Part shown: in pieces, positions 1-64,000 of the stretch
Layout of the letters: every line of letters begins with the position of its first letter
How positions within the stretch are numbered: the first letter of the stretch is position 1
Source: Methanosalsum zhilinae DSM 4017
GTDB taxonomy: Archaea > Halobacteriota > Methanosarcinia > Methanosarcinales > Methanosarcinaceae
Direction of reading: 5' to 3'
Length of the DNA stretch: 64,000 nucleotides
NCBI RefSeq assembly: GCF_000217995.1
Contig: NC_015676.1
Location: 350,103-414,102, forward strand
Made by a program: the position numbers and the translations under genes
The notes under the pieces: model-generated
What the model was told of the DNA's origin: nothing
The model's database searches: none
Seen by the model: the letters and a program-made list of their open reading frames with translations, nothing else

Positions 1-2
1 AG

Positions 3-281
3 AAAATTGATACTGAAGGTAATCAGGAAACAACACCAGCTGAAAGATTTATCAATGAAGTGGATCAGATACTGGGAGTTGATGTTACAAAAAGAAACAT
101 TTCTTCTGAAATGGAAGGGGAAAAGGTTGAATCTGTAAAAATTCTGGGCCCAGGATCCTATGAATTAAACCTGGATTCTCTTCTAAACAGAAAAGAGATA
201 ATCATGGCCATAAAGGAAGATGGCAGTTATGCACTTCATTTACCGTCTGTGTTCGATGAGAAAAAAAAGAAACAGAAATAA
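3..281 (+). CDS. C-terminal part of an unrecognised protein (cut by window edge)
   Basis: The reading frame is open from the left edge to a TAA at 279-281, giving about 92 residues of a protein whose start lies outside the window. A GTG at 60 could be read as a start, but the frame upstream of it is open and protein-like, so a longer gene is more likely. The fragment is charged, has a Lys-rich tail (EKKKKQK) and shows no membrane segment or Cys motif. I do not recognise the family. The next gene begins 147 bp downstream in the same direction after an AT-rich gap. Confidence 0.55.
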   Translation, partial: KIDTEGNQETTPAERFINEVDQILGVDVTKRNISSEMEGEKVESVKILGPGSYELNLDSLLNRKEIIMAIKEDGSYALHLPSVFDEKKKKQK

Positions 282-428
282 GTATCAATTGACTATTTTT
301 TGACTTTCAGCATGTTATCAGTTATTTTCAGGAATATAAAATTAGGTATTAAAAATTTGAATTTGATTGATGCTATTTATTTTTGAATTATCGCTGTTCT
401 TTGTATAACTCTGGTATGGGCTTTAGTA

Positions 429-1193
429 ATGGTTTCTTCTCTGGATAAAAGATTCTGGGAAATTGATTTTTTAAGGGGATTTGCAGTTTTGATGATGATA
501 CTGTTTCATCTTCTGTATGACCTGAACCATTTTGGAAACTATGATCTCAATCTAAGATCCGGCTTCTGGATGTATTTTGGACGTCTTACAGCAATGATAT
601 TTATATTCCTTGCAGGGGTATCCCTGACACTTAGTTTTTCAAGATCAATTGCAAAAAATAGATCCCAGAGTGAAATCATATTGAGAAATATTAAAAGGGG
701 CCTTAAGATTTTTTCATGGGGAGTGATCATCACTATAATAACTTATATACTTCTCCCTGAAGGTGTGATCTATTTTGGTATCCTGCATTTTATCGGATTT
801 TCAATTATTCTTTCATATCCCTTTTTGAGGCTGGGTTACGCAAACATATTTGCCGGATTTGTCTGTGCTCTGGCAGCTATTCATATAAATGCCATTAACG
901 TGGATAATCTCTGGCTACTATGGCTCGGGATGGCACCACAGGGATTATACTCATTCGATTATTTTCCTCTGCTTCCATGGTTTGGGATTGTCCTATTTGG
1001 GATATTTGCAGGTAACATGCTATACCATGATTATTCCAGAATCGCTGATGTGCCGGATCTTACAGGAAATGGTGCAGTGAGAATGTTCTGTATGATCGGA
1101 CAGCATTCACTTTTAATTTATTTAATACATCAACCTATTCTGATCATATTGCTTTACGTTACCGGGATTGCAGACCCTTCAATTCTTCAATAA
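429..1193 (+). CDS. DUF1624 / heparan-alpha-glucosaminide N-acetyltransferase-like membrane protein
   Basis: A 254-residue integral membrane protein. Its N-terminus (RFWEIDFLRGFAVLMMILFH, residues ~8-27) is the signature of the DUF1624 acyltransferase-like family: Glu/Asp and Arg at the start of the first membrane segment, then a membrane His. About seven hydrophobic segments follow (~18-38, 45-65, 94-112, 117-135, 139-155, 160-200, 225-250). The last has HSLLIYLIHQP, again typical. Family members are presumed to transfer acyl groups across the membrane; the substrate here is unknown. It ends 7 bp from the convergent dinB gene. Confidence 0.8.
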   Translation: MVSSLDKRFWEIDFLRGFAVLMMILFHLLYDLNHFGNYDLNLRSGFWMYFGRLTAMIFIFLAGVSLTLSFSRSIAKNRSQSEIILRNIKRGLKIFSWGVIITIITYILLPEGVIYFGILHFIGFSIILSYPFLRLGYANIFAGFVCALAAIHINAINVDNLWLLWLGMAPQGLYSFDYFPLLPWFGIVLFGIFAGNMLYHDYSRIADVPDLTGNGAVRMFCMIGQHSLLIYLIHQPILIILLYVTGIADPSILQ

Positions 1194-1200
1194 AATATTA

Positions 1201-2286
1201 TCATGCAAAATCAGTTATGAGAGTCTGCTTTTTATCAATCTTCTCCAGTTTGGATATGCCTATTCCCACTAGTCGAAACTTCTCCTGACCTATGAACTCC
1301 TTGATGAGATTTTTTGAATGCTGTTTAATTATATCCATTTCTTCTGCGGGACATTTCAGTGTACTTGATCTTGTATATGTTCTAAAATCACTGAACCGAA
1401 CTTTCAGGGTAATGGTCCTGAATCTAAAATTGTTAATCTTCATTGCTCTGTGAACTTCCTCACAAAGTGACATCAATACAGATTCTACGATTCTGTAGTC
1501 AGCAGTATCTTCTTCAAAGGTATCTTCCTTACTGATAGATTTTGATTCTCTATATTGTTTAATTTCTCCATGATCTACACCATTTGCTATCTGTTTCATG
1601 AAGATTCCACTCTTTCCAAACCTGCTAATCAATGCCTGTACATCATATTCTGCAAGTTGACCTACTCTATAGATATTCATTTCCCGAAGCATTTGCTCGG
1701 TTTTCTTTCCAATTCCTGGAATTTTTGAAACTGGCATAGGAGCAAGAAATTCTTTTACTTTAGCCGGTGGGACGACGGTCAGACCATCGGGCTTATTATA
1801 ATCAGACGCGATTTTTGCAACTTTTTTTCCAGGAGCAATTCCTATAGAACAGGTAAGTCCCTCTGCTCTGAAAATCTCTTTCTTGATCTGTTCTGCAATC
1901 ATGCAAGCATGGTCGTAATCTGTTACCTTTTTTCCCATGTCAAGGTAGGCTTCATCTACGCTGACCTGCTCAAATCTTTCTGCAAATCTCTGAAGTATGA
2001 CCATTATACGATTTGATGTCTTTTTGTAGAGTGCAGAGTTTACAGGCAGATACACAGCATGCGGACATAGACGGTAGGCCTTTGATATGGGCATTGCTGA
2101 ATGTATTCCGTATTTTCTTGCTTCGTAGGAACAGGTGCTTACAACACCTCTACCCGCACCTTTTTTGGGATCGGATCCAATCACAACAGGCAATCCTTTA
2201 AGATCAGGTCTCTGGCTGGTTTCCACTGATGCAAAAAAACTATCCATGTCTATATGAAACTTGATACTGTCAGGAAAAAAGCTCAT
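1201..2286 (-). CDS. dinB: DNA polymerase IV (Y-family translesion polymerase)
   Basis: 361 residues, usual for DinB/Dbh. Palm-domain metal-binding motifs are visible: DMDSFFASVE (residues 13-22) and SVDEAYLD (109-116), with the YEARKYGI motif at ~54-61. A helix-hairpin-helix (KIPGIGKKTEQ) lies in the thumb, followed by the little-finger domain. The enzyme copies past damaged template bases in the cytoplasm without proofreading. It is transcribed leftward and is convergent with the membrane protein gene at 429-1193. Only about 145 bp separate its start from the divergent small membrane protein gene at 2432. Confidence 0.95.
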   Translation of the reverse strand: MSFFPDSIKFHIDMDSFFASVETSQRPDLKGLPVVIGSDPKKGAGRGVVSTCSYEARKYGIHSAMPISKAYRLCPHAVYLPVNSALYKKTSNRIMVILQRFAERFEQVSVDEAYLDMGKKVTDYDHACMIAEQIKKEIFRAEGLTCSIGIAPGKKVAKIASDYNKPDGLTVVPPAKVKEFLAPMPVSKIPGIGKKTEQMLREMNIYRVGQLAEYDVQALISRFGKSGIFMKQIANGVDHGEIKQYRESKSISKEDTFEEDTADYRIVESVLMSLCEEVHRAMKINNFRFRTITLKVRFSDFRTYTRSSTLKCPAEEMDIIKQHSKNLIKEFIGQEKFRLVGIGISKLEKIDKKQTLITDFA

Positions 2287-2431
2287 ATTTACTTTACCTT
2301 TTTGCCGCTTCTTTGATACTACTGGTCAATCTGTTAGAGATCCTTTGAATAATCTGATACATGTGGTTTACTTCATAATCCGATCATTATCGAATGAAAT
2401 ATATATTTTTAGTTTATAGCAGGTTTATTAT

Positions 2432-2743
2432 ATGTATATCTATATTGCATTAGCAGCTTATATGGTAGTTCTCTTTCTGACACTTCGAGATATCCGCATC
2501 TATAAACGCACAGGCTTTCAATCATACCGTAAAGGTGCAATGAAGGGAATTGGGGCATCCTTTATAGTACTGATCGGAGCCATAATTTCTCTTCTCAATC
2601 CCAATATTGGACTTTTACTGGTTCTTATTGGTCTTTTCCTTAATAAGAAAGGAGTCCGTGAAAAGGTCTTTGAGGATGCAAATACACTTGACAGGTTTCT
2701 TGGAAAAACGGATTATAAAAAGGAGAACTGGGACAAGGATTGA
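2432..2743 (+). CDS. Small membrane protein, function unknown
   Basis: 103 residues with an N-terminal hydrophobic segment (~2-20), a basic stretch (RDIRIYKRTGFQSYRKG), then two close hydrophobic segments (~37-54 and 58-70) and a charged C-terminal tail. This predicts three membrane passes with the tail in the cytoplasm. I do not recognise the family. A TATA-like AT-rich stretch (2398-2415) precedes the ATG closely, so the message may be nearly leaderless. Confidence 0.6.
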   Translation: MYIYIALAAYMVVLFLTLRDIRIYKRTGFQSYRKGAMKGIGASFIVLIGAIISLLNPNIGLLLVLIGLFLNKKGVREKVFEDANTLDRFLGKTDYKKENWDKD

Positions 2744-2863
2744 CTATATCAATCCAAAAGTTATAAATGCAAAGTTTCTCATTAACCGTTTGTTAGCTTA
2801 TTATAGTAACAACTATTATATTTTGATAAGATGTAATATGAATCAATACGGAGATACATAACT

Positions 2864-3052
2864 ATGGGAAATATAAGACAATCAAACATTAAGAATATAG
2901 CACGCCTTCTGATTGAAGATCACGCCGATGTGTTTACATCAGACTTTGATGAGAACAAGCACCTTGTGACCAAATACACTACAATTGAGAGCAAGACAAT
3001 CAGAAACAAAGTTGCAGGCTATGTTACCCGAAAGGTAGCAAGAAGCCAGTGA
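2864..3052 (+). CDS. rps17e: 30S ribosomal protein S17e
   Basis: 62 residues, the short archaeal form of eS17. The sequence has the expected [20 protein letters not shown] and [15 protein letters not shown] blocks. It is an RNA-binding component of the small ribosomal subunit with no bacterial counterpart, which supports an archaeal origin. It lies 22 bp ahead of dapA in the same direction, an arrangement compatible with one transcript. A TATA-like TTATAAAT is seen at about 2760-2767. Confidence 0.95.
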
Positions 3053-3074
3053 TTTGATATAAAGAAGGGATAAT

Positions 3075-3950
3075 ATGTTCAAAGGCGTCATGCCAGCACT
3101 TGTAACACCTTTTGATTATGATGGCTCTATAGACCGCGATGGTTACAGAGAAAATGTACGTTATGTAGAAGACGGTGGGGTTACAGGTGTTGTAACATGT
3201 GGAACAACCGGCGAATCAGCAACATTATCTACTGCTGAACATAAGGAACTGATCGACCTGACAGTGGAATGTGCAAATGTCCCGGTAATTGCGGGCACAG
3301 GTTCTAACAATACAGCAGAGGCAGTGGAACTTACAGCATATGCTGAGGATGCCGGAGCAGATGGTTCTCTTCTTATTTCACCTTATTATAACAAACCCAA
3401 TAATCAGGGACTGATCAAGCATTTCACAAAGATATCCGAGTCTGTAAGCTTTCCTCTGATACTTTATAATGTTCCTTCAAGGACAGGCCAGGATATGCCT
3501 CTTGATGTTATACTTGAACTTGCAAAACTGGATAATATTGTCGGGATAAAGGATGCAAGCGGTGATTTTGATAAGATATATCAGATCATTGAAAATACAG
3601 GGGATGAGGATTTCCTGGTCTATTCAGGAGAAGATGCCCTTACATTCCCAATGCTTACAGTTGGTGGTAGTGGTGTGATATCGGTTGCAGCAAATGTGGT
3701 TCCTTCCAGAATGGTCCGAATGTATGATGCTGCAATGAGTAATGATATCGCGACTGCCAGAAAAATACATTATGAAATTTTACCTCTGATACGTGCTCTT
3801 TTCCTGGAAACCAATCCAATTCCGGTAAAAAGAGCGATGGAACTGATCGGAAAGGCAGGGGGAACTCTCAGGCTACCCCTATCATCTCTGAGTCAGGAAA
3901 ATGATCAGATACTGAAAGATTCACTTGAAAACCTGGGTGTTCTTGTATGA
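3075..3950 (+). CDS. dapA: 4-hydroxy-tetrahydrodipicolinate synthase
   Basis: 291 residues, the standard length. It condenses pyruvate with aspartate semialdehyde in lysine biosynthesis. Visible signatures are the TTGES loop at ~44-48, the catalytic tyrosine in LYNVPSRTG (~134-142) and the Schiff-base lysine in GIKDASGD (~159-166). The AAGGGAT ribosome-binding site lies just before ATG. The last codons overlap the start of dapB by 4 bp (ATGA), indicating translational coupling. Confidence 0.96.
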   Translation: MFKGVMPALVTPFDYDGSIDRDGYRENVRYVEDGGVTGVVTCGTTGESATLSTAEHKELIDLTVECANVPVIAGTGSNNTAEAVELTAYAEDAGADGSLLISPYYNKPNNQGLIKHFTKISESVSFPLILYNVPSRTGQDMPLDVILELAKLDNIVGIKDASGDFDKIYQIIENTGDEDFLVYSGEDALTFPMLTVGGSGVISVAANVVPSRMVRMYDAAMSNDIATARKIHYEILPLIRALFLETNPIPVKRAMELIGKAGGTLRLPLSSLSQENDQILKDSLENLGVLV

Positions 3951-4738
3951 TAAAAGTAGCAGTTACCGGAGCTTCCGGAAGAATGGGCGGACTTATCATT
4001 GGAAATATCATAAACTCTGATAATCTGGAATTGTCAGCTGCCTTTGATATCTCGAATATAGGGATGGATGCAGGAGAAGTTGCACATGCTAAGGCACAGG
4101 GAGTTAAGATATCTCCTGCAGAGGATATGAAAGATGTACTTATCAGCTCAGGAACTGATGTGCTGATAGATTTTACAATTGCTGATGCCACATTTGAAAA
4201 TGCTCCCATTGCAGCAGAATGTGGTGTAAACATGGTGATCGGTACTACCGGATTTACCAGTCAACAGAGAGACGTGATTGATGCTTCAATAAGAGATAAT
4301 AATGTGGCTGCTGTCATATCTCCTAATTATGCAGTTGGTGTGAATGTCTTTTTCAGGATCGTTAAAGAGGCTGCAAAATATCTTACAGACTATGATGTGG
4401 AAATAATCGAGGCACATCATAACCAGAAAAAGGATGCACCAAGTGGAACTGCTATGGGGACAGCTGAAGTTATCAATGAGGTCATGAACAATCGGGAATA
4501 TGTTTTTGGAAGACAGGGCCATGCTCCCAGAGGCAAGGAAATAGGAATCCACGCAGTAAGAGGTGGAGATATTGTAGGTGATCATACTGTTCTTTTTGCC
4601 GGAGCAGGTGAGAGGATAGAAATAAAACATCAGGCTCATTCAAGACAGGCGTTTGCAGCAGGTGCAGTAAAGGCTGCAGAATGGGTAAGTTCAGTGAATC
4701 CCGGTATATATGGTATGGATGACATACTTGGGTTCTGA
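3947..4738 (+). CDS. dapB: 4-hydroxy-tetrahydrodipicolinate reductase
   Basis: 263 residues. The N-terminal Rossmann motif VTGASGRMG (residues ~5-13) binds the nicotinamide cofactor. The family signature EAHHNQKKDAPSGTA (~157-171) contains the catalytic His pair and Lys. It reduces the DapA product in lysine biosynthesis in the cytoplasm. It overlaps dapA by four bases. The gene ends 32 bp from the convergent pyrI. Confidence 0.96.
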   Translation: MIKVAVTGASGRMGGLIIGNIINSDNLELSAAFDISNIGMDAGEVAHAKAQGVKISPAEDMKDVLISSGTDVLIDFTIADATFENAPIAAECGVNMVIGTTGFTSQQRDVIDASIRDNNVAAVISPNYAVGVNVFFRIVKEAAKYLTDYDVEIIEAHHNQKKDAPSGTAMGTAEVINEVMNNREYVFGRQGHAPRGKEIGIHAVRGGDIVGDHTVLFAGAGERIEIKHQAHSRQAFAAGAVKAAEWVSSVNPGIYGMDDILGF

Positions 4739-4770
4739 GATCATCTGATTTCAGAACTTATAATATTATT

Positions 4771-5253
4771 TTAGAGCAGATGGTCTGCAATATTTTTTTC
4801 TATGGTTTTTTCACAGTATTTGCATCGCAGCATTATTTTGCCACATTTATTATTCACTTCAAATCTTGAGGTTATTGGCTCATTGCTGTTTGATATGCAG
4901 TTAGGATTAATACACTGTACAAAACCTGTAAGAAAACTTGGTATTTTCACCCTTTTTTTCCGGATGACCTTAAAATCCCGTATAATATTGATCGTAGCAT
5001 CTGGTGCTATCAGGGCTATTTTATCAACTTCCTGGCTCTTGAGCTCGCGTCCTTCGATCTTAACAACATCTTTTCTCTCCTCAGCACCCGGTGCATTGAT
5101 GAGTATGCTGACAATACCTTCGGAAGTTCCCGGTATATTAAGTATTTTCAGTACGTTTAAGGCCTGGCCTGCTGTAATGTGATCAATAACAGTTCCATTC
5201 TCAATAGGATGGACTCTGAGTTCATACTTGCTTTCATTGCTGATTTTATTCAT
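4771..5253 (-). CDS. pyrI: Aspartate carbamoyltransferase regulatory subunit
   Basis: 160 residues. The N-terminal allosteric domain binds nucleotides (KISNESKYELRVHPIENGTVIDH region). The C-terminal zinc domain has four cysteines in the expected C-x4-C...C-x2-C arrangement (CINPNC and CKYC, ~114-145). It assembles with PyrB into the regulated ATCase of pyrimidine biosynthesis. It follows pyrB directly: the pyrB stop codon TGA abuts its ATG with no gap. Confidence 0.96.
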   Translation of the reverse strand: MNKISNESKYELRVHPIENGTVIDHITAGQALNVLKILNIPGTSEGIVSILINAPGAEERKDVVKIEGRELKSQEVDKIALIAPDATINIIRDFKVIRKKRVKIPSFLTGFVQCINPNCISNSNEPITSRFEVNNKCGKIMLRCKYCEKTIEKNIADHLL

Positions 5254-6180
5254 TCACGGTTCCCTCCCCATTACAAGAGACAGCAGAGCCATTCTTACAG
5301 GAACTCCGTAGAAAGATTGCCTGAAATAAGTGGCATGCGGTGTTTCGTCTATCTGCGGGTCAATTTCATTTATTCTGGGTAACGGGTGCATTATTTTAAG
5401 TCCCTCTTTTGCCTCATCAAGAAGCTGTGGAACTATTTTCAGTGATGCTGCCACTTTCTGATATTCGGTTGGATCCGGGAAGCGCTCTTTCTGTATTCGT
5501 GTGGCATACAGTACATCAATGTCAGATATTACTTCCTCCATCGAAGATGTCTGGTAAACATTTATGTCGTGGCTTCTGAGATCTTCTATTATTTCTTCCG
5601 GCATTCGAAGGCTTTCTGGTGATACCAGGGTAATATCTGCACCATAGAGCGAAAGCGCATAGCAGAGTGAATGTGCAGTCCTTCCATACTTGAGATCTCC
5701 TGCAATTGCTATTTTTATTCCCTCCAGATGACTTTCCCTGCGGATTGTATAAAGATCCAGCAGGGTTTGGGTCGGGTGCTGGCCTGCACCGTCTCCGGCA
5801 TTGATCACAGGGACAGATGAATATTCTGCTGCCATACGTGCGGACCCTTCTTTGGGATGTCGCAGAACAATTGCATCTGCATAGCCATCTATTACCCGGA
5901 TAGTATCAGCAAGAGTTTCTCCTTTTGAAATTGAACTTGCTTCTACAGATCCCATATTGAGCACGCTGCCACCTGCCCTGACCATTGCAGATTCGAAGGA
6001 CATCCTGGTTCTGGTACTTGGTTCAAAAAAAAGAAGTGATAATACAAGACCCTGAAGAATATCTGACCTTTCCTTACCCCTTGCCACAGGTTCAAGTTTT
6101 TCGGCAGTATCCAGAATGTGATCGATCATATCACGTGAAAAATCCTTCATTGATATGATGTCCATATTAGTGAATTTCAT
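5254..6180 (-). CDS. pyrB: Aspartate carbamoyltransferase catalytic subunit
   Basis: 308 residues. The carbamoyl-phosphate-binding motif FFEPSTRTR is at residues 51-59. HPTQTLLDLYTI and the C-terminal MHPLPRINEID motif are also present. It catalyses the first committed step of pyrimidine synthesis, carbamoyl phosphate plus aspartate to carbamoyl-aspartate. It forms an operon with pyrI downstream. It is divergent from the hexulose-phosphate synthase fusion across about 170 bp of AT-rich DNA. Confidence 0.97.
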   Translation of the reverse strand: MKFTNMDIISMKDFSRDMIDHILDTAEKLEPVARGKERSDILQGLVLSLLFFEPSTRTRMSFESAMVRAGGSVLNMGSVEASSISKGETLADTIRVIDGYADAIVLRHPKEGSARMAAEYSSVPVINAGDGAGQHPTQTLLDLYTIRRESHLEGIKIAIAGDLKYGRTAHSLCYALSLYGADITLVSPESLRMPEEIIEDLRSHDINVYQTSSMEEVISDIDVLYATRIQKERFPDPTEYQKVAASLKIVPQLLDEAKEGLKIMHPLPRINEIDPQIDETPHATYFRQSFYGVPVRMALLSLVMGREP

Positions 6181-6350
6181 TTAGAGAATGAAAGAATTAC
6201 ATGGAATATAATATTTACTATGGTATATTACAGAATACCTTATATATTATTCCGGCACACTGAAAAAACATTCAGTTACCTATATGATAATGATTTTGAT
6301 GCAGAAGAACATGATCTTGAACTGTACTTAAAATATTCGAAGGTGGTCAT

Positions 6351-7637
6351 ATTAAAAAAATAATCGTTCAGGTGGCACTGGATCTTCTGGAAATCAAACG
6401 CGCGGTCCAGATCGCAAAAGAAGCTGTAGAGGGTGGTGTTGACTGGATCGAAGCCGGTACGCCACTTATCAAAAGTGAAGGTATGAATTCCGTCAGACAG
6501 CTCAAGAATGCTTTCCCAAAGAATGTTATTGTAGCAGATATGAAAACAGTGGATACTGGTGCAATGGAAGTTGAAATGGCAGCAAAGGCAGGTGCAGATG
6601 TTGTTATGCTGCTGGGAAATGCAGATGATTCTACAATAGTTGAATCGATTCGTTCAGCCCGTAAATATGGTGTGAAGGTTATGATCGATCTGATATCTGT
6701 AGATGATCCATTGCGGCGATCTAAAGAAATGGAGTCCCTTGGGGTCGATTACATAAATGTTCATACCGGTATTGATCAGCAGATGATGGGTATTGAACCT
6801 GTATCCATTCTTCAGAATATCTGCAGGGAAGTAAATGTTCCTGTAGCAGTTGCAGGAGGCCTGGATCCCCGGAGTGCAGCCAGAGCTGTAAATGCAGGAG
6901 CTGATATTGTGATTGTTGGAGGGAATATCATTCGTTCTGACAGTGTGACCGAGTCTGCCCGTGCTATCAGGAATAGTGTTGACTCTCCAGCTAATGTCAC
7001 TGAATCTGAAAGATCACGGGATGAGGAAATCCGTGAAATATTAATGGCAGTGTCCACTCCTAATATCTCCGATGCTATGCACAGGAAAGGTGCAATGAAT
7101 AGAATCCACTCTTGTACAGAAGGTCGGAAAATGGTAGGTACCGCGGTTACTGTCAGAACAATGGAAGGTGACTGGGCAAAGACGGTTGAGGCAATTGATA
7201 TGGCAGAAAGTGGTGATGTGATAGTAATATACAGTGGTAGCATTGATACTGCATGCTGGGGAGGGCTTGCGACCATGAGCTGTATCAATAAAGGAGTTGC
7301 CGGTGTTGTGGTTGACGGAGCTGTCAGGGATATTGATGAGATTAAAAAAATGTCACTCCCAGTCTTTGCAGGAAACAATGTACCAAATGCAGGTGACCCC
7401 AAAGGTTTTGGGGAAATTAACAGTGAGATTATTTGTGGAGATCAGACCGTATGTCCGGGAGATTACATAGTGGGTGATGATAATGGTGTTGTTGTTGTGC
7501 CTGGAAAAAGGGCATATGAAATAGCCCGGCGTGCAAAAGAGGTTGAGAAAACTGAAAAAAGACTGTATTCTGAAATACAGAAAGGAGGAACCCTTTCAAA
7601 TATACTTGAACTTGAAAAATGGGAGAAGCACAGATGA
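6351..7637 (+). CDS. 3-hexulose-6-phosphate synthase / RraA-like fusion, probable ATT start
   Basis: The N-terminal ~210 residues are a TIM-barrel hexulose-phosphate synthase ([41 protein letters not shown]). The C-terminal ~210 resemble the RraA/aldolase family ([22 protein letters not shown]). This fusion is known in methanogens and is linked to ribose-phosphate and formaldehyde metabolism. The first standard start, GTG at 6372, would delete strand beta-1. The frame extends back in a family-like way ([11 protein letters not shown]) to ATT at 6351, just after an AGGTGG ribosome-binding site at 6341-6346. The in-frame stop at 6318 excludes any upstream ATG, GTG or TTG. The start is therefore uncertain; the function of the first domain is secure. 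Confidence 0.85.
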
Positions 7638-8395
7638 TTGAGATTCTGAAAGTATTGATATGTATTCCTTTTCTTATATATGCCTGCTATTCTGATATAA
7701 AGACCCGTAGAGTATCCAACAGAGTATGGCCCCTGATGCTTGGTGCAGGGTCAATTTTCATAATACATGATCTGGTGAGATATGGTCTGGACCATCTGAT
7801 TCATCTGGTGTTGTCCTTTGCGTTCATTTTCATTTTTGTATATATTCTGTTCTATCTCAATGCCTTTGGAGGAGCTGATGCAAAGGTCCTGATGGTCATA
7901 TCCCTCATAATCCCTGCATATCCTGTGATAGAACTGGCAGACGCGACACTGCCCATATATGGTGTGCCATTGATCAATCTTTTTGCTTTTGGGGTTTTTA
8001 CCAATTCTATAATTCTTACAGTAGTTGTTCCTCTGGGACTTTTTATTTATAATCTCATCAAACTCCCTCTAAATGAGATTAAAAAAAATCCTTTCTATCT
8101 CTTTATTGGATACATGCATCCAATTTCAGAACTTGGACAACGTCACCTGAAACTGATTGAAGCATATCAGGAGAATAATGATGGTGAAGTGTCTTCAAAG
8201 TTTAGCAGAAGTGGTGTGGATATAGATGACCGGCAATTAAGTACACTTAGATCCTATGCAAAAAAAGGTCTTATTGGTGATAAGGTATGGGTCACACCAG
8301 GCCTGCCATTCATGATCCCTATAACTGCAGGCTTTATTGCAGCCGTTATTTTCGGAGATATTATTTTTCATCTGACACTGAACTATCTTGTATGA
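7634..8395 (+). CDS. A24-family prepilin/preflagellin peptidase
   Basis: 253 residues. The start is taken at ATG 7634, which overlaps the previous stop (ATGA), rather than the in-frame ATG 15 bp upstream. The two aspartates of A24 peptidases are visible: in [12 protein letters not shown] (~15-26) and in the GxGD-equivalent GGADAK (~80-85). Six or more hydrophobic segments are predicted, with a hydrophilic insert at ~140-215. Such membrane proteases cleave class III signal peptides of archaeal pilins or archaellins. No pilin gene is adjacent, so the substrate is unknown. Confidence 0.85.
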
Positions 8396-8444
8396 ACAAT
8401 TTTTAATATAAATTGTCACATATATTTGATGGGAGGAATTAGAT

Positions 8445-8582
8445 TTGACAGACAATGATAACAACAGCTCAGAAACAGATACAGGACCTAAGAAAAGGGT
8501 AACAAAAGCCAAAATTGATCCTATCAAGGCAGGAGACAGGCGTGGGGGTAAGAAAAAGGGACTGCTGGATACATGTGAATAA
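8445..8582 (+). CDS. Small basic protein (45 aa), TTG start
   Basis: A short frame beginning with TTG at 8445, placed 9 bases after a GGGAGG ribosome-binding site (8431-8436). It encodes 45 residues: an acidic Asn/Ser-rich N-terminus, then a Lys/Arg/Gly-rich half (PKKRVTKAKID, DRRGGKKKG) and a single Cys near the end. No family is recognised. The good ribosome-binding site and the terminator-like hairpin immediately after it support a real gene. Composition suggests nucleic-acid or ribosome contact, which is inference only. Confidence 0.5.
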   Translation: MTDNDNNSSETDTGPKKRVTKAKIDPIKAGDRRGGKKKGLLDTCE

Positions 8583-8607
8583 AGCAGATATACAAATGCT
8601 TACAGGG

Positions 8608-8657
8608 GTGTGATGAGGTATGCTCTTTTGAGCTTTCACACACTCTAATCTTTTTTT
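8608..8657 (+). terminator. Hairpin plus T-run after the small basic protein gene
   Basis: GTGTGA at 8608-8613 pairs with TCACAC at 8636-8641 around a 22-base loop, followed by a run of seven T at 8651-8657. It lies between the 45-residue gene and guaAb, so it probably ends the upstream transcript. Confidence 0.45.
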
Positions 8658-8761
8658 AATAAATATGTTTTTCATTTTAGTTGCCAGCACTATGAAGTAT
8701 AAACCTTATGTATAATAAATAACATCTGGTAATCATCACCGATCAGCTGGAGTTTTTTGCA

Positions 8762-9676
8762 ATGGTTAAAGTAGATACGTTTATTCCAAAAAGTATTGAG
8801 TACATTAAAAGGGAATGTACTGGGCGGGCTATTATTGCCCTGTCAGGAGGTGTTGACAGCTCAGTGTGTGCAGTACTGGCATACAGGGCAATTGGAGATA
8901 ATCTGATACCAATATATATTGATACAGGTCTTATGAGAAAAGGTGAAACTGAGAGGATAAAAAATACTTTTCTTGACATGAATTTGCAGATAATTGACGC
9001 AAAGGACAGATTTTTTGCAGCACTTAAAGGAGTTGACGATCCGGAAGAAAAAAGGAAGGCAGTTGGTGAAACCTTTATCCGGGTTTTTGAAGAGGAGGCA
9101 AAGGAACTGGATGCTGATACTCTTATTCAGGGTACTATCTATCCTGACAGAATTGAATCAGAAGGAGGTATTAAGTCACATCATAATGTTGGAGGCTTGC
9201 CCTCGAGGATCAGCTTCAAGTCTATTGTGGAGCCCATAGATGATCTTTATAAAGATGAGGTACGCGAAGTTGCCAGAGCCCTAGATCTGCCAGAGGAAAT
9301 ATGTGATAAAATGCCTTTCCCGGGACCTGGACTTGCAGTGAGGGTGCTGGGTGAGGTTACAGAAGAAAAAATTGAGGTTGTAAGAGAAGCAAATGCTATA
9401 GTTGAGGAAGAACTGGTTGAAAGCTATCATCCATGGCAGACCTTTGCAGCGGTTCTTGGTAAGGGTACCGGAGTTAAAGGTGATCAGAGAGTGCATGGAT
9501 GGATAGTTGCAGTGCGTGCTGTGGGATCAAGGGACGGAATGACCGCTGAATCTCTTGAACTGCCCTGGTCGGTTCTGAAAAAAATAGAGGCACGCATATC
9601 AGGATCTATACCTTCTGTTGTGAGAGTTGTATATGATCTGTCGCCTAAGCCTCCTGCTACAATCGAGTTTGAATAA
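8762..9676 (+). CDS. guaAB: GMP synthase subunit B (ATP pyrophosphatase)
   Basis: 304 residues, corresponding to the synthetase half of bacterial GuaA. The PP-loop LSGGVDSS is at ~28-35. The GMP synthetase C-terminal dimerisation domain ends in [11 protein letters not shown], the family's usual terminus. It aminates XMP to GMP with ammonia supplied by a separate glutaminase subunit, which is not in this window. That split-subunit arrangement is archaeal. The stop codon abuts the ATG of the next gene. Confidence 0.95.
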
Positions 9677-10726
9677 ATGACAATGAAAGATCTAAACAAA
9701 ATTGTTCTGGATATTCGGGAACGCCAGCGTATAAAACCATCTGCAAATGACCGCCCTGCAGCTTCATGGATCGGGAAGGATCTTGTAGATGGGGAAATAA
9801 TAGATTCACTGACAATTATCTTCAGAACCTCAGGTTGTTACTGGGGATGTGCCGGTGGATGCACTATGTGTGGATATGTGTATGACAGTGCTGCAGAGTC
9901 CCCAGACGATGATGACATTCATTCACAGCTGGAACATGCACTCAAAAAAGCGTCTGATCTTGAAAAAATGGTGGTAAAGATATTTACCTCAGGCAGCTTT
10001 CTGGATGAGAATGAGATCAGTAGAAAATCCCGAGAAAATATCCTGCTTCGATTAAAGGAAGATGACCGCATTGCAAAGGTCATTGTAGAGACAAGACCTG
10101 AATTTGTGACCGACCAGACAATGGATGATTGCATGGATCTCATTGCTGGCAAGCCTTTTGAAATTGCGGTTGGCCTTGAGACAAGTTCAGATAAGATACG
10201 TTCAGAATCTATCAACAAGGGTTTTAGCTTCAGGGACTTTGTAAGGGCATCGGAAATTGCAAAGGTAAGGGGAATAACTACAAAGGCCTATCTGCTTCTC
10301 AAACCACCTTTTATTTCAGAAGGTATGGCTGTTAATGATATTATTCGCTCAGTGAATGACATTTATCCTTATGCGGATACAGTATCCATTAATCTCTGCA
10401 ATGTTCAGAAGGGTACTCTTGTGGAGATGCTCTGGGAAAGAAAGCAGTTCCGTCCTCCCTGGCTGTGGAGTATTGTTGAAATACTGCACAGGACAAAATC
10501 AGCGCATCCGGATATTGTGATAATGTCAGATCCCGTGGGTGCAGGATCACAACGTGGTCCACATAACTGCAAAATATGCAGCAGGGATGTGGCAGATGCA
10601 GTGAGAAATTTTTCTTTAACTCAGGATATAAGGGTGCTTGAGAGTGTATCCTGTGAGTGTCGTTATCTATGGGAAAAAATAATTGAGCTTGATGATTATA
10701 CCTATGGTGCTCCCATTACGGTGTAA
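9677..10726 (+). CDS. raSEA: Archaeosine synthase radical SAM subunit (RaSEA)
   Basis: 349 residues. The radical SAM cluster motif is CAGGCTMC (~55-62, C-x3-C-x2-C), preceded by FRTSGCYWG. The N-terminal block PAASWIGKDLVDGEI and the C-terminal Cys-rich part (CKICSRDVADAV, SCEC) fit the family. In archaea this protein acts with ArcS to form archaeosine at position 15 of tRNA. It starts directly at the guaAb stop codon. Assignment rests on remembered family features, not a search. Confidence 0.85.
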   Translation: MTMKDLNKIVLDIRERQRIKPSANDRPAASWIGKDLVDGEIIDSLTIIFRTSGCYWGCAGGCTMCGYVYDSAAESPDDDDIHSQLEHALKKASDLEKMVVKIFTSGSFLDENEISRKSRENILLRLKEDDRIAKVIVETRPEFVTDQTMDDCMDLIAGKPFEIAVGLETSSDKIRSESINKGFSFRDFVRASEIAKVRGITTKAYLLLKPPFISEGMAVNDIIRSVNDIYPYADTVSINLCNVQKGTLVEMLWERKQFRPPWLWSIVEILHRTKSAHPDIVIMSDPVGAGSQRGPHNCKICSRDVADAVRNFSLTQDIRVLESVSCECRYLWEKIIELDDYTYGAPITV

Positions 10727-10749
10727 TGTAAATAGATCCTGTAATTTCA

Positions 10750-11643
10750 TCAGGATGTATCTTTTTTATAAAGCATGGTTCCTATTCCCTGATCAGTGAA
10801 GAGTTCCAGGAGTATTGAATGGGACACACTTCCATTGATTATATGAATTCCCTCGACTCCGCTTTCAACAGCTGTTGATGCACTTCTGATCTTTGGTATC
10901 ATTCCACCTGTGATTATTCCTTCACTAATCAGATTCTCAACATCCCCAACTGCTATTCTGGATATTCGAGTAGACTTATCATCATGCTTTTCAAGTATTC
11001 CTGGTACATCTGTCATAAGTATAAGCTTTTTTGCATGAATGGCCGCAGCTATGTCTCCAGCTACGGTGTCGGCATTAATGTTCAGGCTATTGCCCCTTAC
11101 ATCCATTGCTATAGGTGATATTACAGGGATGTATCCCTTCTCTGTAACAATGCTTAGCAGTTCAGGATTAATAATTTCCGTTTCTCCAACCCATCCAAGA
11201 TCAACCTCGTGTTCAATATCTTCGATCATGATACGCTGACTTGGTTTTTTTCTTGCGATTATCATTCGTCCGTCTTTACCTGAGAGTCCGATTCCCCTGC
11301 CTCCGTGAAGGCCAATAAGAGATACAATATTGGTATTGATATTACCCACCAGGACCATACTGGCAATTTCCATGGTCTCATCATCGGTTATTCGGAGTCC
11401 ACCAATGAATTCTGGTTTTTTCCCCATGATCTCCATTTTTGCAGTTATTTCCGGTCCTCCTCCATGGACTATAATGGGATATATCCCTACATATCTAAGC
11501 AGAACTATGTCCTGAATAATGTCATCCATTACTTCAGGGTCTACCATTGCATGGCCACCGATCTTGATGACCATTAGGGACCCGTAAAATTCTCTTATAT
11601 ATGGTAGGGCTTCTATCAGGACTTTTTCTCTAGTAAGGGTCAT
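10750..11643 (-). CDS. argB: Acetylglutamate kinase
   Basis: 297 residues. Amino-acid-kinase fold motifs are visible: VIKIGGHAM (~25-33), VHGGGPEIT (~59-67), the LSGKDG segment and NINADTVAGDIA (~188-199). It phosphorylates N-acetylglutamate in arginine biosynthesis. It is transcribed leftward and ends 23 bp from the convergent raSEA gene. A short-form acetylglutamate-synthase-like GNAT gene lies at 16742-17212 and may supply its substrate. Confidence 0.95.
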   Translation of the reverse strand: MTLTREKVLIEALPYIREFYGSLMVIKIGGHAMVDPEVMDDIIQDIVLLRYVGIYPIIVHGGGPEITAKMEIMGKKPEFIGGLRITDDETMEIASMVLVGNINTNIVSLIGLHGGRGIGLSGKDGRMIIARKKPSQRIMIEDIEHEVDLGWVGETEIINPELLSIVTEKGYIPVISPIAMDVRGNSLNINADTVAGDIAAAIHAKKLILMTDVPGILEKHDDKSTRISRIAVGDVENLISEGIITGGMIPKIRSASTAVESGVEGIHIINGSVSHSILLELFTDQGIGTMLYKKDTS

Positions 11644-11835
11644 AGCTATATAATTTTCATAAATATGTTTAAAGTTTTGTATTTATGATAATTAAATCAT
11701 GAAAAAAAGTATTATACTAACAGGCGTGATAGAAATTAGCCATTCAGATCCATTGAATTGTGCACGGTATCTACTCTAAAATTATATTAGCAAAAAAAAA
11801 TTGGTGCCCATCATATAAAACGGGCAGAGTAACTA

Positions 11836-12126
11836 TCAGATTTCATCGAGCTTTTCAATTTTAACCTTTTTGACATAGGGCTTGTTGATCTTATCTGGCA
11901 TCCAGTCTGGTTTGTTCTTTGGCGCATCAACCATTTCTTTCCAGCCTTTGAACACATGGACTTTTTTTGTTCCACGCTCTCTGAGTCTGATGGTCTCTGG
12001 CTTGCTTTTGGATCCACTTCCCCGGTTTGCCACTTTTAGAGCAGCCTGACGTGGTTGTTTTCCAGTAAATACGCCATGCTCATTTCCCTTTTCATCTCGT
12101 AGTACAAAATTTCTTGTCTGAGCCAT
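11836..12126 (-). CDS. mc1: Chromosomal protein MC1
   Basis: 96 residues, rich in Lys and Arg, with the MC1 blocks NFVLRDEKGNEHGVFTGKQP (residues 6-25) and RLRERGTKKVHVFKGW. MC1 is the small architectural DNA-binding protein of Methanosarcinales and relatives; it binds as a monomer and sharply bends DNA. Its presence supports the taxonomic placement. An AGGTGAT ribosome-binding site precedes the ATG (complement of 12130-12136). Confidence 0.95.
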   Translation of the reverse strand: MAQTRNFVLRDEKGNEHGVFTGKQPRQAALKVANRGSGSKSKPETIRLRERGTKKVHVFKGWKEMVDAPKNKPDWMPDKINKPYVKKVKIEKLDEI

Positions 12127-12443
12127 GATATCACCTCGTAACCTTTTACGGCAACTGATAGTACTTCTGTTTATTAAGTATAAATAGCTTTTCTTTTAAA
12201 GTGCTCTTTCGATTCTGATTCTGATGACATATATAATATAATTATACTGTAAATTGATTTTGATTGCATATTAACACAACATTTACATGCAATTAATTTG
12301 TAGTATTTTGAGAATTAAGACTTATCAGGATTGAACGATTGATATATCTGAGATTGCTAACTGTTTGAAATCGGTTAAGTAATTTTATAAAAATTAATTA
12401 TATATATGTATGTTTTAATCTATATTTACAGTGAGGTCATATT
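12127..12443. other. AT-rich divergent intergenic region (MC1 / mptA)
   Basis: About 317 bp without a gene, between two divergently transcribed genes. It is very AT-rich with several TATA-like stretches (for example 12228-12248 and 12394-12412), so it likely holds both promoters. No convincing repeat or small frame was seen. Confidence 0.5.
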
Positions 12444-13400
12444 ATGGAACTTCCTATTGTAATGCTTCCTGATGTTCAGGCAAATAAACCCCAGATCCCG
12501 GTCAACCTCTCAAGGGTTGGTGTGACAGATGTAAAAAAACTGGTCGAGATAAAAAGAAAAGGTAAAAGACCCATTGTGCTGATAAGCACCTTTGATATAT
12601 TTGTAGATCTTCCGTCAAACCTTAAAGGAGCAAATCTATCTAGAAACTTTGAAGCAGTAGATGAAGTTCTGGAAAAGGCTGTCAATATGCCGGTTTATGA
12701 GATCGAGCAGCTTTGCAGTGATGTAGCGCACAGTTTACTCACAAGACACGAATATGCGACCCAGTCAGAAGTAATAATGAAAAGCGAATACGTCATCAAA
12801 AGGGAATCTCCAGCAACTAAAATGAATTGTCAGGAAGTTGTTGATATTTTTGCAGAGTCCACAGCTGTCAGAAAAGATAATGATAATATAGAAGTGAGAA
12901 ATCTTGTTGGTGCTGAAGTTGTTGGCATGACTGCCTGTCCCTGTGCTCAGGAAATAATGAGGGACACTGCAAGAAAAGAACTGGAGGCACTCGGTGTTGA
13001 CAACAAAAAGATTGCCAGATTCCTTCATAAGGTACCAATGGCAACCCATAACCAGCGTGGCCGCGGGATCATATCTGTGGAGTCAAAGGGTGATGCATCA
13101 GTATCACTTGAAACAATAATAAAGATCATTGAAAAATCTATGAGTTCCAGTATTGTTGAACTTCTAAAACGCAGTGATGAAGCGGTGGTGGTTGAACAGG
13201 CGCATCTCAATCCAAAGTTTGTTGAAGACTGTGTACGTACAATGGCCCGCAACATTGTAAATGAACTTAATCATCTTCCGGATGATGCTGTTGTTGTGAT
13301 AAAGCAGATCAATGAGGAAAGTATTCACCGACATAATGCATTTGCAGAAAGAATTGCTACAATGGGAGAGCTGCGTGCTGAAATAGAATCTCTCAAATAA
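12444..13400 (+). CDS. mptA: GTP cyclohydrolase MptA (methanopterin biosynthesis)
   Basis: 318 residues of the GTP cyclohydrolase IV/FolE2 family. Typical features are the start [20 protein letters not shown], the metal-ligand region TACPCAQE (~152-159) and the His-containing [10 protein letters not shown] segment (~199-208). The Fe(II)-dependent enzyme makes 7,8-dihydroneopterin 2',3'-cyclic phosphate, the first step toward tetrahydromethanopterin. A GAGGTCAT ribosome-binding site precedes the start. This pathway is diagnostic of methanogens. Confidence 0.95.
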
Positions 13401-13458
13401 AAAAAATATCAGTTGAATCTATATAGTATCAGCTTGCATTATTTACGTGGTGAGATTA

Positions 13459-13614
13459 ATGTGCAGTGTTGGAGATTCATATGATCTAAACATTGATGAG
13501 CAGATTCCTGCTAAAAAATATACCTGTAATGAATGCAATAACAAATTCAAAGGAATCGGCAAGAACGTAGCATGTCCGTCATGCGGATCCAAAAATGTGA
13601 GAGAACAGGATTAA
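13459..13614 (+). CDS. Small zinc-ribbon protein (51 aa)
   Basis: A short frame from ATG 13459 to TAA 13612-13614 with a GGTGAG ribosome-binding site eight bases upstream. The 51 residues contain two CxxC knuckles (CNEC and CPSC) spaced like a rubredoxin or zinc-ribbon fold. It is followed after 4 bp by the next gene, so it is probably part of an operon. Family resemblance is general; the partner is unknown. Confidence 0.65.
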   Translation: MCSVGDSYDLNIDEQIPAKKYTCNECNNKFKGIGKNVACPSCGSKNVREQD

Positions 13615-13618
13615 TTAC

Positions 13619-14116
13619 ATGCAGCAGGACACAAGGAAGATGTCTGATGCAGTAAGAATTCCTCTAGAAGAACACGAGATCCTGTTTTTAAAAGGAAGCC
13701 ATGGAACGATTGGTATTGTAAAGGCAGGATCAGAACCCCAGTTTTTCCTGGAAACCGAATCTGAGGAAATTGTACTGGGACTTGAATGTGAGGATCTTAT
13801 TATAGCTTCAGCTTTTTCCACAGGAAAAGTTGCGGAAAATGGTCTCAAATGTATCCTGTATACAATACGTGAACTGAGATCTCCTATGATCGTTCTTCCT
13901 CCAGGTCATCCTGCCTCAAAAAGATTAAAAGCGGTGGTTTCTGCAGGTAATTCAACACAATTGTCATGTAAGATAATTCCCGGAACACACCCTGACCAGA
14001 ACGTTCTGTGCTCAACTGAGGATTTCACAGGTCTTAGAATAAAGGGAATCTGCGGTGCAATTGAAGTAATGAATAGACTGGACTGTGAAATAAAGAAGTG
14101 CAGATTTGAAGTATGA
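13619..14116 (+). CDS. Conserved hypothetical protein (165 aa)
   Basis: A soluble protein of 165 residues. The start may instead be the ATG at residue 8. It is beta-rich by eye, with a hydrophobic EEIVLGLECEDLIIASAF segment and a proline-rich VLPPGHPASKRL motif around residue 96. I cannot assign a family. It lies between the small zinc ribbon and the DUF2098-like gene in a tight same-strand group, suggesting a shared role. Confidence 0.65.
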   Translation: MQQDTRKMSDAVRIPLEEHEILFLKGSHGTIGIVKAGSEPQFFLETESEEIVLGLECEDLIIASAFSTGKVAENGLKCILYTIRELRSPMIVLPPGHPASKRLKAVVSAGNSTQLSCKIIPGTHPDQNVLCSTEDFTGLRIKGICGAIEVMNRLDCEIKKCRFEV

Positions 14117-14149
14117 AATAACTTGAATTTTGATACAGGAGGTTATAGA

Positions 14150-14461
14150 TTGGGTGGAGAAGAGATTGGTGAAGTATCCGATATTAACGGGGTTCCAATT
14201 AAGGTAGGCAGTACTGTGCGCTACATAAATACAGGTACTGTTGGCAATATTACTGACATCAAGCAGGATTCTGAAGGCGCATGGGCGCTGCTTGATGATA
14301 CCGATCTGTATTACCGGGTGGATTTTCTGGAAGTTACAGCAATGAAGAAGGTTCCTAAGAAAGCTGAGAAAAAGAAAGAATACCAACCCCACAGGGAATC
14401 CTTAGAAGATATGGAATCATTTGATTCCGAACTCTCATCCCAGGCAACAGGGGGAGGCTGA
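14150..14461 (+). CDS. DUF2098-like protein, TTG start
   Basis: 103 residues. TTG at 14150 is chosen because an AGGAGGT ribosome-binding site lies at 14137-14143; another in-frame TTG at 14123 precedes that site. The core VRYINTGTVGNITDI followed by WALLDDTDLYYRVDFLE resembles the methanogen DUF2098 family, a small SH3-like barrel by inspection. The tail is Lys/Glu-rich. Its stop codon abuts the stop codon of the convergent nucleotidyltransferase gene with no spacing. Confidence 0.7.
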   Translation: MGGEEIGEVSDINGVPIKVGSTVRYINTGTVGNITDIKQDSEGAWALLDDTDLYYRVDFLEVTAMKKVPKKAEKKKEYQPHRESLEDMESFDSELSSQATGGG

Positions 14462-15394
14462 TCATTTGCCTTCCAGGAGTGTGAGTGAACGAATCCACTC
14501 ACCCTCTGGTTCCCTGGATGTACCTACAACAAGGCGTTTAATATCTCCAACCTGCTCAACCATGCCCCTAGCATTCATAATCTCTCCTTCGATCACCTGT
14601 CCAGAATAGGTATGGGTATATGAGAGTACATGGTCAATTTCATTATGATCTATCATATATACAGATGGACTGTCGAATGCAAGATCTGAATTTGTGACCC
14701 TTGCTTTGATTTCCATATATCCCAGATCTGTACCGCGTTTGATAGGCTCTTTGATCTGGCTCCAGTCACGTACAAACAGAAGATCAAAATATGTTCCCTG
14801 AACCATGCCTCTATTGCCCTTGCGCTTTTCATGGACTATGAACTCTTCAAATGACAATTCTGGTTTTCTTTTGTTATAGATAAATTTCCACATCTCTTCA
14901 CTGATATCCTCTATGGTCTCTCCTCTGGATTTTGCAGATATGAGTGCCCTGCGGGCATCGAACCAGGCATTTCCGTATACCACAAAATCAATATCTGAAC
15001 TACTTTTCTGTAAACCAAGAAGCATTGAACCGGTTACCCCCATACATGATTCCGGTACTCCGGCAGATTTTAGATTATTTACAATATATTTTACACGCTC
15101 ATCATTTTGTACAAGAAAAGGAATCCTTTCAGGCGGTGTCAATATCTGCTTTACCTGGTCTTCAGGAACTATGTGCACATCTTCCACCCACTCCGGTCTG
15201 TTTGATCTCATGAACTGGAAAGCATCATCAAAATCATATTTTCTGTATCTTATTTTGTTCAGTTTCCTGTCTCCGGTCTCATCGGGTACATATCTGAGCA
15301 CGGAACGAATTCCATCTGGATGGAAATAATCTGCAACAGCAAAGATCCAGTTTTCTTTGGTTATAATAAAGTCCCTGATTCTAGTTTTTACCAT
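14462..15394 (-). CDS. Pol-beta-type nucleotidyltransferase domain protein
   Basis: 310 residues from ATG at 15394; an in-frame TTG three codons earlier is less likely. The central nucleotidyltransferase motif GSMLLGLQKSSSDIDFVVYG (~124-143) has the GS and DxD features of the pol-beta superfamily. The N-terminal ~80 residues and the C-terminal beta-rich part are specific to an archaeal family of predicted nucleotidyltransferases. The substrate is unknown; this is not a minimal MNT-type antitoxin, being much longer and without a HEPN partner. Confidence 0.75.
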   Translation of the reverse strand: MVKTRIRDFIITKENWIFAVADYFHPDGIRSVLRYVPDETGDRKLNKIRYRKYDFDDAFQFMRSNRPEWVEDVHIVPEDQVKQILTPPERIPFLVQNDERVKYIVNNLKSAGVPESCMGVTGSMLLGLQKSSSDIDFVVYGNAWFDARRALISAKSRGETIEDISEEMWKFIYNKRKPELSFEEFIVHEKRKGNRGMVQGTYFDLLFVRDWSQIKEPIKRGTDLGYMEIKARVTNSDLAFDSPSVYMIDHNEIDHVLSYTHTYSGQVIEGEIMNARGMVEQVGDIKRLVVGTSREPEGEWIRSLTLLEGK

Positions 15395-15534
15395 TGATAT
15401 CAATCCATTATTATTGGTTTTAAACGTTAGGCTCCTTCAGGCTATAATCTTTTAATATCAATGGAGATGTATTATTTAATTGTTTATGGACAGATATACT
15501 TGAAATAAAAAAATTTTACCAATCCTGATTTATT

Positions 15535-16734
15535 ATGAATACTAACCATGATCTAAACGAATGGCTGATCAGAATCAGACGAGAGTTTCATAGCATACCT
15601 GAAAAGAGCTTTAGAGAATATAAAACCCAGCAGAAGATCATTGATATTCTAAACGACATAGGAATAGAATATGAAATGGTTGCAGGCACAGGTATAGTTG
15701 CAACCATAGATGGTATTGAATATGGAAAATGTATTGCCCTGCGGGCTGATATGGATGGTCTTGAGGTAACTGAACAATTGAGTGAAAAGAATCTGGAATA
15801 TATTTCCCGGCATCCAGGATTCATGCATGCCTGTGGACATGATGCACATATGGCGATGGTGCTGGGCGCTGCAAAACTACTGAATAAAAACCGCAGATAC
15901 TTCAGAGGGAGTATAAAGATCATTTTTCAACCTGCAGAGGAGCAGCCACCAGGCGGGGCAAGAGAAATGATCGCACAGGGAGCACTCGAAGGTGTTGATG
16001 CAATTATTGGCATCCATGTCTTCACAAATCTGGATACAGGTAAAGTTGCCCTTAAAAAAGGTGCTTTGATGGCCAGTTCAAACATGTTTTCCATGACTAT
16101 TCAGGGCAAAGGCGGTCATCATTCAGACTATGATAAATGTATAGATCCTATTGCTATTGCTTCCGAATTTATATGCAGTATACGCAAAGAAATAGATCAA
16201 ATACTTGGTCATGGCAGTTATGCGATGGGCTTTGGAAACATCCATAGTGGGTCACAGTTTAACAGGATTCCGGATTGTGCATATATGGATGGCAGTGTAC
16301 GAACATTCTCCTGTGAGCATATTGGTATAATAGAAAATACATTCAGAAATGTCCTTGACAATCTGATGAAAAAATATTCTCTTAAACATCTACCAGACCT
16401 TCCATCATATACTCTGAAATTGAGCAGGGGGTATCCTGTACTTATTAACAATCCCGGATTTACAGAATCTGCAACTCGCTTTCTGGTTAATAATTTTGAT
16501 AATATAGATCCTGAAATAAAAGAGTTCTTTGGCTCTGAAGATTTTGCATTTTATCTGCGTAAAATACCGGGTACTTTTATCCTGCTTGGTACAAAAAATA
16601 TAGAAAAGGGTATTGTTGAGGGAAATCATTCCAACAGGTTTGATATAGATGAAGATATACTCATAAAGGGTTCAAATATAATGTATTGTTTGTCTATGGA
16701 TTTTCTTAAAACTCCAGAGCCATATCTGATATAA
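15535..16734 (+). CDS. M20-family amidohydrolase (hippurate / N-acyl-amino-acid hydrolase-like)
   Basis: 399 residues. Metal-binding features of peptidase family M20D are visible: RADMDGLEV (~71-79), MHACGHDAHMA (~97-107) and the catalytic PAEEQPPGGA (~137-146). A dimerisation domain follows (GKGGHHSDYDKCIDPI), and a C-terminal FGSEDFAFYL motif. Members hydrolyse N-acyl amino acids or amide conjugates in the cytoplasm. No operon partner is apparent, and it ends 8 bp from the convergent GNAT gene. Confidence 0.88.
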   Translation: MNTNHDLNEWLIRIRREFHSIPEKSFREYKTQQKIIDILNDIGIEYEMVAGTGIVATIDGIEYGKCIALRADMDGLEVTEQLSEKNLEYISRHPGFMHACGHDAHMAMVLGAAKLLNKNRRYFRGSIKIIFQPAEEQPPGGAREMIAQGALEGVDAIIGIHVFTNLDTGKVALKKGALMASSNMFSMTIQGKGGHHSDYDKCIDPIAIASEFICSIRKEIDQILGHGSYAMGFGNIHSGSQFNRIPDCAYMDGSVRTFSCEHIGIIENTFRNVLDNLMKKYSLKHLPDLPSYTLKLSRGYPVLINNPGFTESATRFLVNNFDNIDPEIKEFFGSEDFAFYLRKIPGTFILLGTKNIEKGIVEGNHSNRFDIDEDILIKGSNIMYCLSMDFLKTPEPYLI

Positions 16735-16741
16735 TTACGGG

Positions 16742-17212
16742 TCATGTGTCAGATCGGGCTGGCTCAAGTTCCCGAATAAGTGCGATTTCTTCACATTCAG
16801 GAAACTTTGGACATTTGATGCATCCGCTCCATACTTTGTGGGGGAGTGTGGATTTATCAACTTTTTCAAATCCGTTTTTTTCAAAAAACTCGGGTACGTA
16901 TGAAAGTGTAAATACCTTTTTTACACCAAGAGTATACCCTTCATCTATACAGGCCTTCAATAAACTGGTTCCGATCTTCCTTTTGTTATGTTCAGCAATC
17001 ACTGCCAGGGATAATATCTCGGCAAGATCTTCCCATACAACGTGCAGGGCACAGCAGCCAATTATCTCGTTGTTCTCTTCATATACGTAAAAATCACGTA
17101 TGGATTCATACAGCTCGCTGAGAGATCTTGGCAGCATAAGCTCCTTTTTTGCATAATTATCAATGATTTTTTTCATTGGTTTAATATCGTCGATAACAGC
17201 TTTCCTTAACAA
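16742..17212 (-). CDS. GNAT acetyltransferase, short ArgA-like
   Basis: 156 residues. The acetyl-CoA-binding core (LAEILSLAVIAEHNKRKIGTSLL, residues ~72 on) is followed by VFTLSYVPEFFEKNGF. The C-terminus KVWSGCIKCPKFPECEEIAL has a cysteine trio seen in the short N-acetylglutamate-synthase-like family. The likely reaction is acetylation of glutamate to start arginine synthesis, consistent with argB in the same window. Specificity is inferred. Confidence 0.75.
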   Translation of the reverse strand: MLRKAVIDDIKPMKKIIDNYAKKELMLPRSLSELYESIRDFYVYEENNEIIGCCALHVVWEDLAEILSLAVIAEHNKRKIGTSLLKACIDEGYTLGVKKVFTLSYVPEFFEKNGFEKVDKSTLPHKVWSGCIKCPKFPECEEIALIRELEPARSDT

Positions 17213-17256
17213 TATCTTAATTCTCCGTACAGTATATTTCAGAATAAGAATTTATG

Positions 17257-17334
17257 TGGCGGGCGTGAAGGGATTTGAACCCCCGATTTACAGCTTAGGA
17301 GGCTGCCGCCATATCCTGACTAGGCCACACGCCC
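17257..17334 (-). tRNA. tRNA-Arg (anticodon CCU)
   Basis: Read on the minus strand from 17334: the acceptor stem GGGCGTG pairs with CACGCCC at the 3' end. The D arm follows, then a 5-bp anticodon stem (GCAGC/GCTGT, one G-T pair). The anticodon loop CTCCTAA gives anticodon CCU (codon AGG). The T arm has loop TTCAAAT. The discriminator is G, followed by an encoded CCA (17257-17259). The cloverleaf was folded by eye, with no intron seen. Confidence 0.9.
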
Positions 17335-17392
17335 TGAATATGCAATATTTGAAAATGCAATATAGTATGTTAAACTTTTGGTCAGTCTAAAT

Positions 17393-17905
17393 TCACAGAT
17401 ATTTTTCATAGAGCATATAGTGGCCATCTGGACGGTAGTAATCCTTTATTGCAGTATTTCCATTGATCACAATGGTTTCTCCTGCAGTTTCACTTATATT
17501 GGAGTATCCATTTTTCTCAAAGAATCTCTGTGACCTTAGATTCTCCGGTCCGATAGTAAGTTCGACCCGTGAGCATCCAAAATTTTTAAATTCGTCTTCA
17601 GCATACCGGAGAAAGGGATTGCCAATACCATGATTTTGAAGTGAGGGTTTGATACCTATCTGCCAGAGAAAACAGGTATCACTTCTGTTAAGCGATACCA
17701 TTGAAAGAATCCAGCCTACAATCTCTTCATCATACTCTACTACAAAACAGCTATCTGAATTATACCTAAGCATTATCCTGTAAAAGTCCATTGTATAATT
17801 TCCAAGAGGTTTGCATTGTGGCACAAATTCATAGATATCCCTGAACTCACTCTCGTGACCTTTTCTGAATATAAGGTCATAGTTGTTTGAAACCTTTTGT
17901 TTCAT
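17393..17905 (-). CDS. GNAT acetyltransferase (EctA-like)
   Basis: 170 residues with a clear GNAT fold: DTCFLWQIGIKPSLQNHGIG (residues ~84-103) includes the acetyl-CoA loop, and PENLRSQRFFEKNGY is the typical alpha4 region. The xTxFxWQ strand and overall length resemble diaminobutyrate acetyltransferase EctA. No ectB or ectC is adjacent, however, so a role in compatible-solute synthesis is only a possibility. It is shorter than AblB, the acetyl-beta-lysine enzyme, as I recall that family (~270 aa). Confidence 0.65.
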   Translation of the reverse strand: MKQKVSNNYDLIFRKGHESEFRDIYEFVPQCKPLGNYTMDFYRIMLRYNSDSCFVVEYDEEIVGWILSMVSLNRSDTCFLWQIGIKPSLQNHGIGNPFLRYAEDEFKNFGCSRVELTIGPENLRSQRFFEKNGYSNISETAGETIVINGNTAIKDYYRPDGHYMLYEKYL

Positions 17906-17965
17906 AGCATCAACTACCTCTTTACAGGAAAATTATTTTTTTAAAATATTAAAAGGAGCGTTGTT

Positions 17966-19327
17966 TTAATAATACTCCTCAATCTCTGTAATAATCTCTG
18001 AGTAGAGTTCCATGTACTCATCTGTAGGTCTCATATCATAGCCAGAGTTTACAATATAACATGAATCAAATGGTTTTCCTTCAGGAGCATTGGATAATCT
18101 TTCTTCATACTTAGAATAGATCATGCCAATTATTTCATCTGCTTCTGCAAGATCCATATTAAGTGCAATTCTGCTAATTTCTCCCATAAACCTTGATTCA
18201 AGACCAGTTGATTGATCTGCTCTTGCACCTCTGCCACCAACAGGTCCTATCAGCATTTCCCTGCCACATACAGTATCACCGATTGCCTGGGCTGCGGTTT
18301 CATAGAACATCATGTCAGTACAGCAGCCTGCAAGATTCCAGTAGTACCTGGCAGTTGGATGGCTCATGTTTCTGGAGATTGCAAGAGATGATATGTTGGA
18401 TGCCCACAATATTTCCTTTGCTGAGGATGAATTTGTATTCATGTGAACAGCACCTGATGCATGAAGACTTGCCCCGGTTACTAACCTGGATTGTATTGTT
18501 TCTGCAACATCAACAATTGCAAGTCCCTCAGCAGATCCTATACATGTACCTCCAAATACCGGGCATTGACCACTGAGGAAATTATTTCCATGTTCCTGAT
18601 GGAATATTGATTTGTAGAATGTTTCAAAGTCCGTTTTCAATTCATCCAGTTGATAAACTTCCTGTACATCATTTCTAGAATATAGTTCATTGGAGGAAAC
18701 CAGCATATATGCCTGTGAAATTGTTGGAGTACCGGGTCCAAACAGGGCAAGCCCTTCCCTTCCTGATATTTTGGTAGCCAGCCTTTCAAGCCTTGCTTCT
18801 TCAAGTGTTGCAAACATTTCTTCAGGACTCTTTGCCTTTATTGGTCCGTAATTCACGCTTTCCAGGGCTCCTGCATAAATTCCCTGTATAATAGGCTCTA
18901 TTGCAGAACTGATGTGAAGATTGAGAAAATTCTTTTCAGAGACCGTACCTCCCATAGGACCTCCGATTATTACAGGTGGTTGCGGGTCCATTGGTGAACG
19001 TCCGATAACATCTATTTTTTCCCGGAAACTCCCTATTTCAAGGTTTTTTGGTGTGCCAAGGGATTTAAGAATGTCCTCTTCATCAATTTTGATCGATCTG
19101 CCGGTATCTGTGCAGTATATACCCACGTCGGTCAAAAGTTCGATAGCCGCTGAAAATACCGAATCTACCATATTCATGTCATAGGGTACAAAAGATGCTT
19201 CATCATACTCTATCCCATAATCGGATGCAAGCTCTTCGCAGTTCCTGAAAACATCCATATCATGTTTCGTTTCTTTCTTTTCTTCACCATCAAATGAACT
19301 TCTTAAGTATCTGTATATATCTGACAT
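17966..19327 (-). CDS. MtmB-family methylamine methyltransferase homologue lacking pyrrolysine
   Basis: 453 residues, nearly the length of monomethylamine methyltransferase MtmB (458). MtmB-like blocks run throughout: GIYCTDT (~69-75), GGPMGGTVSE (~122-131), YQLDELKTDFE, PVFGG, AIVDVAETIQ and a C-terminal TDEYMELY. In MtmB a UAG-encoded pyrrolysine sits in the context GMGV-Pyl-GPET. The aligned context here is GLAL-Phe-GPGT, with Phe196 encoded by TTT (complement of 18740-18742), so no amber codon is used. An AGGAGG ribosome-binding site precedes the ATG. The gene is divergent from an OFA-type transporter over 151 bp. The substrate is unknown; monomethylamine is doubtful without pyrrolysine. 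Confidence 0.85.
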   Translation of the reverse strand: MSDIYRYLRSSFDGEEKKETKHDMDVFRNCEELASDYGIEYDEASFVPYDMNMVDSVFSAAIELLTDVGIYCTDTGRSIKIDEEDILKSLGTPKNLEIGSFREKIDVIGRSPMDPQPPVIIGGPMGGTVSEKNFLNLHISSAIEPIIQGIYAGALESVNYGPIKAKSPEEMFATLEEARLERLATKISGREGLALFGPGTPTISQAYMLVSSNELYSRNDVQEVYQLDELKTDFETFYKSIFHQEHGNNFLSGQCPVFGGTCIGSAEGLAIVDVAETIQSRLVTGASLHASGAVHMNTNSSSAKEILWASNISSLAISRNMSHPTARYYWNLAGCCTDMMFYETAAQAIGDTVCGREMLIGPVGGRGARADQSTGLESRFMGEISRIALNMDLAEADEIIGMIYSKYEERLSNAPEGKPFDSCYIVNSGYDMRPTDEYMELYSEIITEIEEYY

Positions 19328-19478
19328 CCATAAGGCCTCCTATACTTAAATTAGGTTTGATGGTCATATATCACTAACGATACATTGATCATGTCAGTAA
19401 ACTAAATAGCAATGCAGATTAATTTAAATTATCAGCAGAATAGTTTTATCTGACAGTGATGATGGGGGCAGTTACAGG

Positions 19479-20744
19479 ATGAATTCAGATCCTAAAAAAA
19501 TTGATGGGACTATCTTTGGACTTAATGCAGAAAAAGGTCGATGGATCATGGTCTTTCTTGGCATGGTCATAAACATCTGTCTTGGAAGTATCTATGCATG
19601 GAGTGTCTTTGTTGAACCTCTTACTGACCATTTCTTTCTGGAACTTGGAATAGAAGTAACTGCAAACGAGGTTCTTCTTCCATTCTCTGTGTTTCTTGCA
19701 GCATTTGCCATAACAATGCCTCTGGCAGGAAGATATATTGATGAATGGGGTCCAAGAAAAGCCACAATCATTGGAGGTCTTCTTACAGGCTCTGGCTGGC
19801 TGCTTGCTTCTACCGTACAATCTGTTGAAATGCTTTATCTGGTATATGGTTTAGTTGGAGGCACCGGAGTTGGAATTGCTTACGGTGTTCCTGTTGCAGT
19901 CTCAGCACGCTGGTTTCCAGACAGGCGTGGAACTGCTGTAGGTATGACTGTACTTGGTTTTGGTTTTTCAGCATTTATCAGTGCAAATGCAGCAGGTTAT
20001 CTTATTCCTTTAATTGGTGTTATGGATACTTTCAGATTTTTTGGCATAGTTTTTTTGATCGTGATAACTCTGTCAGCACTTCCCCTTAAATTTCCTCCTG
20101 CAGGATGGCTTCCAATAGGATATGCTGTTCAGGATTCCAGAGCTGATCACCTATCTGAATATACCAGAAGCGATATGGTCCGAACTTCCACTTTTTATGG
20201 TCTATGGATATGTTATTTTATTGGATGCCTTGCCGGACTTATGGCTATCTCGATTGCACAGCCTGTAGGCACACAGCTTGCTGGTGTTACTTCCGCACTG
20301 GCTACAACAATGGTTGGTGTTTTTGCTATATTCAATGGTGGAGGCAGGCCGGTATTTGGCTGGCTAACTGACCGCTTGCTGCCTGGAAGGGCTGCATTAT
20401 TCTCATTTCTGCTCATTGCAGCAGCTTCATTTATGATCTGGATATTTCCTTCTCCTCTAACGTATGTAGTTGCCTTCAGTATTTTATGGGGATGTCTTGG
20501 AGGATGGCTTGCAATCGCGCCAACCGCCACAGCACATTATTTTGGGATATATGATTATCCAAGGTGCTATGGAGTTGTTTTTCTTGCATATGGCGGCGGA
20601 GCAATAGCTGGTCCCCAACTTGCCGGATTCATTAAAGTCAGTACAGGTGAATATATTGGAGTATTTCCATATGTGATTCTCCTGGCAATTGCAGGCGCGA
20701 TTGTGGCCTATTTCCTTCTTCGACCTGTAAATGCTAAAAGATGA
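19479..20744 (+). CDS. OFA-family MFS transporter (oxalate/formate antiporter-like)
   Basis: 421 residues with about 12 hydrophobic segments. The N-terminal GMVINICLGSIYAWSVFVEP and the loop-2 motif GRYIDEWGPRKA (~86-97) are typical of the OFA branch of the major facilitator superfamily. The equivalent second-half loop is GWLTDRLLPGR. OFA carriers move small organic anions or similar solutes. It is divergent from the Pyl-less MtmB homologue, so it may import that enzyme's substrate; this is inference from position only. It ends 58 bp from the convergent hdrB-like gene. Confidence 0.88.
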   Translation: MNSDPKKIDGTIFGLNAEKGRWIMVFLGMVINICLGSIYAWSVFVEPLTDHFFLELGIEVTANEVLLPFSVFLAAFAITMPLAGRYIDEWGPRKATIIGGLLTGSGWLLASTVQSVEMLYLVYGLVGGTGVGIAYGVPVAVSARWFPDRRGTAVGMTVLGFGFSAFISANAAGYLIPLIGVMDTFRFFGIVFLIVITLSALPLKFPPAGWLPIGYAVQDSRADHLSEYTRSDMVRTSTFYGLWICYFIGCLAGLMAISIAQPVGTQLAGVTSALATTMVGVFAIFNGGGRPVFGWLTDRLLPGRAALFSFLLIAAASFMIWIFPSPLTYVVAFSILWGCLGGWLAIAPTATAHYFGIYDYPRCYGVVFLAYGGGAIAGPQLAGFIKVSTGEYIGVFPYVILLAIAGAIVAYFLLRPVNAKR

Positions 20745-20802
20745 AAAAAAATCAGTTGATTCGGATTTTCCCTATTTGGTGGTCATTATCATTGGAGTGT
20801 AT

Positions 20803-21684
20803 TCAGGATAGAAGCTGTGTAAATTTTTCATCAACTGTGATGTTCAGGTCAATTCCAAGATCCTGCGGTGTATAGCCAAAAGCAAGCCCTAAAAGCTGTG
20901 TATAGTGCAGTACAGGAATTCTGTATTCTGTACCTTTTAGATCATTTAGCTCAGCCTGCCCGCTGTCAAATTGCATGTGACAGAATGGGCATGCATCCAC
21001 AATACAATCTACTCCTGCTTCATCTATTATTGATAACTTGTGGCCTGCCATTTCAAGCGACTTTTCGTGCAATCCTGACCTGACACCCCCCCCTGCACCG
21101 CAACATTCACTCTTATCGGTATAGTCGACACTTTCAGCACCTGTAGCTTCAACAAGTTCATCAAAAAAATGTGGCCTTTCCACACTGTCAATAGCTCGAT
21201 GCTGAGATGGTTTAATCATGTGGCATCCGTAATGGACCGCTACTCTCAGGTTCAGTGGATGTGTGACCATCTCCCGAATTTGTTCAGGACCCAGTTCTTC
21301 ACTGAGAAATTCTATAATATGCCTTACTCTGATCTGACCTCTGAACTCAAATCCTATCTTCTCCAGGTGTTCATTGACCATCTTTCTGAGTTGTGGCTGT
21401 TCTTTTAGCTGAGCATTTGCTTCATTGAGTGACCCATAACAACCATTGCATATTGTCAGTATATCACGATCCAGTTTTTCCGCAAGTGAAATGTTGCGGG
21501 CTGCAATAGTCAGCCAGGTAGTTTTATCAAATGATCTGAACACACCTGGTGCAGGACAGCATGAGGCATCTTCAAGTTCAATGCAGTCAATACTCAGTCT
21601 TTCAAGACACAGATTTGTTGCTTTTTCTATTCCTGGATATCTGTTGGGCACAATACATCCCAGAAAAAGTGCCATTTTTGTCAT
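20803..21684 (-). CDS. hdrB: Heterodisulfide reductase subunit B (HdrB-like)
   Basis: 293 residues with two complete CCG domains. The first is C10-x31-C42C43-x35-C79-x2-C82. The second is C in YGCHMIKP, x39, CC in SECCGAGGG, x36, CPFC. These bind the noncubane [4Fe-4S] clusters that reduce the CoM-S-S-CoB heterodisulfide. It follows hdrC by 18 bp. No hdrA is adjacent, resembling the separate hdrC-hdrB units known in Methanosarcina. Ferredoxin or F420 coupling would need an HdrA encoded elsewhere. Confidence 0.92.
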   Translation of the reverse strand: MTKMALFLGCIVPNRYPGIEKATNLCLERLSIDCIELEDASCCPAPGVFRSFDKTTWLTIAARNISLAEKLDRDILTICNGCYGSLNEANAQLKEQPQLRKMVNEHLEKIGFEFRGQIRVRHIIEFLSEELGPEQIREMVTHPLNLRVAVHYGCHMIKPSQHRAIDSVERPHFFDELVEATGAESVDYTDKSECCGAGGGVRSGLHEKSLEMAGHKLSIIDEAGVDCIVDACPFCHMQFDSGQAELNDLKGTEYRIPVLHYTQLLGLAFGYTPQDLGIDLNITVDEKFTQLLS

Positions 21685-21702
21685 AGTTCACTTTCCTGCC
21701 AT

Positions 21703-22194
21703 TTATTCATTTGAATCATATTCTACAAGCATATCAAAACTGCATGATCTGAGGAGCTTTTTGAGATCGTCAAGTGCCTGGTCTCTGCTGGCAACTGTTG
21801 CTGGAAGTCTTCTAAGTCCCAGTTTTTCACGCTTGTCGATATTTTCCTGATTGATCGGTACTGCATGTCCTGTTTCAATAAACATATGGGCAACATTTCT
21901 GTGATGGAATTTCATGAACCCTTCTAATACTGCCTTTGAGCGAACGGCAAGTATAGTGTCAGCTATTCTGATTTTCCTTGGACATCTCTCCTGGCATGTA
22001 TAGCATGTGGTGCACATCCACATCTCTTCTTCACCAAGATCAAATATCTTGCGAGAAGCTCTTCTAACCAGTTTTCTGACATTTAATGTCATATGTCTGC
22101 CCGAAGGACAACTTGCACTGCAGACACCACATTGCATGCACTTTAAGACATCAATGTTTTCATTTTTGAGTATTTCTTCTAATGTACCATGCAT
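21703..22194 (-). CDS. hdrC: Heterodisulfide reductase subunit C (HdrC-like)
   Basis: 163 residues with two ferredoxin-type [4Fe-4S] motifs: C19-x2-C22-x2-C25-x3-C29 (CMQCGVCSASCPSG) and CTTCYTCQERCPRK (~71-84). HdrC passes electrons to HdrB. It is the first gene of the hdrC-hdrB pair and is transcribed leftward. The C-terminal ~60 residues are helical and charged. The pair lies beside the Pyl-less MtmB and transporter genes, but the transporter on the other strand separates it from mtmB. Confidence 0.92.
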   Translation of the reverse strand: MHGTLEEILKNENIDVLKCMQCGVCSASCPSGRHMTLNVRKLVRRASRKIFDLGEEEMWMCTTCYTCQERCPRKIRIADTILAVRSKAVLEGFMKFHHRNVAHMFIETGHAVPINQENIDKREKLGLRRLPATVASRDQALDDLKKLLRSCSFDMLVEYDSNE

Positions 22195-22374
22195 TAGTCA
22201 TTCCTTCAGTATATACTATGTCTGACTGATCTAAGTTAAATCCTTTTCTGGATGCTCAGGTGGTATGTTGGGTATTACAGCTGAGCTCATGATATATCTG
22301 GTGATTTTAACCTATGTATATTTTTGTGTATAATTAATGTAAAAAAAACTTATGAGGAATTATCCCCTAAGTTC

Positions 22375-22690
22375 TTAGAACTTTTTTTTGATTATGAACA
22401 TTGCAGCAAGAAGACCTGCAGCTGTCAGAATAGCTTCAAACCCGAGAGTTTCAGGCTCCTCATCAACTGGGTCATCAACAGGAGGTTCTGTAAACTGGTC
22501 TTCAATTTCAAATCCGACTGAACCCATTCTCCATCTTCATACCGCAAATAATCCTGATATATTCCCGGATACTCATTGCTTACAGATTTAAACTCGAACA
22601 GGAAGGGATTTTTTTATCATTGTAAGTCACTTTCATGTTCAGGTCTATGGTTTCATTTTCTACTGGATATTTAAGTTTATTTAGGAGAGA
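22375..22690 (-). pseudogene. Decayed PGF-CTERM-type surface protein gene (3' remnant)
   Basis: Read leftward, the DNA encodes protein-like pieces in three frames: KLKYPVENETIDLNMKVTYN, then after a shift at a poly-A run NPFLFEFKSVSNEYPGIY through DYLRYEDGEWVQSDLK, then after a second shift FEIEDQFTEPPVDDPVDEE and a tail GFEAILTAAGLLAAMFIIKK ending at TAA (22375-22377). The tail is an archaeosortase-type C-terminal anchor (GF motif, membrane helix, basic end). It is nearly identical in DNA to the tail of the gene at 23010-24059. Two frameshifts and no credible start indicate a dead fragment. Confidence 0.75.
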
Positions 22691-23009
22691 AAATAAGTAT
22701 AAGAAAATATTTTATTAAGTGCCAAATTTAAATTTAAAATTTGGAATAAGTAAAAATTTATATAATATAATGATTTATCTTATTTTATTGTAAATAATCC
22801 TTATTAGATACTGATAATGTATTTAAATAATGCTTAATGTTTGGTGCTCCATAGAATAGGATTTGATTGAAAATTGCATGAGTTTAAGGTTCTAATTAGA
22901 TATTAAAAAAATCAATAATTTCTTAAGATGCTGATTTTTTATTTTTCAGTATATTTTCATAGAGTCTAAATAATTTGGTATATATAAAATAAATAGGTGG
23001 GATAAACTA
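22691..23009. other. AT-rich gene-free stretch
   Basis: About 320 bp with no coding potential seen, between the pseudogene and the His-rich surface protein. It is extremely AT-rich. A TATATATAAAATAAA stretch lies at 22979-22993 and an AGGTGGGA ribosome-binding site at 22995-23002, just before the ATG at 23010. The promoter must lie further upstream if this ribosome-binding site is used. Confidence 0.5.
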
Positions 23010-24059
23010 ATGGATCAGAAAAAGAAAAAATTGTTTAAATTGACCTTAATTTCATGTGCTCTGATGATTGCGTTTTCATTCCCGGTGCTCTCGCATTCGC
23101 ACGATGCCCATGAAATGGAGGGCGAATTTCTGGATGTCAGGAATGATATCCGTGCTATTGCTCAGAATATACATGATAACTCAGAACATATTTTGGAAGA
23201 CGAATCACTTGATCCTGAAATAAGAGCTGTGGCAGAGGATGTACACCAGGTGGCACATAAAGTAGACAGATCTGCACATGATATCAGGCACTATATAGAT
23301 GATGGTGAGTATTCAAAGGCTACAGATGAACTGGAGATTCTCAAATCATCTATAATTGAGCTGAACAGGCTGGTGCATGATCTCTGGGACTATGAATTAT
23401 TTGAATTGCAACATCATGTGGATGAAATCCATGATGATATGCATGATCTTCAGCACAAATTTCAGGAATTTGAGGTGATGTTTTATGTATACATTGGTGA
23501 CCGTGAATATACTGAAGAGACTCATGCAGATTCCAGTGATTTGTCAATAAATGAGAGATTACTGGAAATCAGAAATGAAATAAGAGCTCTGGCCCAGAAA
23601 ATCCATGACGAATCTGAATATATTGCAGAAGATGAAGCACTTGATCCCGAAATAAGGGACGTTGCTGAAAAAGTGCACCAGCTGTCACATAAGGTTGACC
23701 GGTCTGCACATGATATCAGACACTACATCGATGATGGAGAGGTCGATAAAGCCAGGGACGAAATGACAAATTTAAGAAGCCTTGTTGTTTCTTTAAACAG
23801 CCTTGCACATGAACTGGATGATATCACTCCGGAATCACATAAACATCATGCAGATGAGGTACACCATGACATGCATGCGCTGCAGCATAAACTGGATGAT
23901 TTCAGCCAGCTGCTCAGTGAGTGGTTAGAAAAGAATAGCAGTGATGAATATGATCTCTCCAGTGCAGAACCTGTTGCAGAAACTCCCGGGTTTGAAGCTA
24001 TTCTGACCGCTGCAGGTCTTCTTGCTGCAATGTTCATTGTACGCAAAATTCATGATTAA
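23010..24059 (+). CDS. Secreted His-rich tandem-domain protein with PGF-CTERM anchor
   Basis: 349 residues. A basic N-terminus and hydrophobic stretch (~9-27) form a signal peptide ending near LSHSHD. Two copies of a ~115-residue all-helical domain follow (~36-150 and ~180-300). They share the blocks LDPEIRxVAExVHQ, HKVDRSAHDIRHYIDDGE and a histidine-dense end (HHVDEIHDDMHDLQHK / HHADEVHHDMHALQHK). The C-terminus has TPGFEAILTAAGLLAAMF and a basic tail, an archaeosortase sorting signal. The regular His spacing on helices suggests metal or heme binding at the cell surface. I recognise no named family. Confidence 0.75.
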   Translation: MDQKKKKLFKLTLISCALMIAFSFPVLSHSHDAHEMEGEFLDVRNDIRAIAQNIHDNSEHILEDESLDPEIRAVAEDVHQVAHKVDRSAHDIRHYIDDGEYSKATDELEILKSSIIELNRLVHDLWDYELFELQHHVDEIHDDMHDLQHKFQEFEVMFYVYIGDREYTEETHADSSDLSINERLLEIRNEIRALAQKIHDESEYIAEDEALDPEIRDVAEKVHQLSHKVDRSAHDIRHYIDDGEVDKARDEMTNLRSLVVSLNSLAHELDDITPESHKHHADEVHHDMHALQHKLDDFSQLLSEWLEKNSSDEYDLSSAEPVAETPGFEAILTAAGLLAAMFIVRKIHD

Positions 24060-24060
24060 T

Positions 24061-24093
24061 AAGGAACTCATACAGAAGTTCCTTTAATTTTTT
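24061..24093 (+). terminator. Hairpin and T-run terminator
   Basis: AAGGAACT (24061-24068) pairs perfectly with AGTTCCTT (24077-24084) around an 8-base loop, followed by a T-rich run to 24093. It begins directly after the TAA of the His-rich surface protein gene. Confidence 0.7.
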
Positions 24094-24187
24094 ATAGTAT
24101 ACTGCAATTGTTTTTTTAAAAAAGCATAAGTCTAAAGATACCGAATGCCATAAATATTTAATTTATTAAATAATTAATTATAAACAA

Positions 24188-25333
24188 ATGAATAGTTTAA
24201 AAACCATTGAGTATCTCAAAGATTCATATAGTAAACGTATTTGCCAGCTAGGAAAAGGCAAAAAATCAGGAAAAAAGATCGTTGGAACTTTCTGTATTTT
24301 TGTACCGGACGAGATAATCTTTGCTGCAGGTGCTGACCGGGTAATACTATGTGGAGGCAAGAATGATACCATTTCTATAGCAGAACAATATCTTCCAAGA
24401 AATATATGTCCACTTGTTAAGTCTTCCTTTGGCTCAATTGTCAATGATGGTTGCTCTGGTGTAAAATCCTGCTCCCATTTTGATATGGTGGATCTTATAG
24501 TAGCTGAAAATACCTGTGATAGCAAAAAGAAGATGTATGAGTTGCTGGATGATTATGTTCCAATCCATGTTATTGATCTTCCGCAAAGACCTGATAGTCC
24601 TGCAGCTCTGAATTATTTTTTAGATGAGCTTGATAGGTTTAAAAGCAGGATGGAGCAACTTACCGGAAATAAGGTTACTGATGAACAATTGAAAAAAGAA
24701 ATAAAATCTTCGAATGAAATAAGGAAGCTGTTTCACAGGCTTTATGAACTGCGTAAAAAGGATCCATCTCCTATAAATGGTACAGATGTGCTAAAAATTC
24801 TTCAAAAACAATATTTCCTGTCAAAAGATGAGCTGAAAAAGTCTCTCAACATGCTGATCGATGAAGTTGAAGAAGTTGATCACAGAAATGAACACATGCC
24901 CAGAATAATGATATCTGGCTGCCCGATGTCTGGTGGAAATACAAAGGTGCCAGAAATTGTTGAGAGTAGAGGTGGAGTTATTGTTGCTGAAGAAAGCTGT
25001 ACCGGAACACGATCATTCTGGGATCCGGTTGATGAAAATAAGGATCCAATGCTGGCACTGGCCCAACGCTATATCAAAATACCCTGTTCATGCATGAGTC
25101 CAAATGAAAGACGCATAGATCACATACTGGAACTTGCAAGGGAATTCAGGGTAGACGGAGTTGTATACTATACTTTGCAGTTCTGCCACGGATATAACAT
25201 AGAAAAATATAAGGTGCAGCAGGCTCTCAAAGATGCTGGAATACCTATGCTATTTATTGAAACAGATTACAGTAACTCGGATGTGGAGCAGATCGGGGTT
25301 CGTGTGGATGCATTCATGGAGATGATTTCATGA
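24188..25333 (+). CDS. Double-cubane cluster / 2-hydroxyacyl-CoA dehydratase-type protein (HgdB-like)
   Basis: 381 residues of the BcrC/BadD/HgdB family, close to the single-subunit double-cubane cluster proteins. Conserved cysteines occur at NICPLVKSSFG, the SGCPMSGGN block (~240), AEESCTGTRSFWDP, PCSCMSPNERR and LQFCHGYNIEK. Members use Fe-S clusters and an ATP-driven activator for low-potential reductions. Its stop overlaps the start of the activator gene (ATGA). True dehydratases usually have two such subunits; only one is present, favouring the double-cubane reductase type. The substrate is unknown. Confidence 0.82.
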   Translation: MNSLKTIEYLKDSYSKRICQLGKGKKSGKKIVGTFCIFVPDEIIFAAGADRVILCGGKNDTISIAEQYLPRNICPLVKSSFGSIVNDGCSGVKSCSHFDMVDLIVAENTCDSKKKMYELLDDYVPIHVIDLPQRPDSPAALNYFLDELDRFKSRMEQLTGNKVTDEQLKKEIKSSNEIRKLFHRLYELRKKDPSPINGTDVLKILQKQYFLSKDELKKSLNMLIDEVEEVDHRNEHMPRIMISGCPMSGGNTKVPEIVESRGGVIVAEESCTGTRSFWDPVDENKDPMLALAQRYIKIPCSCMSPNERRIDHILELAREFRVDGVVYYTLQFCHGYNIEKYKVQQALKDAGIPMLFIETDYSNSDVEQIGVRVDAFMEMIS

Positions 25334-26091
25334 TATCAGCTGGAATTGATTCTGGATCTGCCACAACAAAGGCAGTTCTGGTAAGGGATGGGATAGACGT
25401 TTCGCATATTATAAGGCCTACAGCATTTGATTTTATTTCAGCAGCAGAAAAGGCATATGAGGAAATTCTTGATTATGCTGGAATTGGCAGAAAGGACGTT
25501 GATCATGTATATTCAACAGGATATGGCAGAGAAAGCATAAAATTTGCCGATAAAAATGTAAGTGAAATTACTGCTCATGCCCTGGGTGTGCTTCATCTGT
25601 ATCCGGATGTGAACGGAATTATAGATATCGGAGGTCAGGACAGCAAAGTAATTTCTGTAAATAATGGCAGGGTAACTGATTTTTTAATGAACGATAAATG
25701 TGCTGCAGGTACAGGTAAATTTCTGGAGTATACTGCAAGAGCACTTGAAGTTTCAATAGGGGATCTGGGTGATCTAGCACTGGCTTCTAAAAAGCCTGCA
25801 GATATTTCAAGTATGTGCACTGTCTTTGCAGAATCAGAGGTTATATCACTTCGTGCAAAGGGACTTTCAAAAGAAGATATAGCAGCAGGTCTTATTGTGA
25901 GCATTGCCCGCAGGGTTGCCGTTATGGCCCGAAAAATCAGTCTCAAAAAGAATGTGGCATTTGTTGGAGGTGTGGCTAAGAATGTGGGCATCAAAAATGC
26001 CTTAGAATGGGAACTGGGAACAGAGCTTTACGTACCTCCAGAGCCACAGATTACAGGGGCGCTCGGGGCAGCACTTTATGGCAGCAGATGA
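25330..26091 (+). CDS. Activator ATPase of the BadF/BadG/BcrA/HgdC family
   Basis: 253 residues of the ASKHA fold. Nucleotide-binding loops GIDSGSATTKAV (~4-15) and IDIGGQDSKVI (~98-108) are clear. The two cysteines that bridge a dimer [4Fe-4S] cluster are in DKCAAGTGKF (~123-132) and SSMCTVFAE (~160-168). It hydrolyses ATP to inject a low-potential electron into its partner, the protein encoded immediately upstream with a 4-bp overlap. Full family length. Confidence 0.9.
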   Translation: MISAGIDSGSATTKAVLVRDGIDVSHIIRPTAFDFISAAEKAYEEILDYAGIGRKDVDHVYSTGYGRESIKFADKNVSEITAHALGVLHLYPDVNGIIDIGGQDSKVISVNNGRVTDFLMNDKCAAGTGKFLEYTARALEVSIGDLGDLALASKKPADISSMCTVFAESEVISLRAKGLSKEDIAAGLIVSIARRVAVMARKISLKKNVAFVGGVAKNVGIKNALEWELGTELYVPPEPQITGALGAALYGSR

Positions 26092-26581
26092 GGTTCATAT
26101 CTTGGATTAAGCACTCATTCAATCACAGATTTAACGCGATGCTAAATAGTCGAATTTTTATACTCGATTTTTAAAGATTTTTGATCAGAAACCGGTTGCA
26201 CTCAGATAATTCAGGATTCTATTTTACTACAGATAAAGTGCATCAATAGGCTTAGACTAATGTAATTTATTTTTTAGTAAGTTGCAGGATTTTTTTGATC
26301 AAGTACATTATTTTGTCGTCAAGGGGATACCAACAGTTAATTATATATAATATTAAGTAGGTAATAAGTTACCTAATACCATGTATAACATCTACTATAT
26401 TTCGGATTGCATGTCATATTGTTTCCACGCAATATAAAGAACTGTTCTCTGATTATATAGTTTTAATATGTATAAATGCCAGTTTATTCATTGTGATCAA
26501 ATGGTTCATAATTGTTCAGGTGGAAAATAATAATCATTGACTTTCCCCTGAATTCGAAAAGGTCTGTGGTGATAAATAAAT
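26092..26581. other. 490-bp intergenic region upstream of glutamate synthase
   Basis: No gene seen. It contains T-rich stretches after the activator gene (26150-26180), a 7+7 bp dyad at 26358-26375 listed separately, and TATA-like runs (26338-26355 and 26450-26475). The ribosome-binding site GGTGAT (26568-26573) precedes the glutamate synthase start. The long leader suggests regulated transcription. Confidence 0.5.
26358..26375. promoter_or_regulatory. Perfect dyad TAGGTAA-N4-TTACCTA, candidate operator
   Basis: TAGGTAA at 26358-26364 and TTACCTA at 26369-26375 are exact inverse repeats separated by TAAG, just downstream of a TATATATAATAT stretch. The location relative to the TATA-like element and the upstream position in a nitrogen-assimilation operon suggest a repressor site. 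NrpR, encoded at 48-49 kb, is one candidate. Binding is inferred only. Confidence 0.4.
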
Positions 26582-27634
26582 ATGTGTGGAATTTTTAGTG
26601 TAATTGATAGAAATAGATCCAGAATGGATGGATCTGCTATAAAGGATGCTCTCAGTCTGATGGATGAGAGGGGGAGCGGAGAAGGTGCTGGTTATGTGGC
26701 ATATGGGATATACCCTGATTTTCCAGACTGCTATGCCCTTCATGTCTTTTTTGATAACATAGTTGAACCAAAATCAAAGGTGGATGATCTTCTTAGCAAG
26801 TGGGGTGTGATTGTACATCAGGAGGAGATCCCTACTTATGAACAGCCCAGGCTTAAGAGACAGCATATCCCCTGGAGATACTTCTTCAAGCCCTATAAGG
26901 ATCTGATGGTAGGGAGCCTGACCCCTGAGGAAGATATAATCATAAAGACGGTCATGAGTATAAACTCTGGAATTAATGGCGCACTGGTATTTTCTTCCGG
27001 AAAGAATATGGGTGTCTTTAAGGCTGCAGGATGGCCAGAGGATGTGGCCAATTTCTACCGTATCGACTCCTATAAGGGGTACATATGGCTTGCTCATAAC
27101 CGCTATCCTACAAACACTCCTGGATGGTGGGGCGGTGCACATCCGTTTAATCTTCTGGACTGGAGCGTTGTTCACAACGGTGAGATCACATCCTATGGAA
27201 CGAACCGCCAGTATGTTGAAAGCAATGGATATAAGTGTACAATGTCTACGGATACCGAAGTTGTAGCTTATCTCTTTGACCTGCTTGGCAGAAAGCATGA
27301 ACTTCCCGAAAACTTTATCGTAAAAGCCCTGGCTCCCCATTTCTGGGATGAGATCGATTCAATGCAACCCCGGGAAAGAGAACTTAACCGGGCCATACGT
27401 CTGACATATGGGCCTGCAATGATGAACGGTCCCTTTGGAATAGTTGTGGCAAGAAGTGATGGGATTGTGGGATTTACAGATCGTATTAAACTCAGGCCTC
27501 TTGTGGTGGGAGATGATGGTGACAGACTCTATATCTCCAGCGAAGAGGCAGCAATACGCACAGTTGATCCTGATATAGAAAATATATACATGCCAAAGGC
27601 AGGAGAACCTGTTATCGGGAGAGCTGTCATATGA
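26582..27634 (+). CDS. gltB1: Archaeal glutamate synthase, glutaminase domain subunit
   Basis: 350 residues, class II glutamine amidotransferase. Cys2 of MCGIFSV becomes the N-terminal nucleophile after Met removal. The HNRYPTNTPG (~177-186) and VVHNGEI (~198-204) motifs are present. In archaea GltB is split; this subunit releases ammonia from glutamine for the synthase subunit. It overlaps the next gene by 4 bp (ATGA). It is the first gene of a four-gene operon. Confidence 0.92.
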   Translation: MCGIFSVIDRNRSRMDGSAIKDALSLMDERGSGEGAGYVAYGIYPDFPDCYALHVFFDNIVEPKSKVDDLLSKWGVIVHQEEIPTYEQPRLKRQHIPWRYFFKPYKDLMVGSLTPEEDIIIKTVMSINSGINGALVFSSGKNMGVFKAAGWPEDVANFYRIDSYKGYIWLAHNRYPTNTPGWWGGAHPFNLLDWSVVHNGEITSYGTNRQYVESNGYKCTMSTDTEVVAYLFDLLGRKHELPENFIVKALAPHFWDEIDSMQPRERELNRAIRLTYGPAMMNGPFGIVVARSDGIVGFTDRIKLRPLVVGDDGDRLYISSEEAAIRTVDPDIENIYMPKAGEPVIGRAVI

Positions 27635-29142
27635 GTCTGGGAAGTATCCCCTTAAAATACAGGATAGATATCGATCGGGATCAGTGCATGCGGTGCATGA
27701 GGTGTGTAGAAAACTGTTCATATGGAGTATTCAGAAATGAAGAAGGTAAACTGATCCTCAATTCTCGAAAATGCACAGCATGTCACCGATGTATATCTAT
27801 GTGCCCCAGAGATGCGATTTCACTCAAGGAACGCCCTGTAGATTATAGATCTCATTCTCTCTGGACAGGCGAGGCACGTGAGGATATCATCAACCAGTCC
27901 CGAACAGGTAAGATCTTACTGGCAGGAATGGGTAATGCAAAGGAATATCCGGTAATCTTTGACAGGCTGGTTCTGGATGCATGTCAGGTAACAAATCCAA
28001 GTATTGATCCTTTACGTGAACCAATGGAACTTCGGACCCACATAGGAAAAAAACCACCGAGGCTCGAGTTTAAAAAGAATGAGGATGGAGATGTGGATCT
28101 GATAACAGAACTTGCCCCAAATCTTGAACTTGAAACGCCGATTATGATCGGGCATATGAGCTACGGAGCGATCAGTCTTAATGCCCAGAGAAGTATTGCA
28201 AAGGCAGTCTCTAAAGTCGGTACATTCATGGGAACTGGTGAGGGTGGACTTCATGAGAGTATATATCCATATCAGGATAATATGATAGTTCAGGTAGCTT
28301 CAGGACGTTTTGGTGTTGATATCAATTATCTGGACAGGGGTGCAGCCATCGAGATCAAGATCGGTCAGGGTGCAAAGCCTGGCATAGGGGGTCATCTTCC
28401 TGGTGAGAAAGTATGTTCTGATGTTTCATGTACCAGAATGATTCCTCTTGGAAGTGATGCCATAAGTCCTGCACCCCACCATGATATCTATAGTATAGAG
28501 GATCTGGCACAGCTGGTAAGAGGTCTCAAGGAAGCCACCCAGTGGAAAAAACCTGTTTTTGTAAAGGTTGCAGCAGTTCATAACGTTGCAGCTATTGCAG
28601 CAGGAATTGCCCGTTCATCGGCGGATGCAGTTGTGATTGATGGATTCAGGGGAGGTACTGGTGCGGCACCCAAGGTTTTCCGTGATAATGTAGGAATTCC
28701 GATCGAAGCTGCCATTGCAAGTGTTGACCGGAAACTGAATGAACAGGGTATCAGGAATGAAATCTCAATAATTGCAAGCGGTGGGATCAGGAATAGTGCT
28801 GACATTGCAAAATCAATTGCTCTGGGTGCCGATGCTGTGTATATAGGAACTGCGGCACTGATTGCAATGGGATGCAGGGTGTGCGGAAGCTGCTACCGTG
28901 GTCTATGTCCCTGGGGAATCGCTACCCAACGAGAAGATCTTGTAAAGCGTCTGGATATAGAAAGCGGCTCAAGGCAGGTTGCAAATCTTATACATGCATG
29001 GACTTATGAACTTAGTGAATTGATGGGTGCTGCAGGTATAAACAGTATAGAAAGTTTAAGAGGAAACAGAGAACGTTTGAGGGGATACATGCTTGATGAA
29101 GGAACCCTCGATGTTTTACAGATAAAGCCAATAGGAGCATGA
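27631..29142 (+). CDS. gltB2: Archaeal glutamate synthase, FMN/Fe-S synthase subunit
   Basis: 503 residues. Two N-terminal [4Fe-4S] ferredoxin motifs (C19, C22, C25, C29 and C48, C51, C54, C58) precede an FMN-binding barrel with GHMSYGAISLNAQ, GTGEGGLHE, GQGAKPGIGGHLPG and DGFRGGTGAAPK. The Cys trio CRVCGSCYRGLCPWG near 412-426 is the [3Fe-4S] site. It converts 2-oxoglutarate plus ammonia to glutamate. It is translationally coupled to both neighbours. Confidence 0.95.
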   Translation: MSLGSIPLKYRIDIDRDQCMRCMRCVENCSYGVFRNEEGKLILNSRKCTACHRCISMCPRDAISLKERPVDYRSHSLWTGEAREDIINQSRTGKILLAGMGNAKEYPVIFDRLVLDACQVTNPSIDPLREPMELRTHIGKKPPRLEFKKNEDGDVDLITELAPNLELETPIMIGHMSYGAISLNAQRSIAKAVSKVGTFMGTGEGGLHESIYPYQDNMIVQVASGRFGVDINYLDRGAAIEIKIGQGAKPGIGGHLPGEKVCSDVSCTRMIPLGSDAISPAPHHDIYSIEDLAQLVRGLKEATQWKKPVFVKVAAVHNVAAIAAGIARSSADAVVIDGFRGGTGAAPKVFRDNVGIPIEAAIASVDRKLNEQGIRNEISIIASGGIRNSADIAKSIALGADAVYIGTAALIAMGCRVCGSCYRGLCPWGIATQREDLVKRLDIESGSRQVANLIHAWTYELSELMGAAGINSIESLRGNRERLRGYMLDEGTLDVLQIKPIGA

Positions 29143-29897
29143 TTTGCATGATACCCGATGAAAAGGTGGTTATTGATGCCCGGGGTATTCATTATACCCG
29201 GCTAAATGGATTGATAAGACAGGCCGTAGAAGACGGCGCCACTGAAATTGTGCTCAAAAACGTACTCGGGCAGAGATTTATTGCAGATGCCCTTAAAGCT
29301 GATGTCTGTATTGAAATATACGGAGTACCCGGAGGTGATCTTGGAATGTTTATGAGTGGACCTGTATGCATTGTGCATGGTAACTGTGAACATGCACCGG
29401 GTAATACAATGGATGATGGAAGGATCATTGTTCACGGAAGTACTGGTGATGCTGCTGCTCATAGTATGAGAGGTGGGAAAATATTTGTTAGGGATTACAT
29501 TGGCTACCGTGGAGGCATACATATGAAAGAGTATGATCAGAAGAAGCCCACCCTTGTAATTGGCAAATCTGCACATGCCTTTCTTGGAGAATATATGGCT
29601 GGTGGTTTGATAATCATGCTTGGAATTGATCAGAAAGGTCCATTCCTTGAAAGAGGAATCGGCAGTGGTATACATGGCGGCAGGATAGTTATCCGTGGGC
29701 CTGTCGATGATCGCTATCTTGGCGTGGGTGCTAGAAAGATGGAATTGGATGAAAATATGCTTTGTGAGATACATTCTCTGGTAAAGGAATTCTGCAATTA
29801 CTTCAATATTGATGATAAACCTCTGATGGATAATGATTATACGATCATTGGACCTTCAAGCAGCAGACCTTTTGCTGGTAAATATACCTGGGAGTGA
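29139..29897 (+). CDS. gltB3: Archaeal glutamate synthase, GXGXG domain subunit
   Basis: 252 residues forming the right-handed beta-helix seen at the C-terminus of bacterial GltB. Repeated Gly motifs are visible: VYGVPGGDLGMFM-type, GNTMDDGRIIVHGSTGD, GGKIFVRDYIGYRGG and SGIHGGRIVIRG. It is structural, holding the other subunits together. It starts inside the end of gltB2 (ATGA) and ends just before the GTG start of the FrhB-like gene. Confidence 0.92.
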   Translation: MICMIPDEKVVIDARGIHYTRLNGLIRQAVEDGATEIVLKNVLGQRFIADALKADVCIEIYGVPGGDLGMFMSGPVCIVHGNCEHAPGNTMDDGRIIVHGSTGDAAAHSMRGGKIFVRDYIGYRGGIHMKEYDQKKPTLVIGKSAHAFLGEYMAGGLIIMLGIDQKGPFLERGIGSGIHGGRIVIRGPVDDRYLGVGARKMELDENMLCEIHSLVKEFCNYFNIDDKPLMDNDYTIIGPSSSRPFAGKYTWE

Positions 29898-29901
29898 TAC
29901 T

Positions 29902-30924
29902 GTGAATGAAAATACTTATCAAGAACTGGAAAAAGAGGTGTGGCTGAAGGGTATCTGTTCTGGATGTGGTGCATGCGTAGCGGTGTGTCCACCTGGATCT
30001 ATATATTTTGAACCTGGTAAGTCATCTGATAATCCAATGCATACAGGCTATTGCAAATCAGCAGACGATGGTGTTGCATGTGGTGCATGTTACAATGTAT
30101 GTCCCCGGGTAAAGGATAGTTTGATTGAAGAAAATGATCTTCTTGGGAATTATATGTGTATCATGTCTGCAAAATCCCAACTTGATATCCCACGCAGGCA
30201 GAGTGGTGGCGCAGTTACCGCGATGCTGGTGAATGCTCTTGAGACAGGTCTTATAGATGCGGTTGTTGTGGTTGCTGAGGATCCATGGACCCTGAAACCA
30301 TACTCTGCTGTTATCTCTGATTCAGATTCAGTGGTAAGCAAAGCAGGTAGCAGATATAACTGGTGGGTACCTCTTGTATCAGCACTCAATGATGCTGTTA
30401 TCAGACAGAAATACAGAAACATTGCAGTTGTTGGAGTTCCATGTGTAGCACAGGCTATCAGTAGGATTCGTGAAAGTGACCTTGATCTTCTGATGCCTTT
30501 TAGAGATTCTATTCGGTTGATGATAGGATTGTTCTGTACTGAAACATTTGACTACGTAAAACTTCTTGAAGAAAAACTGAGTAGAGAGCACTCAATACTT
30601 CCCTTTAAGGTGGAAAGGTTTGATGTGAAGGGCAAACTTGAGATCACTCTGGATGACGGTAATACCATCACATTTCCTCTTTCAGAACTGGAGGATTGTG
30701 TAAGGCCTGGATGTAATGTATGTACCGACTTTACGGCCAATTATTCAGATATTTCTGCAGGTTCTGTAGGCAGTCCCGATGGATATACTACTCTGATCAT
30801 ACGTACAGAAAAAGGAAAGAAACTGTTAGACAGTGCTATTGAAAAGGATAGGCTGACAATAATTGATGATTGTGATCTGGCGATAATTGAGAAATTGTCG
30901 GACAAAAAAAGAAAAAGGAAATAA
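29902..30924 (+). CDS. FrhB/FdhB-like F420-binding Fe-S flavoprotein in the glutamate synthase operon
   Basis: 340 residues from GTG at 29902, chosen because a GGAGTGAT ribosome-binding site lies directly upstream across the gltB3 stop. N-terminal Fe-S motifs CSGCGACVAVCPPG and CGACYNVCPR precede the FrhB domain (RRQSGGAVTAMLVNALE, VVGVPCVAQAISRIRE, LMIGLFCTETFDYVKL, CNVCTDFTANYSDISAGSVG). Such subunits carry FAD and exchange electrons with coenzyme F420. In this operon it may let reduced F420 drive glutamate synthesis. A classical NADPH-dependent GltD is absent nearby. Confidence 0.85.
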   Translation: MNENTYQELEKEVWLKGICSGCGACVAVCPPGSIYFEPGKSSDNPMHTGYCKSADDGVACGACYNVCPRVKDSLIEENDLLGNYMCIMSAKSQLDIPRRQSGGAVTAMLVNALETGLIDAVVVVAEDPWTLKPYSAVISDSDSVVSKAGSRYNWWVPLVSALNDAVIRQKYRNIAVVGVPCVAQAISRIRESDLDLLMPFRDSIRLMIGLFCTETFDYVKLLEEKLSREHSILPFKVERFDVKGKLEITLDDGNTITFPLSELEDCVRPGCNVCTDFTANYSDISAGSVGSPDGYTTLIIRTEKGKKLLDSAIEKDRLTIIDDCDLAIIEKLSDKKRKRK

Positions 30925-30965
30925 TATTGATCTGAATGAATAAAATATCAATTTTAAGGAATTCG

Positions 30966-30995
30966 GTATTGTGTACATATCTATATACACAATAC
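30966..30995. terminator. Bidirectional hairpin between convergent operons
   Basis: GTATTGTGTA (30966-30975) and TACACAATAC (30986-30995) are perfect 10-bp inverse repeats around a 10-base loop. A T-rich stretch follows on the plus strand and an A/T-rich one on the minus side. It lies between the ends of the FrhB-like gene and glnA, so it can serve both. Confidence 0.65.
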
Positions 30996-31012
30996 TGAGA
31001 TTTTTACTTTAT

Positions 31013-32338
31013 TTATATCACATTTAGATATCTTTTGATCTCCCATTCGTGTACCTGCATGCTGTAGAGATCCCACTCAGCCTTTGCAAGGCGTAGAATA
31101 TTGTTGATCACATGTTCACCCAGTGCTTCTTTCATCAGATCACTGTCTGCAAGATACATGCTTGATTCCTGCAATGTTGCCGGGAGGATATCGATGCACT
31201 GTTCACGACGTTCACATTCGTTCAGATCAAATATATTGATATCTACCATCTCTCCGGGATCAACCTTTTCATTTATGCCTTCAAGACCTGCAGCCAGTAT
31301 TGCTGCAAAGGCAAGGTATGGATTGCATGATGGGTCTGGGCTTCTAAGTTCTACACGTGTACTCTTGCCCCTTGCTGCAGGGATACGTATAAGTGAACTT
31401 CTGTTTGTGCCGGACCAGGCTATATATACCGGGGCTTCGTATCCCGGGACCAATCTTTTATAAGAGTTAACGATAGGGTTTGTTATTGCAGTGATTGGTC
31501 TGATATGCTTTAGCAGTCCGCCTATAAAGTATTTGGTGGTATCACTGATATCCATATCACTGTCAGGGTCATAGAATGCGTTCTGCCCATCTTTTTCGAG
31601 AGAGAGATTTACATGCATTCCAGATCCATTTTCTCCGAATATAGGTTTTGGCATAAATGTTGCATGCAGACCGTTCATCTTTGCAATAGTGCGTGTAACA
31701 TATTTGAAGGTCATTACATTGTCTGCCGTTGTAAGTGCATCACTGTATTTGAAATCAATTTCATGCTGCCCAAAGGCCACTTCGTGATGTGAGGCCTCTA
31801 TATCAAAATTGAGACTTGTGAGTGTTAGTACAATTTCTCTTCTGATATCTTCGGTCAGATCAGCAGGTGCAAATTCAAAATAACGCCCGAAGTCATGGGG
31901 GCGTGTGGTTGCAGAGCCATTATCTTTTTCGAACAGGAAAAACTCCAGTTCAGGTCCGACATTGAATTCGTATCCCATATCTTTTGCTTTGTTTATCATT
32001 GTTTTGAGCACATGTCTGGGGTCTCCCCAGAATGGTTGACCATCGGGCATATACACATCACATATCATTCTGGCAACGACATCTTTTTCGTTCCACGGAA
32101 GTATTGCAAAGGAATCAGGATCAGGTTTTAGAATCATATCTGATTCATCGATACGAACAAATCCTTCAATTGAAGATCCATCAAAAGATATTCCTACATC
32201 CAGAGCTTTCTGTATCTGGGTTACAGGTATTTCTACGTCTTTGACAACGCCCTGAATGTCAGTAAACTGCAATCTGATAAATTTAACATTGTTTGTTTCT
32301 ATTGAATTGAGTACTTTTTCTTTGGTGCTACCAGTCAT
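31013..32338 (-). CDS. glnA: Glutamine synthetase, type I (copy 1)
   Basis: 441 residues. GS-I signatures include GISFDGSSIEGF (~49-60), the metal-binding GPELEFFLFE and EASHHEVAFGQHEIDF, the flap-adjacent GSGMHVNLSL, and NPIVNSYKRLVPGYEAPVYI plus the Arg-rich RIPAARGKSTRVELRSPDPSCNPYLA. It makes glutamine from glutamate, ammonia and ATP. It is convergent with the glutamate synthase operon. A second copy is at 37439-38770. Confidence 0.96.
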   Translation of the reverse strand: MTGSTKEKVLNSIETNNVKFIRLQFTDIQGVVKDVEIPVTQIQKALDVGISFDGSSIEGFVRIDESDMILKPDPDSFAILPWNEKDVVARMICDVYMPDGQPFWGDPRHVLKTMINKAKDMGYEFNVGPELEFFLFEKDNGSATTRPHDFGRYFEFAPADLTEDIRREIVLTLTSLNFDIEASHHEVAFGQHEIDFKYSDALTTADNVMTFKYVTRTIAKMNGLHATFMPKPIFGENGSGMHVNLSLEKDGQNAFYDPDSDMDISDTTKYFIGGLLKHIRPITAITNPIVNSYKRLVPGYEAPVYIAWSGTNRSSLIRIPAARGKSTRVELRSPDPSCNPYLAFAAILAAGLEGINEKVDPGEMVDINIFDLNECERREQCIDILPATLQESSMYLADSDLMKEALGEHVINNILRLAKAEWDLYSMQVHEWEIKRYLNVI

Positions 32339-32542
32339 TACATCGCCTGTATTATATTTGCATTTAATCTATTGAGGTCAATATCCTTATTCCTTCATCT
32401 GAGTATATCATCTTTTTGGTTGAATCTTTTTACTTTAAATCAATGATAAACAGATAAATGTTGCCTGTTCTATTTTCCAGTTGATTTTGTGCACAATCAG
32501 CCGAAAAGAAGTATTGATCTGTCTTATTGATACGGCTTCAAT

Positions 32543-33259
32543 TCATTTTTTATACTTGCATTTAACGTCGCATTCTTTATTGTATCTGTAATAATCGCAT
32601 CTTATAGATACTTCCAGTTCCTGGTCCCAGTCAAGTCCAAATATCTCAGAAATATATGCAACTCCCTCTTCCAGAGCTACACGTACAGCTTTTTTACAGC
32701 ATCTGGGTCCACCGGCATCTGCGATCATATCAAGGGATCTGGAAGTTGCCCGAAGTGAATGCGACCTCTCCTGGGGCAATAATGGGGTGGCACCTGTCAG
32801 GACACTAACTGCAACTCCTGTACCTATACCTGCTCCACATGCTCCGTAAAATCCACAGTACCCCCCGGGTATGGTTCTTCCCCGCTTGATCCCTTCCAGA
32901 ATTGTGAATTCGTTCTTTTTTCCTGTATGATTCTGATAGGCGGCTATCAGCACAGCAGGGACAAGTGCATGATGTTCAGGCCCATGCATCGGAATCTCTG
33001 GATGGCGCATCAGGGTTTCTGCGATCTCAAAAGGATCCTCAAGATCAGTTTTTAAACAGAAGGTTTCAATTATTTCCACTGCATCCCTGGAGTGACATTC
33101 ATTGCATACATAATGCTCCTTCTCACAGAGTAAATAGGTCTCCTTCTCTTCTCTGCAATAGTGACATCTTGCAGTTACTGCCTGGTTTAGATATTCAATA
33201 TCCTTCCCGCAAACCATACAATCAGATTTTTGTTTAGGCCTGGTGCTTGAATTTATCAT
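32543..33259 (-). CDS. DUF5714-like cysteine-rich protein
   Basis: 238 residues with a zinc-ribbon-like N-terminus (CMVCGKDIEY, CHYCREEK, CNECHSRD). The C-terminal domain has MHGPEHHALVPAVLIAAYQN, GGYCGFYGACGAGIGTGVAV and GPRCCKKAVRVA. These match my recollection of the DUF5714 domain, which elsewhere is fused to the TrsM methyltransferase that accompanies TrsS radical SAM proteins. Here it stands alone and unlinked, about 20 kb from the TrsS-like gene at 53 kb. The Cys/Gly pattern suggests an Fe-S or metal site. The function is unknown. Confidence 0.65.
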   Translation of the reverse strand: MINSSTRPKQKSDCMVCGKDIEYLNQAVTARCHYCREEKETYLLCEKEHYVCNECHSRDAVEIIETFCLKTDLEDPFEIAETLMRHPEIPMHGPEHHALVPAVLIAAYQNHTGKKNEFTILEGIKRGRTIPGGYCGFYGACGAGIGTGVAVSVLTGATPLLPQERSHSLRATSRSLDMIADAGGPRCCKKAVRVALEEGVAYISEIFGLDWDQELEVSIRCDYYRYNKECDVKCKYKK

Positions 33260-33418
33260 ATTATCAATCTCGATATCTGAATTGAAATCCGGGCTTGTTC
33301 ATCTGTTCATTGTTCTGATTTATCTATCTAAAATGCAGAAACCAGAGAGAATATATTATAATATTATATTGATTACATGGAAGATATATGGTTTCCGATT
33401 GATATGAACATCCATTCC

Positions 33419-33829
33419 TTATATCTCTTTGAACACCTTTGCAAGAGATTCTCCTTTTACATGTATTGAGAACTGGGAGAAGTATCCAAATGGTGTAGTA
33501 TGTACTTCTATATCTCTCTGTTCCAGTTTTTCTTTTATCTTTGAAATAATCTCCACAGCACATTCAGGTGAAGATTTACTGGATGAGAGATGTGCAAAAG
33601 AATGGAGGACTATTCTATTCTTGTCTAGCTTATTAAGGTACCATCTAAGGTTGGTTACCGCCTTTTTGATTACCTTGTTTTGTCTTTCTTCGTCCACAGC
33701 TTCTACATGCATAAATATAACTGCTGCGTTTTCTATATTTGCCTGACTCCTGGTATCTTCAGCATTTTCAAGTGTTTTGCTATGGGTTTCAAACCGGAAA
33801 TGCTCAGTATCAAACATTAGCATTTTCAT
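33419..33829 (-). CDS. Stand-alone archaeal ThrRS-editing-domain protein
   Basis: 136 residues. The ATG at 33829 is preferred because GGTGA lies 7-11 bases before it and the family begins MKxLxFDxEHF. The archaeal ThrRS editing-domain features are present: an N-terminal beta strand, NLRWYLNKLDKNRIVLHSFAHLS (~67-89) and the PFGYFSQFSIHVKGE end. The fold is D-aminoacyl-tRNA-deacylase-like and removes Ser from tRNA-Thr. No synthetase catalytic domain follows, so this is a free-standing paralogue or trans-editing factor. Confidence 0.8.
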   Translation of the reverse strand: MKMLMFDTEHFRFETHSKTLENAEDTRSQANIENAAVIFMHVEAVDEERQNKVIKKAVTNLRWYLNKLDKNRIVLHSFAHLSSSKSSPECAVEIISKIKEKLEQRDIEVHTTPFGYFSQFSIHVKGESLAKVFKEI

Positions 33830-33862
33830 TGTGAGTTCACCATATGGTAAATATTTCTGCAA

Positions 33863-34219
33863 CCAATCAAATAGTTGATCATATAAGCAAAAATTTCAGG
33901 CCTGGATATTTATCGTTATTTGGCATAAATAGCATTAACATGCGCACATAAATATTTTATTTATAATGATTTCGGAAACATACTTTTTTAGTATATGCCT
34001 GTACAATGTTTTATTCTGTTGCAGGTGGGTGGATATAAAAAAATTCAAAGCAAATATAATATAATTTAATAATATCTGTTATTTTATATCGATTGTTAAT
34101 GATAAATCACAATATTTATATACCACATTATCAATCATTATAATTGTAAACAAATGATATTCATCTATATTTCAATTTACTGAAATATTGATTGAATGAT
34201 ATGGTGTAGGGTGTTTGTT
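33863..34219. other. AT-rich gene-free stretch
   Basis: About 360 bp upstream of two very small frames. It is AT-rich with several TATA-like runs (33955-33965, 34055-34085, 34110-34125). No gene, strong hairpin or repeat was seen. Confidence 0.45.
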
Positions 34220-34270
34220 ATGAAACAGAAAGTGCATGGAAAGATCGTTTGCATATGGGGTGGGATGTAA
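34220..34270 (+). CDS. Possible 16-residue leader peptide
   Basis: ATG at 34220 opens a 16-codon frame (MKQKVHGKIVCIWGGM) ending in TAA at 34268-34270, immediately followed by the ATG of the next small frame. No strong ribosome-binding site is seen, so translation is uncertain. Its 3' part (GGGGTGGGATG) supplies the ribosome-binding site for the following gene. Confidence 0.25.
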   Translation: MKQKVHGKIVCIWGGM

Positions 34271-34384
34271 ATGAAGGAACAACTCAAATTTGAACCTGAT
34301 TCCACGGATTCACTAGCTATATACCTTTATATTTTTGGTATACTTCTGATTGTAATCCTCTATTTATCAGGTGTTCTGGGCTAA
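34271..34384 (+). CDS. Small single-pass membrane protein (37 aa)
   Basis: ATG at 34271, preceded by a GGGGTGGG ribosome-binding site (34257-34264). The 37 residues begin with a charged segment (MKEQLKFEPDSTDS) and continue with one membrane helix (LAIYLYIFGILLIVILYLSG). The TAA at 34382 is followed by a T-rich stretch, a plausible terminator. No family is recognised; the size and topology suit a small regulator or accessory subunit of a membrane complex. Confidence 0.5.
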   Translation: MKEQLKFEPDSTDSLAIYLYIFGILLIVILYLSGVLG

Positions 34385-34495
34385 GTTTATTCTTTTTTCC
34401 TCCATTTTTATCTTTAATTTTTTTTAAATCTGTTTTTTATTATGGTAGACTATGAAAATATACTGAATAAATCATACAAAAGGTGAGATTAGAAT

Positions 34496-34969
34496 ATGCA
34501 GAAAGCTACATTTGCTGCAGGGTGCTTTTGGGGTATAGAAGATGCTTTCAGTAAACTGGATGGTGTGATTCATACACTTTCCGGTTATACTGGAGGACAT
34601 GTTAAATACCCAAAATACAAAGATGTCATAAGAGGCAGGACCGGTCATGTGGAGGCTGTACAGGTAACTTTTGATCCGTCAGTGATAAGTTACAGACGCC
34701 TTCTGGATGAGTTCTGGAAGTTGCATGATTCAGAGTATGCAGGATGTATCGCTGTATCACTTGACGGAAAAGGCCCTGTAATGGGGGATCATTATCGCTC
34801 CATGATTTTTTATCACAATGAAGAGCAAAAAAGAATTGCAATCGAATCTAAAAAAGAACAGGAAGATGCAGGCGATGAAGTTACAACTGAGATTGTGCCG
34901 GCTGAAGAGTTCTATCCCGCTGAAGAATATCATCAGCAGTTTTTTAAAAAGAATAAGCAAGACATGTGA
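34496..34969 (+). CDS. msrA: Peptide-methionine (S)-S-oxide reductase
   Basis: 157 residues. The catalytic motif is AAGCFWGIEDAF (~7-18) with Cys10. SGYTGGHVKYPKYKDVIRGRTGHVEAVQV and EFWKLHD also match the family. It repairs oxidised methionine in proteins. The C-terminus EFYPAEEYHQQFFKKN is typical, although a C-terminal resolving cysteine is not seen, so reduction may rely on thioredoxin-like partners directly. It stands alone. Confidence 0.95.
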   Translation: MQKATFAAGCFWGIEDAFSKLDGVIHTLSGYTGGHVKYPKYKDVIRGRTGHVEAVQVTFDPSVISYRRLLDEFWKLHDSEYAGCIAVSLDGKGPVMGDHYRSMIFYHNEEQKRIAIESKKEQEDAGDEVTTEIVPAEEFYPAEEYHQQFFKKNKQDM

Positions 34970-35334
34970 TATGTTTGTTATCCAGAGATTTGTGTAACTT
35001 CAATTACTGCATTATGATACATTCTGTAAATTTTGTAAACTTTTATTTTACTTTAAACATTTTCTACACATTTCTGTATGTATGGATTAATATACTGTTT
35101 GTAAATATGCTTTATCCTGGAATGCTGTGTCCAAAATAAACTTAACTATGTACACATCTATATACATATATATGGAGTATATGGAGTTTAGTACTGCTGG
35201 TGTAGTGGGAATATGAAAAGACATCTGATTATCCATATATGAATCTTAATGGACTAATTAATTCAAGCACATGTGACCTTAGATAAGAATCCTTGTCTGC
35301 TGATTTCAGTTTATTGTGCTGGCGGGGCTGAAAA
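34970..35334. other. AT-rich gene-free stretch
   Basis: About 365 bp between msrA and the response-regulator gene. It has TATA-like runs at 35157-35175 and no coding frame or hairpin that I can support. It probably holds the response-regulator promoter. Confidence 0.45.
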
Positions 35335-36072
35335 ATGGGGAATGTAAATATTCTTGTTGTTGAGGATGAAATAATCGTGGCCCATGACATAAAGAATTGT
35401 CTGGAAGACCTTGGTTATGCTGTAACAGGAGTTGCAGCTACTGGTATGGATGCCATAAAAAAGGCAGAGGAAACTTATCCTGATGTTATTCTTATGGATA
35501 TTGCCCTTAAAGGTGATATGGATGGCATTGAAGCCGGCGAAATAATATGCAAAAATCTGGATATTCCTTTAATTTACCTTACAGCTTACTCTGATGAAAA
35601 AACAATTGAAAGAGCAAAAGTTACACAGCCCTTTGGATTTATACTGAAACCTTTTGATGAAAAAACGCTTAAATGTAATATTGAAATGACTCTTTATCGT
35701 CACAGGATAGAGAAATCCAGAAAATATAATGGAAAATCAAATCTAATAAAAATTTTTGATAACATTCCAGATGCAGTCATAGTTACTGATTCAGAGGGTT
35801 GTATCAAACACATAAACCCCCGGGCCGAGAAACTTACAGGATTGAATAAGATCGACGTGGTTGGATTGCATATCAATGAGATACTTGATCTGAATTATGA
35901 TTCCAACAAGCAGATGGAGGATCCTGTGAAAAAAGCTATAGAAAAAGACGTGTTTTTTGATTTTGGAGAAAGTACTGTGCTTACGTCATGGGAAGGCAGG
36001 CAGACACCTGTAGATATTATGTGGGTACTACGATCAAGAATGAATCTCAGGAGATCATCTGTGTTTTTTTAA
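35335..36072 (+). CDS. Response regulator receiver + PAS protein, frameshifted near its end
   Basis: 245 residues as read. The receiver domain (1-120) has VVEDE (~7-11), the phospho-acceptor in VILMDIALKG (~55) and FILKPF with the conserved Lys (~102). A PAS domain follows (DNIPDAVIVTDSEGCIKHIN, ~138-157, to GRQTPVDIM). The last ~20 residues (VLRSRMNLRRSSVFF) are unlike PAS. A change of frame after the GTG at 36021 gives TTIKNESQEIICVFL, the expected PAS ending, so a one-base shift is likely. The shifted frame stops near 36138. No kinase domain follows. Confidence 0.75.
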   Translation: MGNVNILVVEDEIIVAHDIKNCLEDLGYAVTGVAATGMDAIKKAEETYPDVILMDIALKGDMDGIEAGEIICKNLDIPLIYLTAYSDEKTIERAKVTQPFGFILKPFDEKTLKCNIEMTLYRHRIEKSRKYNGKSNLIKIFDNIPDAVIVTDSEGCIKHINPRAEKLTGLNKIDVVGLHINEILDLNYDSNKQMEDPVKKAIEKDVFFDFGESTVLTSWEGRQTPVDIMWVLRSRMNLRRSSVFF

Positions 36073-36196
36073 CATTACTTAAACAGGCAACAAATAATGG
36101 TGTTTCGAATTGCTGGAATCGGCCATATAATGATTTCTGAGATGTAAAATATATATCTGATGAAAATAGAATAATGGCAAAGGAGTATTCACTATA

Positions 36197-37273
36197 ATGA
36201 GTGAACTATGGAAAGAACAGTTAGAAAACAGCATCGATTCATTAGAAAAACTTGAAAAAATAATAAATCTTACAGATGATGAGAGACAGGCCATTAAAAC
36301 CCTGGACACTCGCTGGGGTACAACACCCTATTTTGCATCCTTGATGGATAAAGATGATCCAAACTGTCCAATTCGAAGACAGGTTGTTCCATCTCTTGAA
36401 GAAAATACAAATAAATATGGTATGCAGGATTACCTTGTCTGGAAGGAAAATCGTGCAACTGATGAAGTCCGTCCTGACAGTATTGCCCGCCAGTACCGGG
36501 ACAGGGTTGCTTTTACTGTAACTGGGAAATGTGGTATTTACTGTAGACACTGTTTCAGAAAAGAACTTGTTGTTGACAGAGACCTGAAACTCGATTTTAA
36601 TATAGACGAGGGAATTGAATGGATCAGTCAACATCCTGAGGTCAGGGATGTACTTGTCACAGGCGGGGACCCTCTGCTTCTACCGGATGAAAAAATAAAA
36701 TATCTGATCGACAGTCTGCGTGAGATCCCTCATGTTGAGATGATACGTATCGGTTCCCGACTCCCTATTGTTCTGCCTCACAGAATTACCGACAATCTCA
36801 AAGAAATTCTTGGAGGATATCATGAGGTGCCTGTCTGGCTCAATACTCAGTGCAATCATCCAAAAGAGATCACTGACCTGACAAAACGTGCAGTATATGA
36901 TCTTCTAACGTGTGGAGTTAATGTAGGTAATCAGGCGGTACTGCTTAAAGGTATCAATGATGATGTGGGTACAATACGCAGTCTTCATCAGGAGCTGCTG
37001 AGTGCAAGGATCAGGCCTTATTACCTGTTCTATTGTGAACCTGCACCTGGAATAGATCACTTCAGAACCCCTGTCGAAAAGGGCAGTGAACTCATACGTG
37101 ATGGATTGCGGGGACATACCACAGGACTTGCCCAGCCAATGCATGTGATTGCCACAAATGTTGGTAAGATTCCTCTGATGCGGGATTACTATATTGTGGG
37201 AAATGATGTTGAAAAATATACACTGAAGAATCATCGTGGAGAAACCACTGAGATCCCAAATATAAAAGAATAA
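36197..37273 (+). CDS. ablA: L-lysine 2,3-aminomutase
   Basis: 358 residues. The radical SAM motif is CGIYCRHC within GKCGIYCRHCFRKEL. VTGGDPLLLPDEKI, RIGSRLPIVLPHRI, LNTQCNHPKE and the PLP-lysine region LLKGINDDV are present. It converts lysine to beta-lysine, which AblB acetylates to the osmolyte N-epsilon-acetyl-beta-lysine in methanogens. No ablB follows; the next gene is a leftward glnA. It is shorter than clostridial enzymes (~416) but similar to archaeal AblA. Confidence 0.9.
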   Translation: MSELWKEQLENSIDSLEKLEKIINLTDDERQAIKTLDTRWGTTPYFASLMDKDDPNCPIRRQVVPSLEENTNKYGMQDYLVWKENRATDEVRPDSIARQYRDRVAFTVTGKCGIYCRHCFRKELVVDRDLKLDFNIDEGIEWISQHPEVRDVLVTGGDPLLLPDEKIKYLIDSLREIPHVEMIRIGSRLPIVLPHRITDNLKEILGGYHEVPVWLNTQCNHPKEITDLTKRAVYDLLTCGVNVGNQAVLLKGINDDVGTIRSLHQELLSARIRPYYLFYCEPAPGIDHFRTPVEKGSELIRDGLRGHTTGLAQPMHVIATNVGKIPLMRDYYIVGNDVEKYTLKNHRGETTEIPNIKE

Positions 37274-37438
37274 AAAACATCAACATATTTTTGATTTGAC
37301 TTTTCAGTAACCAAAAGTTAAATTTCAATTATGCTAGAAAATTAATATGCTAGAAATATAATTTCTAAATTTCTAATATTGATTCATTGATCTTGCACAA
37401 TTGCGATATTTTTAAATATATAAAACTGGCAGGTTCGT

Positions 37439-38770
37439 TTAGAACCTGCTGAGATATTTATCTATTTCCCACTTATGCACCTGGGCCTTATATTCATTCC
37501 ATTCTGATCTTTTACCTGCAATATATTGCTCGAAAAGGTGTTCTCCCAGTGTTTCTTTTACAAATTCGCTTTCTTCCATAAGATCCAGAGCTTCTTTCAG
37601 ACTTCCTGGAAGTGATTCTATACTTCTCTGCTTTTTTTGCTCAGGTGTCATTTTGAATATATTCTGAGCAACAGGTTCTCCTGGATCGATTTCATTCCTT
37701 ATTCCATCCATCCCTGCACGAAGCATCAGGGCAAAGGCAAGATATGGATTACAGGTTGGATCTGGACATCTCAGTTCAACCCTGGTACCTTTGCCACGGG
37801 TTGCTGGTATACGTATCAGTGAACTCCTGTTTTTATCTGACCATGTTATATAGATGGGTGCTTCATATCCTGGAACCAGTCTTTTGTATGAGTTTACCAG
37901 TGGGTTTGTAACGGCTGTGAATTCCTTTATGTGGCTTAGCAATCCTCCTACATAATATCTTGCAATATCTGAAAGACCGTTTACGCCTTCTGGGTCATAG
38001 AATGCATTCTTTCCGCTATCTGTCATCAGCGACTGATTTGAATGCATTCCTGAACCATTTACTCCGTATAGGGGTTTTGGCATGAATGTTGCATAATAAC
38101 CTCTGTGACTTGCGATCGATTTGACTACGTATCTGAATGTTACTACATTGTCTGCCGTGGAAAGTACATCACTGAATCTGAAATCGATCTCATGCTGAGA
38201 GGGTGCCACCTCATGATGGGAAGCTTCAAGTTTGAAACCCATATGTTCCAGTGCATAATCTATATCACGCCTCATGTCCTGTGCCCGGTCAAGGGGGGCA
38301 AAGTCAAAGTAGCCTCCCTGATCTGTGAGTTCAGTTGTAGGGTTATGGTTCTCATCCACCTTGAATACAAAAAATTCCAGTTCAGGTCCCACATTCATTG
38401 TGAAACCTTCCTTTTTTGCATCCTCAATGGCCCTTTTAAGTATATACCTGGGATCCCCGACAAACGGTGATCCATCTGGAAGTTTGACATCTCCCAGCAT
38501 TCTGGCCACAGCTCCTTCCTTTGGTCTCCAGGGAAGTATACGGAAGGTTGTAGGGTCTGGCATCAACATCATATCTGACTCTTCGATGCGGGTAAATCCT
38601 TCAATTGATGAACCATCAAACATTATCCCTTCTCTGAATGCATTTTCAAGGTCTTCTGATGGTATGGCCCAGCTTTTGATTACTCCGAATATGTCGGTGA
38701 ACTGAGTTCTGATGAACTTAACATCATGCTCATTTACTGCCTTTAATACGTCTTCTTTTGTTTTATACAT
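37439..38770 (-). CDS. glnA2: Glutamine synthetase, type I (copy 2)
   Basis: 443 residues, with the same motif set as the copy at 31 kb: GIMFDGSSIEGF, GPELEFFVFK, EASHHEVAPSQHEIDF, GSGMHSNQSL and RIPATRGKGTRVELRCPDPTCNPYLA. It is clearly diverged from that copy, so this is an old paralogue, not a recent duplication. It may have a distinct regulatory role. A TATATAA stretch (38819-38829) lies upstream. Confidence 0.95.
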   Translation of the reverse strand: MYKTKEDVLKAVNEHDVKFIRTQFTDIFGVIKSWAIPSEDLENAFREGIMFDGSSIEGFTRIEESDMMLMPDPTTFRILPWRPKEGAVARMLGDVKLPDGSPFVGDPRYILKRAIEDAKKEGFTMNVGPELEFFVFKVDENHNPTTELTDQGGYFDFAPLDRAQDMRRDIDYALEHMGFKLEASHHEVAPSQHEIDFRFSDVLSTADNVVTFRYVVKSIASHRGYYATFMPKPLYGVNGSGMHSNQSLMTDSGKNAFYDPEGVNGLSDIARYYVGGLLSHIKEFTAVTNPLVNSYKRLVPGYEAPIYITWSDKNRSSLIRIPATRGKGTRVELRCPDPTCNPYLAFALMLRAGMDGIRNEIDPGEPVAQNIFKMTPEQKKQRSIESLPGSLKEALDLMEESEFVKETLGEHLFEQYIAGKRSEWNEYKAQVHKWEIDKYLSRF

Positions 38771-38917
38771 AAAAATCTCCCTTTTAATAGGAACACACTA
38801 ATCATTTACCGCTTTAATATTATATAAAACAATCGGTTAATCTATTTCAGTTAGAAAAAAATTAATCATCTGTAAAATTTCTGTCAGCCATGCAGAATAC
38901 TAATATTGGTCCTCTTA

Positions 38918-40405
38918 TTAGCTTTTGATCTTCTTTGGGATCCATACCGATACTGATCCGGCTTTGCAGTGAAATTCTCCTCTGCCATCCCTATTAGTGA
39001 CCACATTCATATTGATCTGCTCTGTCAGGTCGATATATGTAGTGTTGGGGGAAGTTGTTTCCATTTCTTTGTAACCATCATCCCCATTGCTCATTATTAC
39101 TGCCATACCACCTGGATGATCATCATTGCCTGTGCGGGTCCAGCCTATGCAATCCGGATTGTTGAAATAGTCATACTGATCTCCGTGTTTGAATGTTCTA
39201 CGCGCCTCTAAAAATTTATCAATCATCCATCTGTGACTATCGATCCAGATTTCATGCTCCTTCCCGTCCTTGCCCATACCCTTATATTGTGCACCGTAAT
39301 AATCAGCGGAAAAAATACAGGGATAACCATCTCTTCTTAAAAGTATAAGGGCATAAGCCAATGGTTTAAACCAGTTATCAACGACTGATTCGAGTGGCCG
39401 CAGGGGCTGTATGTCATGGCTATTGACCAGAGTTACAGCTATTGCAGGATATTCCTTAACCAGAGAATTATCGAAAATATTTCTCAGGTCATAACTATTA
39501 CCCTGATTTCCGGCAGTGACAAAATTCTGTTGCAGGTGCATATCAAATAGCAATATATTTCCGCCAGTCCTTTCAATGAAATTCTTCAGAGCATCGTGAT
39601 TTTTAGACCAGTATTCGCCAACTGCAAAAAGGTCCCTTCCGGCATATTTGCGCATGTGGTTGAACCAGTCTACAAAAAAGCTTATTTTCACATGTTTTGC
39701 TGCATCAAAGCGAAATCCATCAATATTGGTAGTATCAAGAAACCATTCTCCCCAATAAAAGATCTCTTTTTGAACATCGGGATTATTAAAATCCAGATTG
39801 TTTCCCATCAGGTAGTCATAGTTACCCTTGCCCATGTCAACATCCTGGTCAAAGTCTTTACCTTCAAAAAGGTACACTGCATCCTTATCCTCATCCAGTG
39901 CATTGTGATCCGCTGCATTGAAATGCCACCAGTGCCACTCTAATCTTGAATATTTACCTTTACGCCCAGGAAATTGAAAGTGTGTCCATGCTCTGATGGT
40001 TTGCAGTTCCCCGATTGGCTCATTGCGGTTCTGTGGATTGTAGGGAGTAGCCTGGAATTCTTCCAGTCTGTCGCCTCCAAGCTTATGATTGATCACAATA
40101 TCTGCATAAACTCTTAATCCTGCACCATGGGCTGCATTTATGGCCTCTATGAACTCTCTGCGAGTTCCATATTTAGTACGTATTGATCCTTTCTGGTCAA
40201 ATTCACCAAGATCAAATAGATCATAGATCCCATACCCTACATCATGTTCTCCACCTGCGCCTTTATAGGCAGGAGGCAACCATATTGATGTAATGCCGAC
40301 CTGGGCTAGAGTCGAAGCACTTTCTTCAAGCTGTTTCCACAGTGTTCCGTCAGCAGGCATGTACCAATGGAAATACTGCATCATTGCACCAGCATATTCC
40401 TGCAT
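38918..40405 (-). CDS. Cytoplasmic GH13 alpha-amylase
   Basis: 495 residues without a signal peptide. Conserved GH13 regions are DIVINHK (~103-109), DGFRFDAAKHV (nucleophile Asp, ~235), FAVGEYW (acid/base Glu, ~264) and VNSHD (~328). The start YAGAMMQYFHWYMPADGTLW is typical of bacterial cytoplasmic alpha-amylases of subfamily 5. It hydrolyses alpha-1,4-glucans, perhaps storage glycogen. A GAGGAG ribosome-binding site precedes ATG. It stands alone, and bacterial ancestry is likely but unproven here. Confidence 0.92.
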   Translation of the reverse strand: MQEYAGAMMQYFHWYMPADGTLWKQLEESASTLAQVGITSIWLPPAYKGAGGEHDVGYGIYDLFDLGEFDQKGSIRTKYGTRREFIEAINAAHGAGLRVYADIVINHKLGGDRLEEFQATPYNPQNRNEPIGELQTIRAWTHFQFPGRKGKYSRLEWHWWHFNAADHNALDEDKDAVYLFEGKDFDQDVDMGKGNYDYLMGNNLDFNNPDVQKEIFYWGEWFLDTTNIDGFRFDAAKHVKISFFVDWFNHMRKYAGRDLFAVGEYWSKNHDALKNFIERTGGNILLFDMHLQQNFVTAGNQGNSYDLRNIFDNSLVKEYPAIAVTLVNSHDIQPLRPLESVVDNWFKPLAYALILLRRDGYPCIFSADYYGAQYKGMGKDGKEHEIWIDSHRWMIDKFLEARRTFKHGDQYDYFNNPDCIGWTRTGNDDHPGGMAVIMSNGDDGYKEMETTSPNTTYIDLTEQINMNVVTNRDGRGEFHCKAGSVSVWIPKKIKS

Positions 40406-40775
40406 AAATCTCCTCTTTTTAAAACATCATTTTGACTGGCTGCTAAAATATGATATGATCTCCATAGACTCGGTTTATAGATCAATCAATCCAAAAAGGG
40501 AATTTTTGAATCATCATGTATAAAATATAATTACTGTATTCTTTTATTTACTCCCGTAATTGATATGATAGGTCACACATGCATAAAGCCTTTTTGTGAT
40601 CGCTTCATTATATCTAATCGGAGATTTAAAAACCAATGTAACTCGATAAGAATATTTATTGAAATGAAGTCAGGGCAAATGCCATATAGGAATATAAGTA
40701 TCTTTAAATTAGTGGGGTAGCGCAATAAATCTCTGCAAAAGCATATCCTGGAGATGGATGTGTAAAATGGGATGA
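40406..40775. other. Divergent intergenic region, amylase / acetolactate synthase
   Basis: About 370 bp between two divergent genes. It has TATA-like sequences on both strands (for example 40517-40535 and 40692-40710). No gene is seen. The dyad at its right end is listed separately. Confidence 0.45.
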
Positions 40776-40795
40776 CTATTCATTTTAATGAATAG
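40776..40795. promoter_or_regulatory. Perfect 9+9 bp dyad upstream of the acetolactate synthase gene
   Basis: CTATTCATT (40776-40784) and AATGAATAG (40787-40795) are exact inverse repeats separated by TT. They end 29 bp before the ATG at 40825. The dyad could be a repressor site or a leader hairpin next to the ribosome-binding site. It is not followed by a T-run, so termination is less likely. Confidence 0.4.
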
Positions 40796-40824
40796 CTCAT
40801 GTATCTAAATGAAGGGTGCTTTAA

Positions 40825-42468
40825 ATGAAAGGTAGTGAACTATTTGTAAGATGCCTGGAAAATGAAGGTGTAGAATATATTTTTGGTATTCCGGGAGAAG
40901 AAACACTTGACCTGATGGAATCTCTGTCAAGGTCTGAGATCAGGTTTATTGTTACAAGACATGAACAATCAGCTGCATTTATGGCAAATATGTACGGCAG
41001 AATGACCCACGCACCAGGAGTATGCCTTGCAACTCTGGGACCCGGAGCCACCAATTTAATGACTGGTATAGCCGATGCCCATCTAGACCGGGCCCCTATG
41101 GTAGCGATAACCGGACAGGGAGGACTGGATCGAATCCATAAAGAGTCACATCAGTATATCGACATAGTAAGCACATTCAAATCGGTGACCAGCTGGAATA
41201 AAAGTATTGTACGTGCAGATTTCATACCTGAAATAGTTTCAAAGGCGTTTGATACTGCAGTAAATGTTCCTGGAGCAGTACACATCGAGTTGCCCGAAGA
41301 TATTGCAGCTGATAATTCTGGAAAAAAAGCCCTGTTGAAAAGGGCTTATTCGCATATCACCACTCATGATGAAACCGAACTGGAAAAAGCAGCGCAAATG
41401 ATTGAAGATGCTTCCATGCCTCTCATCCTTGCAGGTAATGGGATAGCAAGGCTAGAAGCAGCAGAGAAACTGCAGGATTTTGTTGTGGGCACAGGTATTC
41501 CTGTTGTAACAACTTTCATGGGTAAAGGTGTAATCTCTTCAGAAGATGAGCACTATCTTGGATCTATGGGTATACCTGACCGTGATCATATTATGTGTGG
41601 TTTTGATATGGCAGATCTTGTGATATGCATAGGATTTGATCCTGTAGAATACAGTCCTGCTTTCTGGAACCCGGCAGGTTCTAAGACTATAATCCATATT
41701 CATCACAATCATCCGGATATTGTTGAAAGCTACATTCCTGCTACATCCCTGGTAGGTGATATTAAAGATTCACTTGAGCACCTCCAATCCCACTGTAAAT
41801 TTAAAAAAGATATCCCAGAGGAGTTTCGCAGAATTAGGGTCAGAATGATAAATGAACTGACTGATTTCAGGGAAAACCTTTCATTTCCGGTAAAACCCCA
41901 GAAGATCCTCTGGGATATACGCCAATGTCTCCCTGATGATGGTATACTTATCAGTGATGTAGGTGCACATAAATTGTGGATTGGAAGGCTGTTTCCTGCA
42001 CTCAGACACAATACGGTCTTTATGTCAAATGGTCTTGCTTCAATGGGTTTTGCACTCCCTGCAGCTATTGCTGCAAGCATTGTTGAACCTGAAAAGAGTA
42101 TCATTGCAGTTGCAGGAGATGGTGGTTTTCTGATGAATGTCCAGGAGCTTGAAACTGCTGTTAGACTTGGATGCAGTTTTGTGGTGATTATATTCAATGA
42201 TTCCCAGTATGGTGTCATTGCATGGCATGAGATGAAAAAATTCAATCAGGCAACAGGAACTGATTTTACAAATCCTGATTTTGTAAAGCTTGCAGAAAGT
42301 TTTGGTGCCAGAGGGGTAAAGATCAGCAATACTGATGAACTTCAATATAAGATCAGGCAGGCACTTGAAATGGGTGGTGTATGGGTAATTGATGTAGAGG
42401 TTGATTATTCAGAGAATATCAAACTTACCCGGAAGCTGGAAAACAGTTCATGTGAGATATTTGAATAA
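40825..42468 (+). CDS. Acetolactate synthase large subunit (AlsS/IlvB-like)
   Basis: 547 residues with three thiamine-diphosphate-enzyme domains. RHEQSAAFMANMYGR (~46-60) holds the catalytic Glu. The ThDP motif GDGGFLMN...FNDSQYG is at ~432-465. It condenses two pyruvates to acetolactate. No small regulatory subunit gene (ilvN) is adjacent, and the RIHKESHQYIDI segment resembles the catabolic AlsS branch, so a biosynthetic branched-chain role is not certain. It is monocistronic by context. Confidence 0.88.
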   Translation: MKGSELFVRCLENEGVEYIFGIPGEETLDLMESLSRSEIRFIVTRHEQSAAFMANMYGRMTHAPGVCLATLGPGATNLMTGIADAHLDRAPMVAITGQGGLDRIHKESHQYIDIVSTFKSVTSWNKSIVRADFIPEIVSKAFDTAVNVPGAVHIELPEDIAADNSGKKALLKRAYSHITTHDETELEKAAQMIEDASMPLILAGNGIARLEAAEKLQDFVVGTGIPVVTTFMGKGVISSEDEHYLGSMGIPDRDHIMCGFDMADLVICIGFDPVEYSPAFWNPAGSKTIIHIHHNHPDIVESYIPATSLVGDIKDSLEHLQSHCKFKKDIPEEFRRIRVRMINELTDFRENLSFPVKPQKILWDIRQCLPDDGILISDVGAHKLWIGRLFPALRHNTVFMSNGLASMGFALPAAIAASIVEPEKSIIAVAGDGGFLMNVQELETAVRLGCSFVVIIFNDSQYGVIAWHEMKKFNQATGTDFTNPDFVKLAESFGARGVKISNTDELQYKIRQALEMGGVWVIDVEVDYSENIKLTRKLENSSCEIFE

Positions 42469-42489
42469 GCATCTTTCAGGGTATTTCTG

Positions 42490-42903
42490 TTATTTATATT
42501 GCATATGTGTTGATATATTCTTGAAACATATGTGCTTCCATATGCATTCATCGCATATTTCAAAGGCAACTGAGTCTGGTAGATATTTCCCTGTTATCTG
42601 AAATATTTCATTAGCATTCAACGTAGTGTTCTCAGGTATCTTTAACTTATCCAGTACCTGCTGGTCCATATATGTTATGTGATTATCAAGGAGGTCTCCA
42701 CGGCATTTTCCATTAATATTGGAAGGACAGAAGGTGCATATATCATCACATTCTGTTACAATTGTGATTTGAATATCCGGGTTCTTATTAATCATATCAA
42801 CAATATACTGCATATTTTCTACGAATTCTTCTGTATAGCCGTATCCTTCAAATCTCTGGATGCACATCAGGTGATGGGCTCTTATGATCAGTTTTCTTTT
42901 CAT
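42490..42903 (-). CDS. DUF1284 cysteine-rich protein
   Basis: 137 residues. The N-terminus IRAHHLMCIQRFEGYGY and clustered cysteines (CDDICTFCPSNINGKC, CDECIWKHIC) fit the DUF1284 family, predicted iron-sulfur or metal-binding proteins. The function is unknown. It is convergent with the acetolactate synthase gene, 21 bp apart, with no other obvious partner. Confidence 0.8.
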   Translation of the reverse strand: MKRKLIIRAHHLMCIQRFEGYGYTEEFVENMQYIVDMINKNPDIQITIVTECDDICTFCPSNINGKCRGDLLDNHITYMDQQVLDKLKIPENTTLNANEIFQITGKYLPDSVAFEICDECIWKHICFKNISTHMQYK

Positions 42904-43214
42904 TTGTTAATCCATTAGCATTTGATTTATTGAACAATAATTGTTAATACTGATACAATATAATATTCTATAGTTATCCATTATGATATAATATCGTTCA
43001 CAGCTGTTCCAGAATAAATGGTAAATTTAATATAATGGGATTAAGGAATCTGAAACGCAAATTATACAATATATAATATTTTCCATATTTCCCAGATTAT
43101 CTTATTTACTGGAAAAACTGGAATTTATATGATTTTGATACAAAATTGCTTTTTAAAGTCAGTTTTGTTCAACTGAATGTTAAAAGTATTTCATGAATTA
43201 ATGAGGTCGAACAA
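42904..43214. other. AT-rich gene-free stretch upstream of gdhA
   Basis: About 310 bp between the divergent DUF1284 and glutamate dehydrogenase genes. It has TATA-like runs near 43060-43080. A GAGGTCG ribosome-binding site lies before ATG 43215. No small gene or strong dyad was seen. Confidence 0.45.
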
Positions 43215-44462
43215 ATGTCGGTAGAAAATCCGTTTGAAAATTCACGCAAACAGTTAGCAAAATGTGCAGCTATACTTGAACTCGATGAAAATGTACACGA
43301 GATGCTCAGACATCCCATGCGTGAGCTGCGTGTGGCAATTCCTGTACGTATGGATGATGGTTCAACAAAAGTGTTTGAGGGATTCAGGATACAGTATAAT
43401 GATGCAAGAGGCCCTACAAAAGGAGGTATCAGATTCCATCCAGAAGAGGATATTGATACAGTAAGGGCACTTGCAGCCTGGATGACATGGAAATGCGCTG
43501 TTGTGGACATTCCACTTGGTGGTGGAAAAGGTGGAGTTGTGTGCAATCCCAAAGAAATGTCTGAAACTGAGATTGAACGTCTCAGCAGGCAATATATATC
43601 CAGTATTTCCCATATAGTGGGTCCGAGAATGGACATCCCTGCGCCAGATGTCTATACCAATCCCAAGATCATGGGATGGATGATGGATGAATATTCCAAG
43701 ATATGCGGAATGAACCAGCCGGGCATTGTTACCGGTAAGCCAATTACAGTTGGAGGATCACTTGGCAGAGGGGATGCAACTGCCAGAGGAGGTCTCTATA
43801 CCATACGTGAGGCAGCACAAAAACTTGGAATTGATCTATCAAAGTCCAGGATCGCTATTCAGGGATATGGGAATGCAGGCTACTATGCTGCAAAACTGGC
43901 AAAAGAGATGTTTGGATCAAAAATTGTAGCTATCAGTGATAGCAGAGGTGGTGCTATGAACATGGATGGAATTGATCCTGAAATTGCACGCCAGCACAAG
44001 ATGGATACAGGCTCAGTTGCAAATATTCCAAACACTGTCCCAGTTTCTAACGAAGATCTTCTTGAACTTGATGTGGAAGTACTTATCCCTGCAGCACTGG
44101 AGCATGTCATTACAGAAAAGAATGCTTACAAAGTTCAGGCAAAGATTGTTGCAGAACTTGCCAATGGTCCAACGACCCCCGCTGCCGACGAGATACTGCA
44201 TGAAAGAGGTATACATATAATCCCTGATTTCCTGTGTAATGCAGGTGGTGTGACAGTATCCTATTTCGAAATGGTCCAGAACTTTTACATGTATCACTGG
44301 AGTGAACTGAGGGTACATACACGTCTGGACAGAAAGATGAAGGACGCATACAATGCCGTCTATGATGCAGCTGAAAAATACGATATTGATATGAGGACCG
44401 CTGCCTATGTAGTTGCTATCGAACGTGTTGTAACAGCAATGAAAGATCGTGGATGGATTTGA
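43215..44462 (+). CDS. gdhA: Glutamate dehydrogenase
   Basis: 415 residues, the hexameric GDH length. The catalytic region is GPTKGGIRFHP...TWKCAVVDIPLGGGKGGV (~64-112) with the active lysines, followed by DIPAPDVYTN and the Rossmann motif GYGNAGYYAA (~219-228). It interconverts glutamate with 2-oxoglutarate and ammonia. It is followed 110 bp later by an F420:NADP oxidoreductase gene, which could supply NADPH. Confidence 0.95.
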   Translation: MSVENPFENSRKQLAKCAAILELDENVHEMLRHPMRELRVAIPVRMDDGSTKVFEGFRIQYNDARGPTKGGIRFHPEEDIDTVRALAAWMTWKCAVVDIPLGGGKGGVVCNPKEMSETEIERLSRQYISSISHIVGPRMDIPAPDVYTNPKIMGWMMDEYSKICGMNQPGIVTGKPITVGGSLGRGDATARGGLYTIREAAQKLGIDLSKSRIAIQGYGNAGYYAAKLAKEMFGSKIVAISDSRGGAMNMDGIDPEIARQHKMDTGSVANIPNTVPVSNEDLLELDVEVLIPAALEHVITEKNAYKVQAKIVAELANGPTTPAADEILHERGIHIIPDFLCNAGGVTVSYFEMVQNFYMYHWSELRVHTRLDRKMKDAYNAVYDAAEKYDIDMRTAAYVVAIERVVTAMKDRGWI

Positions 44463-44489
44463 TATTTACAGTATTGAAACTCTGTAACA

Positions 44490-44514
44490 GATGATCCCAA
44501 AAAGGCGGATCATC
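44490..44514. terminator. Hairpin after gdhA
   Basis: GATGATCC (44490-44497) and GGATCATC (44507-44514) form a perfect 8-bp stem with a 9-base loop, 28 bp after the gdhA stop. No long T-run follows, so it may be an mRNA 3' stabiliser or weak terminator. Confidence 0.5.
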
Positions 44515-44571
44515 AGTTATTCATTCTGAAACAACAACTTGATTTATATATCTGACATAGAAGGAATCACT

Positions 44572-45297
44572 ATGAAAATTGGAATAATAGGTGGCACTGG
44601 AAGTATAGGTAAGGGTTTTGCTCTTCGCTGGGGGCAGAAACATGAAATAATCGTTGGTTCAAGGGATCAGAAAAGAGCTGAAGACAAAGCAGCAGAATAT
44701 AAACAAATTCTTAATGACCGTGGTTTTGATGCGGATATCAGAGGAGCTGTGAACCGTGAAGCTGCTTTAGAAGCTGAAGTTGTTGTTCTTGCTGTAAAAT
44801 ATAGCAAGGTAGCTTCTATTATTGAGCAGATAAAACCTGTTCTTGAAAACCAGATAGTTATATCTGTTATTGTACCGATGGAGAAAGACCGCTGTACGAT
44901 TATTCCAGATTCAGGTTCCATAGAAATCGAAGCAACTTCAAGGGAAGATTATATGGCTGATTATTTCTGCTATACCACTCCTCCGGCTGGCAGTGCAGCA
45001 CAGGAAGTCGCTTCCATGTTACCTGAGGGAATTGAACTGGTGTCTGCATTCCACAATGTTCCGGCAGCCAAACTATCAAATCTTGATATCAGTCTCGATT
45101 ATGATATTGGCGTATGTGGCAACTATATGCACTCCAAAAATATTGTATTTGACCTGGTGAAGGATATCCCGAATATGAGACCGGTTGATGTAGGGCCAAT
45201 TGAAACATCTTCTATGGTGGAGTCACTTACTCCACTTGTGATTAACATAGCTATCAGGAATCAAAAAAAGGATATTGGGATCAAATTTGTTGATTGA
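44572..45297 (+). CDS. npdG: F420H2:NADP oxidoreductase (NADPH-dependent F420 reductase)
   Basis: 241 residues from ATG 44572; an in-frame ATG 33 bp upstream precedes the GGA ribosome-binding site and is disfavoured. The N-terminal Rossmann motif IGIIGGTGSIGKGFALRW and the NADP-selecting VGSRDQKRAEDKA are clear. PTGSAAQE-like TPPAGSAAQEV and FHNVPAAKL also fit the family. It exchanges hydride between F420 and NADP in the cytoplasm. It overlaps the end of the convergent PEP/pyruvate-binding gene by 17 bp. Confidence 0.93.
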   Translation: MKIGIIGGTGSIGKGFALRWGQKHEIIVGSRDQKRAEDKAAEYKQILNDRGFDADIRGAVNREAALEAEVVVLAVKYSKVASIIEQIKPVLENQIVISVIVPMEKDRCTIIPDSGSIEIEATSREDYMADYFCYTTPPAGSAAQEVASMLPEGIELVSAFHNVPAAKLSNLDISLDYDIGVCGNYMHSKNIVFDLVKDIPNMRPVDVGPIETSSMVESLTPLVINIAIRNQKKDIGIKFVD

Positions 45298-47971
45298 GGG
45301 AAGAACCCCTCCCTACTTTTTTCAAATAGCACATTGCTCTTTGCTCATACTGATCTGCTATCATAACTGCATAATTTCCTCCAGATTCTGCTTTCAAGTC
45401 TATTAATTTCACCATATCTATAAAATCGCTGTCATCTGGGAGGATATCTGGCAGATAGTTTTTCGATTCGCGGAAGAATTGATAGTTAAAATTCGAATCT
45501 TTCCTGTCGGGATAAACTGGTGTATATATGATCTCATTTTCAACCAGATCCTGGAAAAAGTGTGTTCCATAGGATACCTCTGGAGTATGTCCTGCTTTTT
45601 CTCTTGCTATTTCTACCAGTACTGAAGTATTATCTATCTCACTGTAGGTTGCGTTAACGCCAAGCTCTATATTGCTGCTTCCCCATCGACCGGGTCCCAT
45701 CAATATGAACGTTGCACCAATTTCATTCAATTTTTTGTTGATGCGGCCAACGACCCGGCCTATTGATCTCTTGATGTCCAGATTATTCAGTTCCTCATAT
45801 GATTCAGGATCAATGTACAGAATATATCCAATATTCTCTACCTCTCCTGCATTTATTACCATTGAGGATCTGAACAGTATATCTTCCTGAGGTACATTTT
45901 CCGGAATACTTATATGGCTGGTGATACCTGGTATTGTCATAGGTCTGCACTGGACAATATTGATCCTTATATCTTTGCTACCTTCAATTGATGCCGTAAA
46001 TTCTATATCAACAGGCTGTTCATATACGCTTTCGACAGTTTCGAGAATGTTTGCTATATTTCTCACAAAACTTGTTTTTTTAATTAGATTATTGAATGTG
46101 AGCACCATCTGCTCTGAAGAACAACTGATCTTTCCTGTGGAAGGGTCTTCAATATAACCATCACGCATGAGAGAGATGAACATCTTAAGGTTTGGGTAGT
46201 CACACTTTTCTACAAGTTTGTGGAAGGGAATAGTTATGAGCTTATTTTTTTCCAGGTCGATAGCATCCACATCCCACTGCGAATATTTCATTATTTTCAT
46301 ACCTGTCTCTGGTCTCAGTGTTGGATGACTTACAGCTATCATTCTGGGATAATCTCTTCCCACCCGGTCAACAGCTCGTGTTCCAAGACCGAATACAAGC
46401 CTGACAACACCTTTGTCCGGGTCTATGCGTTTTGTCCATGTAAACAGGTTCTTTGAAAAGGTGACTCCTGCAAGAGGTGGAAAAAAATATTCTTTATAGG
46501 GTGTTCCGGATACCCTCTGTACCAGTATTGCCATCTGTTCATCTTCATATTGAAGTCCCCTGCTTCTTCGATATGATAGAGCATCAGGATTAAGGGAACT
46601 TGCATAGACCAGCTTTACTGCATTGATAAATACTTTAAGTCTTTCATCAGGACTTCCCTGATTGGCACAGAACTCACTCCTGTATTTACCGGCAAAAGCA
46701 TTTCCATAACTGTCTTCCTGCAAACTGCTTGATCTGATAATTATGGGTGCCTGGCCGAAGTAATCCAGCATATCTTTGAATTGTTCCATTATTTCATAAG
46801 GGAACTCTCCATCAAGGAACCTTCTTTCAACTTCTTTGAATTCTTCCATTGTCATGGAAGAGCTATCCGATAGTTTGAGCTTCAGGCGAAAAAGTCCATT
46901 ATTGATCATGAATGTAAAGAAAACATCCGAACCAATATAGAATGAGTCATGCGGCTCAATCATATCTGATATATTCTCAATTTTACTATTTTGGATTATT
47001 TTTCTAGAAAGAAGCATTCCTGCAGCTTTTCCGCCAATGCGTCCTGATCCTATCATTCTGTCCCGTATACTCAGCAGGTCTTCAAGTGTAAAATAGGTAT
47101 CTGCAAGCTGATTGAATTTTGGATGATCTCCAATAATCATTCTGGAAAGCTCTTTTTTGAGTGCTATTATCTCAGGATCAAGATGGGTTTGCAGGTTACC
47201 CATTTCATAATGCATCTTTAACTGTGTATAGACACTGTCCCACGGTGCTGTTGTCAGGCTACCTCTGCGAAGCACTTTTTCACGATCTCTGGATGAAATG
47301 GTGGCAGCCTCTCCGCTTTCAAACACCGGCTTCCATTGTCGGCCTGATACAAGGTGGGGAAGAAACATGCTGGGAGAATAGCGGGCATATATTTTTAACG
47401 GATGGATGTAAGTTCTGTTTTTTATATGATAGTAGTCTATCAGCACCTGTGTAGTATCCCTGATTGCTGCAACGGCTGAATGACTGTGCTGTCCTCTTGT
47501 AAGAGCAAAGTATCCAATGGTGTCAAGTTCGAATAGATAGGGGCATGTCACTTTAAAAAAATTGGCTACCAATTCATCTGTAGCCCATTCATCCACAAGT
47601 GATGAAAGATTATCAAAGACATAGAATACTTTTTTTCCATATGACTCTATTATTCTGTGAACCTGACTGCTGAAATAATCAAATCCATGCCCAGGATCCA
47701 CTGTTACAATATTTAGTCCTTCGATTTTTTCAAGAACCGGTTTGTGCGGTGCAAATCTTACATAGACACAGGTGTAACCTGATCTGATCCCCTCCTGTAT
47801 GAACTTACTGGCAAAATACCTGTAATCATCCAGATTTTCGACTTTCCATACTACATTATCTCCAAGACGTAAATGGTGTAATATTTCATCAAGCTGAAGG
47901 ATACCGGTACTGATCTTAGTTTTTTCTGCATAGTTCAGGACTGTTACATCTGGATTACTGGATCTGGTCAC
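45281..47971 (-). CDS. RecA/KaiC-like + PEP/pyruvate-binding (PPDK N-terminal) fusion protein
   Basis: 896 residues. The first ~240 resemble a KaiC/RadA-type domain (STGILQLDEILHHLRLGDNV, then VFYVFDNLSSL as a Walker-B-like strand). The Walker-A loop, however, is degenerate: GDNVVWKVE has no GK[S/T]. The rest is the ATP-grasp PEP/pyruvate-binding domain (APIIIRSSSLQEDSYGNAFAGKY; QPVDIEFTA; INIVQCRPMT). The phosphohistidine and PEP-binding domains of PEP synthase are missing. A regulatory phosphotransferase role is possible, but the function is unknown. Confidence 0.8.
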   Translation of the reverse strand: MTRSSNPDVTVLNYAEKTKISTGILQLDEILHHLRLGDNVVWKVENLDDYRYFASKFIQEGIRSGYTCVYVRFAPHKPVLEKIEGLNIVTVDPGHGFDYFSSQVHRIIESYGKKVFYVFDNLSSLVDEWATDELVANFFKVTCPYLFELDTIGYFALTRGQHSHSAVAAIRDTTQVLIDYYHIKNRTYIHPLKIYARYSPSMFLPHLVSGRQWKPVFESGEAATISSRDREKVLRRGSLTTAPWDSVYTQLKMHYEMGNLQTHLDPEIIALKKELSRMIIGDHPKFNQLADTYFTLEDLLSIRDRMIGSGRIGGKAAGMLLSRKIIQNSKIENISDMIEPHDSFYIGSDVFFTFMINNGLFRLKLKLSDSSSMTMEEFKEVERRFLDGEFPYEIMEQFKDMLDYFGQAPIIIRSSSLQEDSYGNAFAGKYRSEFCANQGSPDERLKVFINAVKLVYASSLNPDALSYRRSRGLQYEDEQMAILVQRVSGTPYKEYFFPPLAGVTFSKNLFTWTKRIDPDKGVVRLVFGLGTRAVDRVGRDYPRMIAVSHPTLRPETGMKIMKYSQWDVDAIDLEKNKLITIPFHKLVEKCDYPNLKMFISLMRDGYIEDPSTGKISCSSEQMVLTFNNLIKKTSFVRNIANILETVESVYEQPVDIEFTASIEGSKDIRINIVQCRPMTIPGITSHISIPENVPQEDILFRSSMVINAGEVENIGYILYIDPESYEELNNLDIKRSIGRVVGRINKKLNEIGATFILMGPGRWGSSNIELGVNATYSEIDNTSVLVEIAREKAGHTPEVSYGTHFFQDLVENEIIYTPVYPDRKDSNFNYQFFRESKNYLPDILPDDSDFIDMVKLIDLKAESGGNYAVMIADQYEQRAMCYLKKVGRGSSLNQQI

Positions 47972-48058
47972 ACCCGATTCTCCTTTATGTCTAAATCTTT
48001 ACATCCCGGCTCATATACTTTCCGGGCAGAGAATGAAATAATGGTTATATGTTTTCAT

Positions 48059-49033
48059 TTAAAGTTTGTACATGGTACTGTAGTCAAGTATGGTAGATAT
48101 CGGATATGTGTTGACTTTTATACCTGCTTCCTGAACTGCAGCTATTGTATTGACACCTACGAAAATAGGAATTCCGGATTTTCCAATATCAGCAGGGGCT
48201 CCGAAAAGCTCTTCTCCTGATCCGCCAATTGTTATTGTACCGGCCATATCTGAAAGACCCGCTTTTTTGAGAATTTCATCTGCTTTTTCTCTGGCAGAAG
48301 TAGGAATATATCTTACATTTGCAAGCATTGTCCCCTCTCCAGTATCCATTATATTCAAAACCGATGTTGATCTTCTGCTCATGAATATTTTAATTGGATC
48401 AATGGAAGTTCCATTATATGAGATTAGATCAAGGAACTTAACTGGATCTCTGTCTTTTATTTGAAGAGTACCACCATAATAGGGTTCTACAGGGATTCCT
48501 CCCTTAAGGAGCAATCCATCAAAAGTTATACTGCACAGTGTTGCCACAGCAACACTTCCAGGTGGAACTGTAATATTTGAATCTGAATCTTCTTCAAATA
48601 TCCTGATCTTTGGGCTGATCCCAATATCAGAATCGGCGGCATATTTCATTATTTCAATAGAGGCATCTATATCATTTTTATCAATATGGGAAATATTTAC
48701 AATTACATTTCCTTTCTTTTCATTAAGATCATAATCTGTAAGATATATCAGCTCATCTATCCGATTTATTACAAAACCCAGCCTGTCAGCGATAAGAGCT
48801 TCATTAAGCTCTTCTTTTCCTCTTTCAGTTATTGTCCGGCCAGCATACCCGTGTTTTTTTGTAAATCCTCTCTCATCCAGTATTCTTAGATGATATCTAA
48901 CGGCCCTTTCCCCGATATTGTATCCTCTGTTGTTTAATTCGTCAGCTATGTTCCTTGCACCTACAGGCTTATCACTTTCACTGATGATACGCATTATTTC
49001 AATAAGCTTTCTTTCGATATCAGGGTCGGTCAT
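48059..49033 (-). CDS. nrpR: NrpR nitrogen-regulation repressor
   Basis: 324 residues from ATG 49033; an in-frame ATG 63 bp upstream lacks a ribosome-binding site and adds a non-family extension. An N-terminal winged helix (RKLIEIMRIISESDKPVGARNIADEL...AVRYHLRILDERGF) precedes one NrpR effector domain (~90-320) with VPPGSVAVATLCSITFDGLLLKGGIP and VGVNTIAAVQEAGI. NrpR represses nitrogen-assimilation genes and is released by 2-oxoglutarate. The domain order is that of the DNA-binding NrpRI; a separate NrpRII is not seen here. Candidate targets in the window are gltB, glnA and gdhA. Confidence 0.9.
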   Translation of the reverse strand: MTDPDIERKLIEIMRIISESDKPVGARNIADELNNRGYNIGERAVRYHLRILDERGFTKKHGYAGRTITERGKEELNEALIADRLGFVINRIDELIYLTDYDLNEKKGNVIVNISHIDKNDIDASIEIMKYAADSDIGISPKIRIFEEDSDSNITVPPGSVAVATLCSITFDGLLLKGGIPVEPYYGGTLQIKDRDPVKFLDLISYNGTSIDPIKIFMSRRSTSVLNIMDTGEGTMLANVRYIPTSAREKADEILKKAGLSDMAGTITIGGSGEELFGAPADIGKSGIPIFVGVNTIAAVQEAGIKVNTYPISTILDYSTMYKL

Positions 49034-49208
49034 ACTAAACACTCGCACAGTAAAAAATGTTATACTCTTCTGGTAATCCTCACTTGAGGAGAACATATCT
49101 TAATACAGTCTGATATACTGTCCATGATATGCATCTCAATTATCAATATTGATTATTTTAATTTATCCAGTCAGTTTCTCTTCTTCATTTAAATAATGTA
49201 TCATAAAA

Positions 49209-50888
49209 TTAAATATTTCCACTTCTTAAAATATATATCACAAGTATCAATCCAAGAATGCCTGCAGTAAGAAATCCAATCAATCCAAGTACTGGAAGTC
49301 CCCAAAGATGTGGTTCTATTCCTGTCTGGATGATCAGGGATGAACCTATTATAATTGAAGAGAGGATCAGGCTGAAAGCCAGTCGGTTGCTTGCAGTGTT
49401 GATCTGTTCTACCAGTTGCTGCAGCCAGTGTAATTCAAGTTTAATCAGAAAATTTCCTTTTTCTGCAGATGATAATATATGTGATGCCTGTGTGGGAAAT
49501 TTATGTAGCATGCGGATAAAGTTCATAAGATCTGTAAATGCGCCTCTTGCTATCTTGTCAGGGCGTACTCTTTCACGCATTACTTTTTTTGCATAGGGTT
49601 CAGCAATGACCGTTACATTAAAATCAGGCACAAGCCTGGTTCCAAGCCCGGATATTGTTACTACTCCTTTTAAAAGGAGAGATATATTTGGAGGAATCCT
49701 GGCACGGTGTTTTCTAAGGATTGCAAATACTTGGTGTATCATATCAGGCATATTAACCTGTTTCAGGGATCTTCCGTAATATTTGTACATCAGAAATTCC
49801 AGGTCAGCCTTAAGTGCCGGAGAATCGACATCTCCAGAAATAATTCCAAAATCCCTCATCACTTCAATGAATTGAGATATTTCCCGGTTCGTTATAAGGA
49901 AAAGTGCATCTATTAAAGCATACCTCATATCTTCTGAAATATATCCCACCATTCCAAAATCAATCAGAGCTATTTTTTCATCATTGATGATGAATATATT
50001 TCCAGGATGCATATCTGCATGAAAGAAACCGTCTTCAAATATCTGCTTCATGAATGCTTCTGCACCATAGGTTGCAATTTTATTTACATCAATATCCATC
50101 TTTTCGATCTTAGCATAATCATTGCCTTTAATACCCTTGATGCGTTCAATTGTTAATACACGTCTGGTGCTATATTCTTCATATACTTCAGGTATGTAAA
50201 TATGCGGATCATGTTTGAAATTGTTTGAAAAAATGCTTATATTGCGTGCTTCCTGTGTATAATCCAGTTCTGCACTTATTGTACGGGCAAGCTGATCAAC
50301 AATTTCCTTTGGCCTGTACATCCTTGATTCTTCTATATACTCCTCAATAAATCCGGCAATACTGTAAAGTATATCAAGATCGCTTTCTATACGTTTTTTT
50401 ATATCTGGTCTCTGTACCTTGACCACAACATCGGATCCATCATGGAGCTTCGCACTGTGAACCTGTCCTATAGATGCAGCAGCAATTGGATTTTTTTCAA
50501 AATTGCTGAATAAATGATCTATATCTGCTCCAAGTTCATCCCTTATGATATTCTGAACAATATCGAAACTAAAAGGTGGTACAGAATCCTGAAGCTTTTC
50601 GAGTTCCTGTATATACCTGGGAGGTATCAGGTCTCTTCTTGTACTAAGGATCTGTCCAAATTTTATAAAAGTTGGTCCCAGCTCTTCCAGTACTTTTCTT
50701 GCTCTTTCCGGACTACTAAGATTTCTTTCTTTGTGCCGGTAACCGGATTTGAGCTTTGATTTGAACAATACCGGCTTTTTGATCCCAAGTCTTTCAACAA
50801 TATGTCCAAATTCGTATTTTATCAGAGTATCGATGATTTCTCTGTATCTTCTAACCATCGAGTATTTGCGCTGTATGCCAGGTATCAT
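49209..50888 (-). CDS. ABC1/UbiB-family protein kinase-like ATPase
   Basis: 559 residues. Motifs of the family are [15 protein letters not shown] (KxGQ, ~69-83), [14 protein letters not shown] (~132-145) with the Ala-rich loop, [21 protein letters not shown] (~291-303) and LIDFGMVG. Two C-terminal membrane helices (~505-525 and 531-553) anchor it. Family members support isoprenoid-lipid or quinone metabolism; in methanogens methanophenazine or ether lipids are candidates. It is divergent from the methyltransferase cluster. Confidence 0.92.
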
Positions 50889-51062
50889 GGTTCACCTTTG
50901 ATTATAAGAATTGATATGCTATATTGTGCTCTATTGTTTAACTGATATATTGATTGAGATCATTTTCTTTCTGTGATAGGTTACATTATTATATTACTTT
51001 ACACATGTTATTATTTCATATTTTCTGGGACCTGGATCATTATACTTACTATTTTCATACCA
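50889..51062. other. Intergenic DNA between the ABC1 kinase gene and the conserved element
   Basis: 174 bp, AT-rich, with no gene seen. It separates the leftward ABC1 gene from the repeated upstream element and likely holds the ABC1 promoter. It is not shared with the second copy of the element. Confidence 0.4.
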
Positions 51063-51278
51063 ATCTATACTTTTGATATTATCAAAACCATTGATATTAC
51101 ATCCCATGTGATTTTAGCATATACTGTAGATTATCAATATTGTATCCGGAAAATCCATGATCTATACAGAGAATATATGATTGATAATATAATTGCTATT
51201 GATCAATTACCATAAGTTATTATATATATCTCTACCCAAATATTAACTTACAGTCAATAATTACAAATTTGAATTTGT
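51063..51278 (+). promoter_or_regulatory. Duplicated upstream regulatory region, copy A (before the CoM methyltransferase gene)
   Basis: Bases 51063-51234 match the reverse complement of 56968-57139 at 163 of 172 positions without a gap, counted by hand. Similarity continues through 51251-51278. Contents in gene direction: a TTTTGATA-T-TATCAAAA dyad (51071-51087), repeated TTGATAA/TTATCAA words, ATTGATCAAT (51198-51207), a TATA-box-like TATTATATATATC (51218-51230), and an ACAAAT-N4-ATTTGT dyad (51263-51278) near the expected transcript start. It ends 100 bp before the start codon. Strong conservation upstream of TATA suggests several protein-binding sites. Confidence 0.85.
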
Positions 51279-51378
51279 GTTATTGATCAGGAAAATATCT
51301 TAAAAACCAGAGGTTATGGATGGATTATTTTTACTATCCCAACCCGTAATTAATAAACAAAAAAGGGTGATAAATAAT

Positions 51379-52491
51379 ATGCCAGCAGAGGATTTTGCTC
51401 CAATAAACTCAGAATGGTTAGAAAAAGCAGGTAACTTATGGACAACACCTTTTGTGGACAAGCCATCAGAAAGGGTTATTGTAGATCCTATTCTCTTGTC
51501 CCATGCAGCTACCTTGTTCAAAAAGACTCCCAAATATTTCTGGGAGAACCCGGATGAAGCAGCAAGAATGGTTTGTCAGGCATGTGAACTGTATGATATT
51601 ACTCCAGTAGGTCACTATCTATGGGCTGATTACTGGGGTCTGGATTACGGTGCTGAAATAAAGATCCAGGAAACATCTCCACCTGCAATTACAAAATATC
51701 CAATAAAAACTCCTGAAGATATTGACAATTTTGAAGTCAAGAGTCCAGAGGAACTTAAGGAAGGTCCGACATTCAGAGAACACTTCAAGGCACTGGATAC
51801 TGTTCTGGAGGAATATCCACAGATGTTTGCTCCGATCACTCAGCTGGCTGGACCCATGGAAGTGGCAACAAACTGGGCCGGCATTGAAGATGTATTCATG
51901 TGGATGATAACAGAGCCGGAACTTATCGATAAGCTAGTTTACAAAGCAGCTGATCATATGGTCAACGCATGTAAGGTTACAGCCGAAAAGTACGGGGCTA
52001 ATGTAATGATCACAGGTTCAGTTGTAGCCAGTGGAGATCTGCTTGAGAGAGAACAGATCAAAAGATTCAGTTACAAACCAGAATGCAAAGCAGTAAAAGA
52101 TGTGATCAAAGCTGGTGCTGGTCCTGGTGTATACTATCACCTTTGTGGTAACCATACCAACAGTTTTGATATGTGGAAGAACGCACCAATGACACCATTT
52201 ACTGTGGTACAGATTGGTAATGATGGAAAGAATGTTTTCCCTGCAGGTAAACTGGTAGAACACTTTGGAGACCGGTGTACCTGTTTTGGAGTTGTTGATA
52301 CCAAACTGATCGACCGTGGAACACCAAGACAGGTCTATGACCAAACAGCAGAACAACTTCAGGCAGGCAAGGACAGTCCAAGAGGATTCATTATAGGAGG
52401 ATCATGTGAATGTCCAACTTTTGCTCCACCTGCAAATGTACACGCAATGGTTAAGGCCGCAAAGGATTACGGAAAATATGAAAAATTCTGA
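51379..52491 (+). CDS. UroD-family corrinoid:coenzyme M methyltransferase (MtbA/MtaA-like)
   Basis: 370 residues from ATG 51379, preceded by GGGTGAT; an in-frame ATG at 51316 would add 21 atypical residues. The protein has the uroporphyrinogen-decarboxylase fold used by MtaA, MtbA and relatives. Zinc ligands that activate CoM thiol are visible: His254 and Cys256 in YHLCGN, and Cys343 or Cys345 in GGSCECP. It likely moves a methyl group from a methyl-corrinoid protein to CoM for methanogenesis. It is longer than MtbA (~340). The promoter region is shared with the corrinoid gene at 56 kb, so that protein is the likely partner. Confidence 0.85.
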
Positions 52492-52543
52492 ATGATTAGA
52501 GGCTTGAAATATAATATCTGAATAATACAAATAGGTGTGCGTT

Positions 52544-53011
52544 ATGGATATAAAAGTAAGTGAAGAAGTTGCCAGTCTACTGAAAGATAACGGTCTAAAA
52601 AAAGATGAAATGGTGAGTATAATCGAAGATGCAGAATCAAGTGGAGATAAACTCAAATCAAAGGATGGAAGTAAATGCCTTGCTAAGAACGAGTCCGATA
52701 ATTTGACGATCTATGCACTTTATTCTTCTGCTAATGGAGGATTTGCACTGGACAGTGCCTATGCCCATAAAATGAAGATGATAGGCTTAACCGGTGGCTC
52801 ATTCGATCCGGATGAGGCAGAGGAGACCGATTGGATCTGCAACAAATGTGGTGAAACTGCAGTTGAGACCAATGTTGATATGTCCTATCTGGATGTTACA
52901 AGGCCAGGACCAGCTGTTGTATGTCCAAAGTGTAATCAGATGTATCTTGAAGAAGATATGATGAAAACAATTAAAACAGCTGAATCCATACTTGAAGAGA
53001 AAAGAGGTTGA
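52544..53011 (+). CDS. DVU_1557-like redox/zinc protein
   Basis: 155 residues from ATG 52544, with AGGTG nine bases upstream; a GTG three codons earlier is possible. The N-terminal ~90 residues are a small alpha/beta domain. The C-terminal ~60 have WICNKCGETAVETNVDMSYL and CPKCNQMYLEEDMMKTI, two CxxC knuckles. This tail resembles the DVU_1557 family found with TrsS radical SAM proteins; the assignment is from memory. It sits between the CoM methyltransferase and the radical SAM gene in one operon (52- and 36-bp gaps). Confidence 0.65.
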   Translation: MDIKVSEEVASLLKDNGLKKDEMVSIIEDAESSGDKLKSKDGSKCLAKNESDNLTIYALYSSANGGFALDSAYAHKMKMIGLTGGSFDPDEAEETDWICNKCGETAVETNVDMSYLDVTRPGPAVVCPKCNQMYLEEDMMKTIKTAESILEEKRG

Positions 53012-53047
53012 TCTGAACCAAAGCATTAAAAATCGATGAGGGTGATA

Positions 53048-54490
53048 ATGGAACAAATTGAAACAGCAGGCAGTATATGTCCTGAATGCTTCAGGCCTAT
53101 AAAAGCTATCAAGTATGTTGAAAATGGTAAAGTCTATATGAAAAAGGAATGTGGAGATCATGGTATCTTCACAAACCTTGTTTCTAAAGATGTGGACCAT
53201 TACCGTCAAATGGAAGACTTTTTTGAAGTTGACCGTGCTAAACCTAAAAGCTATCTTACTGATACTGAAAAAAACTGCCCGCTGGATTGCGGTCTCTGTC
53301 CTTCCCACAAACAGGATACATGCCTTGCGGTTGTAGAAGTGACCGATAGGTGTGATATGGGCTGTGCTTATTGTTTTGCCAGCTCTTCCATGGATGATAG
53401 CAGTGATCCGGATATGGATACTATAAGAAGGATGTTCGAGACCGTCAAAAAATGTTCCAATGACCCTACCTGCGTCCAGATATCTGGTGGAGAACCTACG
53501 CTAAGGGATGATCTACCCGAAATAATCAAAATGGGTCATGAGATCGGACTCAGCCATATTGAACTTAATACAAATGGAAGCAGAATTGCTTCTGATCAGG
53601 ATTATTTTGATGAGATAGTTTCAGCCGGAATAGATGCAATATACCTTGGATTTGATGGAGTATCCGATGATGTCTATTTTCAGAGAACAGGAAAAAAACT
53701 GTTTGATATAAAAGCTGAAGTTATCAATAAATGTGAAAAGGCCGGTATAGGAGTGGTTCTGGTTCCTTTGGTTGCAAAAGATTATAACCTCCATGAAGTT
53801 GGCAAAATACTAAAATTTGCAAGTAGCAATGTACCAACTGTGCGTGGAGTTCATTTCCAGCCTGTATTTTTCTCAGGCCGCTCTCCTCCGGGCAAGGATG
53901 GCAGAGTAACTATTCTGGAGCTTTTAAATAACATTGAAGACCAAACCGAAGGACAACTCAAGGTAGGTAATTTTACTCCTGCTCTTATGGCGACTGCCCA
54001 TTGTGGAGCAACCTGCATGACCCTTGTTGAAGACGATGGTAGTTTCATTCCATTGACCAATATATCTCAGGGATCTTCAAGTTCAGCTTTTGATGTAGCT
54101 AACAAAACTAAGAAATCGATAATGGGAAGGTGGAAAGGCTCATCGAAAAAAGAATCTTCTTCATGCTGTGGAGAACTGACCACCCTTCAGAAAGTCCCTC
54201 AGGAAAGCTCGTGCTGTAGATCCAGTGGAGGTTGGGCGGATTTTATTGAGATGAGTAAGAATAGATATCTTACAATTTCCACAATGGCCTTTCAGGATGT
54301 ATGGTCATATGAAAAGGAAAGGGTTGAAAACTGCTGTATACATGTTGTAACACAGGATGGGAGATTTGTTCCATTTTGTAACTATAATCTGAGTAACTGT
54401 AATGGTGAATATCTATATAGAGAATTACCATCTTCCAGGATAGAAGTAAACAGGCCAGTTTCCAAAATAGAAGTAGAAAGAAATGTATGA
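53048..54490 (+). CDS. TrsS-like radical SAM protein
   Basis: 480 residues from ATG 53048, just after GAGGGTGATA. An N-terminal zinc-type region (CPEC at 11-14, C35) and CPLDCGLC (77-84) precede the radical SAM motif C102-x3-C106-x2-C109. QISGGEPTLRDDLPEI and LNTNGSRIA follow. The C-terminal half has a Cys-pair-rich insert (SSSCCGEL, SSCCRSS) and ends with ISTMAFQDVW, ENCCIHV and FVPFCNYNL, as I recall for TrsS. Related enzymes transfer or build C1 groups. The substrate is unknown. It is the third gene of the operon. Confidence 0.75.
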   Translation: MEQIETAGSICPECFRPIKAIKYVENGKVYMKKECGDHGIFTNLVSKDVDHYRQMEDFFEVDRAKPKSYLTDTEKNCPLDCGLCPSHKQDTCLAVVEVTDRCDMGCAYCFASSSMDDSSDPDMDTIRRMFETVKKCSNDPTCVQISGGEPTLRDDLPEIIKMGHEIGLSHIELNTNGSRIASDQDYFDEIVSAGIDAIYLGFDGVSDDVYFQRTGKKLFDIKAEVINKCEKAGIGVVLVPLVAKDYNLHEVGKILKFASSNVPTVRGVHFQPVFFSGRSPPGKDGRVTILELLNNIEDQTEGQLKVGNFTPALMATAHCGATCMTLVEDDGSFIPLTNISQGSSSSAFDVANKTKKSIMGRWKGSSKKESSSCCGELTTLQKVPQESSCCRSSGGWADFIEMSKNRYLTISTMAFQDVWSYEKERVENCCIHVVTQDGRFVPFCNYNLSNCNGEYLYRELPSSRIEVNRPVSKIEVERNV

Positions 54491-54757
54491 ACCCTTCATA
54501 CCTTTGAGTATTTTATCTATTTTATTTGTTTTTATTATTTTGACGATTTTTGGACTGTATAACATATAATTCCTATGATAAATTACATATTTTGCAGGAT
54601 CAATACACAAAATAAATAACTATTACTGGATAATTATTTACAACCTATTCATGAAGATACAATTTATTGAAAATGAGTCGGCCAATTATCCTCAATGGCC
54701 AATATTTTATCAATATTCTTTGAGTAAATTCATTTTATTTATTGGAGGTAGTTGTGA
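54491..54757. other. Intergenic region before the CoA ligase gene
   Basis: 267 bp. A T-rich run (54508-54552) after the radical SAM gene could terminate the operon. GGCCA (54681-54685) and TGGCC (54697-54701) form a small dyad, and a TATTTTATCAATATT stretch lies at 54702-54716. A GGAGG ribosome-binding site (54743-54747) precedes ATG 54758. The CoA ligase may therefore have its own promoter. Confidence 0.5.
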
Positions 54758-55927
54758 ATGAGCCTATCTGAAAAAATTGGTAATTTTATTCGTTTCAATG
54801 TAGCAAAAAGAAAGTTAGATTCAAGAAATATAGATATTTCAGAAGGTAATCCATTGGAACAATGGGGACTGATGAAAATAAGAAGCGAGGTTAACAGTCA
54901 CGATGAACTGAAAAGGCAGCTACCTGGTAAAGAACTGGATAGAAATGATATAGTGGAATATAAACTCTTTAAATTGAGAGAACTCATAGATTATGTTTCC
55001 AGGAACAGTCCTTTCTATCAGGAACTTTATGAAAAGGAAGGGATATCATCCGCAGATATAAAGACTATAGATGATCTGGACAGGATACCTTTGACCGAAC
55101 AGGAGGAATTGGCCAAAAACCCCTATCATTTTCTATGTGTATCCAGAAAGGATATTGCCCGTGAATTCACGACTTCTGGAACTACCACTACAGATGAGCA
55201 GGATATGAAAAAAAGAGTATCCTACACCCAGCAGGAACTCCTGGAAATCGTAGATTCAGTTATTTCAGGATTGAAAATGGCAGGGATGGATTCTGAAGAG
55301 GACGTATTACAGATCATGTACCCCACAATCACTGCTACATGGGACCCAGGACTTGTTCTTAGTAAAGCCTGTGACCTTGCAGGATTTAAATCGGTTATTA
55401 ATTCTTCAACCAGTATTGAAGATCAGATCAATACCATGAAAAAATCCAGGACAACATTTATAATCGGTACATCTTCTTTCCTGTACAACCTGTCAAAATC
55501 AATTACTGATGCCAATCAGGCAAAGGAACTGGGCATTAAGAATATAATATGCTCATCTGAGCCCTTAACAGAACCTATGAAAGAGCAGATAGAATCGGTA
55601 TGGGGATGTAAGGCAGTACGTCAATGGGGTATGACAGAACTTGGCCTGGCAAATGCTATCGAATGCGAAGAACAGAACGGGATGCATGTGAACAATCCTG
55701 ATTTTCTGGTAGAGGTAATAGATCCTGAATCCGGCAAGGTTCTGCCACCAGGAAAAGAGGGAGAACTGGTCTTTACTACCCTGAGAAGGAAATGTATGCC
55801 TCTTATCAGATACCGTACAAAGGATCTGGCAATCCTTATCGATAAACCCTGTAAATGTGGGACCAAAGTCGATCAAAGGATCAAGAATGTAAGAAGAATT
55901 GGCTTTGATGAAAGTAATAATAAATAA
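54758..55927 (+). CDS. PaaK-like AMP-dependent acyl/aryl-CoA ligase (DVU_1553-like)
   Basis: 389 residues. It resembles phenylacetate-CoA ligase: YVSRNSPFYQELYEKEGIS (~79-97), the ATP loop EFTTSGTTTTDEQ (~135-147), CSSEPLTEPMKEQIE, QWGMTELGLANAIEC and the end LIRYRTKDLAIL...CKCGT. It would activate a carboxylate as acyl-AMP, then thioester. Families of this kind occur with TrsS and DVU_1557 proteins in bacteria. No aromatic-degradation genes are nearby. It converges on the corrinoid protein gene. Confidence 0.8.
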   Translation: MSLSEKIGNFIRFNVAKRKLDSRNIDISEGNPLEQWGLMKIRSEVNSHDELKRQLPGKELDRNDIVEYKLFKLRELIDYVSRNSPFYQELYEKEGISSADIKTIDDLDRIPLTEQEELAKNPYHFLCVSRKDIAREFTTSGTTTTDEQDMKKRVSYTQQELLEIVDSVISGLKMAGMDSEEDVLQIMYPTITATWDPGLVLSKACDLAGFKSVINSSTSIEDQINTMKKSRTTFIIGTSSFLYNLSKSITDANQAKELGIKNIICSSEPLTEPMKEQIESVWGCKAVRQWGMTELGLANAIECEEQNGMHVNNPDFLVEVIDPESGKVLPPGKEGELVFTTLRRKCMPLIRYRTKDLAILIDKPCKCGTKVDQRIKNVRRIGFDESNNK

Positions 55928-56089
55928 ATTGAATGCGCCCAGGTAAAAAAAAGGTCTAAAAGATCTACGATTACTTTATTTTTTTAATTTATTGTCCAGA
56001 TAAGTAAGTCAGAAATCAAATAATTAAAAGATCATTGGAGTAAATAGAATATTTTGTATACATATATTTATCAGAAAAATAGTTTTATT

Positions 56090-56115
56090 GTGGCAGTATT
56101 TTTTATAACTGCCAC
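56090..56115 (-). terminator. Hairpin after the corrinoid protein gene
   Basis: GTGGCAGT (56090-56097) pairs perfectly with ACTGCCAC (56108-56115) around a 10-base T-rich loop. It lies 27 bp past the end of the leftward corrinoid gene and could also serve the convergent CoA ligase gene. Confidence 0.6.
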
Positions 56116-56142
56116 CCAAGATTGAAATTCAGTTATATTTAA

Positions 56143-56808
56143 TTAATCCCATCTGGCAGGATCAAGTTCTTTAACAGCTTCTTTTGCCCATCTGGCTGCA
56201 CCCATTGCATCATCCTTATATTGATCGGCTCCAATATCCTTTGCAAATGCTTCAGTGACAGGTGCACCACCGACAATGATCTTTACTTTGTCTCTCAGGC
56301 CCTTGCTCTGAAGATCTTTGACGGTATTTTCCATATTATCCATTGTAGAGGTCATAAGGGTACTTATGGAAACTGCATCTGCCTTGTTCTTCTCAACAGC
56401 TTCTGCAAATTCCGGTATGGGTACATCCTTACCAAGATCCACCACATCAAAACCAACCGCAGACATCATTGTCTTGACAAGATTCTTTCCTATGTCGTGT
56501 ACATCTCCTTCTGCTGTACCAATAACAAGGACTGCAGCCTTCTCGCCACCTTCCTGTTTAAGATGCGGAGTAAGAACATCCATTCCACCATACATAGCAT
56601 TAGAGGACATTAAGAGATGTGGCATAAATACTTCACCGTTTTCATATTTATCGCTCATGATCTCCATTCCTTTAGCAAGTCCTTCAACGATTGCCTTGTA
56701 TGGATCAATTCCAGCTTCCAGGGCTTTCTCAGACAGCTCGGTTGCCTGATCTTTTTTACCATTGACTACTGCATCTGTAAGTCCACTGAGTATCTCTTTT
56801 TCTTCCAT
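56143..56808 (-). CDS. Methyl-accepting corrinoid protein (MtbC/MttC family)
   Basis: 221 residues, the usual size. An N-terminal helical cap (~1-85, with MSDKYENGEVFMPHLLMSSNAM) precedes the cobalamin-binding Rossmann domain. The lower-ligand His104 is in GDVHDIGKNL (101-110). The SxL and GG motifs follow (SISTLMTSTM; VGGAPVTEAFA). It carries a methyl group between a substrate methyltransferase and a CoM methyltransferase. A GGAGG ribosome-binding site precedes the ATG. The upstream region duplicates that of the UroD-type gene at 51 kb. The cognate substrate enzyme is not in this cluster. Confidence 0.93.
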   Translation of the reverse strand: MEEKEILSGLTDAVVNGKKDQATELSEKALEAGIDPYKAIVEGLAKGMEIMSDKYENGEVFMPHLLMSSNAMYGGMDVLTPHLKQEGGEKAAVLVIGTAEGDVHDIGKNLVKTMMSAVGFDVVDLGKDVPIPEFAEAVEKNKADAVSISTLMTSTMDNMENTVKDLQSKGLRDKVKIIVGGAPVTEAFAKDIGADQYKDDAMGAARWAKEAVKELDPARWD

Positions 56809-56922
56809 AATATTCCTCCAGAATCTTTTTTATCATAAATGGGTAAGGAATGGTTGAAATTTCATTCTTCTCCATTCTAAACAATCTATTCGACATCGAA
56901 TTGCTATGTTTGAGCCAACAAA

Positions 56923-57139
56923 ACAAATAGCTTATTTGTAATTATTGACTGATATTTAATATCTGATTAGAGATATATATAATAACTTATGGTAATTGAT
57001 CAATACTAATTATATTATCAATCATATATTCTCTGTATAGATCATGGATTTTCTGGATACAATATTGATAATCTACAGTATATGCTAAAATCACAGGGAG
57101 TGTAATATCAATGGCTTTGATAGTATCAAAAGTACAGAT
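56923..57139 (-). promoter_or_regulatory. Duplicated upstream regulatory region, copy B (before the corrinoid protein gene)
   Basis: The reverse-strand twin of 51063-51278, in the same orientation to its own gene. The core 56968-57139 is about 95% identical. Retained elements are the TTTGATA-N-TATCAAA dyad (57116-57130), ATTGATCAAT, the TATTATATATATC TATA-like sequence, and a downstream ACAAAT...ATTTGT dyad (56923-56939) whose centre differs but whose arms are kept. It ends 114 bp before the corrinoid start codon; the untranslated sequence below it is unrelated between copies. Confidence 0.85.
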
Positions 57140-57291
57140 CAGAATAAATAAAATATAATCGCTTCTAATCTCAAATAGGTGGCAGAAGAACGCTTTTATT
57201 TATATACTTTTGGGTAACAGGATTAATGGATTGCATCAACTAATTACCAACCTTATCAGTTATGTGATAGGCTATCTGTGGATATAACAGT
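57140..57291. other. Intergenic DNA between the regulator gene and copy B of the element
   Basis: 152 bp with no gene seen. The end of the regulator gene lies at 57292. No strong hairpin was found, so read-through from the regulator into the element cannot be excluded. Confidence 0.4.
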
Positions 57292-58080
57292 TCAAGGGTT
57301 AGTCACTTTTTCTGATCTTTCCCTGTAATACTCGAACAGATCTTTCCCCCACTGAAGTGCACTTTTTTCAAAACTTATTACTTTCTTATGATCGAAAACC
57401 CCGTCCTTGTTAAAAAAGGCAATAAGCATGAGGTCATCTGTAACGGATAGTGCACCAAGTTTAACTGATGTATCATCAAATATGTACAGATTGGAGTTTG
57501 GAGCCTGCATCATTGTATTGTATTCATCTTTGTACTCATTCTTTAATCTATCATATACTGGCCTTGTTAGAATAAGGTTGTAATTTGTTCCTTTTTTAGC
57601 AAGCTGGGAATAGTTCATTGGACATGAAGGACAGAAATATGAGTAAATGGTGTATACATTGCTTGCCCTTTGAAGGCTCTCCAGTAATTCTTTCGGGGGT
57701 TCAAAAAGGTGATTGAGATCCGGCTCGTAGATCATCACGTCTCCAAGTTCTCCTATCCGATCCAGTAATTCAAATGGAATTGGGCTCAGATCCCTGTTCT
57801 GCCAGAAACCTTTATTTTCTTCAAGGACATTGAGTGTTTCTATCAGTGGCTGCATTTTCTTGACTACTATTTTACCAATATATGTTAGATTATATTCATG
57901 GTCATTATGTTCAATAAGGCCCTGCTCCAGAAGTATTTTGATCTGGGTCATTATTGCACTGGAGGTACCTGTGAGCCTTTCTTTGATCTCATCTATTGTG
58001 GTCGGTCCGTCCATTAACATCAAAAGGATGCTTTTTCTCTTTTCAGAAAGAAACACTGTGCCTATCAGTTCAGTTTTCAT
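57292..58080 (-). CDS. Msr-like winged-helix regulator (DUF1724 type)
   Basis: 262 residues. An ArsR-like winged helix (~14-75: KSILLMLMDGPTTIDEIKERL...TQIKILLEQGLIEH) is followed by a linker and a C-terminal sensory domain (~100-255), as in the Msr regulators that control methyltransferase operons in Methanosarcina. A CPSCP motif (~149-153) offers a possible thiol or metal sensor. It lies directly upstream of the corrinoid gene and 55 bp after the sensor gene. It is the best candidate to bind the duplicated element, by context only. Confidence 0.8.
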   Translation of the reverse strand: MKTELIGTVFLSEKRKSILLMLMDGPTTIDEIKERLTGTSSAIMTQIKILLEQGLIEHNDHEYNLTYIGKIVVKKMQPLIETLNVLEENKGFWQNRDLSPIPFELLDRIGELGDVMIYEPDLNHLFEPPKELLESLQRASNVYTIYSYFCPSCPMNYSQLAKKGTNYNLILTRPVYDRLKNEYKDEYNTMMQAPNSNLYIFDDTSVKLGALSVTDDLMLIAFFNKDGVFDHKKVISFEKSALQWGKDLFEYYRERSEKVTNP

Positions 58081-58135
58081 TGTAAGATTCCTTATGTATG
58101 TGAATAATATTTAAATCATTTCTTTGTTCACTGTG

Positions 58136-59791
58136 TTAACCGGATTCTTCTTTTGGTAACTTTACATGAACAGTTGTTCCCTTGCCTTCTTCACTCTCTA
58201 CCCATATCTTCCCATCATGTGCCTCAATGATATTTTTTGATATGTAGAAATTGGATTTTAATTCTTCATAGTGCTCATACCAGTATGTATCAAATACCTG
58301 ATCATCCAGCTCATAGAACCGTACAAAGATGGTGGATGCGAGAGGTTCAGGTATACCTGCTCCATCGTCTTTGATTCTAACATAAATACATGACTCATTA
58401 TCGGTCACATCGATACTGATATTTCCATTAGGTGGTGTAAAATGGATCGAACCTTCTATTATGCGCGAAAACGAATCTGTAAGTTTACTCTTGTCTCCCT
58501 CAATTGAGGGTATTCCATATGGAATATCCTGTTCTATATTGATATTCTTTTCATCAATACGTAAAATAACGTTTAGTATAGCATCATTAATTATATCAGT
58601 TATATTGACTCTGCTTTTCTCATATTTTATTTTCCCGGCTTTTTCACTGCTCATGTAGAGCATTGAATCCACAATGCTTTTCAACTTCTCAGAGTTTCTG
58701 ATGGCTATCTGCATTGTCCTGTTCTGTTGCTTGTTTATTGAATTGAGTGTTTCCCTGTCTATAATATTGTCGTCACAATCTATGCTGAACAGGTATTCTT
58801 TATCCTCAATAAACTCTTTCTTAATGCTGTTGATTGATTTGAGTTCATTATTGGTCTTTTCAAATTCTCTGGAAAATAACTTAAGGGAGTCTTCCATTTC
58901 CTTGCGCTGTATTATTTTCCACATTCCTTCCATCAATAACTTAAGCTGTTTGACATCAGTCTGGTCGTAATCCTCTTCCTTATTCCCGACACCGGCAAGG
59001 GCAACGATCTTTTGACCATCAAAAATCGGAACATTCATATGGCGTATTATCCTGACGTGTCCTTCTGGATATCCCCTTTTAAGTGGACTTGATTCGTAAT
59101 CATTGGTTATGACAGCTTCTCTTCGACGAACAGCTTCTCCCCACAAACCTGTTTCTTCAAGGGGATATAGATGCTGCTTGCTGCTGATTTCACATTCTTT
59201 CATAGCTCTTTGTGACCATGAATGCATTGTAAGGGTATTTTCAGCTGAGTTTAAGAATGCAAGATATCCAATTTTGCTCTGGGTTAATTTTATGGCCTCT
59301 TCCAATGCAAAATCAATGATTTCGTGGATCGAATAACTACTCATCTGATTAAGTTCTAAAAGTGTTTCCAGGCGAGCTTCATTTAACCGTATCAGCGCTT
59401 CATTTTTTTTGCGTTCTGTAACATCAAAAATAATTCCCTGATAATGAGTTATTTTTCCTTTACTGCTTCTTCTCATCAATGTTCTTTCATCAACCCAGCG
59501 TATATCCCCGAACTTTGTAATGATTCTGTATTCCTGAGTGAATCCTTTATATTTACCTTCTCTGGAATATCTGTATAGCTCTTTTTTTACTCTGTCTACA
59601 TCATCAGGATGTACAATATCTGCATAGTTCAATTTGCCACTCAAGAACTCATTTTTGCTGTATCCAAATTGAATTATATTATCAGTTACAAAGTCAACAG
59701 GCCAGTCTTCCCTTGCTTTCCATAAAAAGATGATTGCAGGACTGCTGTTTAATATAATCTCTATCTCTTCGCCAATACTTGGATCTTTCAT
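58136..59791 (-). CDS. PAS-GAF sensor protein with degenerate histidine-kinase core
   Basis: 551 residues, soluble. A PAS/PAC domain (~10-135: LNYADIVHPDDVDRVKKEL, RWVDERTLMRR), a GAF domain (~150-300: KIGYLAFLNSAENTL, VPIFDGQKIVALAGVGN) and a coiled linker precede the kinase region (~335-551). The ATPase G1 box KDDGAGIP and G2 box EGKGTTVHV are present. No HExRT-type phosphoacceptor His is seen in the dimerisation region, and the N-box Asn residues are replaced (SFSRIIEGSIHFTPP). It probably partners the regulator immediately downstream. Confidence 0.82.
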   Translation of the reverse strand: MKDPSIGEEIEIILNSSPAIIFLWKAREDWPVDFVTDNIIQFGYSKNEFLSGKLNYADIVHPDDVDRVKKELYRYSREGKYKGFTQEYRIITKFGDIRWVDERTLMRRSSKGKITHYQGIIFDVTERKKNEALIRLNEARLETLLELNQMSSYSIHEIIDFALEEAIKLTQSKIGYLAFLNSAENTLTMHSWSQRAMKECEISSKQHLYPLEETGLWGEAVRRREAVITNDYESSPLKRGYPEGHVRIIRHMNVPIFDGQKIVALAGVGNKEEDYDQTDVKQLKLLMEGMWKIIQRKEMEDSLKLFSREFEKTNNELKSINSIKKEFIEDKEYLFSIDCDDNIIDRETLNSINKQQNRTMQIAIRNSEKLKSIVDSMLYMSSEKAGKIKYEKSRVNITDIINDAILNVILRIDEKNINIEQDIPYGIPSIEGDKSKLTDSFSRIIEGSIHFTPPNGNISIDVTDNESCIYVRIKDDGAGIPEPLASTIFVRFYELDDQVFDTYWYEHYEELKSNFYISKNIIEAHDGKIWVESEEGKGTTVHVKLPKEESG

Positions 59792-60081
59792 TATTTTAGC
59801 TCATTTTAGATTATTATGTTATCGTTAATTCTAAAATAACATTTATTGTGTCTAAACCAAAATCATTTTTTAAAACAAAATTTTCAACTTAGGATCATAT
59901 GTGCTACCTATATATGATCATCTGAACTAACTGAAGGTAATTATCATTTGAAGTAAAACTATATAAAAATTACTTCTACAACAGGCGATCATAAGAGGTT
60001 AAATTAGTATAAACCTCGATTATATGTTTTCATGAACTAAAATAAATATGGTTCAAGAATAGCTGATCTTAGTAACTGATT
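59792..60081. other. AT-rich intergenic region
   Basis: 290 bp between the leftward sensor gene and the leftward zinc-ribbon gene. TATA-like runs occur (for example 59958-59975). No small gene or strong repeat was seen. It probably contains the sensor promoter. Confidence 0.4.
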
Positions 60082-60396
60082 TTATCTTCCAGGCCTTTCT
60101 CCGAATGTGTCATGATAGTTGTTGATAAGGGATTCTATGTAATTGGATGTTCTTCTGGAAGAATATTTTGACATGAAATTGGTTAGTGGAAATTCAGTGT
60201 CGCAGTGGGTACATCGGGCAAACTCACATCCATTTATTGCATGCACACATCCTGTACAGAGTTTTGCTCTTGAGTAAAAAAGGTTGAATGAATGTCCGCA
60301 CTCAGGACAGGTAACCTGCCTACTTGCATCGAAAAGATCTTTTGGTACTCCACGTCTTTTCATTTCAAAACTGTATCTATCATCTCTTCCTGTCAT
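60082..60396 (-). CDS. Zinc-ribbon protein (104 aa), function unknown
   Basis: Three cysteine pairs are visible: CPECGHSF (~34-41), CTGCVHAINGC (~52-62) and CTHCDTEFP (~67-75), followed by a basic, Tyr/Asn-rich helical tail. This suggests two zinc ribbons or one treble-clef. I do not recognise a named family. It is divergent from the flavin oxidoreductase gene by 135 bp. Confidence 0.65.
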   Translation of the reverse strand: MTGRDDRYSFEMKRRGVPKDLFDASRQVTCPECGHSFNLFYSRAKLCTGCVHAINGCEFARCTHCDTEFPLTNFMSKYSSRRTSNYIESLINNYHDTFGERPGR

Positions 60397-60531
60397 GATT
60401 TAAAATTGATCCATAATTACTTAAACCTTTTGAAGCCAGAAAAACCGTAACTTAAAAAGCATCAGTATCAGAAAGCCATATTAACTATAATAAGAGAAAA
60501 TAAAATTAATAAGATATATAGTAGTGAATGC

Positions 60532-62700
60532 ATGAAATATGAGAGAATACTTAAACCTGGTAGAATTGGAAACTGCGATCTGATCAATCGGATTGTTATG
60601 GCTCCCATGGGCAATATCAATATGGCAGATCCCAATGGCCGTCCTACCAATAAAATGATAGAATACTTTATTGAGAGGGCAAAAGGCGGCACAGGTTTAT
60701 TGATAACCGGGCTTGTGCCTGTGTCTTATGGGATCGATCCAACAGTTTCCGAAGATAATGATACTACCTATTTTCCAAGGATCGATGGTACTTCCAGAAC
60801 ACGCCTTGGTGGGTGGAGAGACCTTACGGCAGGTGTCCGGCCCTATGGATCTAAAATATTTATTCAGCTGACTGCAGGTCTTGGAAGAGTTGGTTCACCA
60901 GAACCAGCACTGAAAGGAAAATTGCTTAAATCTTCTTCGATCAACAGGAATTTTTATGTACCTCAAATACCCCATCTACCTCTTTCTGATAGAAAAATTA
61001 AAAAAATAGTAAAAAATTTTGGCCAATGTGCCATCAATGCCAAAATATCGGGATTCGACGGGGTGCATATCCATGGACATGAAGGATACCTGATGGACCA
61101 GCTAACATCAGCCCCGTGGAATAGACGAAGGCTGGGCAGATACAGGAACAGGTTCCAATTTGGAATTGATGTTGTAAAGGAAATTAAAAAACGCTGCGGA
61201 GATGATTTTCCTTTATTGTACAGGCTGGACCTTACCCAGGCGATCCAGCAGACCTATGGTGATAGAATATTCAACGATATTTTCAGGGGAAAAGAGCGTA
61301 CTATTGAAGAGGGTCTGGAGTTTTGCAAAGTTTTGCACGAGGCAGGTGTTGATGCTTTTGATGTGGATAAAGGTTGTTATGAAAACTGGTTCTGGCCTCA
61401 TCCTCCTTCATATTTTGATGATGCTATATATGCAAGGGAGATTGCAGGAAGACTAAAATATTTTTTCATAAGTGAAGGTATTGATTGTCCAGTTGTGGCG
61501 GTTGGTAAACTTGGCAGGCCGGAAGTGGCTGAAAAGGTACTGGAAAACAAATGGGCTGATTTTATAATGCTCGGGCGACCCCTTCTGGCAGATCCTCAAT
61601 GGCCCAGAAAAGTAATGGATGACAAAACCCGTGAAATAATACACTGTATTGGAGATCATGAAGGATGTATTGAATCCTTTAAAAAAGGTGGTCATCCCTG
61701 CTGTTCTGTAAATCCGTATACTGGCTTTGAAGACAGTAAAAGACTTGTTAAAGCTGAAAAAATAAAAAAAGTATGTATAATAGGTGCAGGGCCTGCCGGT
61801 TGTGAAGCAGCAATAACAGCCCATAAGAGAGGACATGACGTGACCCTGTTTGAAATGAGCGATCATATAGGTGGTCAGCTGTATCTTGGAAGTAAAATGC
61901 CCATCAAACATGATCTATCTCGCTATCTTGATAATCTAGACTTCAATCTTGAAAAATTAAGCAAAGAAGGTCTTAAGATAAGGTTCAATACGAAGGTAGA
62001 ATTAAATGATGTCAGGGGGCAGTATGATGTGATTATCTGCTGTAATGGTCCAGAGATAGTATTGCCTTCTATAGAAGGAATGGATAATATCAGGTACATG
62101 GAGGCCAGGGAATTTTTAGGTCAGGACATGCTTCTTCCTGATGATGTAAAAAATGTGCTTGTTGTAGGCGGAGGAGTTGTAGGATGTGAAATCGGTTACA
62201 CACTTGCTCATGATGCGGAGGTTAAAGTAACAGTCGCTGGTAAAAACAACGACCTCATGCCCGATACGGTTATGGCAAACAGGAACCATATGCTCTGGAT
62301 GATGATGGGACTTGGCTCTACGACAGGGAATCCACAGGATTCACTAAAAGAACCTGTCAGGGTCTATAATGCATCAAAAATTATCAGATTCACAGATGGA
62401 AAGGCACATATCCTGGCAAATAAGGGCCGTAGAGACCCCTTCACTCCATGGAAAGCATTGATTCCTGAGAATGTAAAAAACCCTTTCGAAAAGAAACTTA
62501 AGCCTGAAAATGTGGAACATATAATTATAGATACTGATTTTGTTATTTTTGCAATGGGAAGCAGATCAGACGACACTCTGTATTTTAATCTCTTAAAAGA
62601 AAGAGCAGCACGAGAGATTTTTATTGCTGGTGACTCAAAAGAACCTGGCCGTGTCTGGGAAGCTGTAACGGCAGCAAATGAGATTGCTCGAAGCATATAA
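60532..62700 (+). CDS. Old-yellow-enzyme/FAD reductase (2,4-dienoyl-CoA reductase family) with altered Fe-S motif
   Basis: 722 residues. The N-terminal FMN barrel (1-~365: RIVMAPMGNINMADPNGRPT; DGVHIHGHEGYLMDQLTSAPWNRR; ADFIMLGRPLLADPQ) is followed by the Fe-S linker. Then come NAD(P)/FAD domains with CIIGAGPAGCEAA (~416) and VLVVGGGVVGCEIG. The [4Fe-4S] site normally reads C-x2-C-x3-C-x11-C. Here it is C372-x2-Asp375-x3-C379-x11-C391, so one ligand is Asp. Relatives reduce enoyl-CoAs or demethylate amines. The substrate is unknown. Confidence 0.88.
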   Translation: MKYERILKPGRIGNCDLINRIVMAPMGNINMADPNGRPTNKMIEYFIERAKGGTGLLITGLVPVSYGIDPTVSEDNDTTYFPRIDGTSRTRLGGWRDLTAGVRPYGSKIFIQLTAGLGRVGSPEPALKGKLLKSSSINRNFYVPQIPHLPLSDRKIKKIVKNFGQCAINAKISGFDGVHIHGHEGYLMDQLTSAPWNRRRLGRYRNRFQFGIDVVKEIKKRCGDDFPLLYRLDLTQAIQQTYGDRIFNDIFRGKERTIEEGLEFCKVLHEAGVDAFDVDKGCYENWFWPHPPSYFDDAIYAREIAGRLKYFFISEGIDCPVVAVGKLGRPEVAEKVLENKWADFIMLGRPLLADPQWPRKVMDDKTREIIHCIGDHEGCIESFKKGGHPCCSVNPYTGFEDSKRLVKAEKIKKVCIIGAGPAGCEAAITAHKRGHDVTLFEMSDHIGGQLYLGSKMPIKHDLSRYLDNLDFNLEKLSKEGLKIRFNTKVELNDVRGQYDVIICCNGPEIVLPSIEGMDNIRYMEAREFLGQDMLLPDDVKNVLVVGGGVVGCEIGYTLAHDAEVKVTVAGKNNDLMPDTVMANRNHMLWMMMGLGSTTGNPQDSLKEPVRVYNASKIIRFTDGKAHILANKGRRDPFTPWKALIPENVKNPFEKKLKPENVEHIIIDTDFVIFAMGSRSDDTLYFNLLKERAAREIFIAGDSKEPGRVWEAVTAANEIARSI

Positions 62701-62837
62701 TGGTATATTTAATTTTTGTATGACGGATGTGTGAATCTTCATTTTTTGTTTCCATGATAAGAACATATTTCAAAAATTATGATCAGTGCATGCAGATATC
62801 GATAAACTATAAAAGGATAAGAATTTATAGGTAATCC

Positions 62838-63644
62838 ATGAGTCAGTCAGGAAGAATTTTTCCATCCACGGGCAGCTTCATAGAAGATAAGAGCAGAATA
62901 CTTCTCAATAATTTCCTATATTTCTTCTTTTTCATGCTTGTTGTGATATTTGGAACTCTGATATTTTATATTCAGACCCAGATTGAGATCGTGCCATTTA
63001 TTGTTCTTTCCCTTTTATGGATTCTTTTCTGGAAAAACAGTGAGTTAAAGGGCAGGATATTCCTTGTAACGGCATCTGTTTTTGGTTATGTTCATGAACT
63101 CATCGGTGTACATTTTGAATATTTCACATACCTTGGAGGCATCATAGGAGGCGTACCCCTGTGGATACTTCCAGGATATGGTGCTATATTCTGGTCTTCA
63201 CATAACCTCTGGAAGATATTTGAGGAAAACTATTCTACAAAGGATTGGTTTGAAAAGGTCAATTATTTTTTTGCAGCAAGCTTTGTGTTACTTCTGGCAG
63301 CAGATTATGCTCTTTTTGACCTTTCACTCAATCCACTGGCCATTATGATTAAATTTTTACTGGCTATCATGCTATTTAAAACAATTACAGGATTGCGACT
63401 TGCCTGGTTTGTGGGCTTTTTCACAGTACTCACTGAATTCTCAGGGGAGACACTTGGAACATGGGCACACCCTGATTTTTCCTTCTTTTCCTTAATGGCA
63501 GGTTACATATTCCTTTTATGGATATGTCTTACAATAAACGATCTTATTAAAAAGGAAAAGACATGGGGTCGTGTGGAGGCAGTTGCTGCAATACTCCTTA
63601 CCATATACTATATTTTTTCCATGACAGGGATGATAGTGGTATGA
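62838..63644 (+). CDS. Multi-pass membrane protein, function unknown
   Basis: 268 residues with about seven to eight hydrophobic segments (~23-45, 50-68, 75-90, 95-115, 135-155, 160-178, 183-200, 215-235, 245-265). Conserved-looking polar features are VHELIGVHFEYFTY and GETLGTWAHPDF. The general pattern recalls carotenoid-pathway or DUF422-like membrane proteins, but I cannot assign it. It is 137 bp after the flavin oxidoreductase gene, same strand. Confidence 0.6.
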   Translation: MSQSGRIFPSTGSFIEDKSRILLNNFLYFFFFMLVVIFGTLIFYIQTQIEIVPFIVLSLLWILFWKNSELKGRIFLVTASVFGYVHELIGVHFEYFTYLGGIIGGVPLWILPGYGAIFWSSHNLWKIFEENYSTKDWFEKVNYFFAASFVLLLAADYALFDLSLNPLAIMIKFLLAIMLFKTITGLRLAWFVGFFTVLTEFSGETLGTWAHPDFSFFSLMAGYIFLLWICLTINDLIKKEKTWGRVEAVAAILLTIYYIFSMTGMIVV

Positions 63645-63729
63645 CATTTACAGGATATATTATGTCTGCCTGGTGGATACTGCTCCAGAGATATATGCAG
63701 CATGGATGTATGAACTTAGATCGATAAAC

Positions 63730-64000
63730 ATGACACAGGATATTCAGCGTTTATTTGAATTACAGAAAAAACAGGGATTTCACTGTGAACCCCGGAGTGC
63801 AGGGGAGAGAATTGAACGTCTCAATCGTATTGATAATTATCTTAATGAGAGAGATAACCTGACTCGATTATGTGAGGCTATGCATAATGATCTTAAAAAA
63901 TGCGAAGCTGAGGTAATGGCGACAGAAACCGGAGTTGTTCATTCACATATAGGTCATGTGAAACGAAGTTTGGGTAAATGGATGAAACCGCGCAAGGTTC
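63730..64000 (+). CDS. Aldehyde dehydrogenase, N-terminal part (cut by window edge)
   Basis: ATG at 63730 opens a frame that runs off the window after about 90 residues. The sequence FELQKKQGFHCEPRSAGERIERLNRI, broken as FELQKKQGF and RSAGERIERL, followed by LCEAMHNDLKK, TETGVVHSHI and LGKWMKPRKV, matches the start of class-3 (fatty/coniferyl) aldehyde dehydrogenases. The catalytic Cys and NAD motifs lie beyond the edge. Confidence 0.75.
   Translation, partial: MTQDIQRLFELQKKQGFHCEPRSAGERIERLNRIDNYLNERDNLTRLCEAMHNDLKKCEAEVMATETGVVHSHIGHVKRSLGKWMKPRKV

Follow-up and report, generated by a model that had tools for sequence, protein, structure and literature searches.

A duplicated methyltransferase promoter in Methanosalsum zhilinae carries a conserved 18-bp phased array, a candidate operator for an Msr-type regulator

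TrmBL2 of the Thermococcales is a filament-forming chromatin protein that coats DNA and binds it largely without sequence specificity. In bacteria, TubR at tubC and the omega repressor at its heptads, which serve partition or repression, act on repeats of ~7-12 bp. These systems resemble the two arrays described here in their regular short repeats, coated there by a small HTH or RHH protein, and differ in that the present arrays have a unit of 18 bp and lie in archaeal promoters of metabolic genes. For AvtR of an Acidianus filamentous virus, binding to a strong operator followed by spreading over ~100 nt of degenerate sites has been proposed (PMC5569661). Such oligomerisation from a strong site over degenerate ones is also part of the model put forward below, although AvtR is a viral ribbon-helix-helix protein and the account of this proposal mentions no fixed pitch in register with a TATA box (PMC5569661). 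The Msr regulators of Methanosarcina acetivorans (MsrA-H) belong to the PF08350 family and are encoded beside methyltransferase genes, as is the regulator at the locus studied here. MsrC and MsrF enhance mtsF and mtsD in that species (PMC3960522), and MsrC has been linked to mtsF/cmtA (PMC11619418). Msr regulators have thus been known genetically for years, and we found no description of an operator for them in the Msr literature searched. The array that we report is a concrete candidate for one, with an 18-bp pitch and a defined register to the TATA box.

The methyltransferase cluster and its duplicated promoter

The window, i.e. the 64,000-nucleotide stretch of the M. zhilinae DSM 4017 genome that was analysed (the genome is one contig of 2,138,444 bases), contains a cluster of methyl-transfer genes between two copies of one promoter region on opposite strands. 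Downstream of copy A, four genes follow each other on the + strand. The first encodes an MtaA-like (URO-D) CoM methyltransferase, here named MtxA (51379-52491; PF01208, with TIGR01463 below its cut-off), whose start codon was placed by orthologue alignment. It is followed by a DVU_1557-like gene in the same operon (52544-53011; PF24292 above and NF045645 below cut-off), a radical SAM gene of the TrsS/Tes kind (53048-54490; NF045646, 474 bits against a cut-off of 490), and an AMP-dependent ligase gene of the DVU_1553 kind (54758-55927; NF045666, 277 bits against a cut-off of 300). The occurrence of this trio (52544-55927) after a CoM methyltransferase-like gene is an observation in its own right. 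Copy C precedes the gene of a methyltransferase cognate corrinoid protein, Corr, on the - strand (56143-56808; TIGR02370 above cut-off). Behind Corr lie, also on the - strand, a FilR1/Msr-type regulator (57292-58080) and a PAS-GAF sensor kinase (58136-59791; Pfam PAS_3, GAF_2, and HATPase_c, no HisKA match). The kinase resembles the MsmS/RdmS class (PMC11784639) in combining PAS/GAF domains and HATPase_c without an H-box (HisKA), and it is a possible signal input for the switch proposed below. Among the genes examined, none could be recognised as a dedicated substrate methyltransferase. The cluster differs from the Msr targets of M. acetivorans in that its CoM methyltransferase-like operon, which includes a TrsS-type radical SAM gene, and its corrinoid gene are separate. 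It is also present in Methanolobus, Methanococcoides, Methanohalophilus, and other Methanosarcinaceae. In three genomes (G015, G019, and G030) the two promoters lie further apart, each with its own nearby copy of the regulator.

Copy A (51039-51285, + strand) and copy C (56916-57159, - strand) are identical at 221 of 242 aligned positions, with 7 gap columns in the local alignment, and at 152 of 160 positions of the core, which bears out a hand count of 163/172 in an earlier note on this DNA. A separate repeat search returned them as one inverted pair of 222 nt and 90% identity. Their similarity stops abruptly at both sides, and the start codons (51379, + strand, and 56808, - strand) confirm that both copies have the same orientation relative to their genes. 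When the whole genome was searched with copy A, copy C was recovered (E 1.1e-84) together with one weaker third copy. The latter (match C1:960961-961017; array C1:960961-961116, locus L004 6962-7117; spacing 143 bp) precedes the gene of a secreted protein with, as judged by eye, a cupredoxin-like N terminus and PKD-like repeats. The orthologue of this gene in Methanosalsum natronophilum AME2 (G001, locus L027) has a related promoter copy. All three genomic copies are therefore in front of genes, and the matches that the spacing search described below gave in relatives all stand before MtxA or Corr. Copies unrelated to genes, by which the earlier note would have been refuted, did not turn up, and a dispersed repeat or mobile element was rejected. 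Two further candidates were discarded: a small reading frame inside the block, since there are stop codons in essentially all frames, and a structured RNA or riboswitch, since only the palindrome folds, no fold is conserved, and Rfam gave one weak match elsewhere.

An 18-bp period in register with the TATA box

In copy A, eight 18-bp units (51073-51216, + strand) start at 51073, 51091, 51109, 51127, 51145, 51163, 51181, and 51199. Unit 1 is the strong distal palindrome TTGATATTATCAA (51073-51085), of the form TTTGATA-N-TATCAAA; units 7 and 8 are clear half-sites, and the inner units are degenerate, with units 3-6 weak. The last unit abuts the TATA-box region GTTATTATATATA (51216-51228, + strand), which occupies the next register and begins exactly 143 bp from the start of the palindrome. 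Copy C has the same layout on the - strand, with eight units at 56986-57129, the palindrome TTGATACTATCAA at 57129-57117 as the first of them, and GTTATTATATATA at 56974-56986. In both copies TTGA half-sites recur at 0, 18, 108, and 126, and the in-register match inside the single sequences of this genome has a shuffle p of 0.0004 and 0.0002. Of the architecture described in the earlier note, the duplication stands, and TTTGATA-N-TATCAAA and ATTGATCAAT were found where it had placed them; the 18-bp grid in register with the TATA box had gone unnoticed.

Twenty-two non-redundant promoters served to assess the period. The maxima of their direct-repeat score fall precisely on 18, 36, 54, 72, 90, 108, and 126 bp, and none of 400 column shuffles reached the observed best score at any period. 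There is no peak at 10-11 bp, by which an explanation through 10.5-bp helical phase was rejected. Of the 70 half-sites that the promoters together carry outside unit 1, 33 are in register, where 3.9 would be expected. The whole block has a pseudo-dyad at +60, a position that coincides with the centre of a unit. The pitch is thus constant beyond chance and its register is fixed to the core promoter, which are two of the marks of a phased operator array. The 143-bp ruler mirrors the 18-bp periodicity, with the TATA box placed in the next register.

As an independent set, with the period of 18 fixed beforehand, we used the promoters of fused corrinoid-methyltransferase genes, taken as the MtsF/CmtA kind. 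Their mean z at lag 18 is 3.5, and this lag ranks first of 67 in 16 of 29 promoters. In eight promoters of the Methanosarcina-like group, the lags 18, 36, 72, 54, 90, and 108 rank as the best six, and their register agrees with that of the TATA box. The unit sequences are unlike those of copies A and C; the pitch is identical. In 26 of 30 loci, the fused gene has its own, more distant Msr paralogue or homologue within 1.5 kb. Some of these promoters (loci L132-L161, chiefly Methanosarcina-like) carry up to ~12 tandem units, e.g. L160 and L150. Among 264 control upstream regions the mean z was 0.18; three exceeded 3, and two of those belong to array genes. The 18-bp period was found in 0 of 30 upstream regions of mtaC, M. 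acetivorans members of which are under Msr control; the array is therefore not general to Msr proteins. A further case of the same pitch was seen in genome G015 (L031 3611), where a very strong 18-bp tandem repetition (score 17.5) lies inside a 420-aa reading frame; it is apparently a coding repeat unrelated to the promoters.

Conservation of the palindrome-to-TATA spacing

From the distal palindrome through the TATA box, the upstream regions of seven genomes align without a gap. In an unbiased search, the palindrome TTGATANTATCAA was combined with a TATA motif at 93 permitted spacings, of which 31 were tried on 186 genomes from the order and the others on 112 from the family. There were 31 matches, 29 at 143 bp, one at 144, and one at 125, and the control pattern gave 0. 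All matches except one directly precede MtxA or Corr orthologues (30/31), and the remaining one is the third copy in M. zhilinae. When hand-anchored and named promoters were added, 36 of 40 had the 143-bp spacing. Two of the four others, at 125 and 53 bp, fall short of it by exactly one and five units (18 and 90 bp), so that 38 of 40 promoters are in register modulo 18, counts that overstate the number of independent events because the promoters are related by descent. The distance from TATA box to start codon varies, taking 22 values in 33 promoters. The spacer between palindrome and TATA box has a median pairwise identity of 51%, and a shift by one base lowers the mean identity from 0.49 to at most 0.34. 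In loci L123 and L129 the palindrome arms co-vary (TCGATA-N-TATCGA), as expected for a dimer site.

The palindrome was also tried alone as a regulon marker. Genome-wide, the bare motif occurs at 9 sites, compared with 2 for a reversed control; six of the 9 belong to none of the three arrays and are located within or next to ordinary reading frames. The palindrome by itself is therefore not a target. No palindrome-plus-TATA arrangement was seen in the mtmC upstream regions of M. zhilinae.

Since a promoter of this kind is kept before both genes across the Methanosarcinaceae, it is more than a young duplication and constitutes shared regulatory DNA, which lends support to the view, already expressed in the earlier note, of a multi-site, tightly co-ordinated switch. 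The conserved spacing points to DNA being coated stepwise, at regular intervals, by a regulator that switches both genes together. Alternatively, the distal palindrome and the promoter-proximal sites might each bind a separate factor, with the DNA between them as a structural spacer of fixed length, through looping or wrapping around archaeal histones. Conservation is indeed strongest at the two ends (mean identity 84% for the palindrome and 62% for the proximal part, 48% for the spacer), and the long-range pseudo-dyad at +60 would suit such an arrangement. We nevertheless regard it as unlikely, since the positions in the spacer keep an exact 18-bp register, the outlying spacings of 125 and 53 bp differ by whole 18-bp units and not by 10.5-bp helical turns, and Methanosarcina-type fused-gene promoters show the repeat in nearly every row.

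The adjacent regulator as candidate reader, and the age of the duplication

The protein encoded at 57292-58080 (- strand) is assigned to the Msr/FilR1 type by PF08350 (E 2.5e-37; 128 bits against a cut-off of 27). Its N-terminal winged helix matches PF01022 (HTH_5; 27.7 bits against a cut-off of 22) and, by profile, ArsR-family structures. It adjoins the methyltransferase genes in most genomes examined. Orthologues with at least 65% identity occur in those of the compared genomes that have MtxA and in none of those that lack it; G002, which is incomplete at the cluster locus, has a 99% fragment of the regulator at a contig end. The predicted model has a mean pLDDT of 91.6, and its best Foldseek match is TrmBL2 (5bpd, 5bpi, 5bqt, and 5box; E 5e-11), followed by TrmB and then by phospholipase-D folds. 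As judged from the model, TrmBL2 would be the closest solved fold over the whole chain, at a moderate TM-score of 0.42-0.44 and a large rmsd of ~19. Unlike TrmBL2, the present case has a specific phased array ending at the TATA box, and the HTH of the regulator is ArsR-like by sequence.

On these grounds, we consider it probable that each copy is a single promoter whose phased operator array is read by the adjacent Msr/FilR1-type regulator, which would polymerise towards TBP/TFB. In the scheme that we infer for binding, polymerisation, activation, and signal, the regulator would occupy the distal palindrome as a dimer and from there advance cooperatively along the array, one 18-bp unit at a time, until it meets TFB/TBP at the final unit, next to the TATA box. 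The MtxA operon and Corr would then come on together when a methyl substrate or a redox signal is present, the latter perhaps entering through the neighbouring kinase. If a TrmBL2-like protein set out from the palindrome and occupied 18 bp per step, this would account for the pitch and the register as well as for the extent of the conserved block. More tentatively, the Msr family may comprise sequence-addressed relatives of TrmBL2, nucleating at a palindrome and polymerising in 18-bp steps up to the TATA box, with the whole array, and not one operator within it, acting as an all-or-none switch by which methylotrophic methanogens control methyltransferase genes. The array would tie the Msr regulators to a chromatin protein that forms filaments and, if the proposal is true, would illustrate a way in which archaea assemble a cooperative activator switch. 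Its pattern offers a computational route to the targets of individual regulators and to uncharacterised methyl-transfer systems.

It could be argued that the array is real and is read by some other DNA-binding protein, which might be a different Msr paralogue or a chromatin protein of general function. The genome encodes eight PF08350 proteins; a related array precedes a PAS-type sensor kinase gene in a genome that has no MtxA or methyltransferase cluster (G007, L035 9782-9897); and the promoter at locus L131, which has no Msr gene within its 21 kb, retains only a short in-register version. Against such a reader, which we regard as quite improbable, stand the co-distribution of the regulator orthologue of at least 65% identity with MtxA, the conservation of its neighbourhood, and the fact that promoters beside a different Msr paralogue have another unit sequence.

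The adjacent regulator remains our favoured reader, and the history of the two copies can be considered separately. Between the two promoters of one genome, spacer identity is 95% in M. zhilinae, compared with 37-75% in eleven other genomes. Over the core, the M. zhilinae copies are 57-65% identical to their M. natronophilum orthologues. It follows that the architecture is old and that the two M. zhilinae copies became near-identical recently. G002 could not serve as further evidence of homogenisation and was left out, since 25 bp past the palindrome its contig ends in unrelated sequence. These comparisons show that the M. zhilinae copies have, to judge by their sequence, been homogenised recently, most simply by gene conversion, a possibility that the earlier note had raised. 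A purely historical similarity, left by a recent duplication or gene conversion with the two genes not regulated in common, would agree with the 95% spacer identity and the abrupt ends on both sides. It is nonetheless hardly credible, given that other genera too have this architecture in front of the two genes, with a spacer of unchanged length and ~50% identity.

Two further observations concern neighbouring genes in relatives. In genome G030 (L033 5849-8029), the regulator is followed by a gene that resembles a corrinoid reductive activator by its first residues, with a weak array-like match between the two. At L112 (4004-9282), two near-identical tandem copies of mtmCB-like (monomethylamine) genes lie beside two Msr-type regulators, and the methyltransferase frame is interrupted by a stop in the manner expected of a pyrrolysine gene.
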